Shown in pieces: positions 1-44,687 of a stretch of 44,687 nucleotides of DNA (positions within the stretch are counted from its first letter, which is position 1; the number at the start of each line of letters is the position of its first letter). A program made the translations under genes and the position numbers. Below the pieces are notes generated by a model, which saw nothing but the letters and a program-made list of their open reading frames with translations, had not been told where the DNA came from and did no database searches. This stretch comes from an uncultured Desulfovibrionaceae bacterium (GTDB lineage: Bacteria; Desulfobacterota; Desulfovibrionia; Desulfovibrionales; Desulfovibrionaceae): positions 1 to 44,687 of the forward strand of contig CATJOY010000038.1 in assembly GCA_949741925.1 (NCBI GenBank), in the 5' to 3' direction.

Positions 1-123
1 AGTGGAGCGCCGCTCTAAAAAGTTTTTCCCTTGCCCGCGAATTCTCTTTGTGTAGCCACGTCGCGGCAGGGGGAGACAGAAAGCAGGGGAATTCTCTCAG
101 GTTGCTACAAGGAGCAAGGGCAT

Positions 124-1281
124 ATGATAGTACAGGCCAATCCGGGGGCTGCCTTTCGGGCCGCGGAAGCCCCGTTGCTGGATGCCGTCCGCCGGGTACT
201 GGAAAGCGGTTGGTATATTCTGGGCGAAACAGTGGCAGAATTTGAAAACCGCTTTGCCGCATGGAACGGCGTGGCCCATGGGGTAGGCTGTGCCAGCGGC
301 ACGGACGCCATAGAACTTATGCTGCGCGCTTTGGGGGCGAAGCCGGGCCGGGTGGTCTTCACTGTCTCCCATACGGCGGTGGCCACTGTTGCGGCTGTGG
401 AGCGCGCCGGCGCAACGGCATGGCTGGTCGATGTGGACGAGGCTTCGCTCACCATGTCGCCCGCGTCCCTGCGGGCCGCTGTGGCTGAATGCCGTTCTGC
501 CCGACCGGATTTGCAGCCTTGGGTTGTGCTGCCGGTGCATCTTTACGGCCAGCCTGCCGATATGGATGCCCTGGCTGTTGTAGCGAAAGAGAACGGCCTC
601 GAACTTTTAGAAGACTGTGCTCAGAGCCACGGTGCGCGCTACAAGGGACGACGGACCGGGGCCATAGGCCGAGCAGCGGCTTTCAGCCTTTACCCTACCA
701 AAAATCTCGGCGCGTTCGGGGATGGCGGCATTGTTCTGACCAATGACGCCGAACTGGCCGAAGCCATGCGCGTTCTGCGCCAGTACGGCTGGAAAGAGCG
801 GTATATCAGCGCCGTGCCGGGCATCAATTCCCGTCTGGACCCCTTGCAGGCTGCCATGCTGTTGGTGCGCCTGGAGGAGCTGGAAGCCGATAACGCCGCC
901 CGCCGTCGGCTGGCCGCTCTGTATGACCGGGAACTGGCGAGCCAGCCTTGGGACCGGGACCGCCTGTTGCGTGTTTGCGCCCCCACAGGCGCGGTGGAGC
1001 ATGTCTATCATCAATACGTGATCCGTACGCCTTTGCGCGATGCCTTGCGAGGTTTTTTGGAGACCCGAGGCATAGGGACGGCAGTCCATTACCCGGTTCC
1101 TGTGCATCGACAGCCCGCCTACAGTGACGGCCGTAGGGTGCCGGTAACCGGCGGCGCCTTGCCGGTGACCGAACGGGTGGCCGCAGAAGTGCTGAGCCTG
1201 CCTATGTATGCGCAACTTACGGAAGATGAGGTGCGTGAGGTGTGCGCGGCCCTCAGACTCTGGGGGGAGGGGGCGTTGTGA
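124..1281 (+). CDS. DegT/DnrJ/EryC1-family PLP sugar aminotransferase (FdtB/QdtB-like)
   Basis: A 385-residue PLP-dependent aminotransferase that transfers an amino group to a keto-sugar nucleotide. The sequence shows the family's N-terminal block (ILGETVAEFE), the CASGTDAI cofactor-phosphate loop, the EDCAQSHGA aspartate motif, and the lysine that forms the Schiff base in SLYPTKNLGAFGDGG. The ATG at 124 is preferred over an upstream in-frame start because AAGGAG lies about 9 nt before it and the family fold begins there. The next gene encodes a fused ketoisomerase/acetyltransferase of the Fdt/Qdt pathways, so the likely substrate is dTDP-3-keto-6-deoxyhexose, giving the 3-amino sugar of Fuc3NAc or Qui3NAc for a surface glycan. 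That pathway assignment is inference from context; the family assignment is firm. Confidence 0.9.
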   Translation: MIVQANPGAAFRAAEAPLLDAVRRVLESGWYILGETVAEFENRFAAWNGVAHGVGCASGTDAIELMLRALGAKPGRVVFTVSHTAVATVAAVERAGATAWLVDVDEASLTMSPASLRAAVAECRSARPDLQPWVVLPVHLYGQPADMDALAVVAKENGLELLEDCAQSHGARYKGRRTGAIGRAAAFSLYPTKNLGAFGDGGIVLTNDAELAEAMRVLRQYGWKERYISAVPGINSRLDPLQAAMLLVRLEELEADNAARRRLAALYDRELASQPWDRDRLLRVCAPTGAVEHVYHQYVIRTPLRDALRGFLETRGIGTAVHYPVPVHRQPAYSDGRRVPVTGGALPVTERVAAEVLSLPMYAQLTEDEVREVCAALRLWGEGAL

Positions 1282-1283
1282 GC

Positions 1284-1301
1284 AGCCGGCGTGCGCCGGC
1301 T
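1284..1301 (+). other. Intercistronic hairpin after the aminotransferase gene
   Basis: AGCCGGC-GTGC-GCCGGCT forms a perfect 7-bp stem (or 8 bp with a 2-nt loop) three bases after the stop codon. There is no T-run, so it is more likely an mRNA 3'-end stabiliser or weak attenuator than a terminator. The remaining sequence up to 1523 contains a second GC-rich dyad near 1327-1355 but no gene that I can support. Confidence 0.45.
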
Positions 1302-1523
1302 ATTCCTCCACCGCCTGTGATATTCCCGGAGGCCCGAAATGCCCCGGGCTTCAGGCATACGGAAGACAGGCTCTCGTTCTTTACGGCGCAGGATCGCAAT
1401 ACGGCATTGCCTCCAAAACACTCAGGCCGGTTGTTGCGGCAGGATGCCCCGGGGCAGCGGAAAATATTCACTATGGCTTGCGCTGCATGATAAAGGCGCG
1501 GATAGGGCAAGGAGGGACCCGCT

Positions 1524-2501
1524 ATGGATGATCGCAGTCAGGTTTTTATTCACGATCAGGGGCTTTGCGAGAGCTCCCGCGTTGGCGCGGGAACCCGTAT
1601 CTGGGCTTTTGCTCATATTCTACCCGGGGCCGTCATTGGTGAAGCGTGCAATATCTGCGACCATGTCTTTATAGAAAATGATGTTGTGATAGGTGATAGA
1701 GTTACAATCAAATGCGGTGTGCAATTGTGGGATGGCGTACGCGTCGAGGATGATGTGTTCATCGGCCCCAATGTCAGCTTTTGCAACGACCGTTTTCCCC
1801 GCTCCAAGCAACGCCCTGAGCGCTTCTTGCCTTTGGTGTTGAAGAAAGGCGCTTCCATAGGGGCTGGAGCTACCCTGTTGCCTGGCATCACTGTGGGAGA
1901 AGGGGCCATGGTCGGGGCCGGAGCCGTGGTCTGCCATGATGTGCCCCCGTATGCCATAGTATACGGTAATCCGGGGAGTATTCATGGCTACTGCGGCGGA
2001 TGGCAGCGCGGCAGAGATGCGGAGGTAATGAGCCTGCCTCCGGCTTCAGAGAACCCGGAGAACGAGCCCAAAGATCTTGGCATCGGGGGGTGCGCTCTCA
2101 TCCCTTTGCCTTCTTTCAGGGATTTGCGGGGCAATCTGACTGTTATGGAATTTGAAACCGTTTTGCCCTTTATTCCCCGGCGGCAGTTTTTTGTATACGG
2201 AGTTGCTAACGATAAAGTGCGCGGCGAGCACGCGCATCGCGTTTGTCAGCAGTTTTTGGTGGCCGTGCATGGCAGCTTGCATGTGGTTCTGCACGATGGA
2301 AGCCGTATGAGAGAAGTTCTTCTTGATCGGCCGGATTGGGGGCTGTACCTTCCCGCGGGCGTTTGGGGTATTCAGTATAAGTTCTCCGCCGATGCCGTGC
2401 TTGGGGTGTACGCTTCGTTACCTTATGACAGCACGGATTATATCCGCCATTTCAACCAATTTTTGGCGGAATACGGCCCGAGCCACACTATAAGCGGCTA
2501 A
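1524..2501 (+). CDS. Fused sugar N-acetyltransferase / dTDP-4-keto-6-deoxyhexose 3,4-ketoisomerase (FdtD-like)
   Basis: A 325-residue two-domain enzyme. Residues about 1-155 are a left-handed beta-helix acyltransferase with repeated hexapeptides (for example VGAGTRIW, IGEACNIC, VGAGAVV). Residues about 185-325 are a cupin of the WxcM/FdtA family with RGNL, the HAH-containing block RGEHAHRVCQQF, the GLYLPAGVWGI block and the terminal YIRHFNQFL. The same fusion is known from Shewanella denitrificans FdtD, which isomerises the 4-keto sugar to the 3-keto form and later acetylates the amino product. The neighbouring aminotransferase would carry out the middle step. The start has AGGAGGG about 8 nt upstream. 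Function by domain is confident; the exact sugar (Fuc3NAc or Qui3NAc) cannot be told from sequence alone. Confidence 0.85.
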   Translation: MDDRSQVFIHDQGLCESSRVGAGTRIWAFAHILPGAVIGEACNICDHVFIENDVVIGDRVTIKCGVQLWDGVRVEDDVFIGPNVSFCNDRFPRSKQRPERFLPLVLKKGASIGAGATLLPGITVGEGAMVGAGAVVCHDVPPYAIVYGNPGSIHGYCGGWQRGRDAEVMSLPPASENPENEPKDLGIGGCALIPLPSFRDLRGNLTVMEFETVLPFIPRRQFFVYGVANDKVRGEHAHRVCQQFLVAVHGSLHVVLHDGSRMREVLLDRPDWGLYLPAGVWGIQYKFSADAVLGVYASLPYDSTDYIRHFNQFLAEYGPSHTISG

Positions 2502-2571
2502 GAGCGCCGCGTGTCGGACGCTGCTTGCGTGAGGCCCTCGGAGAAAGATGGGCCTTGCTCCGAGGGGCTGT

Positions 2572-2735
2572 TTTCATCTCTCGCTCTCCTGCTCAGCCGT
2601 CATTTTTTCCCGGTCGTGTTGGCCCCAAAAAAACGGGGAAAGGTATATTCAATATACCTTTCCCCGTTTTTTGGGGCTTTCTTGCCAGAGGAAACCAGTC
2701 GGCTTTTTGCTGCCAAAATGTCTTTAGAAACAGAG
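2572..2735 (+). repeat. Dispersed intergenic element, copy A
   Basis: One of three similar stretches in this window (others at 24566-24720 and 26162-26321). It has a pyrimidine-rich 5' block (2572-2608), a large hairpin (2622-2677), and a 3' block at 2700-2731 that begins CGGCTTTTTGCTGCC and contains AATGTC and GAAAC. Similarity to the other copies is clearest in the two outer blocks; the hairpin differs completely. No ribosome binding site precedes the short ORFs crossing it, so I treat it as noncoding. Its function is unknown. Confidence 0.55.
2622..2677. terminator. Bidirectional terminator between the sugar genes and secDF
   Basis: A near-perfect inverted repeat: a 25-bp stem (GCCCC, A-run, CGGGG, AAAGGTATAT and complements), one bulged A and a 3-nt loop TCA at 2649-2651. 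The A-run in one arm and T-run in the other give a U-tract in both directions, as expected between the convergent genes ending at 2501 (+) and 2846 (-). Confidence 0.85.
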
Positions 2736-2845
2736 GCGTAAGGCCTGGGATGAGCGCGCTTTTGGCTGTTAGAGTCCGTCATTCCAGAGGCTCTCTATCG
2801 CTTCTTGAATCCTCAAGAAGCGATAGAGCCTTGTAGCACACGCAC

Positions 2846-5548
2846 TTACACCCGGGCCCGCGCGGCCAGACGCTCCCGTTTGGCCTCTTCCTCGCGGCGT
2901 TTCTTTTCCTCTTCTGCCTGGGCCACCACGGTATCCCCGAAGATAAGCAGAATGGGGCTGGCCACAAAGACAGACGACAAGGTGCCGATAATCACGCCGA
3001 TGAACATAATCAGGGCGAAATCATGGATGATGCCGCCGCCGAAAAGCAGAAGTGAACCGACGACAATCAAGGTGGTGCCTGAGGTCAGCACCGTGCGGGA
3101 GAGCGTTTGATTGATGCTGCGGTTGATGGTTTCCGAGAGACGAAGCCCTTTAGCGTTTTTCAGGTTTTCGCGAATCCGGTCAAAGACGATGATGGTATCA
3201 TTCAAGGAGTAGCCCAGAATCGTCAAGAGCGCGGCGATAATGGTCAGGTCAAACTCTTTGCCCATCATGGCAAAGAGGCCGACTGTGATGAAAATATCAT
3301 GGAAGATGGAGACCAACGCCCCCAACGCGTAGACGAGTTTCAGCTTCCAGCAGAGAATCAGCGTGATGATAGAAGCGGCCAGAACCAGCAGCGCCTTGCT
3401 GAGGCCCGCCATATCCAGCAGGTACATACCGGCAAGAAGAGCGGCGGCCATAAGCCCGGCCACAAACCAACGCTGTTCAAATCTGCCTGAAATGTAAATG
3501 GCAATGAACAGGGTTGCGAAGTACATGGCTTCCACGGCCTTCGAGCGCAAGTCGGCGCCGACCTTGGGCCCGACGCTCTCCAGGCGTACAATATCGTAGG
3601 CTATGCCCGGCAGGCCGCTTGCCAAAGCATTGTCGATGGATTCCCGGATTTTGGCCGTGGTATCCTCGGCTGTGGAGGAGACGCGGATCAGGAAGGTTTG
3701 CCCGTCATCATCCCCGAAGCGCTGCACAACCAGACCCGACAGACCGGTTGCCTCCAAGGAGGTTTTTACCTGTTCCTCGTTAACAGAATCCTTGAATTGC
3801 ACCTGGGCTATCGAGCCGCCGGCAAAATCGATACCGTATTTTAGCCCGCCGTGCATGATGATCGGAACAAGGCAGGCGACAAAGACCAACACGGCCGCGA
3901 CACAGTAAATTTTCCTGAGCCCGAGGAAGTTGAAGTGCAGAGTATTCGGAATCAGCGCCAAGCCCATGTTGAGCTTGCGGCCCTTGGCGCCCATCCAGAG
4001 ATCATAAATAATGTGGGAAACGAAGACTGCTGTGAACATTGAGGCAATGATGCCCAGGATCAGAGTAACGGCAAATCCCCTAATAGGGCCGGTGCCGAAC
4101 TGGTAGAGTACCACAGCAGCGATGACTGTGGTCAGGTTGGAATCGACGATGGTCAGCGTGGCCCTTGAAAAGCCCGTGCGGATGGCCGCTATGGGGCTAA
4201 GCCCGTTGCGCAGTTCTTCGCGTATGCGTTCAAAAATCAGCACGTTGGCGTCTACGGCCATGCCCAGGGTCAGTACAATGCCCGCAATGCCGGGCAGGGT
4301 TAACGTGGCCCCGAAGGCGGCCATGCCCGCAAGGATGAATACAACATCCAGAACCAGCATCAGGTTGGCAATCAGGCCGGAGATGCCGTAATACACGGCC
4401 ATGAAGAGCATCACAACGATACCGCCGATAACGGCGGCCTTGATACCTTGATCAATGGATTGCTGGCCAAGGGAGGGGCCGACAGTACGCTCTTCATCGA
4501 TGCTTACCGGAGCCGGGAGCGAGCCCGCCCTGAGTACCAGAGCCAGATCTTGGGCCTCCGCAGCGGTAAAGTTGCCGGTGATGCTGGCTTGGCCGCCGCC
4601 GATCTTGGCCTGGATAACCGGGGCGGAGTGTACTTTGCCATCCAACACGATGGCCATGCGGCGGCCGATGTTTTCACCGGTTACCCGTTCAAAAAGGCCG
4701 GCGCCCTGGTTATTGAAGGAAAGGCGAACATAGGGTTGGTTGTTGGTGGAATCTATAGCCGGGGCGGCATCGGAGATATATTCCCCGGTGAGCATGGCTT
4801 CCTTATCCACCAGAATCGGTTGATCAGGAGCGCCGGCCTTGCCTTTTATGGGCAGGATCTCGGTTCCCGGCGGAATAAGCCCGCGGGCAATGCGTTCGGC
4901 ATCAACATCGTCGCGCACCAGTTTGAATTCCAAATGCGCTGTCTGGCCTACAATCTGGATAGCCCGGTTGGCGTCTTTGATTCCCGGAAGTTGGATGATG
5001 ATCCGGTTATTCTCCGGCTGCTCGCGGATATCCGGCTCGGCAACGCCAAACTGGTCGATGCGGTTGCGGATGGCGGTGAGCACCTGCCCGAGGGCCATAC
5101 GAGTCATTTCCGCTCGCTCCTGCGGCCTGAACGAGGCAATATAGCGTAATCTGCCTTCCTCGATGCTTTGCGGCGGATCAAGTACGAGCTGAGGGAAATA
5201 CTTGGCCATCATTTCCTCTAGGGCTGCCCTTTGTTCGGGCCGCGCTAAGGTGAATTCCAGCTTTTCCCCGGCCACCACGCGCGGGCGCAGAATCAGAATA
5301 TTTTCATCGCGTCCCACGGCGCGGATATTCTGGCCCGCCTGGACCAGAGAGTTTCCAATGGCCTTATCCACATCCACACTGAGGGTCAGGTGAATGCCGC
5401 CTACAAGATCCAGCCCCAGATTGATGCGGGAATCAGGAAGAAAGCGGGTCAGCGCGGAATTGGGCGCGAAGCCGGGCAAAAGGTAGATCAGAGAAAGAAA
5501 GATCGCCAGCACGGTGACGCCTATTCTCCAGCTCAGGCCTTGTCTCAT
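2846..5548 (-). CDS. secDF: Protein translocase SecD-SecF fusion
   Basis: A 900-residue fusion of the two RND-like subunits that use the proton motive force to pull exported proteins through SecYEG and release them into the periplasm. SecD occupies about residues 1-530: an N-terminal membrane segment (VLAIFLSLIYLLPGF), the large periplasmic domain with GLDLVGGIHLTL, and helices carrying LTLGMAVDANVLIFERIREEL. SecF follows from about residue 540 (RKIYCVAAVLVFVACL, YGIDFAGGSIAQVQF, LTILGYSLNDTIIVFDRIREN). No stop separates the halves. The ATG at 5548 has a TGGAG ribosome binding site, and yajC lies 145 nt upstream on the same strand, so the pair is probably one operon. SecD and SecF are separate in many bacteria, so the fusion is mildly unusual but known. 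Confidence 0.97.
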   Translation of the reverse strand: MRQGLSWRIGVTVLAIFLSLIYLLPGFAPNSALTRFLPDSRINLGLDLVGGIHLTLSVDVDKAIGNSLVQAGQNIRAVGRDENILILRPRVVAGEKLEFTLARPEQRAALEEMMAKYFPQLVLDPPQSIEEGRLRYIASFRPQERAEMTRMALGQVLTAIRNRIDQFGVAEPDIREQPENNRIIIQLPGIKDANRAIQIVGQTAHLEFKLVRDDVDAERIARGLIPPGTEILPIKGKAGAPDQPILVDKEAMLTGEYISDAAPAIDSTNNQPYVRLSFNNQGAGLFERVTGENIGRRMAIVLDGKVHSAPVIQAKIGGGQASITGNFTAAEAQDLALVLRAGSLPAPVSIDEERTVGPSLGQQSIDQGIKAAVIGGIVVMLFMAVYYGISGLIANLMLVLDVVFILAGMAAFGATLTLPGIAGIVLTLGMAVDANVLIFERIREELRNGLSPIAAIRTGFSRATLTIVDSNLTTVIAAVVLYQFGTGPIRGFAVTLILGIIASMFTAVFVSHIIYDLWMGAKGRKLNMGLALIPNTLHFNFLGLRKIYCVAAVLVFVACLVPIIMHGGLKYGIDFAGGSIAQVQFKDSVNEEQVKTSLEATGLSGLVVQRFGDDDGQTFLIRVSSTAEDTTAKIRESIDNALASGLPGIAYDIVRLESVGPKVGADLRSKAVEAMYFATLFIAIYISGRFEQRWFVAGLMAAALLAGMYLLDMAGLSKALLVLAASIITLILCWKLKLVYALGALVSIFHDIFITVGLFAMMGKEFDLTIIAALLTILGYSLNDTIIVFDRIRENLKNAKGLRLSETINRSINQTLSRTVLTSGTTLIVVGSLLLFGGGIIHDFALIMFIGVIIGTLSSVFVASPILLIFGDTVVAQAEEEKKRREEEAKRERLAARARV

Positions 5549-5589
5549 ACGGTCTCCAGTCTGAAATACGGGCTACAGTAGAAGGAAAC

Positions 5590-5626
5590 GCGGGCTGCCA
5601 TGTACGCGTTACATAGAACAGCCCGC
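5590..5626 (-). other. Hairpin between yajC and secDF
   Basis: GCGGGCTG at 5590-5597 pairs with CAGCCCGC at 5619-5626 (8 bp, 21-nt loop). It lacks a T-run and lies inside the presumed yajC-secDF transcript, so it may tune the ratio of the two products. Confidence 0.35.
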
Positions 5627-5693
5627 CCCAAATATGCCGGATGCGAAAATGCCTACTATCCGTTATGATCCGGAAAACCTGCCGCGGGTTTTG

Positions 5694-6161
5694 TTATTTG
5701 TCGGCAGCGGAGTCCTTGCTCTGTTCCTTGGCGGCGGTAGTTTCTGCATCACCGTTATTGCCGTCGGGGGCATCTATTTGAACTTCTTCGCTTCTGGCGG
5801 GTTTGCCTTTGGCTTTTTTATCTTTTTTGAGGGGGGGCACAACGTTGGCGTTTACGGGCACGCCGCTGATATACCCACGGGCCATGGTCACTGTTGTGTC
5901 GCCAAGATCAACCATGATCACGTCGTCACGCGTTTCCACAATGCGCCCGTACAATCCCCCGGCAGTGATGACGGCGTCGCCTTTTTTGAGAGCGTTGAGC
6001 ATCTCACGGTGGGCCTTCGCTTTTTTCTGTTGAGGGCGGATCAGGAGAAAATAAAAGACAACAAAAATAAGAATGAACGGCATGAGGCCGGTAAGCATGT
6101 TTGCTTCACCCGCGGCCGGCTGGTTGGCCCCCATGGCATAGGCGTTGGTAATCCAGGACAT
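5694..6161 (-). CDS. yajC: Sec translocase accessory subunit YajC
   Basis: A 155-residue YajC. A single membrane helix (GLMPFILIFVVFYFLLI, about residues 25-41) is followed by the signature RPQQKKAKAHREMLNALKKGD and the small beta domain with ITAGGLYGRI. The C-terminal 45 residues are a charged, low-complexity tail (many Lys, Asp and Glu) that makes it longer than the usual 90-110 residues. YajC forms a complex with SecDF in the inner membrane, consistent with secDF lying directly downstream. The ATG at 6161 has AGGAG seven bases before it. Confidence 0.95.
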   Translation of the reverse strand: MSWITNAYAMGANQPAAGEANMLTGLMPFILIFVVFYFLLIRPQQKKAKAHREMLNALKKGDAVITAGGLYGRIVETRDDVIMVDLGDTTVTMARGYISGVPVNANVVPPLKKDKKAKGKPARSEEVQIDAPDGNNGDAETTAAKEQSKDSAADK

Positions 6162-6410
6162 GGTTCCTCCGGAAATTGCGCTGTGCGCGTAACGTTATGA
6201 ACAAAACAGAATTTCCTAACTCGGTCTTGAGAAAACTTCAATGGATTTCTTCTCCGGAGCGGGGGAGCCCTCCCCTTGGAGGGATGGTTCCGGCAGTCTT
6301 CAGCGGGGCGGCTCCCGGCGGGCAGCGCTGCGCTGTTGCGGCATCGATTGGAGCGGCTTTTGTGTTGGGATACCGATGAGCTTGAGCCGATACTTTTATC
6401 CAACGCAGGG
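6162..6410. other. Spacer between divergent yajC and the Cys-rich gene
   Basis: About 250 bp with no supportable gene. It should contain the yajC promoter on the minus strand, but I could not identify convincing -35/-10 boxes. A GC-rich dyad (around GCCCTCCCCTTGGAGGG, 6268-6284) is present. Confidence 0.4.
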
Positions 6411-6439
6411 TTGCCTTGGCAGCGGCAAGTGACTATGCT
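6411..6439 (+). promoter_or_regulatory. Sigma-70-type promoter of the 57-residue Cys-rich gene
   Basis: TTGCCT (6411-6416), a 17-nt spacer and TATGCT (6434-6439). Transcription would begin near 6446, leaving a leader of about 20 nt that carries the GGAGG ribosome binding site. Promoter, small gene and terminator together form a self-contained unit. Confidence 0.55.
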
Positions 6440-6464
6440 GTAAGAAAAATAATTGGAGGTTGCT

Positions 6465-6638
6465 ATGAGCGATAAAAATGAACCGACTCCCCTCTGCGGC
6501 AACACCGTCGGGCATGCCCATCCGGGAGGCCGGCGCTGCTGTGGACGTCCTTTATCAGAAAAATGTTCTCCCGAGGAAGAAGCCGCTAAGACCAACGCCC
6601 ATGGCGAAAAGAGCTGCTGCAAGGGCAAGCACTCCTGA
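6465..6638 (+). CDS. Small Cys/His-rich protein of unknown function
   Basis: A 57-residue protein that I do not recognise. It holds six cysteines (LCG, RRCCG, KCS, SCCK) and three histidines (two in GHAHPGG, one in NAHGEK) in a very hydrophilic chain with no signal peptide or membrane segment. Paired CC motifs with His suggest metal binding or metal buffering, which is inference only. The ATG at 6465 has GGAGG seven bases upstream, a sigma-70-type promoter precedes it, and a strong terminator follows at 6722-6755. These flanking signals are the best argument that it is a real monocistronic gene and not a chance ORF. Confidence 0.7.
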   Translation: MSDKNEPTPLCGNTVGHAHPGGRRCCGRPLSEKCSPEEEAAKTNAHGEKSCCKGKHS

Positions 6639-6721
6639 GTATTCCCAAGAGGCCGAAGTTTGCCCTAGGCCCTCTTGAGGGTATCGAGCTGTCTAAGAGG
6701 AGTATAAACGCTCGAATATCA

Positions 6722-6755
6722 AAGCCAGGCAAAAAAGTAGATTTTTGCCTGGCTT
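6722..6755 (+). terminator. Rho-independent terminator after the Cys-rich gene
   Basis: AAGCCAGGCAAAAA and its exact complement form a 14-bp stem with a 6-nt loop. The A/T-runs lie inside the stem, so it can work in both directions between the convergent genes ending at 6638 (+) and 6889 (-). Confidence 0.85.
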
Positions 6756-6888
6756 CCCTCAATCTATAAATGGCGTTCTCTGCGGCTCAGGGCTGTTTTC
6801 CAAGCATTTCTGCAGTAACGCCGAATCTTTCTTACACCATCCTCCGGCCGTTCCGGGGGATGGGGATTTCCGCCTTGCTGTCTGCCCC

Positions 6889-7965
6889 TCAGATATCCAG
6901 CGCCCGGCGCAGCGCCTGAAAATCGAGATGCGCGCTGACCAGATGCGCTCCCTGGGTTACCTTGGCCGGATCCCTGAGTTTGTTCCGGGTAAAGAGGGCC
7001 TCAACTTTGCGGGCTGCCGTAAAGGTATCGTCGCGGGTGACCAGGATGGGAATTTCCAGAGCGTCTGCTCTGGAAAGGATGATATCCCCCGGATAAAAGT
7101 TGCCGGTCAGAATGAGGCAGGAAGAGCCGCCCTCAATGGCGACCATCTGCACATCGGCTCTATCGCCTCCGACGATGACGGCTGCCTTGGGGGTTCTGCG
7201 GTAGTGGGCCATGAAGTTTTCCACTTGCATAGTACCGATGAGGAAGTTTTCCACCATACGGGTGGTCTTGCCCGCTGTGGTCAGTAGATGGGCGGAAAGA
7301 TGATCCATAATCTGGGAAACCTGGAGAGAACTTAGCAACGGATCATGAGGGATAGTTCCCAAAACCGGTATGCCGCGACTTTCCAAAAACGGTTTGACGC
7401 GTGATTCCACATCTTCGGTAAGCGTGTGGGGAACGGCGTTCAGAACAACCCCAAGCATGGCGTCTCCCAAAAGTTCGCGGATAAACAGGATTCGATCCAG
7501 GTGAACTTGCCGGGTGGCCCGATCCAGAAGAAGCAGTTTGAGGTTCAGCTCGCGGATAATGCGCAGGGCAGAGAAGTTGAAAATCTCTCCTGCCTCGAGG
7601 CTGCCCGCGCCGCAGAGCATGGTTAAATCGTGGGATTGGAACAGGGCTTCGACGCTGGCGCGCAATCCGGGCAGCGGGTCCTCCAACCCTTTGCCCACGG
7701 CTTTCATGTTCAGATCCTGGGTCAGCAGCAGCGAAGATGGGGGAACAGACTCGGCTCCAAGGTTCAGGGCTTCGCGCATGAACAAGGTGTCTTCGTCTTC
7801 CATAAGTTTTTCGGCCGATTCGGCATGGGGCACAGGAAGGCTCCCCAAGGGCTTCATCCAGGCACAGGAAATATTCTGCTGACGCAAAGAGAGTGCCAGG
7901 CCCAGGGCAAGCGTGTTTTTCCCCGCGCTGGGATGGGTGGAACCTATGTAAAGGGCGTTTGTCAC
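6889..7965 (-). CDS. BioD-like P-loop / DRTGG-domain protein (phosphotransacetylase N-terminal-like)
   Basis: A 358-residue protein. The N-terminal part resembles the dethiobiotin synthetase-like domain found at the front of long phosphotransacetylases (ALYIGSTHPSAGKNTLALGLA, a P-loop variant; later VLNAVPH and GTIPHD). The C-terminal part is a DRTGG domain (AAVIVGGDRADVQMVAIEGG, LILTGNFYPGDIIL, ILVTRDDTFTAA). Stand-alone proteins of this build sit next to pta-ackA in Desulfovibrio. It lacks the phosphotransacetylase catalytic domain, so a regulatory or nucleotide-sensing role is more likely than an enzymatic one. The start chosen is GTG at 7965 with AGGAG eight bases upstream; longer in-frame extensions overlap the next gene. 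It is 20 nt downstream of the acyl-CoA synthetase-like gene and probably cotranscribed with it. Confidence 0.8.
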   Translation of the reverse strand: MTNALYIGSTHPSAGKNTLALGLALSLRQQNISCAWMKPLGSLPVPHAESAEKLMEDEDTLFMREALNLGAESVPPSSLLLTQDLNMKAVGKGLEDPLPGLRASVEALFQSHDLTMLCGAGSLEAGEIFNFSALRIIRELNLKLLLLDRATRQVHLDRILFIRELLGDAMLGVVLNAVPHTLTEDVESRVKPFLESRGIPVLGTIPHDPLLSSLQVSQIMDHLSAHLLTTAGKTTRMVENFLIGTMQVENFMAHYRRTPKAAVIVGGDRADVQMVAIEGGSSCLILTGNFYPGDIILSRADALEIPILVTRDDTFTAARKVEALFTRNKLRDPAKVTQGAHLVSAHLDFQALRRALDI

Positions 7966-7985
7966 GGTAAAACTCCTGTTATCCG

Positions 7986-10349
7986 TCAAGCGCTCCGGCC
8001 GGTCTCCGCAGAGGTGAGAAAGAACCGGGCATCCAGCACGAGCGCCCTGCCGGGAGCAACGAGCACAGGCGCGCAAACGGCTTCAAGTATTTCAGGCATT
8101 TCAAGAGCAAGCTGCGAGGTAATCAGCAAGATATCTTCCAATTCGGTAAACGCGGATTCGGCGTCATCTCGGGAGGAGATTGTTGTCGTCCCTTCCAGGG
8201 ACGGGCCCGCGTCGTGGCTGTCCATGCCGGTGAAACCGGTGTTCCGGTTGTTTGCCGCGACGATGTCGGGGGTCCGGCCAGGCGTCTGAAATATTGCAGC
8301 AAGGGGACGGCTGACCAACGTACGCGCAAGATCTCGAGCGTCATCCAGGGAGAGGGGCGCGATGCGGCAGGAAAGAGCCGCCTTGCTCAAAGGCTCTGCT
8401 TCGTTATAGCGCGAGAGGACGATCAGCGGCCCGAAAACAGGATCTCTGCGAAAGTGCAACGAAAGGGAGACCTGCCGGGCGTGACAGAGATCCTTTGGCA
8501 GCGCCTGAGCCAGGCAGCCTCGGATGGCCAAATCCGGATAGAGCCGCGCGGCCCTGCTGGTTATATGCAGAAAAGCCCGACGAAGCGAATCGGCATCCTG
8601 AATATCCTCGGCGGCGAGTTGCTGTAAGACATCCTGGGGAATTCCCGGGGCCTCCGGAATGAGCCGCAGAGGAAAGGATATATTTTTGGCATGGGCCACA
8701 GCCTCATCGCTGGTTGCCGCAAAAAAGGTTTGGGGGAGCGGCATTTCAAAGGCGTTTAGCAAGGCCTGGGCCCGGCTGCCGGAAAGTTCGGAGACGCCTT
8801 GTTCCCTGGCCTCGCGGACGATGCTCTTGGCTCGGGATAGATCATGCCGGTAGCTGATTTCCACGGGGAGAGGGCGCTCGCGCCAGAGAGTGAAGGCCAA
8901 TGCTGCGGAAAGAGCCTCAAAAGCGGGTTCCGGAAACGAAAAGCAAGGAATGCCCGAGGCTTCGATAATGGTTTGGGCGTGACGGGAACGGGCTCCGCCG
9001 AGCAAACAGGCGAAAACCGGCTTGGCCGGAAAACCGTTTCCGCCAAAGCTGCCGGAGGCTTGGGCCAGAAGGCGGGCACATTCTTCCAGAGCCTCCGGTG
9101 CGGCCAGCGGACCTGCCGGGGCAAGCACCAGCGACAGTGCGTGGGTATTGGGATCGTTGGCCGCGATGCGCAATGCATCGACCAACTGCGCGGGAGAAGC
9201 CACAGCCAGGGCATCCACGGGATTATAAATAGATGCTCCTCCCGGCAGCAGGTTTTTCATAGCCGCCCGGGATTCCGGAGTTAATTGGGCCAACTGAAGG
9301 CCGGCTTCTTGGCAGGCGTCGGCGGCCAGCATCGCCGGAGCAGTGCCGTTGGCAACAACGGCAACCCGGGAGCCTTCGGGTAGAGGCTGCACCGATAAAC
9401 AGCGGGCCAGAGTGAAAAGCTCTTCCAGGCGGGAAACAGCGATAATGCCGCTTTGGTTGAAGGCGGCGGCATAGGCCAGATTTTCCCCGAAACTGTGCCC
9501 GGAGAGGGCGGCCGCCAGGGTACCCGCTGCGGTAAAGCCGGAACGCAGAATGATGACGGGCTTTTTGCGGCTGGCCTGATGGGCATGACGCATAAACCGG
9601 GGCCCGGAGGTAACGCTTTCCAGATAGCCGACAATAACCTTGGTTTCCGGATCATCAGCGAGGTAGGCGAGGATATCCGCCTCATCAAGCCCGGCTTTGC
9701 CGCCAAGGCAGATGAACGCGGAAAAACCGAGGGCCCTTTCCCCGGCCATATCCATGAAGGCCGCGGCGAGGGAAGCCGATTGGGAAAAGAACCCCACATT
9801 GCCGGCGGATGCCAGCGCCGGAGTGAGGGGCGCCGCCGTGCGCTCGGCACGGGAAGAAGGATCGGTCAAGATGAATGGCGCCAGTCGGGAAGCGGGGCGA
9901 ATAAACCCGGGGCAGTCAGGCCCGAGTAGAGCTATACTGTACGTTTTGGCAATATCCCGGATCTTGGCCCGGAGGCTTTTTCGGGGTTTTTCGTCAAAGC
10001 CGATGAGCACGGCGCTCTTGGCTCCTATCCGACCCAGTTCCTCAAGAGCCGCCGGGGTATCTTTGGAGGGCAAACAAAGGAGGGCCAGATCGAGAGGGGC
10101 ATGCAGCGCGTCCGGTATTTCCGGGATGTGCCGCACCAGGGTAGGGGAAGCCGCCAAGGGGGCGGTATGGCGAAGAATTTCCGGGATATTTGGGTCTCCT
10201 TCGGCAACCACGAGTATTTTCCCTGGAAAAGAGGCGCGTAAGATGCTATGAAGAACGTTGCTCCCAAGTTCCCCTGTGCGTTCAAAGCCGCCTATGACGG
10301 CCAAGCTTGCGGGGGTAAACATATTTGCGAGGTTTTCATGGGGGAACAT
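7986..10349 (-). CDS. ADP-forming acyl-CoA synthetase-like protein with a divergent ATP-grasp region
   Basis: A 787-residue protein with the domain order of single-chain ADP-forming acetyl-CoA synthetases: CoA-binding Rossmann domain (MFTPASLAVIGG, LLGPDCPGF), two succinyl-CoA-ligase-like flavodoxin domains (GNVGFFSQSASLAAAF, YLADDPETKVIVGYLE, LSGHSFGENLAYAAAFNQSGI) and a C-terminal ATP-grasp-like region that keeps RRDPVFGPLIV. The motifs expected in a working ATP-grasp domain, the HKSDxGGV-type segment and the following GLGG, are not visible; the corresponding positions read LRLIPEAPGIPQ and SRYNEAE. ATP-forming activity is therefore uncertain. The ATG at 10349 overlaps the divergent rnc start by 12 bp; a second possible start is at 10319. 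Confidence 0.8.
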   Translation of the reverse strand: MFPHENLANMFTPASLAVIGGFERTGELGSNVLHSILRASFPGKILVVAEGDPNIPEILRHTAPLAASPTLVRHIPEIPDALHAPLDLALLCLPSKDTPAALEELGRIGAKSAVLIGFDEKPRKSLRAKIRDIAKTYSIALLGPDCPGFIRPASRLAPFILTDPSSRAERTAAPLTPALASAGNVGFFSQSASLAAAFMDMAGERALGFSAFICLGGKAGLDEADILAYLADDPETKVIVGYLESVTSGPRFMRHAHQASRKKPVIILRSGFTAAGTLAAALSGHSFGENLAYAAAFNQSGIIAVSRLEELFTLARCLSVQPLPEGSRVAVVANGTAPAMLAADACQEAGLQLAQLTPESRAAMKNLLPGGASIYNPVDALAVASPAQLVDALRIAANDPNTHALSLVLAPAGPLAAPEALEECARLLAQASGSFGGNGFPAKPVFACLLGGARSRHAQTIIEASGIPCFSFPEPAFEALSAALAFTLWRERPLPVEISYRHDLSRAKSIVREAREQGVSELSGSRAQALLNAFEMPLPQTFFAATSDEAVAHAKNISFPLRLIPEAPGIPQDVLQQLAAEDIQDADSLRRAFLHITSRAARLYPDLAIRGCLAQALPKDLCHARQVSLSLHFRRDPVFGPLIVLSRYNEAEPLSKAALSCRIAPLSLDDARDLARTLVSRPLAAIFQTPGRTPDIVAANNRNTGFTGMDSHDAGPSLEGTTTISSRDDAESAFTELEDILLITSQLALEMPEILEAVCAPVLVAPGRALVLDARFFLTSAETGRSA

Positions 10350-11093
10350 GGCGTATCCAGTGACGGAGCTGAGTTGCACGAATTGCAGAAAGCTATCCAC
10401 TATCATTTCAATGAAGTCAAGCTGCTTCAAACAGCCCTGACCCACAGTTCTTTTGCCAATGAGGGCGGTTTGCAGTTAGAAAACAACGAGCGCCTTGAGT
10501 TTCTTGGTGATGCGGCGTTGGAACTAGCTGTTTCCACGGAACTTTATACACGCTATCCCCGAATCCGTGAAGGGGAATTAACCCGTATGCGGGCCCGCCT
10601 GGTCAGCCAGCCCTCGCTGGCCGATCTGGCCTTGGAATGTGGCCTGCATACTCATATTCGGTTGGGACGAGGAGAGGAAAACCAGGGGGGGCGGATCAGG
10701 CCCTCGCTGCTTTCCGACGCCATGGAGGCGCTTCTCGGGGCTATTTACCTGGATGGGGGGCTAACAGCGCTCTATGAGACTATCGCCCATCTTTTTAGAA
10801 ACCGTTGGCCCGCTCCAGGCGATGCCGAACAGGTTAAGGATAATAAAAGCATGCTCCAGGAGCAGTTGCAGCGTCTGTTTAAAGAAAGACCGGTCTATAA
10901 TCTTGTCGAAAGCACGGGGCCCGAACATGCCAAGGTGTTTACTGTGCGGGTGCGCCTTGCAGACGGCGCAAGTTTCACCTGTCAGGGGCCGAGTATGAAG
11001 CGGGCTGAGCAGGCTGTGGCCGGCGAAGCATTGGATTATCTTGAGGAAAGGTACCGGGAAGAGCTGGCCCGGCCGGAAGAGCCCGGGGAGTAA
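10338..11093 (+). CDS. rnc: Ribonuclease III
   Basis: A 251-residue dsRNA-specific endonuclease that matures rRNA and trims structured mRNAs. The catalytic domain carries the signature NNERLEFLGDAALEL and the later acidic block SDAMEALLGAIYLDGG, which supply the metal-binding Glu and Asp residues. A C-terminal dsRNA-binding domain follows (GPEHAKVFTVRVRL, KRAEQAVAGEALDYL). The start at 10338 has GAGG about 8 nt upstream and gives the usual family length; an in-frame extension to 10248 would run into the coding sequence on the opposite strand. Its first 12 bases overlap the start of the divergent acyl-CoA synthetase-like gene, so promoters for each gene must lie inside the other's coding region. 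Confidence 0.96.
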   Translation: MGEHGVSSDGAELHELQKAIHYHFNEVKLLQTALTHSSFANEGGLQLENNERLEFLGDAALELAVSTELYTRYPRIREGELTRMRARLVSQPSLADLALECGLHTHIRLGRGEENQGGRIRPSLLSDAMEALLGAIYLDGGLTALYETIAHLFRNRWPAPGDAEQVKDNKSMLQEQLQRLFKERPVYNLVESTGPEHAKVFTVRVRLADGASFTCQGPSMKRAEQAVAGEALDYLEERYREELARPEEPGE

Positions 11094-11700
11094 ACGCGGC
11101 CGTGCCTATCCTTGGCGAAAGGCTCGTAGCCGGCGTGGCTTTCGGCGCCGGACTGATGCCCCGGTGGTAAGGGGCGGCGCGCGGCTGGCAGGCTTTCCGG
11201 AGAGAATCGGGTAATCGTGTCTTCTTTACTTCAGCCAAAAAATTGACTAGCCAAAGTGTTCCTGAGGGGCCAGCGTCCTGCGAAGAGTGCCCTGCCCTGC
11301 TTGTGTATAGTGGATAATACGCTGTTGCGGGAGCAGGTCCGGCCAGGCAATGTATGGTCGGAACTGTTCCCGCAATGCGTTCTCAGCAACACGCAGCATA
11401 AAAAACCTCCATGTTGCTCGATTGTGCGGTGAGGCTACGCTCCCTTTGCCGCAGGCGACGGCATGTTCATCGCAGCCCGTGGAGAACCGCTGTATCGCGC
11501 TCGGCATATGCGGGGGGCTCGCTCCGGAGAAAGCCTGCCATTGGCCTCGAATCCGGGATGGATTCTGGCGGTTGCGCGCCTGCCCCCGGTGTTCGGGGAG
11601 GGCGCTCCCTTGCCGATGCTTGAAAAATAAAGGTTTCTTCTGGTCATACTGTTCATTTTGCTTGCGTTTTGGCCTGCCAAAAACATGTTCCCGGAGGAGG
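11094..11700. other. Long spacer between rnc and the flagellin gene
   Basis: About 600 bp without a gene that I can support. ORFs exist in several frames, but none has a plausible ribosome binding site or recognisable domain. GC-rich dyads occur (for example around 11128-11150 and 11582-11611). Confidence 0.5.
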
Positions 11701-11724
11701 GGCCGGGGAAATGGTTCCCCGGCC
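11701..11724 (-). terminator. Hairpin downstream of the flagellin gene
   Basis: GGCCGGGGAA-ATGG-TTCCCCGGCC, a perfect 10-bp stem with a 4-nt loop 37 nt past the flagellin stop codon. A T-run is not immediately adjacent on the minus strand (the first one is about 18 nt further), so it is a probable terminator or a 3'-end stabiliser. Confidence 0.6.
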
Positions 11725-11760
11725 GCGTGTCTTTGGTCTGCCTTAGCCGACAGGGGGTCT

Positions 11761-12648
11761 TTAACCGCCGATGAGCTGGAGGGCCATCTGCGGCAGCGAG
11801 TTGGCCTGCGAGAGCATAGCCACGGCAGATTGCGTGAGCACCTGGTTGCGCACAAATTCGGTCATTTCCGTGGCCACATCCACGTCTGAGATACGGGATT
11901 CCGCGGCTTGGAGGTTTTCTGCCTGAATCTGCAAGTTGCTGATGGTATTTTCCAGTCTGTTCTGGGCAGCGCCAAGGTGAGCCCGGATTTTATCCTTGGA
12001 GATAATAGCCTTATTGATGGCTTCCAGAGCCTTTTGGGCGGCTTGCTGGGTGGAAATGCTGGAGCCGTCGCCGGTGGCTTGGTTGCCCACGCCGAGGGCC
12101 GAGGCCGTGGAGTTGCCGATGGTTATGTAGTAGTAGTCTTCGGCGGAATCGTTGCCGCTGCCGAAGTGGATCTTCAGCTTGCCCGTAGCCGTAAGCCCCG
12201 AACCATCGTGCTTATCGCTTGAGAGGTTGCCGTTGAGCAGGTGTACGCCGTTGAAATCCGTGGCGTTGGCGATCCGGGTGATTTCCGAAGCCATGGCCTG
12301 GTATTCGGATTCGATCATCAGGCGCTGGTCAGAGTTGTAGGTACCGGTAGCGGCTTGTTCCGCCAGTTCTTTCATACGGATCAGCTTTTCGTCGATAATC
12401 TGCAAGCCGCCGTCGGCTGTTTGGATCAACGAGATGGCATCGTTGGCATTGCGCACGCCCTGGTTGATAGAGGCTATTTCCGCACGCATCAGTTCCCGGA
12501 TGGCAAGGCCGGCAGCGTCATCCGCAGCCGTGCCGACGCGCAGCCCTGACGAAAGACGGCGGACAGAAGTTGAAAGGTTTCCGTAGCTTGCCCCAAGGTT
12601 TCTGGCTGCGTTCATAGCCATCATGTTATGATTTATGACCAAAGACAT
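11761..12648 (-). CDS. fliC: Flagellin
   Basis: A 295-residue flagellin, the exported subunit that builds the flagellar filament. The conserved N-terminal D0/D1 helices (SLVINHNMMAMNAARNL, LSSGLRVGTAADDAAGLAI, NDAISLIQTADGGL) and C-terminal helices (AQNRLENTISNLQ, NLQAAESRISDVDVATEM, QSAVAMLSQANSLPQMALQLI) are intact, with a short variable centre at about residues 145-205. The ATG at 12648 follows a GGGGGAA ribosome binding site. A sigma-54 promoter lies upstream at 12687-12701, the usual arrangement for late flagellar genes in this group. No other flagellar structural genes are adjacent, apart from an unlinked FlxA-like protein at 22929-23411. Confidence 0.97.
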   Translation of the reverse strand: MSLVINHNMMAMNAARNLGASYGNLSTSVRRLSSGLRVGTAADDAAGLAIRELMRAEIASINQGVRNANDAISLIQTADGGLQIIDEKLIRMKELAEQAATGTYNSDQRLMIESEYQAMASEITRIANATDFNGVHLLNGNLSSDKHDGSGLTATGKLKIHFGSGNDSAEDYYYITIGNSTASALGVGNQATGDGSSISTQQAAQKALEAINKAIISKDKIRAHLGAAQNRLENTISNLQIQAENLQAAESRISDVDVATEMTEFVRNQVLTQSAVAMLSQANSLPQMALQLIGG

Positions 12649-12686
12649 AAATAATTCCCCCTTTGCGGTGTTATGGCCTTTTTAAA

Positions 12687-12701
12687 GCAAACATGATGCC
12701 A
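12687..12701 (-). promoter_or_regulatory. Sigma-54 (RpoN) promoter of flagellin
   Basis: On the minus strand the sequence is TGGCAT-CATGT-TTGC, which matches the -24/-12 consensus with the invariant GG and GC separated by exactly 10 nt. It would start transcription near 12675, giving a leader of roughly 25-30 nt. An AT-rich stretch lies just upstream (12702-12740), suited to DNA bending for an enhancer-bound activator. Confidence 0.85.
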
Positions 12702-12855
12702 AATAAAAAAAGTATTTAAAAATAAATAACTTAAAAAAAACGCTTCCCCAAATGTGTCGTTGAACAGACGCATACGGGCAAAAAGTTCCCTGTCAAAACA
12801 ACGGAAAATCATAAGGTTTACAGAAAGGCTGGGCCGGCGGGAGTCAATTTCCCGC

Positions 12856-12884
12856 TTGACCTTTTGTTTGCCTCAGCGTAAAAA
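12856..12884 (+). promoter_or_regulatory. Promoter of tRNA-His
   Basis: TTGACC (12856-12861), 17-nt spacer, TAAAAA (12879-12884), about 16 nt before the mature tRNA 5' end. The position fits a strong sigma-70-type stable-RNA promoter. Confidence 0.6.
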
Positions 12885-12899
12885 TCCTTTCTCTGGCAC

Positions 12900-12976
12900 G
12901 GCGGATGTAGCTCAGTTGGTAGAGCACCTGGTTGTGGCCCAGGTGGCCGTGGGTTCAAGCCCCATCATTCGCCCCA
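12900..12976 (+). tRNA. tRNA-His (anticodon GTG)
   Basis: The cloverleaf closes with acceptor GCGGATG (12901-12907) against CATTCGC (12966-12972). The anticodon loop TTGTGGC gives GTG, and the T arm GTGGG-TTCAAGC-CCCAT is intact. The extra G at 12900 opposite C73 is the G-1 characteristic of tRNA-His, and CCA is encoded at 12974-12976. Confidence 0.96.
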
Positions 12977-12997
12977 GAATAACTTTCCCCATATTCA

Positions 12998-13042
12998 AAG
13001 AAAATCCGCAATGCTAACGGCAGAGCGGATTTTCTTGTTTTT
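12998..13042 (+). terminator. Terminator of tRNA-His
   Basis: AAGAAAATCCGC (12998-13009) pairs perfectly with GCGGATTTTCTT (13025-13036), 15-nt loop, followed by TTGTTTTT-like sequence up to 13042. Confidence 0.85.
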
Positions 13043-13371
13043 AATGGGCAGCATCTTGTTGCTGAGGCCGCGCGTTGATGCTGTATACAGCCGGGCCAAA
13101 CCCAGCCCGGTCGGAGGCGCTTTCCCCCGCTTTTGCTTAATATATCCGGATAAGGCGCTTGAAACCAAGAAACGTTTCCCCAGTAGGGTGAGGGCAATGG
13201 GGTTCTATCCGGAGGGTTCCCCCGGGAACGGAAACGGCCCAGGGGCGGCTTGAGGAAAGAGCGCCCTTTGCGCCCCGAGCCTGGCTTTGGGGCGCCTATA
13301 GAAAGATACTTGAGGAAGGGGGAGAGTAGGGCGGTGGCGCGCGGCCCGGCCGGGCCGCATTTAGGATAGGA
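13043..13371. other. Spacer without recognised features
   Basis: About 330 bp. It holds a dyad near 13216-13233 (GGGTTCCCCCGGGAACG) but no gene that I can support. The 80-codon ORFs across it on both strands lack ribosome binding sites and domains. Confidence 0.4.
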
Positions 13372-13836
13372 TTACCGCAGCAATTGTTTCACGGTAGGAT
13401 TGTCGCTGTTCAAACTGGTGTAGATGGCGTCTGCGGCGTCTCTGCATGATTGCGTTTCCCCGGCTACCGCAAAGTAGAGGAATAAGCCCTGATCGGCAGT
13501 AATGGTGTTCTCCAGGGAGACGCCGTTCACATCGGCCGCAAAGTAGTATGTGCCCCGGGTACCTTCAATACGTTGCGGGGGGGTGCCTCCAAGCTTGGCC
13601 GATGCTTGTTTGGCAATCTCCTCGCCGCTGGCGTCGCCGGCATTGTCTACCATAATTGTTACAAAGCAGTCCTGTTTTTCCGAAGATAAGAGCACAAGAC
13701 GGTTTTCTTCATGGCTGAGCCAGCCGGCTGGAATATCAGCGTTGAATTGATTGAATCTGACAGGGGCGGCCAGAGCGGACCTGTTCAGAAAGAGTGCGGA
13801 GATAACCAGGAAAAGAATGCCGTACTGAACTTTCAT
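13372..13836 (-). CDS. Small secreted protein of unknown function
   Basis: A 154-residue protein with a clear Sec signal peptide: MKVQYG, hydrophobic ILFLVISALFL and a likely signal peptidase I site after SALAA (about residue 24). The mature part has two cysteines (QDCF and QSCR) that could form a disulphide in the periplasm, and reads like a compact alpha/beta domain (FNADIPAGWLSHEENRLVLL; later YYFAADVNGVSL). I do not recognise a family. The ATG at 13836 has a strong GGAGGAGG site about 8 nt upstream. It is monocistronic as far as the sequence shows. Confidence 0.75.
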   Translation of the reverse strand: MKVQYGILFLVISALFLNRSALAAPVRFNQFNADIPAGWLSHEENRLVLLSSEKQDCFVTIMVDNAGDASGEEIAKQASAKLGGTPPQRIEGTRGTYYFAADVNGVSLENTITADQGLFLYFAVAGETQSCRDAADAIYTSLNSDNPTVKQLLR

Positions 13837-14155
13837 ACTCTATCCTCCTCCCCCGTGCTTTGAGGGGCTCCCTCCTTTTGACCTTTGTTGTCTCCGGCAG
13901 CCTCGGCCTTTCCCCCGGGAGACAGCACTCCGCGCCTTTTGCCGGGGATGGAGAGTATCCAGGAAAAACGCTATCTGAAAAGGAGTGATTCTGCAAGGGG
14001 ACCCATGCGCGGGAGTGGGGCAGGGGGAGCAGGGGAGCGGTAGCTCGTCTACGTTTCTGGTGGGAGGGAGGCTTCCCTTACTCCCAAGATGAAGGTCGGC
14101 TCTGTGGCCAGAGCCGGTACAGGAGGCGGGCGGGAACCGGGTAGCTCGGCTTGAT
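13837..14155. other. Spacer upstream of the small secreted protein gene
   Basis: About 320 bp. It should contain the promoter of the secreted-protein gene on the minus strand; no clear boxes are visible. No gene that I can support. Confidence 0.35.
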
Positions 14156-14308
14156 CTATTCTAACGGTTGTTGATCCGGAAGCTTTTGGGCGGCAACGGC
14201 ATCCGGGTTTTTTTCCGGGGGCTGTATTTGACTTTTTCCGGTCTCGGGAACCTCCAGCATCAAGAGCATGGCCGGCACAGCCGCGGTTGATCCCAAAAAT
14301 AGCGCCAT
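14156..14308 (-). CDS. Possible 50-residue membrane-anchored peptide downstream of the transporter
   Basis: An ATG at 14308, 20 nt after the transporter stop, opens a 50-codon frame. It has an N-terminal hydrophobic stretch (ALFLGSTAAVPAMLLMLEV) and a polar, proline/glutamine-rich tail. The ribosome binding site is absent; translation would depend on coupling to the transporter. The same frame stays open upstream into the transporter's last codons, so a programmed or accidental frameshift extending the transporter is an alternative. Possible small accessory subunit, or chance. Confidence 0.3.
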   Translation of the reverse strand: MALFLGSTAAVPAMLLMLEVPETGKSQIQPPEKNPDAVAAQKLPDQQPLE

Positions 14309-14328
14309 GCGGAGGAGGAAGGGCGTAA

Positions 14329-15888
14329 CTACAGCACGCCGATCCAGCGCCAGTACGTGTGGGAGAAGAGAACCAGAAGGAGGATCGCCGCGGCCATCAG
14401 GGGAATGCCGAGGCGGGCCATCTCTCGGCTGGAAAAAGTATCTGTGGAGTAGGCGAGCATGGATATAGGGGCGTTAACCGGCAGAACCAAAGTAAATTGA
14501 ATGCAGTAGTAAAGTATCAGGGTTAACCCCCAGGGCTGGAGGTCCATGGATGCCGGCAGGGCATAAGAAAAGCCTATGATCGCCGGAATCAGGGCCGCTA
14601 CGGCGGCGGCTCGTGCGGAGAAGGCAAGAGAAAAAGAGGCAAAGAAAACCCCGCAGACGGCGATGAGCACCGAGGGCGGTAGGGTGCCGGCGCCAAGGCG
14701 GACCAGCGTGTTTTGAGCCACCCAGGCAGCAGCCCCGGTTTCGATGAGGGCTTGCCCCAGGGAAAGAGCCGCGCCGAGAAGGAGGAGGGTAGCCCAATCT
14801 ACAGCCTCCTTGAGTTCACGCCAGGGGGCTGAACCCGCACCGGGGATGCACATGGCGGCCACGGCCAGGGCCGCCACGCTGGTCGCATCCACGGAGTGCA
14901 GGATGCCTTCGCTGGCCCAGAAAAACACGGTCCCGCACATGATCGCCAGGATTTTCTTTTCTCTGGATGCCATAGGGCCCAGCTTTTCCAACTCCCGCCG
15001 CAGGGCAGCCCTGCCTCCGGGGAATTCTTTGTTTTCCACCGGAAACATTCGTTCGGTCATGATGAATAACACCAGCCCGAGGGTCAGGGCATACGGCAGC
15101 CCGTAGAGCATCCATTGCAGCCAGCTGATGACGTGCCCCGCGCCTTGAGCGATGTACCCGGCAGCCTGCACGGAGGCCGCGCCGGAAGTCAGCACACCGA
15201 TGCCGCCGAAGGTTGTGCCGTAGACCATGAGCAGCAACAGGCTTTTGGCGAGATTTCCGCGTCTATCCATATGAAAGACATCGATCAGCCCGATGCAGAC
15301 GGCGGTCATCAGGGCGGCCGTGGCGGCTTGGGAGGGGATGAAGAGAGAGAGGATGAAGCACATGGCCAGCACGCCCAGACGGATATTTCTCGGCTTGGCT
15401 CCGGCATGGGCCAGCACTGTCAATGCTGCTCGCTGGCCGAGCCCGGAGAGCCGGATATTCGCGGCCAGGGTTAGGGCGGCCAGGATTAAAAACCAGGTGG
15501 ATGAACAAAAGCCTCTTAGCGCATTTTGTAAAGCATGTTTTGTACCGAGAGCAGCCCCGTCGGAACCGGGCTCAAAGGCAGTGAAAAGGATCATGCCCGC
15601 CACAAAAAAGAAGGCGCTGATAGGATAGGCAACGGCTTCAGTACCCCAAAGCAGCACGATGAAAAGGAGGGTGGAAAGCACGCCGTGGGCTTGCGGCGTC
15701 AAGTCCGCGCCCAAAGGAAGAACATGGAAGCCCAGGGCCAGAGCCAGAGAGATGCAGAATCTGACCAGCCGCTTTTTTTCCAACAGCTCTTGCGGGGAGC
15801 GCCCTAGAGACGGCGTTGCCGAAGAGCGCCGCAAACCGGAAGTATTCCCGGGTGAAGAGGGAGTATCTTCTGTTGAGCTTGGCATCAT
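14329..15888 (-). CDS. DASS-family (SLC13-like) anion/dicarboxylate transporter
   Basis: About 519 residues with 11-12 predicted membrane segments (for example LVRFCISLALALGFHVLPLG, FLILAALTLAANI, VLAMCFILSLFI, TLILYYCIQFTLVLPV). The overall layout is that of divalent anion:Na+ symporters, which import sulfate, tartrate, citrate or other dicarboxylates. The two SNT motifs that bind Na+ and substrate carboxylate in characterised members are altered: the first position reads SQA (IPSQAATAALM) and the second SAR (FSARAAAVAAL). A Ser/Thr/Pro-rich cytoplasmic N-terminus precedes the first helix. The start is uncertain: ATG at 15888 or 15885, neither with a good ribosome binding site. Substrate unknown. 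Confidence 0.75.
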   Translation of the reverse strand: MMPSSTEDTPSSPGNTSGLRRSSATPSLGRSPQELLEKKRLVRFCISLALALGFHVLPLGADLTPQAHGVLSTLLFIVLLWGTEAVAYPISAFFFVAGMILFTAFEPGSDGAALGTKHALQNALRGFCSSTWFLILAALTLAANIRLSGLGQRAALTVLAHAGAKPRNIRLGVLAMCFILSLFIPSQAATAALMTAVCIGLIDVFHMDRRGNLAKSLLLLMVYGTTFGGIGVLTSGAASVQAAGYIAQGAGHVISWLQWMLYGLPYALTLGLVLFIMTERMFPVENKEFPGGRAALRRELEKLGPMASREKKILAIMCGTVFFWASEGILHSVDATSVAALAVAAMCIPGAGSAPWRELKEAVDWATLLLLGAALSLGQALIETGAAAWVAQNTLVRLGAGTLPPSVLIAVCGVFFASFSLAFSARAAAVAALIPAIIGFSYALPASMDLQPWGLTLILYYCIQFTLVLPVNAPISMLAYSTDTFSSREMARLGIPLMAAAILLLVLFSHTYWRWIGVL

Positions 15889-16144
15889 GGGAGGGTTGTA
15901 TGCACCTTGGATCGGGCCGTCAAGAGACGTCGGTATGGGGAGTATGCCCGGCTGAGCATCAGGAGGGCTGTTCGCCTGCAAGCCTCCAGCAGGGGAATGA
16001 TGCCTCTGGCCCGCCAAGGCCCCGGTGGCGCTGTGCGCCGAGAACAAGGGAGGTTGGGGGAGCATCTCCGCAGCGGTGGGCAAGGTCTTTTATTCGGGGA
16101 CACCGTCCAGTACCCGGGTAGGGGGTGAAACGGCCGGGGGCATG

Positions 16145-16169
16145 GGGAGGGGGGAGGAGCCCCCCTCCC
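16145..16169 (-). other. GC-rich hairpin downstream of the M20 peptidase gene
   Basis: GGGAGGGGGG-AGGAG-CCCCCCTCCC, a perfect 10-bp stem with no adjacent T-run. It lies 53 nt past the peptidase stop codon on the minus strand. It resembles the hairpin between grdA and grdC at 34496-34519. Confidence 0.5.
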
Positions 16170-16221
16170 GCGGGGCGCTAGCTCGGAAAGGTTCTTTTCC
16201 CGGCAGGCGCTCGGGGGCGTC

Positions 16222-17337
16222 TTACAGAGATTCGACCACCCGGCGGATCAGATTGGTCCGGGGGATAATGCTGTCTATGTTCAGAAACTCTTTGGGCGTA
16301 TGGAAATACCCCCCCGTCGGCCCGAAGCCGTCGAGCACCGGGGTTCCGAGAATGGCGATATGGTTGCCGTCGGACCCTCCGCCGACTTCGGCCCAGAGTA
16401 TTTTGATATCGATTTCTTCACCGGCCTTTTCCACCAACTTCATGAATGTTTCGGTTTCCGGAGAGGGGAACATGGCCGGAAGATGGGCTGCAACTTCCAT
16501 AGAGATCTTGATATCCGGGGTGAATGATTTGCTGATCATTTCTCGGATGGCCTTTTCAACACGGGTCCAGTCGTTGTTGTCCCAAAAGCGAACGTCCAGC
16601 ACGGCGCGGGCTTTATCAGCCACAATGTTGGCGGCGTCGCCTCCGGAAACGAGACCTACGTTGATGGTTGTCCCCTTGGCTTTATCGGCAAGCCCCGTCA
16701 GGGCCACGATGCAATGGGCCATTTCATGGATGGCCGAACGCCCGGCCTCGGGGGCGTTCCCGGCATGGGAGGCCAGGCCTTGGAATTCAAAGTGCACCCT
16801 GCCCATGCCCTTACGCGCCTTGACCAATAGCCCCTCTTCATTGCGTGAGGATTCGCAGATCATGGCATAGCGGCTCTTTTTGGCTATGGCGTCGATCCAG
16901 CTTTTGGAGTTGTTGGAGCCGGTTTCTTCATCCGGGTTCAGGCAGATGGCGATAGAGAGGCGCTTGGCCGCTTCCGGGGCAAGTTCCTTCATGGCGTAGA
17001 ACATGCTCAGACAGCCGTTTTTCATATCGGCGACGCCCGGCCCGTAGGCTATGTTGCCCTCGATTCTGAAAGGCCGTTCGGCCACGGTCCCGGCAGGAAA
17101 GACGGTATCCATGTGCCCCACCAAGACAACATCGTAGGTTTCCGCTCCAGGGGCATTGGTGGCGAAGACGCCCTTGCCCACTTCCGGACCGAGATCTTTG
17201 AGTTCGGTCTGCCAGCCGATACTCCGGTATTTTTCGGCCATGAATTCGGCAACTTTGGTTACACCCTCCCGAATCAGGGTGCCCGAGTCAATGTTAACCA
17301 GCTCTTCCAGTTCCTTCAGGTAGTGTTGTAAATCCAT
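16222..17337 (-). CDS. M20-family metallopeptidase (carboxypeptidase G2-like)
   Basis: A 371-residue di-zinc peptidase. The metal ligands and catalytic residues are in place: GHMDTVFPAGT (His, Asp), GPGVADMKNG (bridging Asp), NPDEETGS (catalytic Glu pair), and a C-terminal GGGSDGNHIAILGTPVLDGFGP segment. The dimerisation domain lies between about residues 175 and 285. Relatives cleave C-terminal glutamate or act on dipeptides; the true substrate cannot be deduced here. The start at 17337 has AAAGGAGGG directly upstream; a longer in-frame start at 17382 lacks one. Cytoplasmic, since no signal peptide is seen. Not obviously in an operon. Confidence 0.9.
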   Translation of the reverse strand: MDLQHYLKELEELVNIDSGTLIREGVTKVAEFMAEKYRSIGWQTELKDLGPEVGKGVFATNAPGAETYDVVLVGHMDTVFPAGTVAERPFRIEGNIAYGPGVADMKNGCLSMFYAMKELAPEAAKRLSIAICLNPDEETGSNNSKSWIDAIAKKSRYAMICESSRNEEGLLVKARKGMGRVHFEFQGLASHAGNAPEAGRSAIHEMAHCIVALTGLADKAKGTTINVGLVSGGDAANIVADKARAVLDVRFWDNNDWTRVEKAIREMISKSFTPDIKISMEVAAHLPAMFPSPETETFMKLVEKAGEEIDIKILWAEVGGGSDGNHIAILGTPVLDGFGPTGGYFHTPKEFLNIDSIIPRTNLIRRVVESL

Positions 17338-17771
17338 AGACCCTCCTTTAAAGAAAAGAGAATAACGTTCTGCCGCTTGCAAATCAAGGGGGACTTGAGC
17401 GTAAGCCCTCGTGGAAGAGGCTGGCCTGATAGCCGGGGAGGGCTCATTCGCTCAGGATCGGGAATACGTGGGGCACATACATTGTTTTTAAGAAAAGCGT
17501 GGTTATTGTTTCCCATGTACGGCGCAGCCAAATGGTTTGAAGGTATGCTCCCGCAGGGGACGGGGCAGCGGCAAGGGAAAAAGATAGGCTGGAACGATCA
17601 ATGACCCGGCTTGTCTTGCGTTTTTAGATGTATCCGCGTATCCCAACCGCATGGCGCATCGCCTCGCCGGCATAGAACGACGTTTCCAAACCAACGGGAA
17701 TTGGAATGATAACGATACGGTATCCTCGCAAAGGTTCATTGACATCGTACAGTCTGGCAACAGCCAGATGG
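17338..17771. other. Spacer between the M20 peptidase and methyltransferase genes
   Basis: About 430 bp between divergent genes, expected to hold both promoters. I cannot mark convincing boxes; TTGACA at 17738 has no acceptable -10 partner. If the methyltransferase starts at 17706, the spacer is shorter. Confidence 0.4.
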
Positions 17772-18335
17772 ATGAAGCCTTATATGGGCTTTGCCTATAA
17801 CTTTTTGAAATCTCCTCGCCAGATTGGTGCTGTCTGTCCCAGCAGCCACTATTTGGCTTCTGCCTTGGTTAAAGCGGCGCTCTCCGAAGCAGAGGGCCTG
17901 ATTGTAGATCTTGGCGCCGGAACCGGCGTGGTGACCGGAAAATTGTTGGAATACGGCGTTCCATCCCACTCGATTGTTGCGGTGGAGCGCTGTTCCACTT
18001 TTGCGGCAGGATTTCAGCGGAAATATCCCGGTGTGCTGGCTCTTGAAGCGGATGCCTGCCGTCTCACTTCCCTTTTGCAGCAGTTCCGCCCGGATGTGCC
18101 GGTCCGCGCGGTTATTTCTTCGCTGCCCTTCTGTACGTTGCCCCCTGATATCCGCCGGGAGGTCTCTGCGCAGATTGCGACCGTGCTGCGGCAGCGAGGC
18201 GGCCTGCTCATTCAATATTCCTATGCCTGGTGGATGCATTTCCCCTTGCGGCGCTATGGTTTTGCGCCGCGACAACGCTATTTTGTTTTCCGCAACGTGC
18301 CGCCGGCCATTGTGGAGGTCTATTCCCTGCCGTAA
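17772..18335 (+). CDS. SAM-dependent methyltransferase (phospholipid N-methyltransferase / KsgA-like fold)
   Basis: A 187-residue class I methyltransferase. The N-terminus MKPYMGFAYNFLKSPRQIGAVCPSSHYLA matches the PmtA-like group (NFLKSPRQIGAVCPSS). The SAM-binding motif I is IVDLGAGTGVVT, followed by the acidic VAVERC strand end and the post-motif SSLPFCTLP where rRNA dimethylases have NLPY. It could methylate phosphatidylethanolamine or another lipid; a small-molecule substrate cannot be excluded. The start is uncertain: 17772 begins the family fold, while 17706 is an in-frame alternative; neither has a strong ribosome binding site. The terminator at 18441-18479 would end the transcript. 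Confidence 0.8.
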   Translation: MKPYMGFAYNFLKSPRQIGAVCPSSHYLASALVKAALSEAEGLIVDLGAGTGVVTGKLLEYGVPSHSIVAVERCSTFAAGFQRKYPGVLALEADACRLTSLLQQFRPDVPVRAVISSLPFCTLPPDIRREVSAQIATVLRQRGGLLIQYSYAWWMHFPLRRYGFAPRQRYFVFRNVPPAIVEVYSLP

Positions 18336-18440
18336 GGGGGCACACATTTTTGCTGCACAGCCGCCTTTTTCCCGGTGAGTCTCCCTATCTGGTTTTTCAG
18401 AGAAAAAGAGGCTGCAACAGCGTTTTTTCGGGGACATACA

Positions 18441-18479
18441 CAAACCGAGCCCGGCGAGAATGCCGCCGGGCTCGGTTTG
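18441..18479. terminator. Terminator downstream of the methyltransferase gene
   Basis: CAAACCGAGCCCGGC (18441-18455) pairs perfectly with 18465-18479 (15 bp, 9-nt loop). A run of T lies upstream at 18423-18428, and the arms contain only short T-tracts, so termination may rely mainly on stem strength. Located between the convergent genes ending at 18335 (+) and 18715 (-). Confidence 0.7.
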
Positions 18480-18521
18480 CTCATAGATGTCCGGCCTCTC
18501 TCCTGGAGGGGGGATACCGGC

Positions 18522-18640
18522 TCTGTTCATTTTCTTCCTGCTCGTTTCCGTGCGTGCTTCTCCGGGCTTGTTTCTTCGGGGTATTTTATACATTTTCTCG
18601 CAGAAAAGGCCTTTTTGTCGGGTGCTTGTGCTCGGCATTA
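18522..18640 (+). repeat. Possible degenerate fourth copy of the dispersed intergenic element
   Basis: The 3' portion (CAGAAAAGGCCTTTTTGTCG, from 18601) and a pyrimidine-rich 5' portion (around TTCATTTTCTTCCTGCTC) recall copies A-C, but the match is much weaker. It may be chance. Apart from this and the terminator, 18336-18714 shows nothing else. Confidence 0.25.
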
Positions 18641-18714
18641 CAATGCCTGCCGGATGCATCGAGGCAGGAAGGGGCACGTGTTGTACCGCGCAAGGTTTCC
18701 AGAGAGAGTGAAGT

Positions 18715-19377
18715 TCAGGAAAAGATGCCGAGGCGGCGCATCAGCGCCTCCCCACTTGCTTCGCAGTAATCCGGAGTGCGGCTGCGCAGTTCTTCCAGCG
18801 AGGCTTCCCCGGTAGCCAGGCCGGCTGTAAACGTTCCGGCTCTTTGCCCGACAACGATATCCATGGGGTGATCGCCGATCATCAGCGTTTCTTCGGGGCT
18901 GACTCCAAGCTGTTCCAGCGCCGCCAGAAGATGCTCCGGGTCAGGTTTGACCCGGGGCACATCATCGCGGGTTACGATACAGGGAAAGTGTTCGGCAATA
19001 TCCGGGAAAACGCGGGTTATGGCCTCGGGACAGTTGCGGGTGATGATGCCCGTTTGCAGCCCAAAGGTGCGGCAGGCGGCCAGCATCGGCCGAACGTAGG
19101 GGAACAGGGAACTGCGCGCGGCAGCCTCGACCTCAACTTCCCGGACCCGCTGTAGGACGGCCGGGCGGATGGCTTCCGCCAGATCGGGGTGTGCGGCCTC
19201 GACAATATCCAGGAGTTCCATGGTGGGGACAGCCGCCTCAGGGACCGGGCAAAATCGGGCTATCACCTTGCGGGCTTCGCGTTTCATGTGAGCAAAATCC
19301 AGCGTCGGCACGGCCAGAGTCCCGTCAAAGTCAAAAATAAGGGCAACAATACCCCGGGAGCGGAATTCAGGGGACAT
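18715..19377 (-). CDS. HAD-superfamily phosphatase (phosphoglycolate phosphatase-like)
   Basis: A 220-residue haloacid dehalogenase-type hydrolase. Motif I is DFDGTL (nucleophile Asp), motif II the Thr in IITRNC, motif III Lys in RVKPDPEHL, and motif IV MIGDHPMDIVVGQRAG. The helical cap lies between about residues 20 and 95. Such enzymes dephosphorylate phosphoglycolate, sugar phosphates or nucleotides; substrate unknown. The ATG at 19377 overlaps the stop codon of the upstream DUF3179 gene (TGATG), so translation is likely coupled. The C-terminal tail (SRTPDYCEASGEALMRRLGIF) is ordinary for the family. Confidence 0.9.
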   Translation of the reverse strand: MSPEFRSRGIVALIFDFDGTLAVPTLDFAHMKREARKVIARFCPVPEAAVPTMELLDIVEAAHPDLAEAIRPAVLQRVREVEVEAAARSSLFPYVRPMLAACRTFGLQTGIITRNCPEAITRVFPDIAEHFPCIVTRDDVPRVKPDPEHLLAALEQLGVSPEETLMIGDHPMDIVVGQRAGTFTAGLATGEASLEELRSRTPDYCEASGEALMRRLGIFS

Positions 19378-20579
19378 CACGGGGCCGGCGGAAGCGCTTG
19401 GGGGCGCGTAAAACTTTTTTCCGGGAGGATAATGGTCTGGGGATAGAACGAAGCCCAGGCAAACCACATGGCATCCATAGAATAGACAGGCTTGAGCCGT
19501 CTATCCCGGAGGCGGCCGTAAACACATCGCCCCTCTTGGTCCCATTCACTGCGGGTTTGGGTATCCACTATTTTACCTTCAAACAGGGTAAAGGTAAGCG
19601 GTGTGCCAAAGCCTTCCACGCGGGTGTCAAAAACCCGTACCGCCTCCAGCACATGGTCGTAAACAGCCACAAGCGGCGTCACCCCCAGACCGGTATTGAC
19701 AACTGTCTCCCGGCGCACCATGTCTTTATCCAGAGCGCCGAACAGGCCTTCCAGCTCCAGCCCGAGGATACGCTTTTTGGGCGGCAGGCGGTTATCGAAA
19801 AACGAGACGGGGTAGAGGATGCGCAAATCATCGTAATAGTTGCCTGCGATGAGATACGAACCATAAGGATCTCGGCCGTAACTACGCCGGTATCCCGTGG
19901 AACGCGAAAGCACTTGGGCTTCGGGATAGCGTTTCATGACCCCGGCCCAGGTGGCCCAGAGTACCTGGATGCGGGAGAGGCGTTTACCTATGAACGGCCC
20001 TTCAAGGGCCGTGCCGGTTAACTGGGACCAGACGCTTAACGTGGCGCGGTCGTAAAGCAGGGTGTTGGAATTATACAGCTCCCCGGTGGCGCCGAAGGTG
20101 GTGGGAAAGCGTCCAGCCATGGCGTAGAAGGCGCTGACGCTGCCCGTCAACGGGCAATAAGTGATACAAAACCCATCCAGAGCCGAAAGCGGGGTATCGC
20201 GGCGGATAGGGTTACCGGAAGGATCGGGCAGCACGTCATTGACCACTTCATGCCAGACCATGATCCGTTGCGGGTAAACGCGCACCAGGCCCGTAGGGTA
20301 TTCCACCACGAAGACCAGCTCGTCAGGTTCCATGGATAGACTAGCGTCGTAAACGCTGAGGAAATCCGGACGGTATAAGGCCGGGATAGCGTCCATGCCG
20401 AGGCCGGTTTTAGCCCGATTTTCCCACATCTCCTTGAGTTGGTCCAGGGAAAAGGGGGTGGGTGGCGGCGGAGGGATGGGCAGGCTTGCTGCCCGAGCTG
20501 TGCCAAGGGCCAGGAGGAGGGAAAGAAACGCCAAAAGCGCAACAAGAGCCGGTACCAAAACTTTTACGGCGGGATTCAT
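19377..20579 (-). CDS. DUF3179 domain-containing exported protein
   Basis: A 400-residue protein with an N-terminal hydrophobic segment (VKVLVPALVALLAFLSLLLALGTARA) that is a signal peptide or membrane anchor. It is followed by a proline-rich spacer (LPIPPPPPTPF) and a DUF3179 domain, recognised by ITYCPLTGSVSAFY, YNSNTLLYDRATLSVWSQLTGTALEGPFIGKRL and AWASFYPQT-type ends. The domain's function is not established; its CxxxxGxxxxF-like segment is conserved across the family. Translation is probably coupled to the downstream HAD phosphatase. The start is uncertain: 20579 gives a clean signal peptide, but a ribosome binding site is weak; 20639 is an alternative. Confidence 0.85.
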   Translation of the reverse strand: MNPAVKVLVPALVALLAFLSLLLALGTARAASLPIPPPPPTPFSLDQLKEMWENRAKTGLGMDAIPALYRPDFLSVYDASLSMEPDELVFVVEYPTGLVRVYPQRIMVWHEVVNDVLPDPSGNPIRRDTPLSALDGFCITYCPLTGSVSAFYAMAGRFPTTFGATGELYNSNTLLYDRATLSVWSQLTGTALEGPFIGKRLSRIQVLWATWAGVMKRYPEAQVLSRSTGYRRSYGRDPYGSYLIAGNYYDDLRILYPVSFFDNRLPPKKRILGLELEGLFGALDKDMVRRETVVNTGLGVTPLVAVYDHVLEAVRVFDTRVEGFGTPLTFTLFEGKIVDTQTRSEWDQEGRCVYGRLRDRRLKPVYSMDAMWFAWASFYPQTIILPEKSFTRPQALPPAP

Positions 20580-20741
20580 GAGGGCCGGAGCCTTGAGAAC
20601 AAGACCCGCCTGGAACCATGTGTATTTGCAATGAGACATAGCAAGGAGTTTACTACGAACATCCGGCCAGGACAACACTTTATGGGCTGTTAATTCTCAG
20701 GGCGTTTTCTTTCCGTTTACCCTTCCTCAAGGACTGCCTTC

Positions 20742-22064
20742 TCAACCTGATGTCAGCTCCCGGACGGCAGAGCGGATATCTTCGCGCAGGGCAGCAATAT
20801 CCAGACGGGTGAACTCGCCGTTATGGTACAGAATTTCGCCCTCCACCATAGTTAAGGTCACTTCGTGCCCGGTGGCCGCGTAAACCAGATTGGAAATCGG
20901 GGAATGCAGCGGCGTCAGCCCGGGCGCGGTCAGATCCAGGGCAATTATATCCGCCGGGCCGCCGATTTTGAGTCTCCCCAGTTCCCGGTTTTGCATAGCA
21001 AAAGCGCCGTTTTGAGTGGCCATGCCGAGCACAGAGGATGCCGGCAGACAGGTTGGTGAAAGGCCGGCTATCTTATGGAGGAGGGCGGCGGTCCCCATTT
21101 CTAAAAACATGTTTAAGGCGTTGTTGCTGGCCGCGCCGTCCGTGCCGAGGGCCACCGGGATGCCTCGCTTCAGCATAGCCGGTACAGGGGAAATTCCCGA
21201 GGCCAGCTTCATGTTGCTGCGCGGGCAATGTACCGGAACGGCTTCGCTCTCCGCGAGGAGATCCAGCTCCTCGTCTGTCAGATCCACGCAGTGGGCAAGG
21301 ATGGTCCGGGGGCTGAGCAGACCGGCCTCCCGGCAAAGAGCCAGGGGACGTTTTCCGTACGTTGCGCAGCAGCCTTCGGTTTCGGCCGGGGTTTCCGCCA
21401 AGTGAATATGGAGGGGCAGGTCCAGCGTAGCGGCCAGATCGCGGCAGGCTTCAAGCAGTTTCGGGGTGGTCGTGTACACGGCATGGGGCATGACGGCAAC
21501 CTTGACCCGGGAATGGTTTTTCCAGATTTCGGCCTGGCGACGGACGCAGTCCAGGGCAGCCTCGCAATTTTTGTAGGCAGGGGAAGGAAAAGAGAAGAGC
21601 ACTTCCCCGCCGAGCATACGCAAGCCCGATTCCGCGGCGGCCTCGAAGACCGCATCTTCCAACAAGTACATATCGACAAAGGCTGTCACCCCGGCGCGGG
21701 TCATCTCCGCGCAGGCCAGGAGCGCGCCCTTACGGCAGAGTTCTCGGGTCAGGCGTTGCTCAACGGGAAAAATATGCTTTTGGAGCCAGGTCATCAGCGG
21801 CAGATCATCGGCTAACCCACGCAACAAAGTCATGGAAGCGTGGGTATGGGCATTGATCAACCCCGGCATGATCAGGGCTTCGCCAAGTTCGATGCATTGA
21901 GCGGCACGGTACCCGGTAAGGATGGTCTGTCGGGACCCCAGGGCCAGGATACGGCCCCCGGCCACGGCTACGGCGGCATTGCAGAGCGTTTCGCCGCTGT
22001 CGGTCAGGAGGTAGTCGGCTGTAAGCACAGTATCGCAGGAGACGGGGGCGGCGGTTGCGAGCAT
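20742..22064 (-). CDS. mtaD: 5-methylthioadenosine/S-adenosylhomocysteine deaminase-type amidohydrolase
   Basis: A 440-residue amidohydrolase of the MtaD/TrzN group. Metal ligands: NAHTHASMTLLRG (HxH), a His in LPLHIHLAETPAE, ILAHCVDL, and the Asp in ALGTDGAASNN. The C-terminal composite beta-barrel is present (GGPADIIALDL, TMVEGEILYHNG). The enzyme deaminates methylthioadenosine or S-adenosylhomocysteine to the inosine forms, feeding methionine or SAH recycling; guanine or chlorohydrolase-like activities are alternatives within the superfamily. The ATG at 22064 has GGAG about 7 nt upstream; a longer in-frame start at 22127 would approach the divergent neighbour. Its promoter must lie in the short 92-bp gap shared with the hydrolase gene at 22157. 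Confidence 0.88.
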   Translation of the reverse strand: MLATAAPVSCDTVLTADYLLTDSGETLCNAAVAVAGGRILALGSRQTILTGYRAAQCIELGEALIMPGLINAHTHASMTLLRGLADDLPLMTWLQKHIFPVEQRLTRELCRKGALLACAEMTRAGVTAFVDMYLLEDAVFEAAAESGLRMLGGEVLFSFPSPAYKNCEAALDCVRRQAEIWKNHSRVKVAVMPHAVYTTTPKLLEACRDLAATLDLPLHIHLAETPAETEGCCATYGKRPLALCREAGLLSPRTILAHCVDLTDEELDLLAESEAVPVHCPRSNMKLASGISPVPAMLKRGIPVALGTDGAASNNALNMFLEMGTAALLHKIAGLSPTCLPASSVLGMATQNGAFAMQNRELGRLKIGGPADIIALDLTAPGLTPLHSPISNLVYAATGHEVTLTMVEGEILYHNGEFTRLDIAALREDIRSAVRELTSG

Positions 22065-22156
22065 AGGGACTCCGGGCAAGATGATGGTTACGGAAGAGAA
22101 ACTATCCGGTGAACCGGCATGTTGCAAGTCCGCCGGGAATGCAGTAGGCCGGAACT

Positions 22157-22924
22157 ATGCTCGGCTGTTTGCTTCTTCACGGTTTCGGCGGCTCCCCCTT
22201 TGAGATGATGCCCCTTGCTTCCCGGCTAGAAAAGGCAGGCTGCCGTGTGGTTGTTCCCTGTCTTCCCGGGCATGGGATCGGTATCGCGGAATTCAAGAAA
22301 ACCTTTTTTCCGGATTGGGCCGCCGGAGCCGGCCAGGCTCTGGAGAACCTGGCTCGGGAAACCGAACGCCAGGTGCTTATCGGCCTTTCCATGGGCGGAA
22401 GCTTAAGCCTTTCGTTGGCCGCGCGCCGCCCTCTCGCCGGTGTGGTCTGCCTTTCTGCGCCGGTATATATTTATAGCCTTATGCCTTGGAGGATGCCGGA
22501 TATCCGTCTGCCGTTCCTCCCCTTGCTGGCTAGACTGCGGCCGGATTGGCCTAAACGTCCGCCTCGGCGGGAATCACGGGAGATCGCTCCTTGGGAGGGC
22601 TATGAAGGGGGTCACTGTTTGCCGCAGTTGGCAAGTCTGGTTAAGGGGCTCAAGGGCATACGAGCAAGCCTCGGCCGAATTGCCGCCCCTATGCTGATTA
22701 TGCACGATATCCGGGATAGGGTGGTTTCTGTGGATAACGCTTTGGAAATCGCCGCGAAAGCTGCCTCAACGGATATCCAGATCCGCTTGACCCGCATTAA
22801 CGAAAATATCACCAGCCGCCACCTTATCACTACCCACCGAGAGACGAGGGCTATGGTGGAGGAGGAAGTGCTGCGCTTTGTGGGGCGCCTGGCCCGGGCG
22901 GATGCGCTGGGCCAGACATTGTGA
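22157..22924 (+). CDS. Alpha/beta hydrolase (carboxylesterase/monoacylglycerol lipase-like)
   Basis: A 255-residue alpha/beta hydrolase close in build to the Est30 type of carboxylesterase. It shows the oxyanion-hole segment LLLHGFGGSPFEM, the nucleophile elbow GLSMGGSLSL, an acid in MHDIRDRVVSVDNAL and the histidine region around SRHLITTH. The N-terminus starts directly with the first core strand, so the protein is cytoplasmic. Substrate unknown. It lies divergently to mtaD and converges with the FlxA-like gene only 4 bp past its stop codon. Confidence 0.87.
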   Translation: MLGCLLLHGFGGSPFEMMPLASRLEKAGCRVVVPCLPGHGIGIAEFKKTFFPDWAAGAGQALENLARETERQVLIGLSMGGSLSLSLAARRPLAGVVCLSAPVYIYSLMPWRMPDIRLPFLPLLARLRPDWPKRPPRRESREIAPWEGYEGGHCLPQLASLVKGLKGIRASLGRIAAPMLIMHDIRDRVVSVDNALEIAAKAASTDIQIRLTRINENITSRHLITTHRETRAMVEEEVLRFVGRLARADALGQTL

Positions 22925-22928
22925 AATT

Positions 22929-23411
22929 TCAGGCTTTATTTTTCATCATAGCGCTTTCCAGTTCATTTTTTTGGGCAATAAGCTGGGAAATCTGGGCTTG
23001 AAGGCCATCTATGCGGGCCTCCTTGGCTCCCTCAGGCATTGCGCTTTGATTGACCTGGGCAATTTGATTCTCAAGTTCCTTGATTTTGGCCTCGATTTCC
23101 TTGATCCGTTCCGCGGCATTGGCGGCGCCGTCGGAAGCGGCCGATCCGGCTGCGCCGTGACCTCCTGCGGCCGCTTCTTCCAGAGCAGCCTCCGCACTGG
23201 CCATACCGTCTTCAGAGGTAGTGGAATCGGGAGGCACACCGCGCGTGGTGGATGCGGCTCGAGCCATCTGCAACGCTTCCGGAGAAAAAGAAAGACGATC
23301 CGCACCCCAAGAGGAGACGCCCAGCCCCTGGCGTTCTTCTTCCTCGCGGCGTTGATTTTCTTCAGCAATGGGCAGCAGGGCTTGGGCCCCGGTATTATTG
23401 TCTATGCGCAT
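22929..23411 (-). CDS. FlxA-like coiled-coil protein
   Basis: A 160-residue protein with a long C-terminal coiled coil (about residues 97-155: AAERIKEIEAKIKELENQIAQ and IDGLQAQISQLIAQKNELE) preceded by an alanine/glycine-rich hinge and a polar N-terminus (MRIDNNTGAQALLP; RLSFSPEAL). This layout resembles the FlxA family, linked to flagellar regulons in enterobacteria. The flagellin gene lies about 10 kb away, so a flagellar role is inference from family only. The ATG at 23411 follows AGGAGG by six bases. The RLSFSPEAL segment also resembles conserved N-terminal motifs of flagellar-associated proteins with few known functions. Confidence 0.7.
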   Translation of the reverse strand: MRIDNNTGAQALLPIAEENQRREEEERQGLGVSSWGADRLSFSPEALQMARAASTTRGVPPDSTTSEDGMASAEAALEEAAAGGHGAAGSAASDGAANAAERIKEIEAKIKELENQIAQVNQSAMPEGAKEARIDGLQAQISQLIAQKNELESAMMKNKA

Positions 23412-23518
23412 AGCGGCCTCCTGGTTAATGAACAGCTTCGGTCAGGCATTGTTTGCCTACGGCTGTTCTTTGCCTCTGCTATGCAAAAAGAGTTCCTAAA
23501 AGAGTACGCCTGTAACCG

Positions 23519-24481
23519 TTACGCCCGCTGCCTCTGTTCCCGGAAATTGCGGAAGGCCCTATGAATGAGAGGGAAGATAAAGAAGGGAATTTGGTAGAAA
23601 GCAGCCATAAGCGCTTCGCGCACGGTAAAAAATTCCGCGCTGATGATCAGCGCGAGCACGTTGTTCATACCCACGCAGCCAATCAGGAAGGAAAGCTGTT
23701 TATCCAGGGGAAAACGCCAGGTCAGAACCGCCGTGACTACGAAGCAGAACAGCGCGCTGAGACAGGAAAACCCCAGGGCGGTGAGGAGCGAGAGCAGATC
23801 TTGCAGCAAGATTTCTGAATAGCGCGAAAAGATGGCTGCTGCCGTAATAAAGACAAAAAACAAGCTCACCCCCTGGCGTTTGGCTCTCATCGCTTCCAGA
23901 GCGCACGGGCAGGCGCGGCGCATGATTTCGGCCGCGGCCAGGGGGATAGCGATGGTCAGCAGGAGGGTCAGAGTCATACCGCCCCACGGCAACCGCAGCA
24001 TGGCTCCGCTCCCGCTATAGTCAAGAGCCAGTTTTGCCAACAGCGGCATACTCAACGGTAGGAGAAGAGTGGTTACAACAAGACCGACCAGGGTGAGGAC
24101 CACATCGGCTCCCAGGATAAGGCAGAACATGGGCACAACCACGCCGATGGGAGCGGAGGCCAGCAGCATGCCCGCGAGCGCATACTCCGGGTTGATCAGC
24201 AGGTAGAACAGCCAGAGCATAACCGGCAAGAGGAAAAGTTTCAGGAGGACCAGATAGAAGATCAACCCCGGAGCTGCCTTTATGCCTTGCCAGGTCTGGC
24301 GAAGATCTACAGCAATGAAGCACAGAAAGAGAAAAGCCGCCATACCTGCGCGGGGGGCCCAGGCCAGCGGACCGGCAAGCTGGGGGAAGGCAATGCCGAT
24401 ACCCATACCGCTGAAGGCGAATAGGATGATCAACAGAATATCGCGGCTGAAAAGTTTGGGGGCGGGCGAAGCGGGATGCAT
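23519..24481 (-). CDS. Bile acid:sodium symporter (BASS) family transporter
   Basis: A 320-residue polytopic membrane protein with about nine to ten hydrophobic segments (for example ILLIILFAFSGMGIGIAF, MAAFLFLCFIAV, YALAGMLLASAPIGVVVPMF, LSFLIGCVGMNNVLALII). Segment order and the GMNNVLAL motif near the C-terminus fit the SBF/BASS fold, whose members move organic anions with Na+. Auxin-efflux-like carriers share this fold and are the main alternative. Substrate is not predictable. The ATG at 24481 has AAGGAGC about 7 nt upstream; an in-frame extension to 24577 is unlikely because it is hydrophilic and overlaps regulatory sequence. Confidence 0.8.
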   Translation of the reverse strand: MHPASPAPKLFSRDILLIILFAFSGMGIGIAFPQLAGPLAWAPRAGMAAFLFLCFIAVDLRQTWQGIKAAPGLIFYLVLLKLFLLPVMLWLFYLLINPEYALAGMLLASAPIGVVVPMFCLILGADVVLTLVGLVVTTLLLPLSMPLLAKLALDYSGSGAMLRLPWGGMTLTLLLTIAIPLAAAEIMRRACPCALEAMRAKRQGVSLFFVFITAAAIFSRYSEILLQDLLSLLTALGFSCLSALFCFVVTAVLTWRFPLDKQLSFLIGCVGMNNVLALIISAEFFTVREALMAAFYQIPFFIFPLIHRAFRNFREQRQRA

Positions 24482-24831
24482 CACAAGCTCCTTTAGGGAA
24501 GCCTTCCCTATGCGGGGAAAAAGGGTTGACAAAATGGGGCAGTCGATGAAAGGCTTTGCTCCAGTTTCTCTCTCCATTACTGCTGCTATGCCGCCTTTTT
24601 TCCTCCGGCGGTTTCAGTCGGAAAAATCGATTGCGGCGCATGCCCGATACGCTGGTGTCGGTTTTCCTGTTTTTTTTCGGAAAAATTGCGGCTTTTTGCG
24701 GGCGCATGTCTTTTGAAACGGCACGGGTACAAGCTGTATTTTCTGGGAAGTGCAGGCCACACGGCCTGAAGCACAAACACCATGGTGGCGTCGGCCTTGA
24801 GCCGGCAAACGTCTGATCAAGGAGTAACGGG
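24482..24831. other. Divergent spacer containing element copy B
   Basis: 350 bp between two genes that diverge. It contains dispersed element copy B (24566-24720). No promoter could be assigned with confidence for either gene. Confidence 0.4.
24566..24720 (+). repeat. Dispersed intergenic element, copy B
   Basis: Same three-part build as copy A: pyrimidine-rich 5' block (24566-24603), a hairpin CCGATAC-GCTG-GTGTCGG followed by TTTTCCTGTTTTTTTT (terminator-like), and a 31-nt 3' block at 24689-24719 beginning CGGCTTTTTGCGG and ending GAAAC. The 3' block matches copy C at about 22 of 31 positions by my count. This copy lies between divergent genes, so it cannot simply be a gene-end terminator for either. 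Confidence 0.6.
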
Positions 24832-25854
24832 ATGGATACCATACGTTTGGGCAGAACGGAATTGCAGGTAACACGGCTTGGTTTCGGCGCGCTGCCCATC
24901 CAGCGGATTTCCCTGGCCGAGGCGGAGCGGATTTTACGGCGCGCCGTAGATGCGGGAGTGAACTTCATTGATACCGCCAGGGCCTACACGGATAGCGAGG
25001 AAAAGATTGGCTCCGCCCTGGGGGATCAGCGTCATAAGATCATCCTGGCAACGAAAGGCAGAGCCATTGACGCCAAGGCCTTGGAAGATTCCCTGCATAC
25101 AAGCCTCAAAAATCTGCGGACAGACTACGTGGATATTTTTCAGTTCCACAACCCCAATACTGTGCCCGTGCCGGATGATGGCAGCGGCGTGTATGAGGCG
25201 GCGTTGGCGGCTAAAAAGGCCGGTAAAATTCGTTTTTTGGGGCTGACCGCGCACTCTGTGGATAATGCGTTTCAGGCGGCCCGTTCCGGGTTTTACGATA
25301 CCGTGCAGTTTCCTTTTAGCCTGCTTTCCAGCGGGCGTGATTTGGAAGTGCCCGGCGTTTGCAGCGAGAACGATATAGGGTTTATCGCCATGAAAGCCGT
25401 GGGTGGAGGCCTGATCCGCAATATTCCGGCGGCCTTCGCTTTTATTCGGCACTATGAGAACGTTGTGCCGATCTGGGGCATACAGCGCATGGAAGAGCTG
25501 GAGGAATTCCTGGCTCTTGAAGCCGCGCCTCCCACGTGGGATGAGGCCCTGCAAAGAGCGGCCGCAATCGAGCGGGAAGAATTGGGACAATCCTTTTGCC
25601 GGGGCTGCGGGTATTGCCTGCCCTGTCCGGCCGATATTGATATTCCCTTTGTGGCCCGGGTAATGCTGATGCTGCGCCGTGCCCCGGCCAGCAGCAGCCT
25701 GCTGCCTGAGCACAAGGCCAAAATTGACCAGGCTTTTTCCTGTCTCCATTGCGGCGCCTGCAAACCTCGCTGCCCCTATCATTTGGATACGCCTGAACTT
25801 GTGCGCAAGAACGCCGAGGGATACCGGGAATACCTGAAAAATTTGCCGGCCTGA
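24832..25854 (+). CDS. Aldo/keto reductase with C-terminal ferredoxin-type Fe-S domain
   Basis: A 340-residue two-part oxidoreductase. The N-terminal TIM-barrel AKR domain has VTRLGFGALPIQ, NFIDTARAYTDSEEKIG (catalytic Asp and Tyr) and TKGRAIDAKAL (Lys). The C-terminal part has two cysteine motifs for 4Fe-4S clusters: CRGCGYCLPCP (about residues 257-267) and CLHCGACKPRCPY (about 304-316). Such proteins occur mainly in anaerobes; substrate and electron partner are unknown. AAGGAG lies about 8 nt before the ATG. The terminator at 26050-26080 ends the transcript. Confidence 0.92.
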   Translation: MDTIRLGRTELQVTRLGFGALPIQRISLAEAERILRRAVDAGVNFIDTARAYTDSEEKIGSALGDQRHKIILATKGRAIDAKALEDSLHTSLKNLRTDYVDIFQFHNPNTVPVPDDGSGVYEAALAAKKAGKIRFLGLTAHSVDNAFQAARSGFYDTVQFPFSLLSSGRDLEVPGVCSENDIGFIAMKAVGGGLIRNIPAAFAFIRHYENVVPIWGIQRMEELEEFLALEAAPPTWDEALQRAAAIEREELGQSFCRGCGYCLPCPADIDIPFVARVMLMLRRAPASSSLLPEHKAKIDQAFSCLHCGACKPRCPYHLDTPELVRKNAEGYREYLKNLPA

Positions 25855-26161
25855 GCGGAGCGGCAGGTTCCTGCAAGAGGGGTATCCCCCTCGGCTCCCT
25901 TTTGCCGGGCATCTTTATCACGGTGAAGGGGAGCCGTATACAGAACCCTCTCTGGAGACAGAGGCGACGCAAGGGATTTTCAGCGGCTTGCTGTTTTCAC
26001 AAATCCCTGTTTTCTGAAAGGAAGGGGGCGCCGCATAGGGCTTCTAATAAACATACCCGGCGTTTGCCGGGTATGTTCTTTGTGCGGTATCCGAAACGGC
26101 GCTTGGGGGGCAGGATGCTTCCAACAACATGCGGGGTCATCCGCAGGGACTTACAAGGTTG
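25855..26161. other. Spacer with dyads after the aldo/keto reductase gene
   Basis: Contains a short dyad GAGGGGTATCCCCCTC (25876-25891) and the terminator at 26050-26077. No gene seen. The rest of the spacer up to lysC is element copy C. Confidence 0.4.
26050..26080 (+). terminator. Terminator of the aldo/keto reductase gene
   Basis: AACATACCCGGC-GTTT-GCCGGGTATGTT, a 12-bp perfect stem with tetraloop, followed by a short CTTTG. It lies about 195 nt past the stop codon. Confidence 0.75.
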
Positions 26162-26321
26162 TTTCCCCTCTATTGCTGTTGCCAAGCTGCTTTTTCTTCT
26201 GGCGGCGTCAACCGAAAAAACAATCCGGGAGTCTACCCAGTCCGCCTCAGACTGTTTTCTTTCCTATCTCCCTTGCCTGGGAAGAACTTCGACTTTTTGC
26301 GGCGAAATGTCGTTCGCAACG
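26162..26321 (+). repeat. Dispersed intergenic element, copy C
   Basis: 5' block at 26162-26200 (CCCCTCTATTGCTGTTGCC), a weak hairpin CAGTC-CGCCTCA-GACTG followed by TTTTCTTT, and a 3' block at 26290-26320 beginning CGACTTTTTGCGGCG and ending GCAAC. It lies between convergent genes and abuts the lysC stop codon (26334). Length is about 160 bp, the same as copies A and B. Confidence 0.6.
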
Positions 26322-26333
26322 TCCCTTAGACTG

Positions 26334-27563
26334 TCAGCCGTTGTAGTTGGCCTTTTCCAGCTCAAAGGCCTCATGCAGAATACGCACGGCAAGTTCAAGG
26401 TATTTTTCCTCGATCAGGCAACTGATTTTGATTTCCGAGGTGCTGATGAGCAGAATGTTGATGCCCGCCCGATGCAGCGCCGCAAAGGCCCTGGAGGCTA
26501 CGCCCGCGTGGTTGCGCATGCCCACCCCAATGGCTGAAACCTTGGCCACGCCGAGATCGTGGTAGAGCTCTTTGCTGCCGATGGCTTTACTGACCTCTTC
26601 CATAATAGCCATGGTCTTGGAGACATCCTTACGGGGAACCGTGAAGGTCATATCCGTTACGCCGTCAAGACCGGGGTTTTGCACGATCATATCCACAGCG
26701 ATGTTGGCGGCGGAAAGGGGCGAGAAAATAGCCGCCGCAATGCCGGGCTGGTTGGGCACGGAGGCAAGGGTGATGCGGGCCTGGTCTTTATCGTAGGCGA
26801 TGCCGGAGACAAGAACGTGTTCCATATCAGGGTCCTCCTGGGTCACGATGGTGCCCGGGGTATCGGTAAAGGTTGAGCGCACATGCACGACCACGTTGAA
26901 TTTTTTGGCAAACTCCACGGAGCGTATTTCCAGAACCTTGGCGCCCATACTGGCCATTTCCAGCATTTCTTCATAGCTGATGCGGTCGAGCTTGCGGGCA
27001 TCGGCGCAGATATTGGGGTCTGTTGTATAAACGCCGTCCACATCAGTATAAATTTCACAAGCTTCGGCCTCGAGAGCTGCGGCCAGGGCCACGGCGGAGG
27101 TATCCGAGCCGCCCCGGCCGAGGGTTGTGATGCGGCCGTCCTCTGTGATTCCCTGGAAGCCTGCCACCAGCAGCACGTCATACCGCTCGAAGTGCTTACG
27201 GATGGCTGCGCCGTCAATAGAACGGATACGGGCTTTCATAAATACATCATCGGTGATGATGGGGATTTGGAAGCCGAGCAGGGAGCGGGCCTTGATGCCT
27301 TCATCTTTCAGCAGCATGGCAAAAAGGGCCGTGGAGATCTGTTCTCCGGTGGAGACCATGGAATCGCACTCCGCAGGGTCCGGGTTAGGGGAGTACTCGT
27401 TCGCCAGCGCCAGGAGCTTGTTGGTATCGCCGGCCCGGGCCGAAAGCACCACCAGCATTTTATACCCTCGGCTAAGACCCGCCAGAACCTTTTCCCGCAC
27501 ACGGAGCATACGGTCGCGGTCAGCCACGGAACTGCCGCCGAATTTCTGCACCAGAATACGCAT
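26334..27563 (-). CDS. lysC: Aspartate kinase
   Basis: A 409-residue aspartokinase, the first step of the lysine, threonine and methionine pathway. The kinase domain has VQKFGGSSVAD at the N-terminus, the STGEQIS block, and GRGGSDTSAVALAAAL. Two ACT regulatory domains follow from about residue 265 (ITLASVPNQPGIAAAIFSPLSAANIAVDMI and VSAIGVGMRNHAGVASRAFAALHRAGINILLISTSEIKIS), which bind lysine and/or threonine for feedback inhibition. The ATG at 27563 has AAGGAA upstream. It is the third gene of a minus-strand nnr-tsaE-lysC run with gaps of about 140-150 nt. No lysine riboswitch is visible in front of it. Confidence 0.96.
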   Translation of the reverse strand: MRILVQKFGGSSVADRDRMLRVREKVLAGLSRGYKMLVVLSARAGDTNKLLALANEYSPNPDPAECDSMVSTGEQISTALFAMLLKDEGIKARSLLGFQIPIITDDVFMKARIRSIDGAAIRKHFERYDVLLVAGFQGITEDGRITTLGRGGSDTSAVALAAALEAEACEIYTDVDGVYTTDPNICADARKLDRISYEEMLEMASMGAKVLEIRSVEFAKKFNVVVHVRSTFTDTPGTIVTQEDPDMEHVLVSGIAYDKDQARITLASVPNQPGIAAAIFSPLSAANIAVDMIVQNPGLDGVTDMTFTVPRKDVSKTMAIMEEVSKAIGSKELYHDLGVAKVSAIGVGMRNHAGVASRAFAALHRAGINILLISTSEIKISCLIEEKYLELAVRILHEAFELEKANYNG

Positions 27564-27713
27564 AGTTGATTCCTTTCCAAACTTGTACAGCTTGTTGCTT
27601 TTGATGAATCGTCGTCACGCGTTGGCTTGGGCCGGATTTTGTCGCGCCTTTCGGGGATATCCGGTGCGCTTTATACGGCAAATTCTGCCGGGAGGAATAC
27701 GCGCAACAGCGTA

Positions 27714-28196
27714 TCATGCACTCGCTTCAAGGCCGGCGTAAATATCCAGGAGCGCTTGCCCGTTTTCCCGCCCAAAGGCTGCGAACACGGCTGTTCTCCC
27801 GGCGCCGTCCAGGCGGAGTTCGCATTCAAGGCGTTCGGGCGGAAGGGAACGGAGAGGAAGGCGCTCGGCCCATTCAATGAGAACAACATGCCGTTCATCC
27901 TCTAAAAAATCAAGCAGAGATTCGTCGATGCTTCCGGGTTCTTGGCGGTACAGGTCAAAATGGGCTACCGGAGGAGTGGTGGGATAGATGTTGCAGAGAT
28001 TAAAGCTGGGGCTGGCGCTTTCGGCAGATTCGCCGCCGGGAAGCGCTGCAACAAGAGCACGAATCAGTGTTGTCTTGCCCGCTCCGAGACCGCCCCGGAG
28101 GAAAAGAGACCGGCAGCGAGGGTGGGCCAGAAGCGCCTTTGCCGTTATTGTGCCCAGGGCTTCTGTGGCTTCAGGGGAAACCAGGGTGATGTTCAT
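27714..28196 (-). CDS. tsaE: tRNA threonylcarbamoyladenosine biosynthesis ATPase TsaE
   Basis: A 160-residue P-loop ATPase that works with TsaB and TsaD to place the t6A modification at position 37 of ANN-decoding tRNAs. Walker A is GGLGAGKTTLIRAL. The following ASPSFNLCNIYPTTPPVAHFDLYR block is the usual SPTF-NIY-HFDLYR region, with the conserved Thr of SPT replaced by Ser. The VVLIEWAERL segment is the Walker B-like block. The ATG at 28196 is preceded by GGAA. Located between nnr and lysC in the same orientation. Confidence 0.94.
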   Translation of the reverse strand: MNITLVSPEATEALGTITAKALLAHPRCRSLFLRGGLGAGKTTLIRALVAALPGGESAESASPSFNLCNIYPTTPPVAHFDLYRQEPGSIDESLLDFLEDERHVVLIEWAERLPLRSLPPERLECELRLDGAGRTAVFAAFGRENGQALLDIYAGLEASA

Positions 28197-28337
28197 GCAA
28201 TGTTCCTTTATGGTTTGCTGCCGTCCCCTTTTAGGGGGAAAGGGCTTGAACGAAGGGGGAAGCTGCTGAAGATTCTTTGCAGAGTTTTTTTCTTCCCGGA
28301 AGAAGCTTTGCCGCGGCTTCCGTCCGTCGTTGCGGAG

Positions 28338-30092
28338 TTAGTTGGCGAACGGTTCCGGCCGGGGGGCGTGCCATGAAAATTTCCTGCTGGATGGGGTTTC
28401 GCGCGTTGGCGTGGTCAGTTCGGCCATGGCTGAGGGCAGGGCGGCGGCGATTTCACCGGCCAGCATACCGCGTGCCGGTGCGTTTCGTTCCAGGATGACC
28501 CCGGCCCTGGCATGCAGATAAACGGCGAGACTTGCAGCCTGCAGGGCTGATGCCGGTCCGTTGCCGAGTCGGGCCAACCATGCCCCGGCACAGCCTGAGA
28601 GGACATCCCCGCTGCCGCCGACGGCAAGCGTGGGCGCGGTGAGCGGAGAAATGACGGGGGCTTGGCCGTGCTGGCCGATAAAGGTGCCAGCGCCCTTGAG
28701 CACGATCACCGCCCGGCAACGGGCGGTGAGATCCTCCAGAGCCGCTAAGCGAACCTGTTGCAGTGCGGCAGCCTCCAGGCCGAGCATGCGGGCAGCCTCA
28801 CCCGGGTGCGGGGTGATGATATCGTCCTCACGCAGGGCGTCTAGTAGGGTTGTTGCGTTTTCGGCATCCTTGCGCAACGGATAGAGGCCGTCGGCATCCA
28901 GAACCAGCGGTGGACGGTTTGCCCTGCTGAGCGCGGCTCCGACCAACCGGGACGCTACCGGGCTTCTGCCGAGGCCCGGGCCAAGGACCAGAGCACCTTT
29001 GCCGTTCATAGCGTCAACGGCTTCGAGAAGCTGGGGGATGAACTCTTCGTGCCAGGAATTGTCGTGCGGGGCGAGTCGTGCGGCCCCGCCGGCCAGGGGC
29101 AGGGTCATGAGTTCCGGGCAGCTTGCGGCGGCGCGGAAGGCCAGTTCGGCGGGGGAGGCCAGGGTAACCAGGCCGGCTCCGGCACGGAGCGCGCCCATGG
29201 CGGCCAGGACCGGCGCGCCGCAGAGGCCCGTTGAACCGCCGATGACCAGCACCCTCCCGGCTGTGCCCTTGTGCATGAGGCGTGAAGGCAGAAAGTGCGG
29301 TCCGGGCCGGGGGTGGAGCAGGCGGAAGCTTGGGGGGAACTGTTCGCGTATTGCCGCGGGCATGCCGATGCTCCGGATGTGAACTTCACCGGTGAACGGA
29401 GCAGCCTCGGCAGGGATCAAACCCGGCTTGGCTGCCTCAAAGGTTATTGTCGCTCGGGCTCGCACGGCCTCCGGCCGGGGCCGACCGGTCAGGCCGTCCA
29501 GCCCGGAGGGGATATCGATGGCCAGGATGTATGCTGTTTCCCGCAAGCTGTTGGCGTGGCGGATGAGCAAGCGTTCCGCGCTGCGAACATCTCCGGAAAA
29601 CCCGGTGCCCAGAAGGGCGTCCACCACGATATGCGGCTGCTGCCAGTGGTCCAGCCAGGCCGCAGGGATGTGGGGAAGCGTTTCCGGATGCTGCAAGGGA
29701 AGACGCAGGAACGGCACGCCGCAGCGCTTGGCAAGAAGCAAGTGACGTTTAGCAGTTCCCTTGAGTTTCGCCAGGGGCCGGGTATGGCAAACCAGCACCG
29801 AGCAGCCGTAATCCCTAAGATGCCGGGCCAATGCCGCTCCGTCCCCACCGTTGTTGCCTCCCCCCATTAGGACCAGCACGCGGATGGGGCCGTTTTTGGG
29901 GGAGAGATCAGGCAAAACACCTTGACGTAAGAAGGAGAAGACTTCACGGGAGGCGTTTTCCATGAGCGTGAATTCGGGGATGGCATACTGCCGGATGCAA
30001 GCCTCATCCCAGCCGTTCATATCACGGGGGGACGGCAGCGGGGCGAAGAGAAGGGGATCGGGAAATAACGGACCCAAGGCGGCCTCCGTCAC
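28338..30092 (-). CDS. nnr: Bifunctional NAD(P)HX epimerase / ADP-dependent NAD(P)HX dehydratase
   Basis: About 584 residues repairing damaged nicotinamide cofactors. The N-terminal YjeF_N epimerase domain contains VLMGGGNNGGDGAALARHL and IDIPSGLDG. The C-terminal ribokinase-like dehydratase domain contains VIGGSTGLCGAPVLAAMGALRAGAGLVTL, ITPHPGEAARMLG, VLKGAGTFIG and VGGSGDVLSGCAGAWLA (catalytic Asp). The start is uncertain: GTG at 30092 keeps the conserved N-terminus (MNGWDEACIRQY begins about 25 residues later) but has no clear ribosome binding site. It diverges from the glycine riboswitch and grd operon, whose leader shares the 30093-30195 interval. Confidence 0.93.
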   Translation of the reverse strand: MTEAALGPLFPDPLLFAPLPSPRDMNGWDEACIRQYAIPEFTLMENASREVFSFLRQGVLPDLSPKNGPIRVLVLMGGGNNGGDGAALARHLRDYGCSVLVCHTRPLAKLKGTAKRHLLLAKRCGVPFLRLPLQHPETLPHIPAAWLDHWQQPHIVVDALLGTGFSGDVRSAERLLIRHANSLRETAYILAIDIPSGLDGLTGRPRPEAVRARATITFEAAKPGLIPAEAAPFTGEVHIRSIGMPAAIREQFPPSFRLLHPRPGPHFLPSRLMHKGTAGRVLVIGGSTGLCGAPVLAAMGALRAGAGLVTLASPAELAFRAAASCPELMTLPLAGGAARLAPHDNSWHEEFIPQLLEAVDAMNGKGALVLGPGLGRSPVASRLVGAALSRANRPPLVLDADGLYPLRKDAENATTLLDALREDDIITPHPGEAARMLGLEAAALQQVRLAALEDLTARCRAVIVLKGAGTFIGQHGQAPVISPLTAPTLAVGGSGDVLSGCAGAWLARLGNGPASALQAASLAVYLHARAGVILERNAPARGMLAGEIAAALPSAMAELTTPTRETPSSRKFSWHAPRPEPFAN

Positions 30093-30113
30093 AAAGAATG
30101 TGATTTTTTGGAT

Positions 30114-30129
30114 TTGTGCTTGAACACAA
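30114..30129. promoter_or_regulatory. Inverted repeat in the nnr/grd divergent control region
   Basis: TTGTG-CTTGAA-CACAA, a 5-bp dyad with a 6-nt centre. It lies between the divergent nnr and grd transcription units and could be an operator for a Crp/Fnr-type regulator, but the spacing does not match the classical CRP site. Confidence 0.3.
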
Positions 30130-30148
30130 TAAGCGTATCTGCTATTGG
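30120..30148 (+). promoter_or_regulatory. Candidate promoter of the grd operon
   Basis: TTGAAC (30120-30125), 17-nt spacer, TATTGG (30143-30148), placed about 45 nt before the riboswitch aptamer. The -10 is poor, so this is a tentative call. On the opposite strand TTGCAC with a 17-nt spacer and TACGCT could serve nnr. Confidence 0.25.
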
Positions 30149-30194
30149 GAGACAGTGCAACGATGATTATCACATCTGTGCACAGCGAGTGAAG

Positions 30195-30296
30195 GCAGCG
30201 GGAGAGAGTTCCCCGGGGCGGGCGGCAGGCTCGCCGGGAGAAACGCCGAAGGGGCAAGGCCAAGGTAGCGGTCGAAACTCTCAGGCACCCAGGACT
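30195..30296 (+). promoter_or_regulatory. Glycine riboswitch (single aptamer)
   Basis: The core shows the invariant glycine-aptamer segments: P1 5' strand GAGAGTT (30204-30210), the CCGAAGGGGCAAGG segment (30246-30259), P1 3' strand AACTCTC (30276-30282), and the trailing CAGGCACCCAGGAC (30282-30295). Glycine riboswitches are often tandem, but no second CCGAAGGGGCAA-like core is visible on either side; GCCGGA (30299-30304) and TCCGGC (30327-30332) form a stem just downstream that may act as the ghost aptamer or the expression platform. It sits directly in front of the glycine reductase operon, so glycine is likely to switch expression on. Confidence 0.92.
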
Positions 30297-30388
30297 GTTG
30301 CCGGACGCGCCTCTGGATTATGCCCCTTCCGGCGTACGACAGAGCCTAACGAACCATGATGGAAAGAAGAACTCTTTCGGGTGTTGTT

Positions 30389-30886
30389 ATGCGTCGTATG
30401 CTGCTTATCACCAACAATCGTCTGTTCTTCGGGCTTTGCCGCCCGGGGTTGTCTGTGGTTGCGGCTCTTGAGGGCTGCAACGATGCATCCACCCCCCTGA
30501 CCTCGCTGGATGTTGTTCGTATTGCGCGGGATACGATTCACCGCGGTTGGGTTCTCGCGCACCATCCTCTTTACGGCAACGTCAGGCCACGCCTCCAGCC
30601 TTTCCGGACCATTCTGCTGCTGGAGCCCGAGAGATTCGTGGACGGCAGGCCTGAACCCGATCTTCTCTCCCTTCATCTTATTTCCGAAGCCATGACCGTG
30701 TACGAGTCCGAACGGGAGTCTCTGGCCCTGGTCGATGCCGTGCCGGAATCCCTGGCTCGGGATTGCGCGTTTCTGGACGCAGAATTGATGAAAGAAACTT
30801 TGGCTCAGGCCGGTGTGCCTGCAACCTGGTCTTCGGACCGCACCATAACCTGTTGTCGCGGACAACGAGAAGGGGAACGATTGTGA
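30389..30886 (+). CDS. grdX: GrdX family protein of the glycine reductase operon
   Basis: A protein of about 165 residues matching GrdX, the small protein of unknown role at the front of many grd operons. The MLLITNN start strand and the block VLAHHPLYGNVRPRLQPFRTILLL correspond to the conserved THPLxGxVxPxxxPYxS region. It is longer than the usual 110-130 residues because of an extended C-terminus (from about residue 130) that overlaps the upstream part of the grdE frame. The start is ambiguous among 30356, 30359, 30389 and 30398; none has a clear ribosome binding site, perhaps because access is controlled by the riboswitch. Its stop overlaps the grdE GTG (GTGA). Confidence 0.8.
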   Translation: MRRMLLITNNRLFFGLCRPGLSVVAALEGCNDASTPLTSLDVVRIARDTIHRGWVLAHHPLYGNVRPRLQPFRTILLLEPERFVDGRPEPDLLSLHLISEAMTVYESERESLALVDAVPESLARDCAFLDAELMKETLAQAGVPATWSSDRTITCCRGQREGERL

Positions 30887-32187
30887 AACTGGAATTGCAC
30901 AGAATTCGCATCAGCAAGCTGGAGTTCGGGAGCTCCACCGGCGTGCGGAACGGCGTGCTGACCGTCAACAAGGACGAACTGGAAAAGTTCCTCCTGGAAG
31001 ACGAGCGCCTTGCTGGGGTTTCGCTGGATGTAGCCCATCCCGGCGAGAGCGTACGCATCCTGCCGGTAAAAGATGCGGTGGAGCCTCGCTGCAAACTTTC
31101 CGAAGGCAATGAGGTCTTTCCCGGCTTTATCGGGGATGTGGACCCCGTGGGCGAAGGAAAAACCTTGGTCCTCGAAGGTATGGCCGTGCTGACCACGGGC
31201 CGTTTGGTGGCCCCCCAGGAAGGCATTGTCGATATGTCCGGCCCTGGCGCCGAGTACACGCCTTTCTCCCAAACCTGCAACCTTGTGGTGGTGCTGGAGC
31301 CTTCCGAGGAGGTGAAGCTGCACGAGGCCGAGTCGGTCTGCCGCATCGCCGGCCTCAAGGCCGCCCACTATCTCGCCTCCCGCTGCAAGGAGGCTGTCCT
31401 GAGCCAGGCTGTTGCGGCCGACACGGTCGAAACTTTTGACGCCCCGGCTCTGACCGAGGCTATGCACGCCTACCCGAATCTCCCCAAGGTGGCGTATATC
31501 TATATGCTCCAATCTCAGGGCCTGCTGCACGATACCTATGTTTACGGCGTGGACGCCAAAAAAATACTGCCTACCCTGATCAGCCCTACCGAAACCATGG
31601 ATGGGGCCATCATCTCGGGCAACTGCGTTTCCGCTTGCGATAAGAACAGCACCTACGTTCACCAGAACAACCCTGTTATCAAGCAGCTCTATGCCCGGCA
31701 CGGCAAGGAGCTGAACTTTGTCGGCGTTATCATTACCAATGAGAACGTCACGCTGGCCGATAAAAAACGCTCTTCCTCCTACGCGGTCAAACTGGCGCGC
31801 ATGCTCGGCGTAGAAGCTTGCGTTATTTCAGAAGAAGGCTTCGGCAACCCGGATGCCGATCTGGTTATGAACTGCTGGAAGGCCGAGCGTGCCGGCATTA
31901 AAACCGTGCTGGTTACCGATGAGTACGCCGGTCGGGATGGCTCCAGCCAATCCCTGGCCGATTCCTGCCCTGAGGGGAACGCCTGTGTCACCGCCGGCAA
32001 CGCCAACATGATGATCACCCTGCCGCCCATGGAAAAGGTGATCGGCGACGCGCCTAAGGCAGATATCATCGCCGGCGGATTCTTCGGCTCTTTACGCGAA
32101 GACGGCAGCATGGAAGTGGAAATCCAGGCCATTCTCGGCGCCACCAACGAACTGGGCTTTACCCGGCTCGGCGCGTACACCATTTGA
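30883..32187 (+). CDS. grdE: Glycine reductase protein B, alpha/beta proprotein (GrdE)
   Basis: A 434-residue proprotein that is cleaved at an Asn-Cys bond into two subunits, the new N-terminal Cys becoming the pyruvoyl group that binds glycine as a Schiff base. The site ISGNCVSACDKNSTYVHQNN is intact, with Cys248 the expected residue. The start chosen is GTG at 30883, with GAAGGGG about 7 nt upstream, because the conserved N-terminus MKLELHRIRI starts there; the frame continues 40 codons further upstream only by chance. The pair GrdE/GrdB, as opposed to GrdG/F or GrdI/H, makes glycine the substrate over sarcosine or betaine. Assigning substrate class from sequence similarity recalled from family knowledge is reasonably, not fully, certain. 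Confidence 0.95.
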   Translation: MKLELHRIRISKLEFGSSTGVRNGVLTVNKDELEKFLLEDERLAGVSLDVAHPGESVRILPVKDAVEPRCKLSEGNEVFPGFIGDVDPVGEGKTLVLEGMAVLTTGRLVAPQEGIVDMSGPGAEYTPFSQTCNLVVVLEPSEEVKLHEAESVCRIAGLKAAHYLASRCKEAVLSQAVAADTVETFDAPALTEAMHAYPNLPKVAYIYMLQSQGLLHDTYVYGVDAKKILPTLISPTETMDGAIISGNCVSACDKNSTYVHQNNPVIKQLYARHGKELNFVGVIITNENVTLADKKRSSSYAVKLARMLGVEACVISEEGFGNPDADLVMNCWKAERAGIKTVLVTDEYAGRDGSSQSLADSCPEGNACVTAGNANMMITLPPMEKVIGDAPKADIIAGGFFGSLREDGSMEVEIQAILGATNELGFTRLGAYTI

Positions 32188-32210
32188 TCTGCACCATTCA
32201 GGAGACTGTT

Positions 32211-33518
32211 ATGGCCTACCGAGTTGTACATTACATTAACCAGTTTTTCGCAGGCATCGGCGGGGAGGATAAAGCCGACCACGAGCTTGAGGTCCGCGAA
32301 GGCGTTGTCGGCCCGGGCCTGGCGCTGGCCAATGCCCTCAAGGGAGAAGCCGAGATTGTAGCCACCATCATTTGCGGCGATAACTTCGCGGCTATGCATT
32401 CCGAGCAGGTCTGCGCCGCTGTGGAAAACGCCTGCAAACAATATCAGGCTGATCTCTTGCTGGCAGGGCCTGCCTTTAACGCCGGCCGCTACGGCACCGC
32501 CTGCGGCATGGTTTCTTCCTTTGTTCAGAAGAACGTGGGCATTCCCGCCGTCACCGCCATGTACAAGGAAAACCCCGGCGTCGATATCTATAAAAAAGAT
32601 CTCTACATCGTCGAAACCGGCGATTCCGCCCGGGGCATGGGCACAGCCGTTCCGGCCATGGCGAAACTGGCCCTGGCCCTGCTCAAGGGGGAACAGCCGT
32701 CCAAGGAACACGGCTATATCGAGCGCGGCGTGCGGGTGAATACCTTTTATGACACCTGTGGGGCTGAGCGGGCTGTGACGATGCTTTTGAAGAAGATCAA
32801 GGGCGAGCCCTTTACCACTGAGTACCCCATGCCGGTCTTTGACCGTGTGGAACCCCGCCCCGCGGTTAAGGATATGAAGAGCGCCACTATCGCTCTGGTT
32901 ACCTCCGGCGGTATTGTGCCCAAAGGCAACCCGGATCATATCGCCGCCTCCAGCGCCCAGAACTATGGCGAATACAGCCTGAGCGGCATAAATGACCTGA
33001 CGGCCGATAAACACCAGACCGCCCACGGCGGGTATGATCAGACCTATGCCAACCAGGATGCTGACCGGGTCTTGCCCGTGGACGTGCTGCGCGACCTGGA
33101 AAAGGAAGGCGTTATCGGCAAGCTTCATGAAATGTGGTACGCCACGGTGGGCAACGGCACCTCGGTAGCCAACGCCCGCAGGTTTGGTCAGGAAATAGGG
33201 CAGAAACTGAAAGATGCCCAGGTACAGGCGGTTATCCTGACCTCCACCTGAGGAACCTGCACGCGTTGCGGTGCAACGCTCGCAAAGGCTATTGAAGAAA
33301 CCGCTGATATCCCCGTCGTCCACATGGCGACTATTGTGCCCATTTCCCTGAGCGTCGGGGCCAACAGGATCATCCCGACCGTCTCCATTCCCCACCCGCT
33401 AGGTAATCCCACGCTGGACCCCGCAGCAGAAAAGCAACTTCGGCGTCATCTGGTAGAAAAGGCCCTTAACGCCTTGCAGACTGATGTTACCGAGCAGACA
33501 GTCTTTTCGGGCGAATAG
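32211..33518 (+). CDS. grdB: Glycine reductase protein B, gamma subunit; selenoprotein (GrdB)
   Basis: 435 residues when the TGA at 33249-33251 is read as selenocysteine (residue 347). The flanking residues are TSTUGTCTRCG, the known GrdB active-site context, and the frame then continues for 88 codons (PVVHMATIVPISLSVGANRI, VSIPHPLGNP, EQTVFSGE) to the TAG at 33516, giving the family's normal length. The Sec selenol attacks the Schiff-base-bound glycine to form a carboxymethyl intermediate passed to GrdA. The ATG at 32211 has GGAGA upstream and is 23 nt after grdE. An ordinary reading would end the gene at 33251 and lose the C-terminal fifth. Confidence 0.96.
33249..33279 (+). promoter_or_regulatory. 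grdB UGA codon and bacterial SECIS hairpin
   Basis: GCGTTGC (33263-33269), loop GGT, GCAACGC (33273-33279): a perfect 7-bp stem. Its loop guanines lie 18-19 nt after the UGA, within the range seen for bacterial SECIS elements recognised by SelB. Confidence 0.75.
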
Positions 33519-33532
33519 CGGCATGCCGCAAT

Positions 33533-33555
33533 GCGGCCCGGTTTGCCCGGGCCGC
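33533..33555 (+). other. Intercistronic hairpin between grdB and trxA
   Basis: GCGGCCCGG pairs with CCGGGCCGC around a TTTGC loop (about 9 bp). There is no T-run; translation of trxA starts 20 nt later with GAGAGG before its ATG. Likely an mRNA processing or stability structure. Confidence 0.45.
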
Positions 33556-33574
33556 CAAAAAAGAGAGGTGCGCT

Positions 33575-33895
33575 ATGATTGTTATTGATAAAGACAGCTT
33601 TGAAAAAGAAGTGATCCAAAGCGAGCTTCCGGTCGTTGTGGATCTCTGGGGCCCGCAGTGCGGCCCCTGCCTGGCTCTTATGCCCGATGTGGAAAAATTG
33701 AGCCAGGAGATGGAAGGCAAGGTTAAATTCTGCAAGTTGAATGTTGCGGAAAATCGCCGCATGGCCATTACTCTCAAGGTGATGAGCGTGCCTGCCATCC
33801 TGTTCTATAAAAACGGCGCGGAAGTGACTCGCGTGGTTGGCGGCGATGTCAGCCTGGATTCTATCAGGAAAAACGCTGAGGCACTTTTGGCCTGA
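33575..33895 (+). CDS. trxA: Thioredoxin of the glycine reductase system
   Basis: A 106-residue thioredoxin. The redox site is CGPC in VVVDLWGPQCGPCLALMP; the residue just before the first Cys is Gln instead of the usual Trp of WCGPC. The cis-Pro is in VMSVPAILFY and the C-terminal Gly-Gly in RVVGGDVSL. It delivers electrons from NADPH via TrxB (37505-38425) to the oxidised selenocysteine-cysteine bond of GrdA. The gene lies between grdB and grdA, the order in known grd operons. GAGAGG precedes the ATG. Confidence 0.95.
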   Translation: MIVIDKDSFEKEVIQSELPVVVDLWGPQCGPCLALMPDVEKLSQEMEGKVKFCKLNVAENRRMAITLKVMSVPAILFYKNGAEVTRVVGGDVSLDSIRKNAEALLA

Positions 33896-34019
33896 GCCGC
33901 GTATTCCGGGCGGCCGGGGATTGTGCCTCGGATCGCTGGCACAATGGATTTGTGTACGGCCTCCCCGTAAAAGAAGCATGCGGGGCACCCTATTAACCCT
34001 TTAACCACAGGATTTTTCC

Positions 34020-34490
34020 ATGAGCATATTGCAAGGGAAAAAGCTGGTCCTGCTCGGCGAACGGGATGGAGTTCCCAGTCCGGCAATGGAGGCAGCTCTC
34101 GCCGCCAGCGGCGGAGAAGTTGCCTTTGCCGCGACTGAGTGCTTTGTCTGAACGGCCGCTGGAGCCATGGACCTGCAGAACCAGCAGCGCATCAAGGATG
34201 CCGCTGAGAAGTTCGGTGCGGAAAACGTGGTGGTGATTCTCGGTTCCGGAGATGCCGAAGGCGCTTCGATTTATGCCGAAACAGTCACCGCCGGCGATCC
34301 CACCTTTGCCGGTCCTTTGGCTGGGACCCCGTTGGGGCTTCCCGTTTACCACGTGCTGGACCCGGAAGTGAAAGCCTGTGCTGATCCCGCTGTGTGGGAA
34401 GAGCAGATAGGCATGATGGAACTCGTCATGGACGGCGAAAAGCTGAGCGCGGCCGTCAAGGAAATGCGCGACGCTCACAGCTTGAAGTGA
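34020..34490 (+). CDS. grdA: Glycine reductase protein A; selenoprotein (GrdA)
   Basis: 156 residues when the TGA at 34149-34151 is read as selenocysteine (residue 44, its known position). The surrounding residues are ATECFVUTAAGAMDLQNQQR, with the conserved Cys41 three residues before Sec, and downstream ETVTAGDPTFAGPLAG and EQIGMMELVMDG match the family throughout. GrdA is the small selenoprotein shuttle: it accepts the carboxymethyl group from GrdB, is split by GrdC/GrdD to release acetyl phosphate, and is re-reduced by thioredoxin. AGGA precedes the ATG. The bare ORF after the TGA (from 34167) is only the C-terminal part. Confidence 0.96.
34149..34185 (+). promoter_or_regulatory. grdA UGA codon and weak SECIS-like stem
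   Basis: GCTGG (34158-34162) can pair with CCAGC (34181-34185). The loop of 18 nt is too large for a standard bacterial SECIS apical loop, so the true structure may differ. It is listed because the UGA must be decoded somehow. Confidence 0.35.
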
Positions 34491-34791
34491 TTCAACGGGG
34501 AGGGGGAGACCCCTCCCCGAGCGATGCACACCGCATCATAATGTCGGGGCTTATTGAGGCGCGCTTCTACAGGCCTGAAGGTGGGATCTCCGCCGTTGCC
34601 CCGGCTTTCAACAAAGAGGATGCGATACCCCGGGAGCCTCTCCCGGGTGCGGAATATCCGCCGCTGCAACGGCCTCATGCTGTCCGCTGCAACGTGGCAT
34701 CCTTACAGTTTGTCAGGCCGCCGTTGCGGCAAGGAAGCAAATACCTCTGCGGGGAACTCCCGCCCACATATACCAAGCCGGAGTAAATTCT
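34491..34791 (+). other. Long spacer between grdA and grdC
   Basis: 301 nt inside an otherwise tightly packed operon, with no gene that I can support. It contains two strong hairpins (34496-34519 and 34629-34647), the second CCCGGGAG-CCT-CTCCCGGG, and a direct repeat CCGCTGCAACG (around 34661 and 34685). Confidence 0.6.
34496..34519 (+). other. Strong hairpin with GAGA tetraloop after grdA
   Basis: CGGGGAGGGG-GAGA-CCCCTCCCCG: a perfect 10-bp stem closed by a GNRA tetraloop 5 nt past the grdA stop codon. There is no T-run. It could protect the upstream mRNA 3' end and give higher yield of GrdA/GrdB/TrxA than of GrdC/GrdD. Confidence 0.6.
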
Positions 34792-36339
34792 ATGAGTAAA
34801 GCCAGCGTGCGGGCGAGCGCCTATTGCCTCTGCCATGTGCCGGAACTGGCCCTGTGGTACGGCAACACGCCCCATGCCGAACGGGCTGCCCATCCCGAAA
34901 GCGAATTTTTGGGGCAGCTCGCTTCGGCTGTCCAGGAATACGACAAGGCCGTCAGGTATGCGCCCAACCTCGCCTATATCGGCGCGCTCTCGCCGGATGA
35001 TTTGCTGGATCGGCCCCAGCCCTGGCATGAACACTTGGAAAGCGGGCCCGCCAGGAACGGTAAGTACGGCGAGATCATCCCCGAAGATGAATTTTTGGGC
35101 TTTATGGATATCTGCGACGTCTTTGATCTTATCTGGTTGGAGGCCGGTTTTGCGGCCAGGGTCAGGGAAAAGCTTGCGGCCCATTCTTTGATCACCGAGA
35201 CCATGCTTCATCGTTTGGAAGCAGGGCATGAGGCCCTTGATATTTCCGGAGCCGTTGAACGGGGTGAAGCCCTGCCCCTCTATTGCGGCGGCAAGGTTAT
35301 CGGCTGCTGCCGGCGGGGCCATGAAACCGATCATAATCTTTCGGCTTACGAATTGCTGGTCAATATCGCTTGCAAGGCCTCCGGGGTGCTGTCCCTGTTG
35401 CATCTGATCAAGAACGCGGGCTTGCGTCCTGAGGATATCGACTTTGTGGTTGAGTGTTCCGAAGAGGCGGCGGGTGATGTCTGCCAGCGCGGCGGCGGCA
35501 ATTTTGCTAAGGCCATCGCTGAAATCGCGGGTTGCTCCAACGCCTCCGGCTGCGACGTGCGCGCCTTTTGCGCCGGGCCGGTCAATGCTCTGATCAATGC
35601 CGCCTCCATGGTTGTGGCGGGAGCTCGGAAAAACGTGGCTGTCATTGGCGGGGGCGCTATCCCCAAGCTGTATATGAATTCCCGGGATCACGTGAAAAAG
35701 GGCCTGCCTGCTTTGGAAAACTGTCTGGGCGGCTTTGGCGTGTTGCTGACGCCTGAGGATGGGGTACATCCGGTTATGCGTCTGGATTGCCTCGGCAAGC
35801 ACAATGTGGGCGCGGGCGCTTCACCTCAGGCCGTAACCTCGGCCCTGGTGCTCGAGCCTTTGCAAAAAGCCGGGTTGACCTTCAGCGATGTTGAGCGCTA
35901 CGCCGCTGAATTGCATAACCCTGAAATCACTCTTCCGGCCGGAGCGGGCAACGTGCCCGAGGCCAATTACAAAATGATCGCCGCCCTGGCCGTCATGAAA
36001 GGGCTTTTGGAAAAAAGTGCTATGCCCGCTTTTATCAAGGAGCACGGCATGCCCGGTTTTGCCCCCACCCAGGGGCATATCCCTTCGGGGGTGCCCTTTA
36101 TCGGCCACGCTGTAGATGCTATTACAGCAGGCTCCCTTAAGCGGGCCATGATCATCGGCAAGGGGAGCCTTTTCCTGGCCCGGCTGACCAACCTTGCCGA
36201 CGGCGCGTCGTTCCTGCTTGAAGGCCCCTCCGCTGTTTCCGGCGCTGCGGATCTTTCTAAGGAAGATATCAAGGCCGCGATTCTGGATGTTCTGGCTGAA
36301 CTGGCCGGGGAAATGAGCAAGAAAGAGAGCGCCTCATGA
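34792..36339 (+). CDS. grdC: Glycine reductase protein C, beta subunit (GrdC)
   Basis: A 515-residue subunit with a thiolase/KAS III-like fold (DIDFVVECSEEAAGDVCQRGGG, SNASGCDVRAFCAGPVNALINAASMVVAGA, VIGGGAIPKLYMN). Together with GrdD it releases acetyl phosphate from the carboxymethylated GrdA by forming a Cys thioester and then attacking it with phosphate. The characteristic N-terminus (VRASAYCLCHVPELALWYGNTPHAERA) is intact. Weak SD; the ATG at 34792 is 5 nt after AAATTCT, so the 300-nt leader may be important for its expression. The stop overlaps the grdD start. Confidence 0.93.
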   Translation: MSKASVRASAYCLCHVPELALWYGNTPHAERAAHPESEFLGQLASAVQEYDKAVRYAPNLAYIGALSPDDLLDRPQPWHEHLESGPARNGKYGEIIPEDEFLGFMDICDVFDLIWLEAGFAARVREKLAAHSLITETMLHRLEAGHEALDISGAVERGEALPLYCGGKVIGCCRRGHETDHNLSAYELLVNIACKASGVLSLLHLIKNAGLRPEDIDFVVECSEEAAGDVCQRGGGNFAKAIAEIAGCSNASGCDVRAFCAGPVNALINAASMVVAGARKNVAVIGGGAIPKLYMNSRDHVKKGLPALENCLGGFGVLLTPEDGVHPVMRLDCLGKHNVGAGASPQAVTSALVLEPLQKAGLTFSDVERYAAELHNPEITLPAGAGNVPEANYKMIAALAVMKGLLEKSAMPAFIKEHGMPGFAPTQGHIPSGVPFIGHAVDAITAGSLKRAMIIGKGSLFLARLTNLADGASFLLEGPSAVSGAADLSKEDIKAAILDVLAELAGEMSKKESAS

Positions 36340-37493
36340 ACGCCCGTCAGGAGATAGCCAGGGCTCTGCTGGAGATCGTGGAGGGCGCCCGATCCGGAGG
36401 GCCGGTTCAGCCTGTGGGGCTGATGAGTGTGGGAAGCGAACTTGGCCGCGAGGAAGTATTGGCCGGGGCGCGCATGGCCGCCCGGCTGTATCCCGGCCTG
36501 AAGGTTTTGCCCATAGGCCCGAAAATGGCGGGTTTTGAGGATCTGGATTGGATTGAATCGGGCGATGGCGAAGCCGATTTGGCTTGTGCCATGGATGAAG
36601 CCCTGGCCTCGGGACGTATTGCCGGGGCTGTGGCTATGCATTATCCTTTTCCTTTGGGCGTCAGCACCATTGGCTGTGTGCAGACTCCGGGCAAGGGACT
36701 GCCTATGTTTTTGGCCTCCACAACCGGCACGACGGCCACGGCTCGGCTGGAGGCCATGGTCCGCAGTGCGGTGTACGGCATCGCGGCAGCTAAGGCCTTT
36801 GGCCTTGCCGAGCCTACGCTAGGCATTCTTAACCTTGAAGGCGCTCCTTCAGTCCAGCGGCTGCTCGGCAAGCTTCAGGAAGGCGGTTACGCCATGAGGG
36901 CCGGGGAGAGCGCCCGGGCCGATGGCGGCATGCTGCTGCGCGGCAACGATGTTCTTATGGGCTCTGTGGATGTGGCCGTTTGTGATTCTCTGACCGGCAA
37001 TGTGCTGATGAAGGTGCTTTCGGCTTTTGGCAGCGGAGGAAGGATCGAAGCCACAGGGTGGGGGTACGGGCCCTCGGTGGGGGAAGGTTGGGATAAAATC
37101 ATTTCCATTGTCTCTCGAGCCTCCGGCCGCATGGTCATCGCTAACGCCCTGGCTTTGACGGCGCGGATGGTTCAAGGCCGATTGCCGGAACGGGTTGCGG
37201 AGGAAATAAAGGCGGCGCGCGCCGCCGGGCTGGACAGGCTTTTTGAAGAAAGCCGCCAGGTAGGTTCCGGAACTGCCCCGGGGGCCGCGGAGGTTCCCAT
37301 GCCCGCTAAGGAGCCTGTGGACGAGGAAATATCGGGCATAGACGTGCTCAGCGTGGATGAGGCAAAAACGGCCCTATGGCAGCAAGGCATATACGCGGAA
37401 CCCTATATGGGCTGCACCGGGCCGGTTTTGAAAGTATCCCACGCCAACAAGGAAAAGGCCCGGCTAATTCTGGAAAAAGCCGGATATATGTAA
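36336..37493 (+). CDS. grdD: Glycine reductase protein C, alpha subunit (GrdD)
   Basis: A 385-residue PlsX/phosphotransacetylase-like subunit that gives acetyl phosphate. The hallmark C-terminus YAEPYMGCTGPVLKVSHANKE carries Cys360, at the position of the essential Cys359 of the Eubacterium enzyme, the residue holding the acetyl thioester. Other conserved pieces are LMSVGSELG, FLASTTGTTATARLEAMVRSAVYGIAAAKA and GSVDVAVCDSLTGNVLMKVLSAFG. The ATG at 36336 overlaps the grdC stop (ATGA), so translation is coupled. Acetyl phosphate would then yield ATP through acetate kinase, not encoded here. Confidence 0.94.
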   Translation: MNARQEIARALLEIVEGARSGGPVQPVGLMSVGSELGREEVLAGARMAARLYPGLKVLPIGPKMAGFEDLDWIESGDGEADLACAMDEALASGRIAGAVAMHYPFPLGVSTIGCVQTPGKGLPMFLASTTGTTATARLEAMVRSAVYGIAAAKAFGLAEPTLGILNLEGAPSVQRLLGKLQEGGYAMRAGESARADGGMLLRGNDVLMGSVDVAVCDSLTGNVLMKVLSAFGSGGRIEATGWGYGPSVGEGWDKIISIVSRASGRMVIANALALTARMVQGRLPERVAEEIKAARAAGLDRLFEESRQVGSGTAPGAAEVPMPAKEPVDEEISGIDVLSVDEAKTALWQQGIYAEPYMGCTGPVLKVSHANKEKARLILEKAGYM

Positions 37494-37504
37494 GGAACCA
37501 GCAC

Positions 37505-38425
37505 ATGGATACTCGCGAGCTTGTCATTATAGGCACCGGCCCGGCCGGATTGACCGCAGCCATTTACGCCCGCAGGGCCGGACTCGATGCCCTGCTTATT
37601 GAAAAAGGCGCTGTGGGCGGTCAGATTCTGATCACCGACGAAGTGGAAAACTGGCCTGGCGTCGCCCGCGCTTCCGGGCAAGAACTGGTAGACAGCATAT
37701 ACCAGCACGCCATGGGCTTTGAGCCGGAACTGCTTCGCGCCGATGTCACCGGCATTGTGGGGCAGGGGCCGTATTGGGGCGTGGTGACTACCGAGGGCGA
37801 GATCATGGCGAAAACCGTGTTAATCGCCAGCGGAGCTTCTTTCCGTCGTTTGGGCTGCCCCGGCGAAGCCCGGCTTACCGGCATGGGTGTCAGTTACTGC
37901 GCCGTGTGCGACGGGGCTTTTTTTGAAGGAGAGGAGGTTGCGGTCATCGGCGGCGGCAACACCGCCGTGGAAGAGGCCGTGTATCTGACTCGTTTTGCCA
38001 GCAAGGTGTATATTGTCCACCGTCGCGATCAGTTCCGCGCTGACCGGGTGCCTTCGGATAGGGCGCTTTCCAACCCCAAGATCGTGCCGGTCTGGAATTC
38101 CGTGGTTGAGTCCATCGAAGGGGATAACGCGGTGGAGCATCTCGTTTTGAAGAACGTCAAGACCAGCGAGATTTCCAAGCTGCCTGTGGCCGGGGTGTTT
38201 GTTTTTGTCGGCACGGACCCCAATGTCGGATACTTGAATGGCATGCTGGAATCCAAGCCCGGCGGTTGGATTGTAACCGATAGCCATATGGCTACGTCGC
38301 TCCCCGGCATTTTTGCAGCCGGCGATGTGCGCGATACGCCATTACGGCAGATGATCACCGCCGCCGGCGATGGAGCTATTGCCGCTATGAGTGCGTATCA
38401 TTACATTACCGAGAAGGGCTTGTAG
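37505..38425 (+). CDS. trxB: Thioredoxin reductase
   Basis: A 306-residue FAD-dependent, NADPH-dependent reductase. FAD site: VIIGTGPAGLTAAIYARRAG; NADPH site: VAVIGGGNTAVEEAVYL; redox motif CAVC in VSYCAVCDGAFF; C-terminal FAD block PGIFAAGDVRDTPLRQMITAAGDGAIAA. It reduces the operon's thioredoxin. The NADPH-binding loop sequence HRRDQFRADR supports NADPH over NADH. AAGGAA precedes the ATG, 11 nt after grdD; the operon ends with the terminator at 38451-38484. Confidence 0.96.
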   Translation: MDTRELVIIGTGPAGLTAAIYARRAGLDALLIEKGAVGGQILITDEVENWPGVARASGQELVDSIYQHAMGFEPELLRADVTGIVGQGPYWGVVTTEGEIMAKTVLIASGASFRRLGCPGEARLTGMGVSYCAVCDGAFFEGEEVAVIGGGNTAVEEAVYLTRFASKVYIVHRRDQFRADRVPSDRALSNPKIVPVWNSVVESIEGDNAVEHLVLKNVKTSEISKLPVAGVFVFVGTDPNVGYLNGMLESKPGGWIVTDSHMATSLPGIFAAGDVRDTPLRQMITAAGDGAIAAMSAYHYITEKGL

Positions 38426-38450
38426 CCCTTCTCCAGGATTTTTCCCCTCT

Positions 38451-38484
38451 AACAAAAAAGCCCGCCTAGGCGGGCTTTTTTGTT
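38451..38484. terminator. Bidirectional terminator between trxB and glgP
   Basis: AACAAAAAAGCCCGC-CTAG-GCGGGCTTTTTTGTT: a perfect 15-bp stem with a tetraloop and a T-run on both strands, shared by the convergent trxB (+) and glgP (-). Confidence 0.92.
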
Positions 38485-38508
38485 AGGGAAACTGAGCAGC
38501 TCAAGACG

Positions 38509-41076
38509 CTATGCAGAAGCCCAGCGCACTAAGCCGAGGGAATACTCGTTGGGCAGAAGCGGATGGACCGGCAGAGCCTGCACGGTAAAGCCGAAACGCC
38601 CGGCTTCTTGAGCCCGGACCTGGCCCCGGTATTTCTGCCAGCCGTCATGCATGCCCTCAACCGGTTCCATGGTAAAGAGGCAGCGCTGGATGAAGGAATT
38701 ATCCTGTCCTACGGGCCCGGCGTAGATATACACCTTGAGATGCTCCAGCGGAATGCCCGCGGTGAAGACGTTGGCCTCCACAGTCATGGGGTCGTCTACA
38801 TGAACCACATCCTTACGGCTGATAACGACATCCTTGATCTGGAGGTCAGACCAGCGGGTCATAATGTTCATGCGCCATTCAGAGAGTTCCCTGGCCGGGG
38901 CGTAGTTATCGGCGCAGAGGTCAAAATGGCTCTTGAGACCGGGCGCATAGGCCTTGGTGAAGTATTCCTCGACCATGCGGTGGGAACTGTACCGCGGCCC
39001 GAGTTCGGCGATGGCCCGCTTCATCCGGGCCACCCAGGCCCGGGGAAGCTCACCGCGGCCCCGGTCGTAAAAATCCGGAATAATATCGTGCTCAAGGACC
39101 TTGTACAGGGTCTTGAGTTCCACGAAATCCTGGTAATCGGGGTCGGAATAATCCTCTCCTTTGCCAATGGCCCAGCCCACACTGTTGTCGGGCTTCCAGG
39201 CTTCGTCCCACCAGCCATCCAGGGTGCTGAACTGCAAAACGCCGTTGAACATGGCTTTCATGCCGCTGGTGCCGCACGCTTCCAGGGGACGCCGCGGGTT
39301 GTTCAGCCAGACGTCGCAGCCGGAGACCATGTGCGCTGCCACATCCATGTCATAGTCTTCAATGAAGACCATGTTCATGCGGAATTCTTTGGAACGGCAG
39401 AGAGTGATCAACTCTTTCATCAGTTGCTTGCCGCCCTGGTCCGCCGGGTGGGCTTTGCCCGCAAAGATGAACTGTACCGGCATATCTTTGTTGCTGATGA
39501 TGCGCAGCAGGCTTTCTTTGTCTTGTAGGAGCAGGTTGGCCCGTTTATAGGTGGCGAAGCGGCGGGCGAAACCGATGGTCAGGGCTTCGGGGTTCAGAAT
39601 CTGATCCGCCTCCATAACCTCTTGGGAGCGGGCTCCCTGGGCAATCAGTTGGTCGCGCAGGCGCAGGCGCACAAAATCTACCAGGCGTTCGCGCAAATGG
39701 GTGTGGACCCGCCAGAGCATGGTATCCGGGATGTTGTCCGCCATACCCCACACCTTTTGGGTATCCGGGTTTTCGCGCCAGTCGCTGCCGAGGTAGCGCT
39801 CATAAAGCAGGCCCATGGTCGGGGCCACCCAGCTCGGGGGGTGGATGCCGTTTGTAATGTGGCCGATGGGCACGTCATCCACGGGAAGCTGATTCCAGAC
39901 CTTTTGCCACATATGGCGCGAGACTTTGCCATGTAGCCTGGAAACGCCGTTGTTGAACCTGGAGAGGCGCAGGGCCAGCACGGGCATGCAGAAGGATTCC
40001 CGATCATCTTGGGGCACTTCGCGGCCCAAAGCCAGAAAAACCTTGAACGCTAAGCCCATATCCCGGGCATAGGGCTCGAAATATTGCTGCATCAGTTCCG
40101 GCGGGAAGCGGTCGTTACCGGCAGGGACCGGGGTATGGGTAGTGAAAATACTGCCGGAGGCAGAAACTTCCAGAGCGGCTTCAAAGGGCAGGTTTTGTTC
40201 TTTCATCAGCACCCGGATACGCTCCAGGCCGGCAAAGGCTGAGTGCCCTTCGTTCATATGAATGATGCGCGGCTCCAGCCCCAGAACTTTGAGGGCCTTG
40301 ACCCCGCCGATGCCCAGCAGGATTTCTTGCCACAAACGCATTTCCAGGTTCCCGCCATAGAGCCGGGAGGTAATCAGCCGGAAATCCTGGCTGTTCTCAG
40401 GAAGATTGGTATCCAGAAGAAAAAGGCGCACCCGTCCGATTCGGGCTTCCCAGATGGCGGCAGTCAGCGGCCTATCCCCAATGGAAAGGTGCACCAGAGC
40501 CGGAGCGCCTTCGGAATTCAGAGCTCTGCTGAGGGGCATTTGTTCAAAATCATAGTCCGGGTAGCGTTCCTGTTGCCAGCCGTCCGGGGTCATATACTGG
40601 CGGAAATAGCCCTGGCCGTAGGCAAGGCCGATGCCTACCAGCGGGATGTTTAAATCAGAGGCTGATTTTAAGTGGTCGCCGGCCAGAATGCCCAGGCCCC
40701 CGGAATAAATGGGCAGACAGAGGCTGACGCCGAATTCCAAGCTGAAGTAAGCAACTACGGGTTGGCCTGGATCCGGGCTTTTGAAGCGATCCGGGTAGGG
40801 TTTGGCAAGATAGGTCTCGAGTTCCTTGGTCAGAACGTCCAGGCGATCCCGAAAGAGGTCGTCTTTGGCCAGGCTCTGCAACAGGCTTTGCGGTACGTGG
40901 TTGAGAAACCAGACCGGGTTGCAGTAGCTTTCCCGCCAGAGCTGGGGGTCTATCTGCTCAAAGAATGTGGTGATTTTGTTATTCCAGGCAAACCAGTAGT
41001 TATGGGCGAGTTTCCAGAGCGACTCTATTTCGGGTGGAAGCTTGGGAGTGACACTGAAAACCTGGAGCGACTGCAT
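38509..41076 (-). CDS. glgP: Alpha-glucan phosphorylase
   Basis: An 855-residue glycogen/maltodextrin phosphorylase of the short type (with the DUF3417 N-terminal segment, LWKLAHNYWFAWN). It releases glucose-1-phosphate from storage glucan. Visible motifs include LGGLGILAGDHLKSASDLNIP-like YSGGLGILAGD, HMNEGHSAFAGLERIRVL, TTHTPVPAGNDRFPPELM, GFARRFATYKRANLLL, FAGKAHPADQGGK and the PLP-phosphate site PRRPLEACGTSGMKAMFNGVLQFS. AAGGAGAAAGGG precedes the ATG at 41076. No other glycogen genes are adjacent. Confidence 0.95.
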   Translation of the reverse strand: MQSLQVFSVTPKLPPEIESLWKLAHNYWFAWNNKITTFFEQIDPQLWRESYCNPVWFLNHVPQSLLQSLAKDDLFRDRLDVLTKELETYLAKPYPDRFKSPDPGQPVVAYFSLEFGVSLCLPIYSGGLGILAGDHLKSASDLNIPLVGIGLAYGQGYFRQYMTPDGWQQERYPDYDFEQMPLSRALNSEGAPALVHLSIGDRPLTAAIWEARIGRVRLFLLDTNLPENSQDFRLITSRLYGGNLEMRLWQEILLGIGGVKALKVLGLEPRIIHMNEGHSAFAGLERIRVLMKEQNLPFEAALEVSASGSIFTTHTPVPAGNDRFPPELMQQYFEPYARDMGLAFKVFLALGREVPQDDRESFCMPVLALRLSRFNNGVSRLHGKVSRHMWQKVWNQLPVDDVPIGHITNGIHPPSWVAPTMGLLYERYLGSDWRENPDTQKVWGMADNIPDTMLWRVHTHLRERLVDFVRLRLRDQLIAQGARSQEVMEADQILNPEALTIGFARRFATYKRANLLLQDKESLLRIISNKDMPVQFIFAGKAHPADQGGKQLMKELITLCRSKEFRMNMVFIEDYDMDVAAHMVSGCDVWLNNPRRPLEACGTSGMKAMFNGVLQFSTLDGWWDEAWKPDNSVGWAIGKGEDYSDPDYQDFVELKTLYKVLEHDIIPDFYDRGRGELPRAWVARMKRAIAELGPRYSSHRMVEEYFTKAYAPGLKSHFDLCADNYAPARELSEWRMNIMTRWSDLQIKDVVISRKDVVHVDDPMTVEANVFTAGIPLEHLKVYIYAGPVGQDNSFIQRCLFTMEPVEGMHDGWQKYRGQVRAQEAGRFGFTVQALPVHPLLPNEYSLGLVRWASA

Positions 41077-41332
41077 ACCCTTTCTCCTTGTACAATTTTT
41101 GACGTGGCCGGCATTTTAGCGTAACAAGATGCGCTGTCCTGGTCCTCTAACGGATTGTCCGGAAGGGTTGGAACGCATGGGGTCAACCGTGCGGGCTTTC
41201 TGGCCGGGCGAACCTTCCCCCGGCGCCGCGGCGGATCAGGCAGTTTTTTTGTTTGCACATTTCCGCGGCGTGGCACGGACAGAACGAATATGTCCGGCGC
41301 CATCGGGATATTCTTTACACAGGAGAGCCGTC
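41077..41332. other. Spacer between divergent glgP and dut
   Basis: 256 bp that must contain both promoters. No convincing boxes; an in-frame extension of dut (from 41129) crosses it but shows no homology. Confidence 0.4.
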
Positions 41333-41827
41333 GTGGCAAGCACAGCCTGCGATACCCGCTGCGATATTGCGGTAAATATTCTTTTCATGAATGATTCTGC
41401 TGCATTATACGGACTGGATGGTCCTGCCCGGGCTACGGAAAATGCGGCAGGCTTTGATCTGCGGGCGGCGCTGCCCCCAAGCGATTCCGTCTTGCAGGTC
41501 GGCCCCGGAGAGCGTATGCTGGTTCCCACAGGCATCGCCATTGAGCCCCTGGCCGACGGCGTTGCCGGTTTTGTTTATTCCCGAAGCGGCCTTGGCGCCG
41601 CCAAAGGCCTTACGGTAGCCCAGGGAGTGGGGCTTATTGACCCGGATTACCGCGGAGAGATCATTGTGTATCTTCTGAATACCTCATCATTAACCCATAC
41701 CCTGCAGCGCGGGGACCGTATAGCACAACTGGTGTTCCAACCCTTTTTCCGCCCTAAGTGGCGACGATGCGAAACCTTGGGCACAACAGCCAGGGGCGTC
41801 GGCGGTTTCGGCCATACCGGAAAATAA
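41333..41827 (+). CDS. dut: Deoxyuridine 5'-triphosphate nucleotidohydrolase (dUTPase)
   Basis: A 164-residue trimeric dUTPase that keeps uracil out of DNA and supplies dUMP. All five motifs can be seen: AGFDLRAA (1), RSGLGAAKGLTV (2), GVGLIDPDYRGEIIV (3), GDRIAQLVF (4) and RGVGGFGHTG (5). The start chosen is GTG at 41333 with AGGAG eight bases upstream; the longer ORF from 41129 has no family match before about residue 90. It is 28 nt upstream of the argD-type gene in the same direction, so both are likely cotranscribed. Confidence 0.93.
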   Translation: MASTACDTRCDIAVNILFMNDSAALYGLDGPARATENAAGFDLRAALPPSDSVLQVGPGERMLVPTGIAIEPLADGVAGFVYSRSGLGAAKGLTVAQGVGLIDPDYRGEIIVYLLNTSSLTHTLQRGDRIAQLVFQPFFRPKWRRCETLGTTARGVGGFGHTGK

Positions 41828-41855
41828 CACTTTTCAGGGATATATGGAGCGTACC

Positions 41856-43058
41856 ATGTCTGAACTTGAGAGAATCAAAAAACGGGAAGAAGCCCTCCTT
41901 TGCCGGACCTACGGCCGGTACCCGATCAGCGTGCAAAAAGGCCGGGGTAGCAGGCTTTGGGATTTGGACGGCAAGGAATATATTGACTTGCTCGCGGGTA
42001 TTGCGGTGACCAGCATCGGGCACTGTAACGAGGAACTTGCCGGGGTCATGGAACAGCAGGCCCGCAAGTTGGTTCATGTGAGCAACCTGTTTTACCAGGA
42101 AGAGCAGCTTGATCTGGCAGAGAAGCTGCTGGCGACGTGCCATTGCGGCAAGGCGTTTTTCTGCAACTCCGGCGCGGAAGCTAATGAAGCCGCCATCAAA
42201 CTGGCCCGGCGTTACCAGCAGCGGGTGAAGAAGAGAGACGCTTATGAGGTGATCAGCTTTAGCGGCTGTTTTCATGGCCGGACTTTGGCCACGGTCGCGG
42301 CCACGGGCCAGGCCCGGTTCCAGGATGGCTTTGCGCCGATGCCCGAGGGCTTCACCCAGGTAGCTTGGGGCGATATCGAGGCCCTGGAACGGGCCATATC
42401 CCCCAAAACAGCGGCAGTTATTTTGGAAATGATCCAGGGAGAAGGGGGCGTTCGGCCGGTACAGCCCGATTTTCTGAAGGCTGCCGTAGCTTTGTGCAAG
42501 GAAAAAGGCGTTCTCTTCATTGCCGATGAAGTGCAAGGCGGACTTTGCCGCACCGGCAAATGGTGGTCCTTCCAGCACTTTGGCATTGAACCGGATATCG
42601 TCACTTCGGCCAAGGCCTTGGCAAACGGCCTGCCTATGGGGGCCATGATGGCCACAGATGAGGTGGCCTGTGGTTTTGCCCAGGGCAGCCACGCCACTAC
42701 CTTTGGCGCCGGCGCGTTGCTTTCCAAAGTAGCTGAAAAAGTTTTGGAGATCATGGACCGCGATAAACTTCATGACCGGGCTGCGGATGTGGGGGCTTGG
42801 GCCATGGATCGGTTCAATGAGGTGAGCCTCAAGCATCCCGGGGCCATCACCACGGTGCGGGGCAAGGGGCTTTTAATCGGCATTGAGCTTTCCTTCCCCG
42901 GGAAGGAGGTATGGGAAGCATTGTTGCAAAAAGGCTTTATCCTGAATCTGACGCAGGAGAAGGTTTTGCGCCTTGCTCCCGCCCTGACTATAGAGAAGGC
43001 AGACCTTGATTCCTTTGCCGGGGCTTTAGAAGAAGTGCTCCAGGAGAAAGGTAAATAG
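41856..43058 (+). CDS. argD: Acetylornithine/class III aminotransferase
   Basis: A 400-residue PLP-dependent aminotransferase of the acetylornithine type: FCNSGAEANEAAIKLARRY (cofactor-phosphate loop), SFSGCFHGRTLATVAATGQ, FIADEVQGGLCRTGKWWSFQHFGIEPDIVTSAKALANGLPMGAM (Asp and the Schiff-base Lys) and THATTFGAG-like HATTFGAGALLSKVA. It probably makes N-acetylornithine in arginine synthesis; related succinyldiaminopimelate aminotransferase activity for lysine is possible. The ATG at 41856 with GGAG at 8 nt is favoured over the in-frame ATG at 41844, which lacks spacing for its GGGA. Confidence 0.92.
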   Translation: MSELERIKKREEALLCRTYGRYPISVQKGRGSRLWDLDGKEYIDLLAGIAVTSIGHCNEELAGVMEQQARKLVHVSNLFYQEEQLDLAEKLLATCHCGKAFFCNSGAEANEAAIKLARRYQQRVKKRDAYEVISFSGCFHGRTLATVAATGQARFQDGFAPMPEGFTQVAWGDIEALERAISPKTAAVILEMIQGEGGVRPVQPDFLKAAVALCKEKGVLFIADEVQGGLCRTGKWWSFQHFGIEPDIVTSAKALANGLPMGAMMATDEVACGFAQGSHATTFGAGALLSKVAEKVLEIMDRDKLHDRAADVGAWAMDRFNEVSLKHPGAITTVRGKGLLIGIELSFPGKEVWEALLQKGFILNLTQEKVLRLAPALTIEKADLDSFAGALEEVLQEKGK

Positions 43059-43303
43059 GCTTTCTGTGGTCCTTTCCTCTCCCTGCATCCGAAGCGGTTC
43101 GGGATAGGGCGTTTGCCGCTGCATAGCGTTGTTGCGCAGAATATCCGGGGCTTCCGAAAAGGAGCCCCGGTTTCTGTCCGGAACATTCATGGTGGCGGGG
43201 AGCCTGCCCAGCCTTTCTGCCCAGCAGGCGCTTCACGTTGGGGGCAAGGGACGGGGGAGGGCGCACGAGGCGTAGCGCAGGAGGGGCGCCTTGGATTGTG
43301 GGC
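43059..43303. other. Spacer downstream of argD
   Basis: About 245 bp (317 bp up to the tRNA) with a few GC dyads and no gene that I can support. Confidence 0.4.
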
Positions 43304-43332
43304 TTGCCATTGACCTTGATTTCCCGTACTAT
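43304..43332 (+). promoter_or_regulatory. Promoter of tRNA-Arg
   Basis: TTGCCA (43304-43309), 17-nt spacer, TACTAT (43327-43332), 43 nt before the mature 5' end of the tRNA. Confidence 0.55.
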
Positions 43333-43375
43333 GTTTTCCCCGGTTGTACGAAGCTGAGGAGTTCCGGCCGGGTTT

Positions 43376-43452
43376 GTCCTCGTAGCTCAGTTGGATAGAG
43401 CGACTGCCTCCTAAGCCGTAGGCCGCAGGTTCGATTCCTGCCGGGGACACCA
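43376..43452 (+). tRNA. tRNA-Arg (anticodon CCT)
   Basis: Acceptor GTCCTCG (43376-43382) pairs with CGGGGAC (43442-43448); the T arm GCAGG-TTCGATT-CCTGC is perfect; the anticodon loop CTCCTAA gives CCT (decodes AGG). CCA is encoded (43450-43452). The anticodon stem ACTGC/GCCGT has one apparent T-C mismatch in the middle. tRNA genes are common integration sites, and the sequence beyond it is accessory. Confidence 0.94.
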
Positions 43453-43462
43453 GATGTTTAAT

Positions 43463-43503
43463 AATTACGCCTGCTTGAGTTGAAAAAGCAGGCGTAATTT
43501 TTG
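43463..43503 (+). terminator. Terminator of tRNA-Arg
   Basis: AATTACGCCTGCTT (43463-43476) pairs with AAGCAGGCGTAATT (43486-43499), 14 bp, followed by TTTTGTT. Confidence 0.88.
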
Positions 43504-43585
43504 TTGCGGCTTTAGCCCGTTGAGTGAGCGGAGCGAGCGAAACAAAGAACCACCCGCTACGCGGGTAGCGACAATGGTTATACCC

Positions 43586-43648
43586 AAAAAACACCTTTCC
43601 CATACAATAGAGATGCTCGAGCTCTACCATATGGGAAAGGTGTTTTTT
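43586..43648 (+). promoter_or_regulatory. 19-bp inverted repeat that buries the transposase ribosome binding site
   Basis: Arms 43586-43604 and 43630-43648 are exact complements with a 25-nt loop. The 3' arm contains GGGAAAGG, the ribosome binding site, and ends at the base before the transposase ATG (43649). IS200 is known to restrict its own translation with such a structure. Confidence 0.8.
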
Positions 43649-44102
43649 ATGGTAACCAAGGCACAAAGTTTAGCTCATACAAAATGGCTGTGCAAGTACC
43701 ACATAGTGTTCGCGCCCAAGTACAGGCATAAAATAATCTTTGCCAACCTTCGAGAAAGTATTGGTGAAATATTACGCAATTTGTGCAAATACAAAGGAGT
43801 AGAAATACTTGAGGTCACCTTATGCATGAGCATGTCACATGCTTTTAAGTATCCCTCCCAAAATAAACGTGTCGAGTTTTATGGGGTGCCTGAAAGGTAA
43901 AAGCTCCCTCATGATATTCGATAAGCACGCCAACTTAAAATATACGTTTGGCAATTGTAAGTTTTTGTCCGAGGGGTACTATGTTAGTACAGTCGGGCTT
44001 AATGAAGCAACGATCAAGAAGCACATTCAGCAACAGGAGAAGCATGATATTATGCAAGATAAGCTGAGTGCCCGCGAGTATGCAGACCCCTTCAAGGGGT
44101 GA
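43649..44102 (+). pseudogene. IS200/IS605 TnpA transposase, frameshifted
   Basis: Frame 1 from ATG 43649 reads KWLCKYHIVFAPKYRHKIIF and SIGEILRNLCKYKGVEILE, typical of TnpA. The frame then changes near 43813-43835, and the rest (MLLSIPPKINVSSFMGCLKG, GYYVSTVGLNEATIKKHIQQQ, containing the catalytic Tyr region) continues in the next frame to 44102. Compared with the expected coding of GHLMPDHVHML, two single bases are missing, exactly across the metal-binding His-x-His motif. The protein should be inactive, although the end hairpins could still be used by a transposase in trans. Confidence 0.88.
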
Positions 44103-44291
44103 GCCAAAGTGACAACGGCACTGGGCTTGAACGAAGTGAAAGCCGGCGTCATTTAGGCGCTATCCGGTAATATTCCCTTATAGGGCTTGAGCAAACCACC
44201 CGCATAGCGGGTGGTTTTGATAATCATATCGGTATTATCCCTGCCAAATGAATTATGAGAATAACCTGAATGCCGGTTACAGTTGGCCTGT

Positions 44292-44687
44292 TTACTTTTT
44301 AAGAATTATCATACCAAGGGCAATAATGACACAAACGCCAAGAATACTCATCAAGGCATTATTCAGACCGTTATGTTGCGCCACAAATCCAAGCAAAGGG
44401 GGAAAAAATAATAAGCCGCTATATGAAAAGATTGACACGACTGTACTTGCCTTGGCAGGACTAACGCCGGGGTAACTCCCGGCGCGGCTAAACAGAATTG
44501 GAATGATCGGCGCAAGACCAAATCCCATAAGCGCATAACCTACGAGGCAAATGACAGAGGTATTGGAAAAAAGGACAATTGCCATGCCAAAAGTGGCAAA
44601 AAGCGCGCTTGTGAATGTCAAAATTAAATCGCCAAAGTGGCTGCGCAACCTGTCGCCGAATAGTCTTCCAAATACAGTGGTGACAGA
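44292..44687 (-). CDS. MFS transporter, C-terminal part (runs off the window)
   Basis: At least 131 residues of a major facilitator; the frame is open to the right edge of the window. The entering segment GRLFGDRLRSHFGD is the loop motif between helices that reads GxLaDRxGRR in MFS proteins. It is followed by four membrane segments (LILTFTSALFATFGMAIVLF, VICLVGYALMGFGLAPIIPILF, TVVSIFSYSGLLFFPPLLGFV, ALMSILGVCVIIALGMIIL). Substrate unknown. Its codons are clearly more AT-rich than the genes on the other side of the tRNA, which suggests acquisition. The stop is at 44292, about 75 bp past the IS right-end hairpin. Confidence 0.8.
   Translation of the reverse strand, partial: SVTTVFGRLFGDRLRSHFGDLILTFTSALFATFGMAIVLFSNTSVICLVGYALMGFGLAPIIPILFSRAGSYPGVSPAKASTVVSIFSYSGLLFFPPLLGFVAQHNGLNNALMSILGVCVIIALGMIILKK

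Follow-up and report, generated by a model that had tools for sequence, protein, structure and literature searches.

As judged from the comparison of homologues, the ORF at positions 6465-6638 of the window (the whole 44,687-nucleotide stretch analysed here, contig CATJOY010000038.1 of an uncultured Desulfovibrionaceae bacterium, assembly GCA_949741925.1) is a real gene of a rare, unnamed family, and its product is tentatively best explained as a mostly unfolded cytosolic peptide whose vicinal Cys pairs would bind a soft metal. The peptide family is rare and patchy, occurring in genera g1, g9 and g19 of one bacterial family. The initial annotation had described a stand-alone gene of 57 residues, and this description is borne out: the frame is conserved in homologues under purifying selection, the promoter is present in all four known copies, and the neighbours differ across the three genera. 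The features of the locus are the following.

6390-6400, + strand: upstream block ATACTTTTATC, separated by 10 nt from the -35 hexamer
6411-6416, + strand: -35 hexamer TTGCCT (TTGCC[A/T] in 4/4 homologues, spacer 17 in all)
6434-6439, + strand: -10 hexamer TATGCT (TAT[G/C][C/T]T in 4/4 homologues)
6455-6459, + strand: Shine-Dalgarno sequence GGAGG, 5 nt before the ATG
6465-6638 including the stop codon, + strand: gene of the 57-aa Cys/His peptide (translation, homologues, purifying selection)
6513-6566, + strand: codons H17 to C34, HxHPxGRRCCGRPxxEKC, with the first Cys pair and the lone Cys (four-copy alignment)
6603-6632, + strand: codons G47 to H56, GEKSCCKGxH, with the second Cys pair (G47-G54 and H56 invariant in 4/4)
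6722-6755, + strand: perfect 14-bp hairpin, a possible transcript 3' end, with no U-tail after the stem

The ORF translates as MSDKNEPTPLCGNTVGHAHPGGRRCCGRPLSEKCSPEEEAAKTNAHGEKSCCKGKHS, in which we count six Cys, as annotated, and four His, where three had been given. Six Cys alone are no evidence for a gene, because, of the window's 126 ORFs that start with ATG and span 40-80 aa, five reach six or more; it is through the conservation of its frame that the ORF counts as one. When 99 genomes, including its own, were searched with the window peptide, two strong homologues were obtained, in G049 (E = 8.6e-23) and G009 (E = 6.9e-22), both of genus g9. A three-row profile run against 288 genomes of the bacterial family added G194 of genus g19 (E = 2.1e-22), and a four-row profile run against 348 genomes of the class returned the same four carriers; because only 4/348 carry the gene, it would be dispensable for most relatives. 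The search that the initial annotation had proposed, with an eye on the CC pairs, yields three further genomes, with both CC pairs in 4/4 copies. An extra class-level match (E = 5.2e-4) contains an in-frame TGA and proved on reading to be a 35-codon stop-free frame, and among 395 genomes sampled evenly across the phylum, 10 matched at E <= 0.01, only the window's own being convincing. A pattern scan of genome contigs gave 279 pattern matches and one confirmed relative, which by its sequence is the G049 contig. The profile did not find the peptide in G001, a genome of the same genus that is 54% complete. A match on its contig 119 (E = 0.23, 10.1 bits), a stop-free frame of 53 codons containing HPQGRTACCRPEIWTCSP, has one CC pair only, lies antisense inside a 368-aa ORF that is transporter ATPase-like by eye, and was judged to be chance.

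The matching genomes were matched weakly in 51 of 55 cases for the 288 (E = 0.0016 to 0.05), in 9 of 10 for the 395, and in 1 of 5 for the 348. Sixty-seven weak loci were read on both strands, and none has two CC pairs in its best-matching segment. Four of them are ORFs of the desulforedoxin (Dx) type (L009, L010, L011 and L028), glycyl radical enzymes account for two more (L048 and L059), and the others were judged chance. Plasmids and phages, searched with the G049 protein as the only query, gave no match, and among viral contigs 25 stretches fit the pattern with no relative among them; carriage by mobile elements is thus unsupported by these searches. No description of the peptide was found in the titles and abstract starts of open-licence PMC papers, among the matches listed, for queries on small or Cys-rich proteins of Desulfovibrio, metallothionein, Hpn/nickel, ArsD, desulforedoxin and CCGRP.

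Within the core (alignment columns 18-57), pS between the window copy and those of G049, G009 and G194 is 0.75, 0.75 and 0.91, and pN is 0.11, 0.09 and 0.17, respectively; third codon positions account for 21/30, 20/28 and 25/38 of the core differences, and between G049 and G009, pS is 0.49 and pN 0.04. The initial annotation had staked the gene beforehand on a synonymous pattern in relatives, and this is the pattern found: pS lies well above pN and, by these rates, the frame is under purifying selection. Five Cys are invariant in 4/4 copies (C25, C26, C34, C51 and C52, spaced CC-x7-C-x16/17-CC), C11 occurring in the window copy only among the four aligned. Three His are also invariant in 4/4 (H17, H19 and H56), with HxHPxGRR preceding the Cys and H56 near the C terminus. 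Past residue 4, the invariant positions comprise H17, H19, P20, G22, RRCCGRP and EKCSPE, and further E39, A40, K42, T43, A45, GEKSCCKG and H56; in the H17-C34 stretch, H17, H19, P20, G22-P29 and E32-C34 are invariant in 4/4 and positions 18, 21, 30 and 31 vary. The four copies are 57-60 residues long with 4-6 His each. Their GRAVY is about -1.1 to -1.3, hydrophobic residues are few, and no hydrophobic signal segment is seen by eye, given which the peptide is probably cytosolic. In G049 and G009, the copy also overlaps stop-free frames on the opposite strand, about 93-96 codons long.

The annotated promoter, TTGCCT-N17-TATGCT, is present as described. It agrees with the consensus at 8/12 positions (manual count), and a scan for consensus promoters found 0 (shuffles, mean 1.0); it is supported because the same spaced hexamers, with the 17-nt spacer, are kept in 4/4 homologues. 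The distance from promoter to ATG in the four copies is 25, 28, 28 and 29 nt. The GGAGG site is also confirmed, and the relatives have AAGGAGG (G049 and G009) or AAGGAG (G194). The upstream block is identical and in register in G049, shows one change in G009 and is absent from G194; an in-register run of 11 is reached by 1/200000 shuffles, the window/G049 pair having been chosen after the match was seen. This block might be a UP element or a regulator site. In its own genome, ATRCTTTTATC occurs four times versus two for a backwards control, which is no clear enrichment, and a regulon sharing the 11-mer was rejected.

Of the annotated 14-bp terminator, the perfect repeat is there (arms 6722-6735 and 6742-6755; -21.4 kcal/mol, z = -5.98) and the classical terminator is not: because the T run sits within the hairpin stem and CCCTCAATC comes after it, the sequence is not that of a classical intrinsic terminator, and the terminator scan did not list the 6722-6755 hairpin. 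Hairpins lie 3' of all four genes within the folded stretches, and the U tail past them is clean in G049, weaker in G009, and missing in the window and G194. A second, imperfect hairpin is predicted at 6646-6677 (+ strand), directly past the stop codon. The idea that the downstream hairpin is a genome repeat was dropped, its genome matches being itself and its own palindrome only.

The flanking genes differ among the three genera. The neighbours of the gene are yajC (divergent) and a DRTGG/AAA_26 gene (convergent) in the window, tRNA_edit and tRNA_SAD genes in G009 (and, by eye, in G049), and RND pump and HEPN genes in G194; in G001, the similarity to the window in yajC stops near 6248 and is followed by an ORF that by eye is transporter-like. 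Among the neighbours scanned in the three genera, no metal-homeostasis gene, redox gene or ars gene was recognised. Adjoining yajC in the window, a single 900-aa ORF (2846-5548, - strand) looks by eye like SecD and SecF fused.

That no family is recognisable, as first annotated, also holds after searches of Pfam, NCBIfam, PHROGs and PADLOC, which gave no convincing match. The window copy hit 0 families in Pfam and NCBIfam and nothing in the PDB; the four members together gave in Pfam only DUF6769 at E = 0.4, from one non-window member, and no match in PHROGs, NCBIfam or PADLOC. AlphaFold2 gave no confident fold (pLDDT 53, pTM 0.29) from an alignment of only four sequences.

Soft-metal thiolate binding fits these data best because of the invariant CC-x7-C-x16/17-CC, the His before and after it, and the very hydrophilic, short peptide. 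The metal-binding or redox-buffer peptide put forward in the initial annotation is thus a plausible candidate. The single-gene unit would make a small, very hydrophilic, probably unfolded cytosolic peptide, whose two vicinal Cys pairs, third Cys and flanking His would together enclose a thiophilic metal, with Zn, Cu(I), Ni and metalloids as candidates, and the bound metal may then be buffered or handed over in a metallothionein-like or Hpn-like mode; the lack of a fold, the metal binding, the choice of metal and the buffering role are what we infer here. In favour of such a peptide, the five Cys and H17, H19 and H56 do not vary among the four copies while residues 5-16 drift, and between the window and G009 the matched core is more conserved (88% identity, 42 residues) than YajC of the same genomes (61%, 120 residues). 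The very low GRAVY, the few hydrophobic residues and the lack of a confident predicted fold point the same way. Against it, no metal-homeostasis neighbour was recognised, although the RND pump of G194 could export metal, and the gene is present in only 4/348 genomes of the class.

Several known peptides invite comparison. Bacterial metallothioneins (SmtA/BmtA, MymT) are small Cys/His peptides holding soft metals; the peptide resembles them in being small and in bearing Cys and His, but has no metallothionein model match in Pfam or NCBIfam. Like Hpn, Hpn-2 and the C-terminal extension of HspA, the nickel binders of Helicobacter, it is small and combines Cys pairs with His. However, Hpn is described as having 60 residues, two Cys pairs and 28 His (PMC4671568), whereas our peptides have 4-6 His in 57-60 residues, so that a very His-rich, Hpn-type composition is seen in none of the four copies, though CC pairs are in 4/4. 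The same paper describes the Cys pairs of the small Hpn proteins as often involved in metal binding, and in another Cys95, Cys96 and Cys102 of an ArsR respond to trivalent metalloids (PMC2440759); both are analogies only. The vicinal Cys pair with a further Cys is like the metalloid sites of ArsD and ArsR as described there, but ArsD has 124 residues by that description, and no ars gene was recognised among the neighbours scanned. If the peptide does bind metal, this deltaproteobacterial family would have among its small proteins a compact set of vicinal-Cys ligands under a conserved promoter of its own. The peptide is also a clean test piece, with four natural variants, five invariant Cys, and 57-60 residues that are easily synthesised.

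It also counts against the metal reading that the non-ligand invariants (GRR, GRP, EK, SPE and GEKS) suggest a partner or a fold beyond a loose metal sponge. It is accordingly conceivable, although we doubt it, that the peptide is a small adaptor or inhibitor, with a single structural Zn (Cys4 or Cys3His) at the centre of its fold and with GRR, GRP and EKCSPE as the surface that binds a partner protein. Non-ligand residues as invariant as the Cys, and five conserved Cys, which should be enough for one tetrahedral site, are consistent with this, but AlphaFold2 offers no confident fold from its four sequences and no conserved neighbour points to a partner. A thiol redox or sulfane-sulfur buffer, in which the vicinal Cys pairs would cycle through dithiol, disulfide and persulfide, is unlikely: the two invariant CC pairs and the probable cytosolic location would suit it, whereas a thioredoxin-like CxxC is missing, the invariant His would be unneeded, and the scanned neighbours include no recognised redox gene. 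The translated regulator envisaged in the initial annotation, taken here as a leader or regulatory RNA with an incidental peptide, is disfavoured and has the lowest probability of all readings considered. Despite the short ORF and the strong hairpins downstream, it is the protein sequence that is under selection, and Rfam has nothing at the peptide locus. Furthermore, the gene that follows in the window is a convergent one, so no same-strand gene lies downstream to be regulated, and the G049 unit is closed ahead of the next gene by a hairpin whose tail is U-rich.

Two resemblances to known proteins, to Dx and to glycyl radical enzymes, share the CC-G-x-P stretch and were both tested after being noticed; they cannot both mean descent, and on these alignments we take neither descent as shown. 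Centre I of desulforedoxin is given as CX2CX15CC (PMC3116461). Like the Dx domain (PF06397), the peptide has a CCGxP motif, and the window copy alone also LCGN; unlike it, the peptides lack the first Cys (present in 0/4) and, in 3/4, the second (present in 1/4), so that with CC in 4/4 the full CX2CX15CC ligand set occurs in 0 of the four copies. PF06397 was not listed for the four members at E <= 10, a range in which the HMMER filters drop most matches above 0.1, and membership in it was rejected. A Dx plus linker profile, built on 25 Dx sequences of 23 genomes, gives the window copy 14.3 bits with LCGN-V..H.GG..CCGxP.....AAK aligned, a score reached by 0, 0 and 1 of 3000 shuffles under three shuffling rules in this post hoc test. 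Dx-type ORFs are among its best weak matches, and the family profile without the window copy gives a median of 4.1 bits for the 25 Dx ORFs and of -0.8 for skeleton-kept shuffles. These results argue for a degenerate Dx-domain descendant of desulfoferrodoxin in which the CxxC ligands are gone and the function has changed. We nevertheless regard this as very unlikely, since the scores are only 6.8 bits for G009 (12-147 of 3000 shuffles reach it), 4.2 for G049 (75-344) and 2.5 for G194 (223-895), LCGN is absent from these three copies, an overlapping segment resembles a glycyl radical enzyme about equally, and a Dx domain is present elsewhere in all four carrier genomes. In a variant, a rebuilt Dx would have lost the CxxC half of its FeS4 site and gained a second vicinal pair, the two Cys-Cys pairs holding Fe or Zn, a ligand set that we know of in no named family; its odds, slightly lowered because the same segment also resembles the glycyl-radical-enzyme segment, are slimmer still.

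The other resemblance is to the pre-glycyl segment next to PF02901. In the relatives' loci L168, L161-L163 and L167, LPSGRxAGRPLADGCSPSQG stands directly before the C-terminal domain of one type of glycyl radical enzyme. The peptide counterpart, HPxGRRCCGRPLSEKCSP, is a close likeness with its PxGRRxxGRPLxxxCSP-like run, but the peptide is one residue longer at the CC and lacks the catalytic domain; no PF02901 or PFL-like domain was listed in the peptides, and as 57-aa peptides without it they were rejected as members of these enzymes. The segment profile was built from 24 segments of 31 loci (six enzymes lack PxGR and one locus a frame); the L168 segment in it is wrongly cut and the L079 segment shifted, which counts against what it yields: 11.2 bits for G049, 7.7 for the window, 7.5 for G194 and 5.3 for G009, reached by 0-1, 1-2, 0-1 and 7-10 of 3000 shuffles, respectively, post hoc and for copies that, having one core in common, are not independent. 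Because this weak resemblance runs through all four copies, we keep as a rival, at odds below either Dx reading, a peptide that mimics the segment (PxGRxxGxPLxxxxSP) or is a fragment of it and that would act on such an enzyme or its activase. One enzyme type (L160-L163 and L167) scores 10.6-15.4 bits at the segment, glycyl radical enzyme matches occur in 5/51 weak family genomes, and the sole PDB match of the family profile is hydroxyproline dehydratase (E = 0.098). However, of the 30 enzymes read whole, 24 have a score of <2 bits with the peptide profile or none, PF02901 has 0 matches in the window genome (98% complete) and in G049 (74%), and the enzymes read from the carriers with matches (L079 of G009, which has two, and L081 of G194, which has one) are not of the well-matching type. 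The soft-metal peptide remains our preferred, if tentative, reading.

Elsewhere in the window, a glycine riboswitch aptamer (RF00504, 48.8 bits) lies at 30189-30307 (+ strand), upstream of two ORFs (30763-32187 and from 32184) that we take to be GrdE and GrdB of the glycine-reductase type. The GrdB-like frame has an in-frame TGA at 33249-33251 (+ strand), reading STUGTCTRCG if it encodes selenocysteine, and continues past it for 88 more codons to a TAG at 33516.
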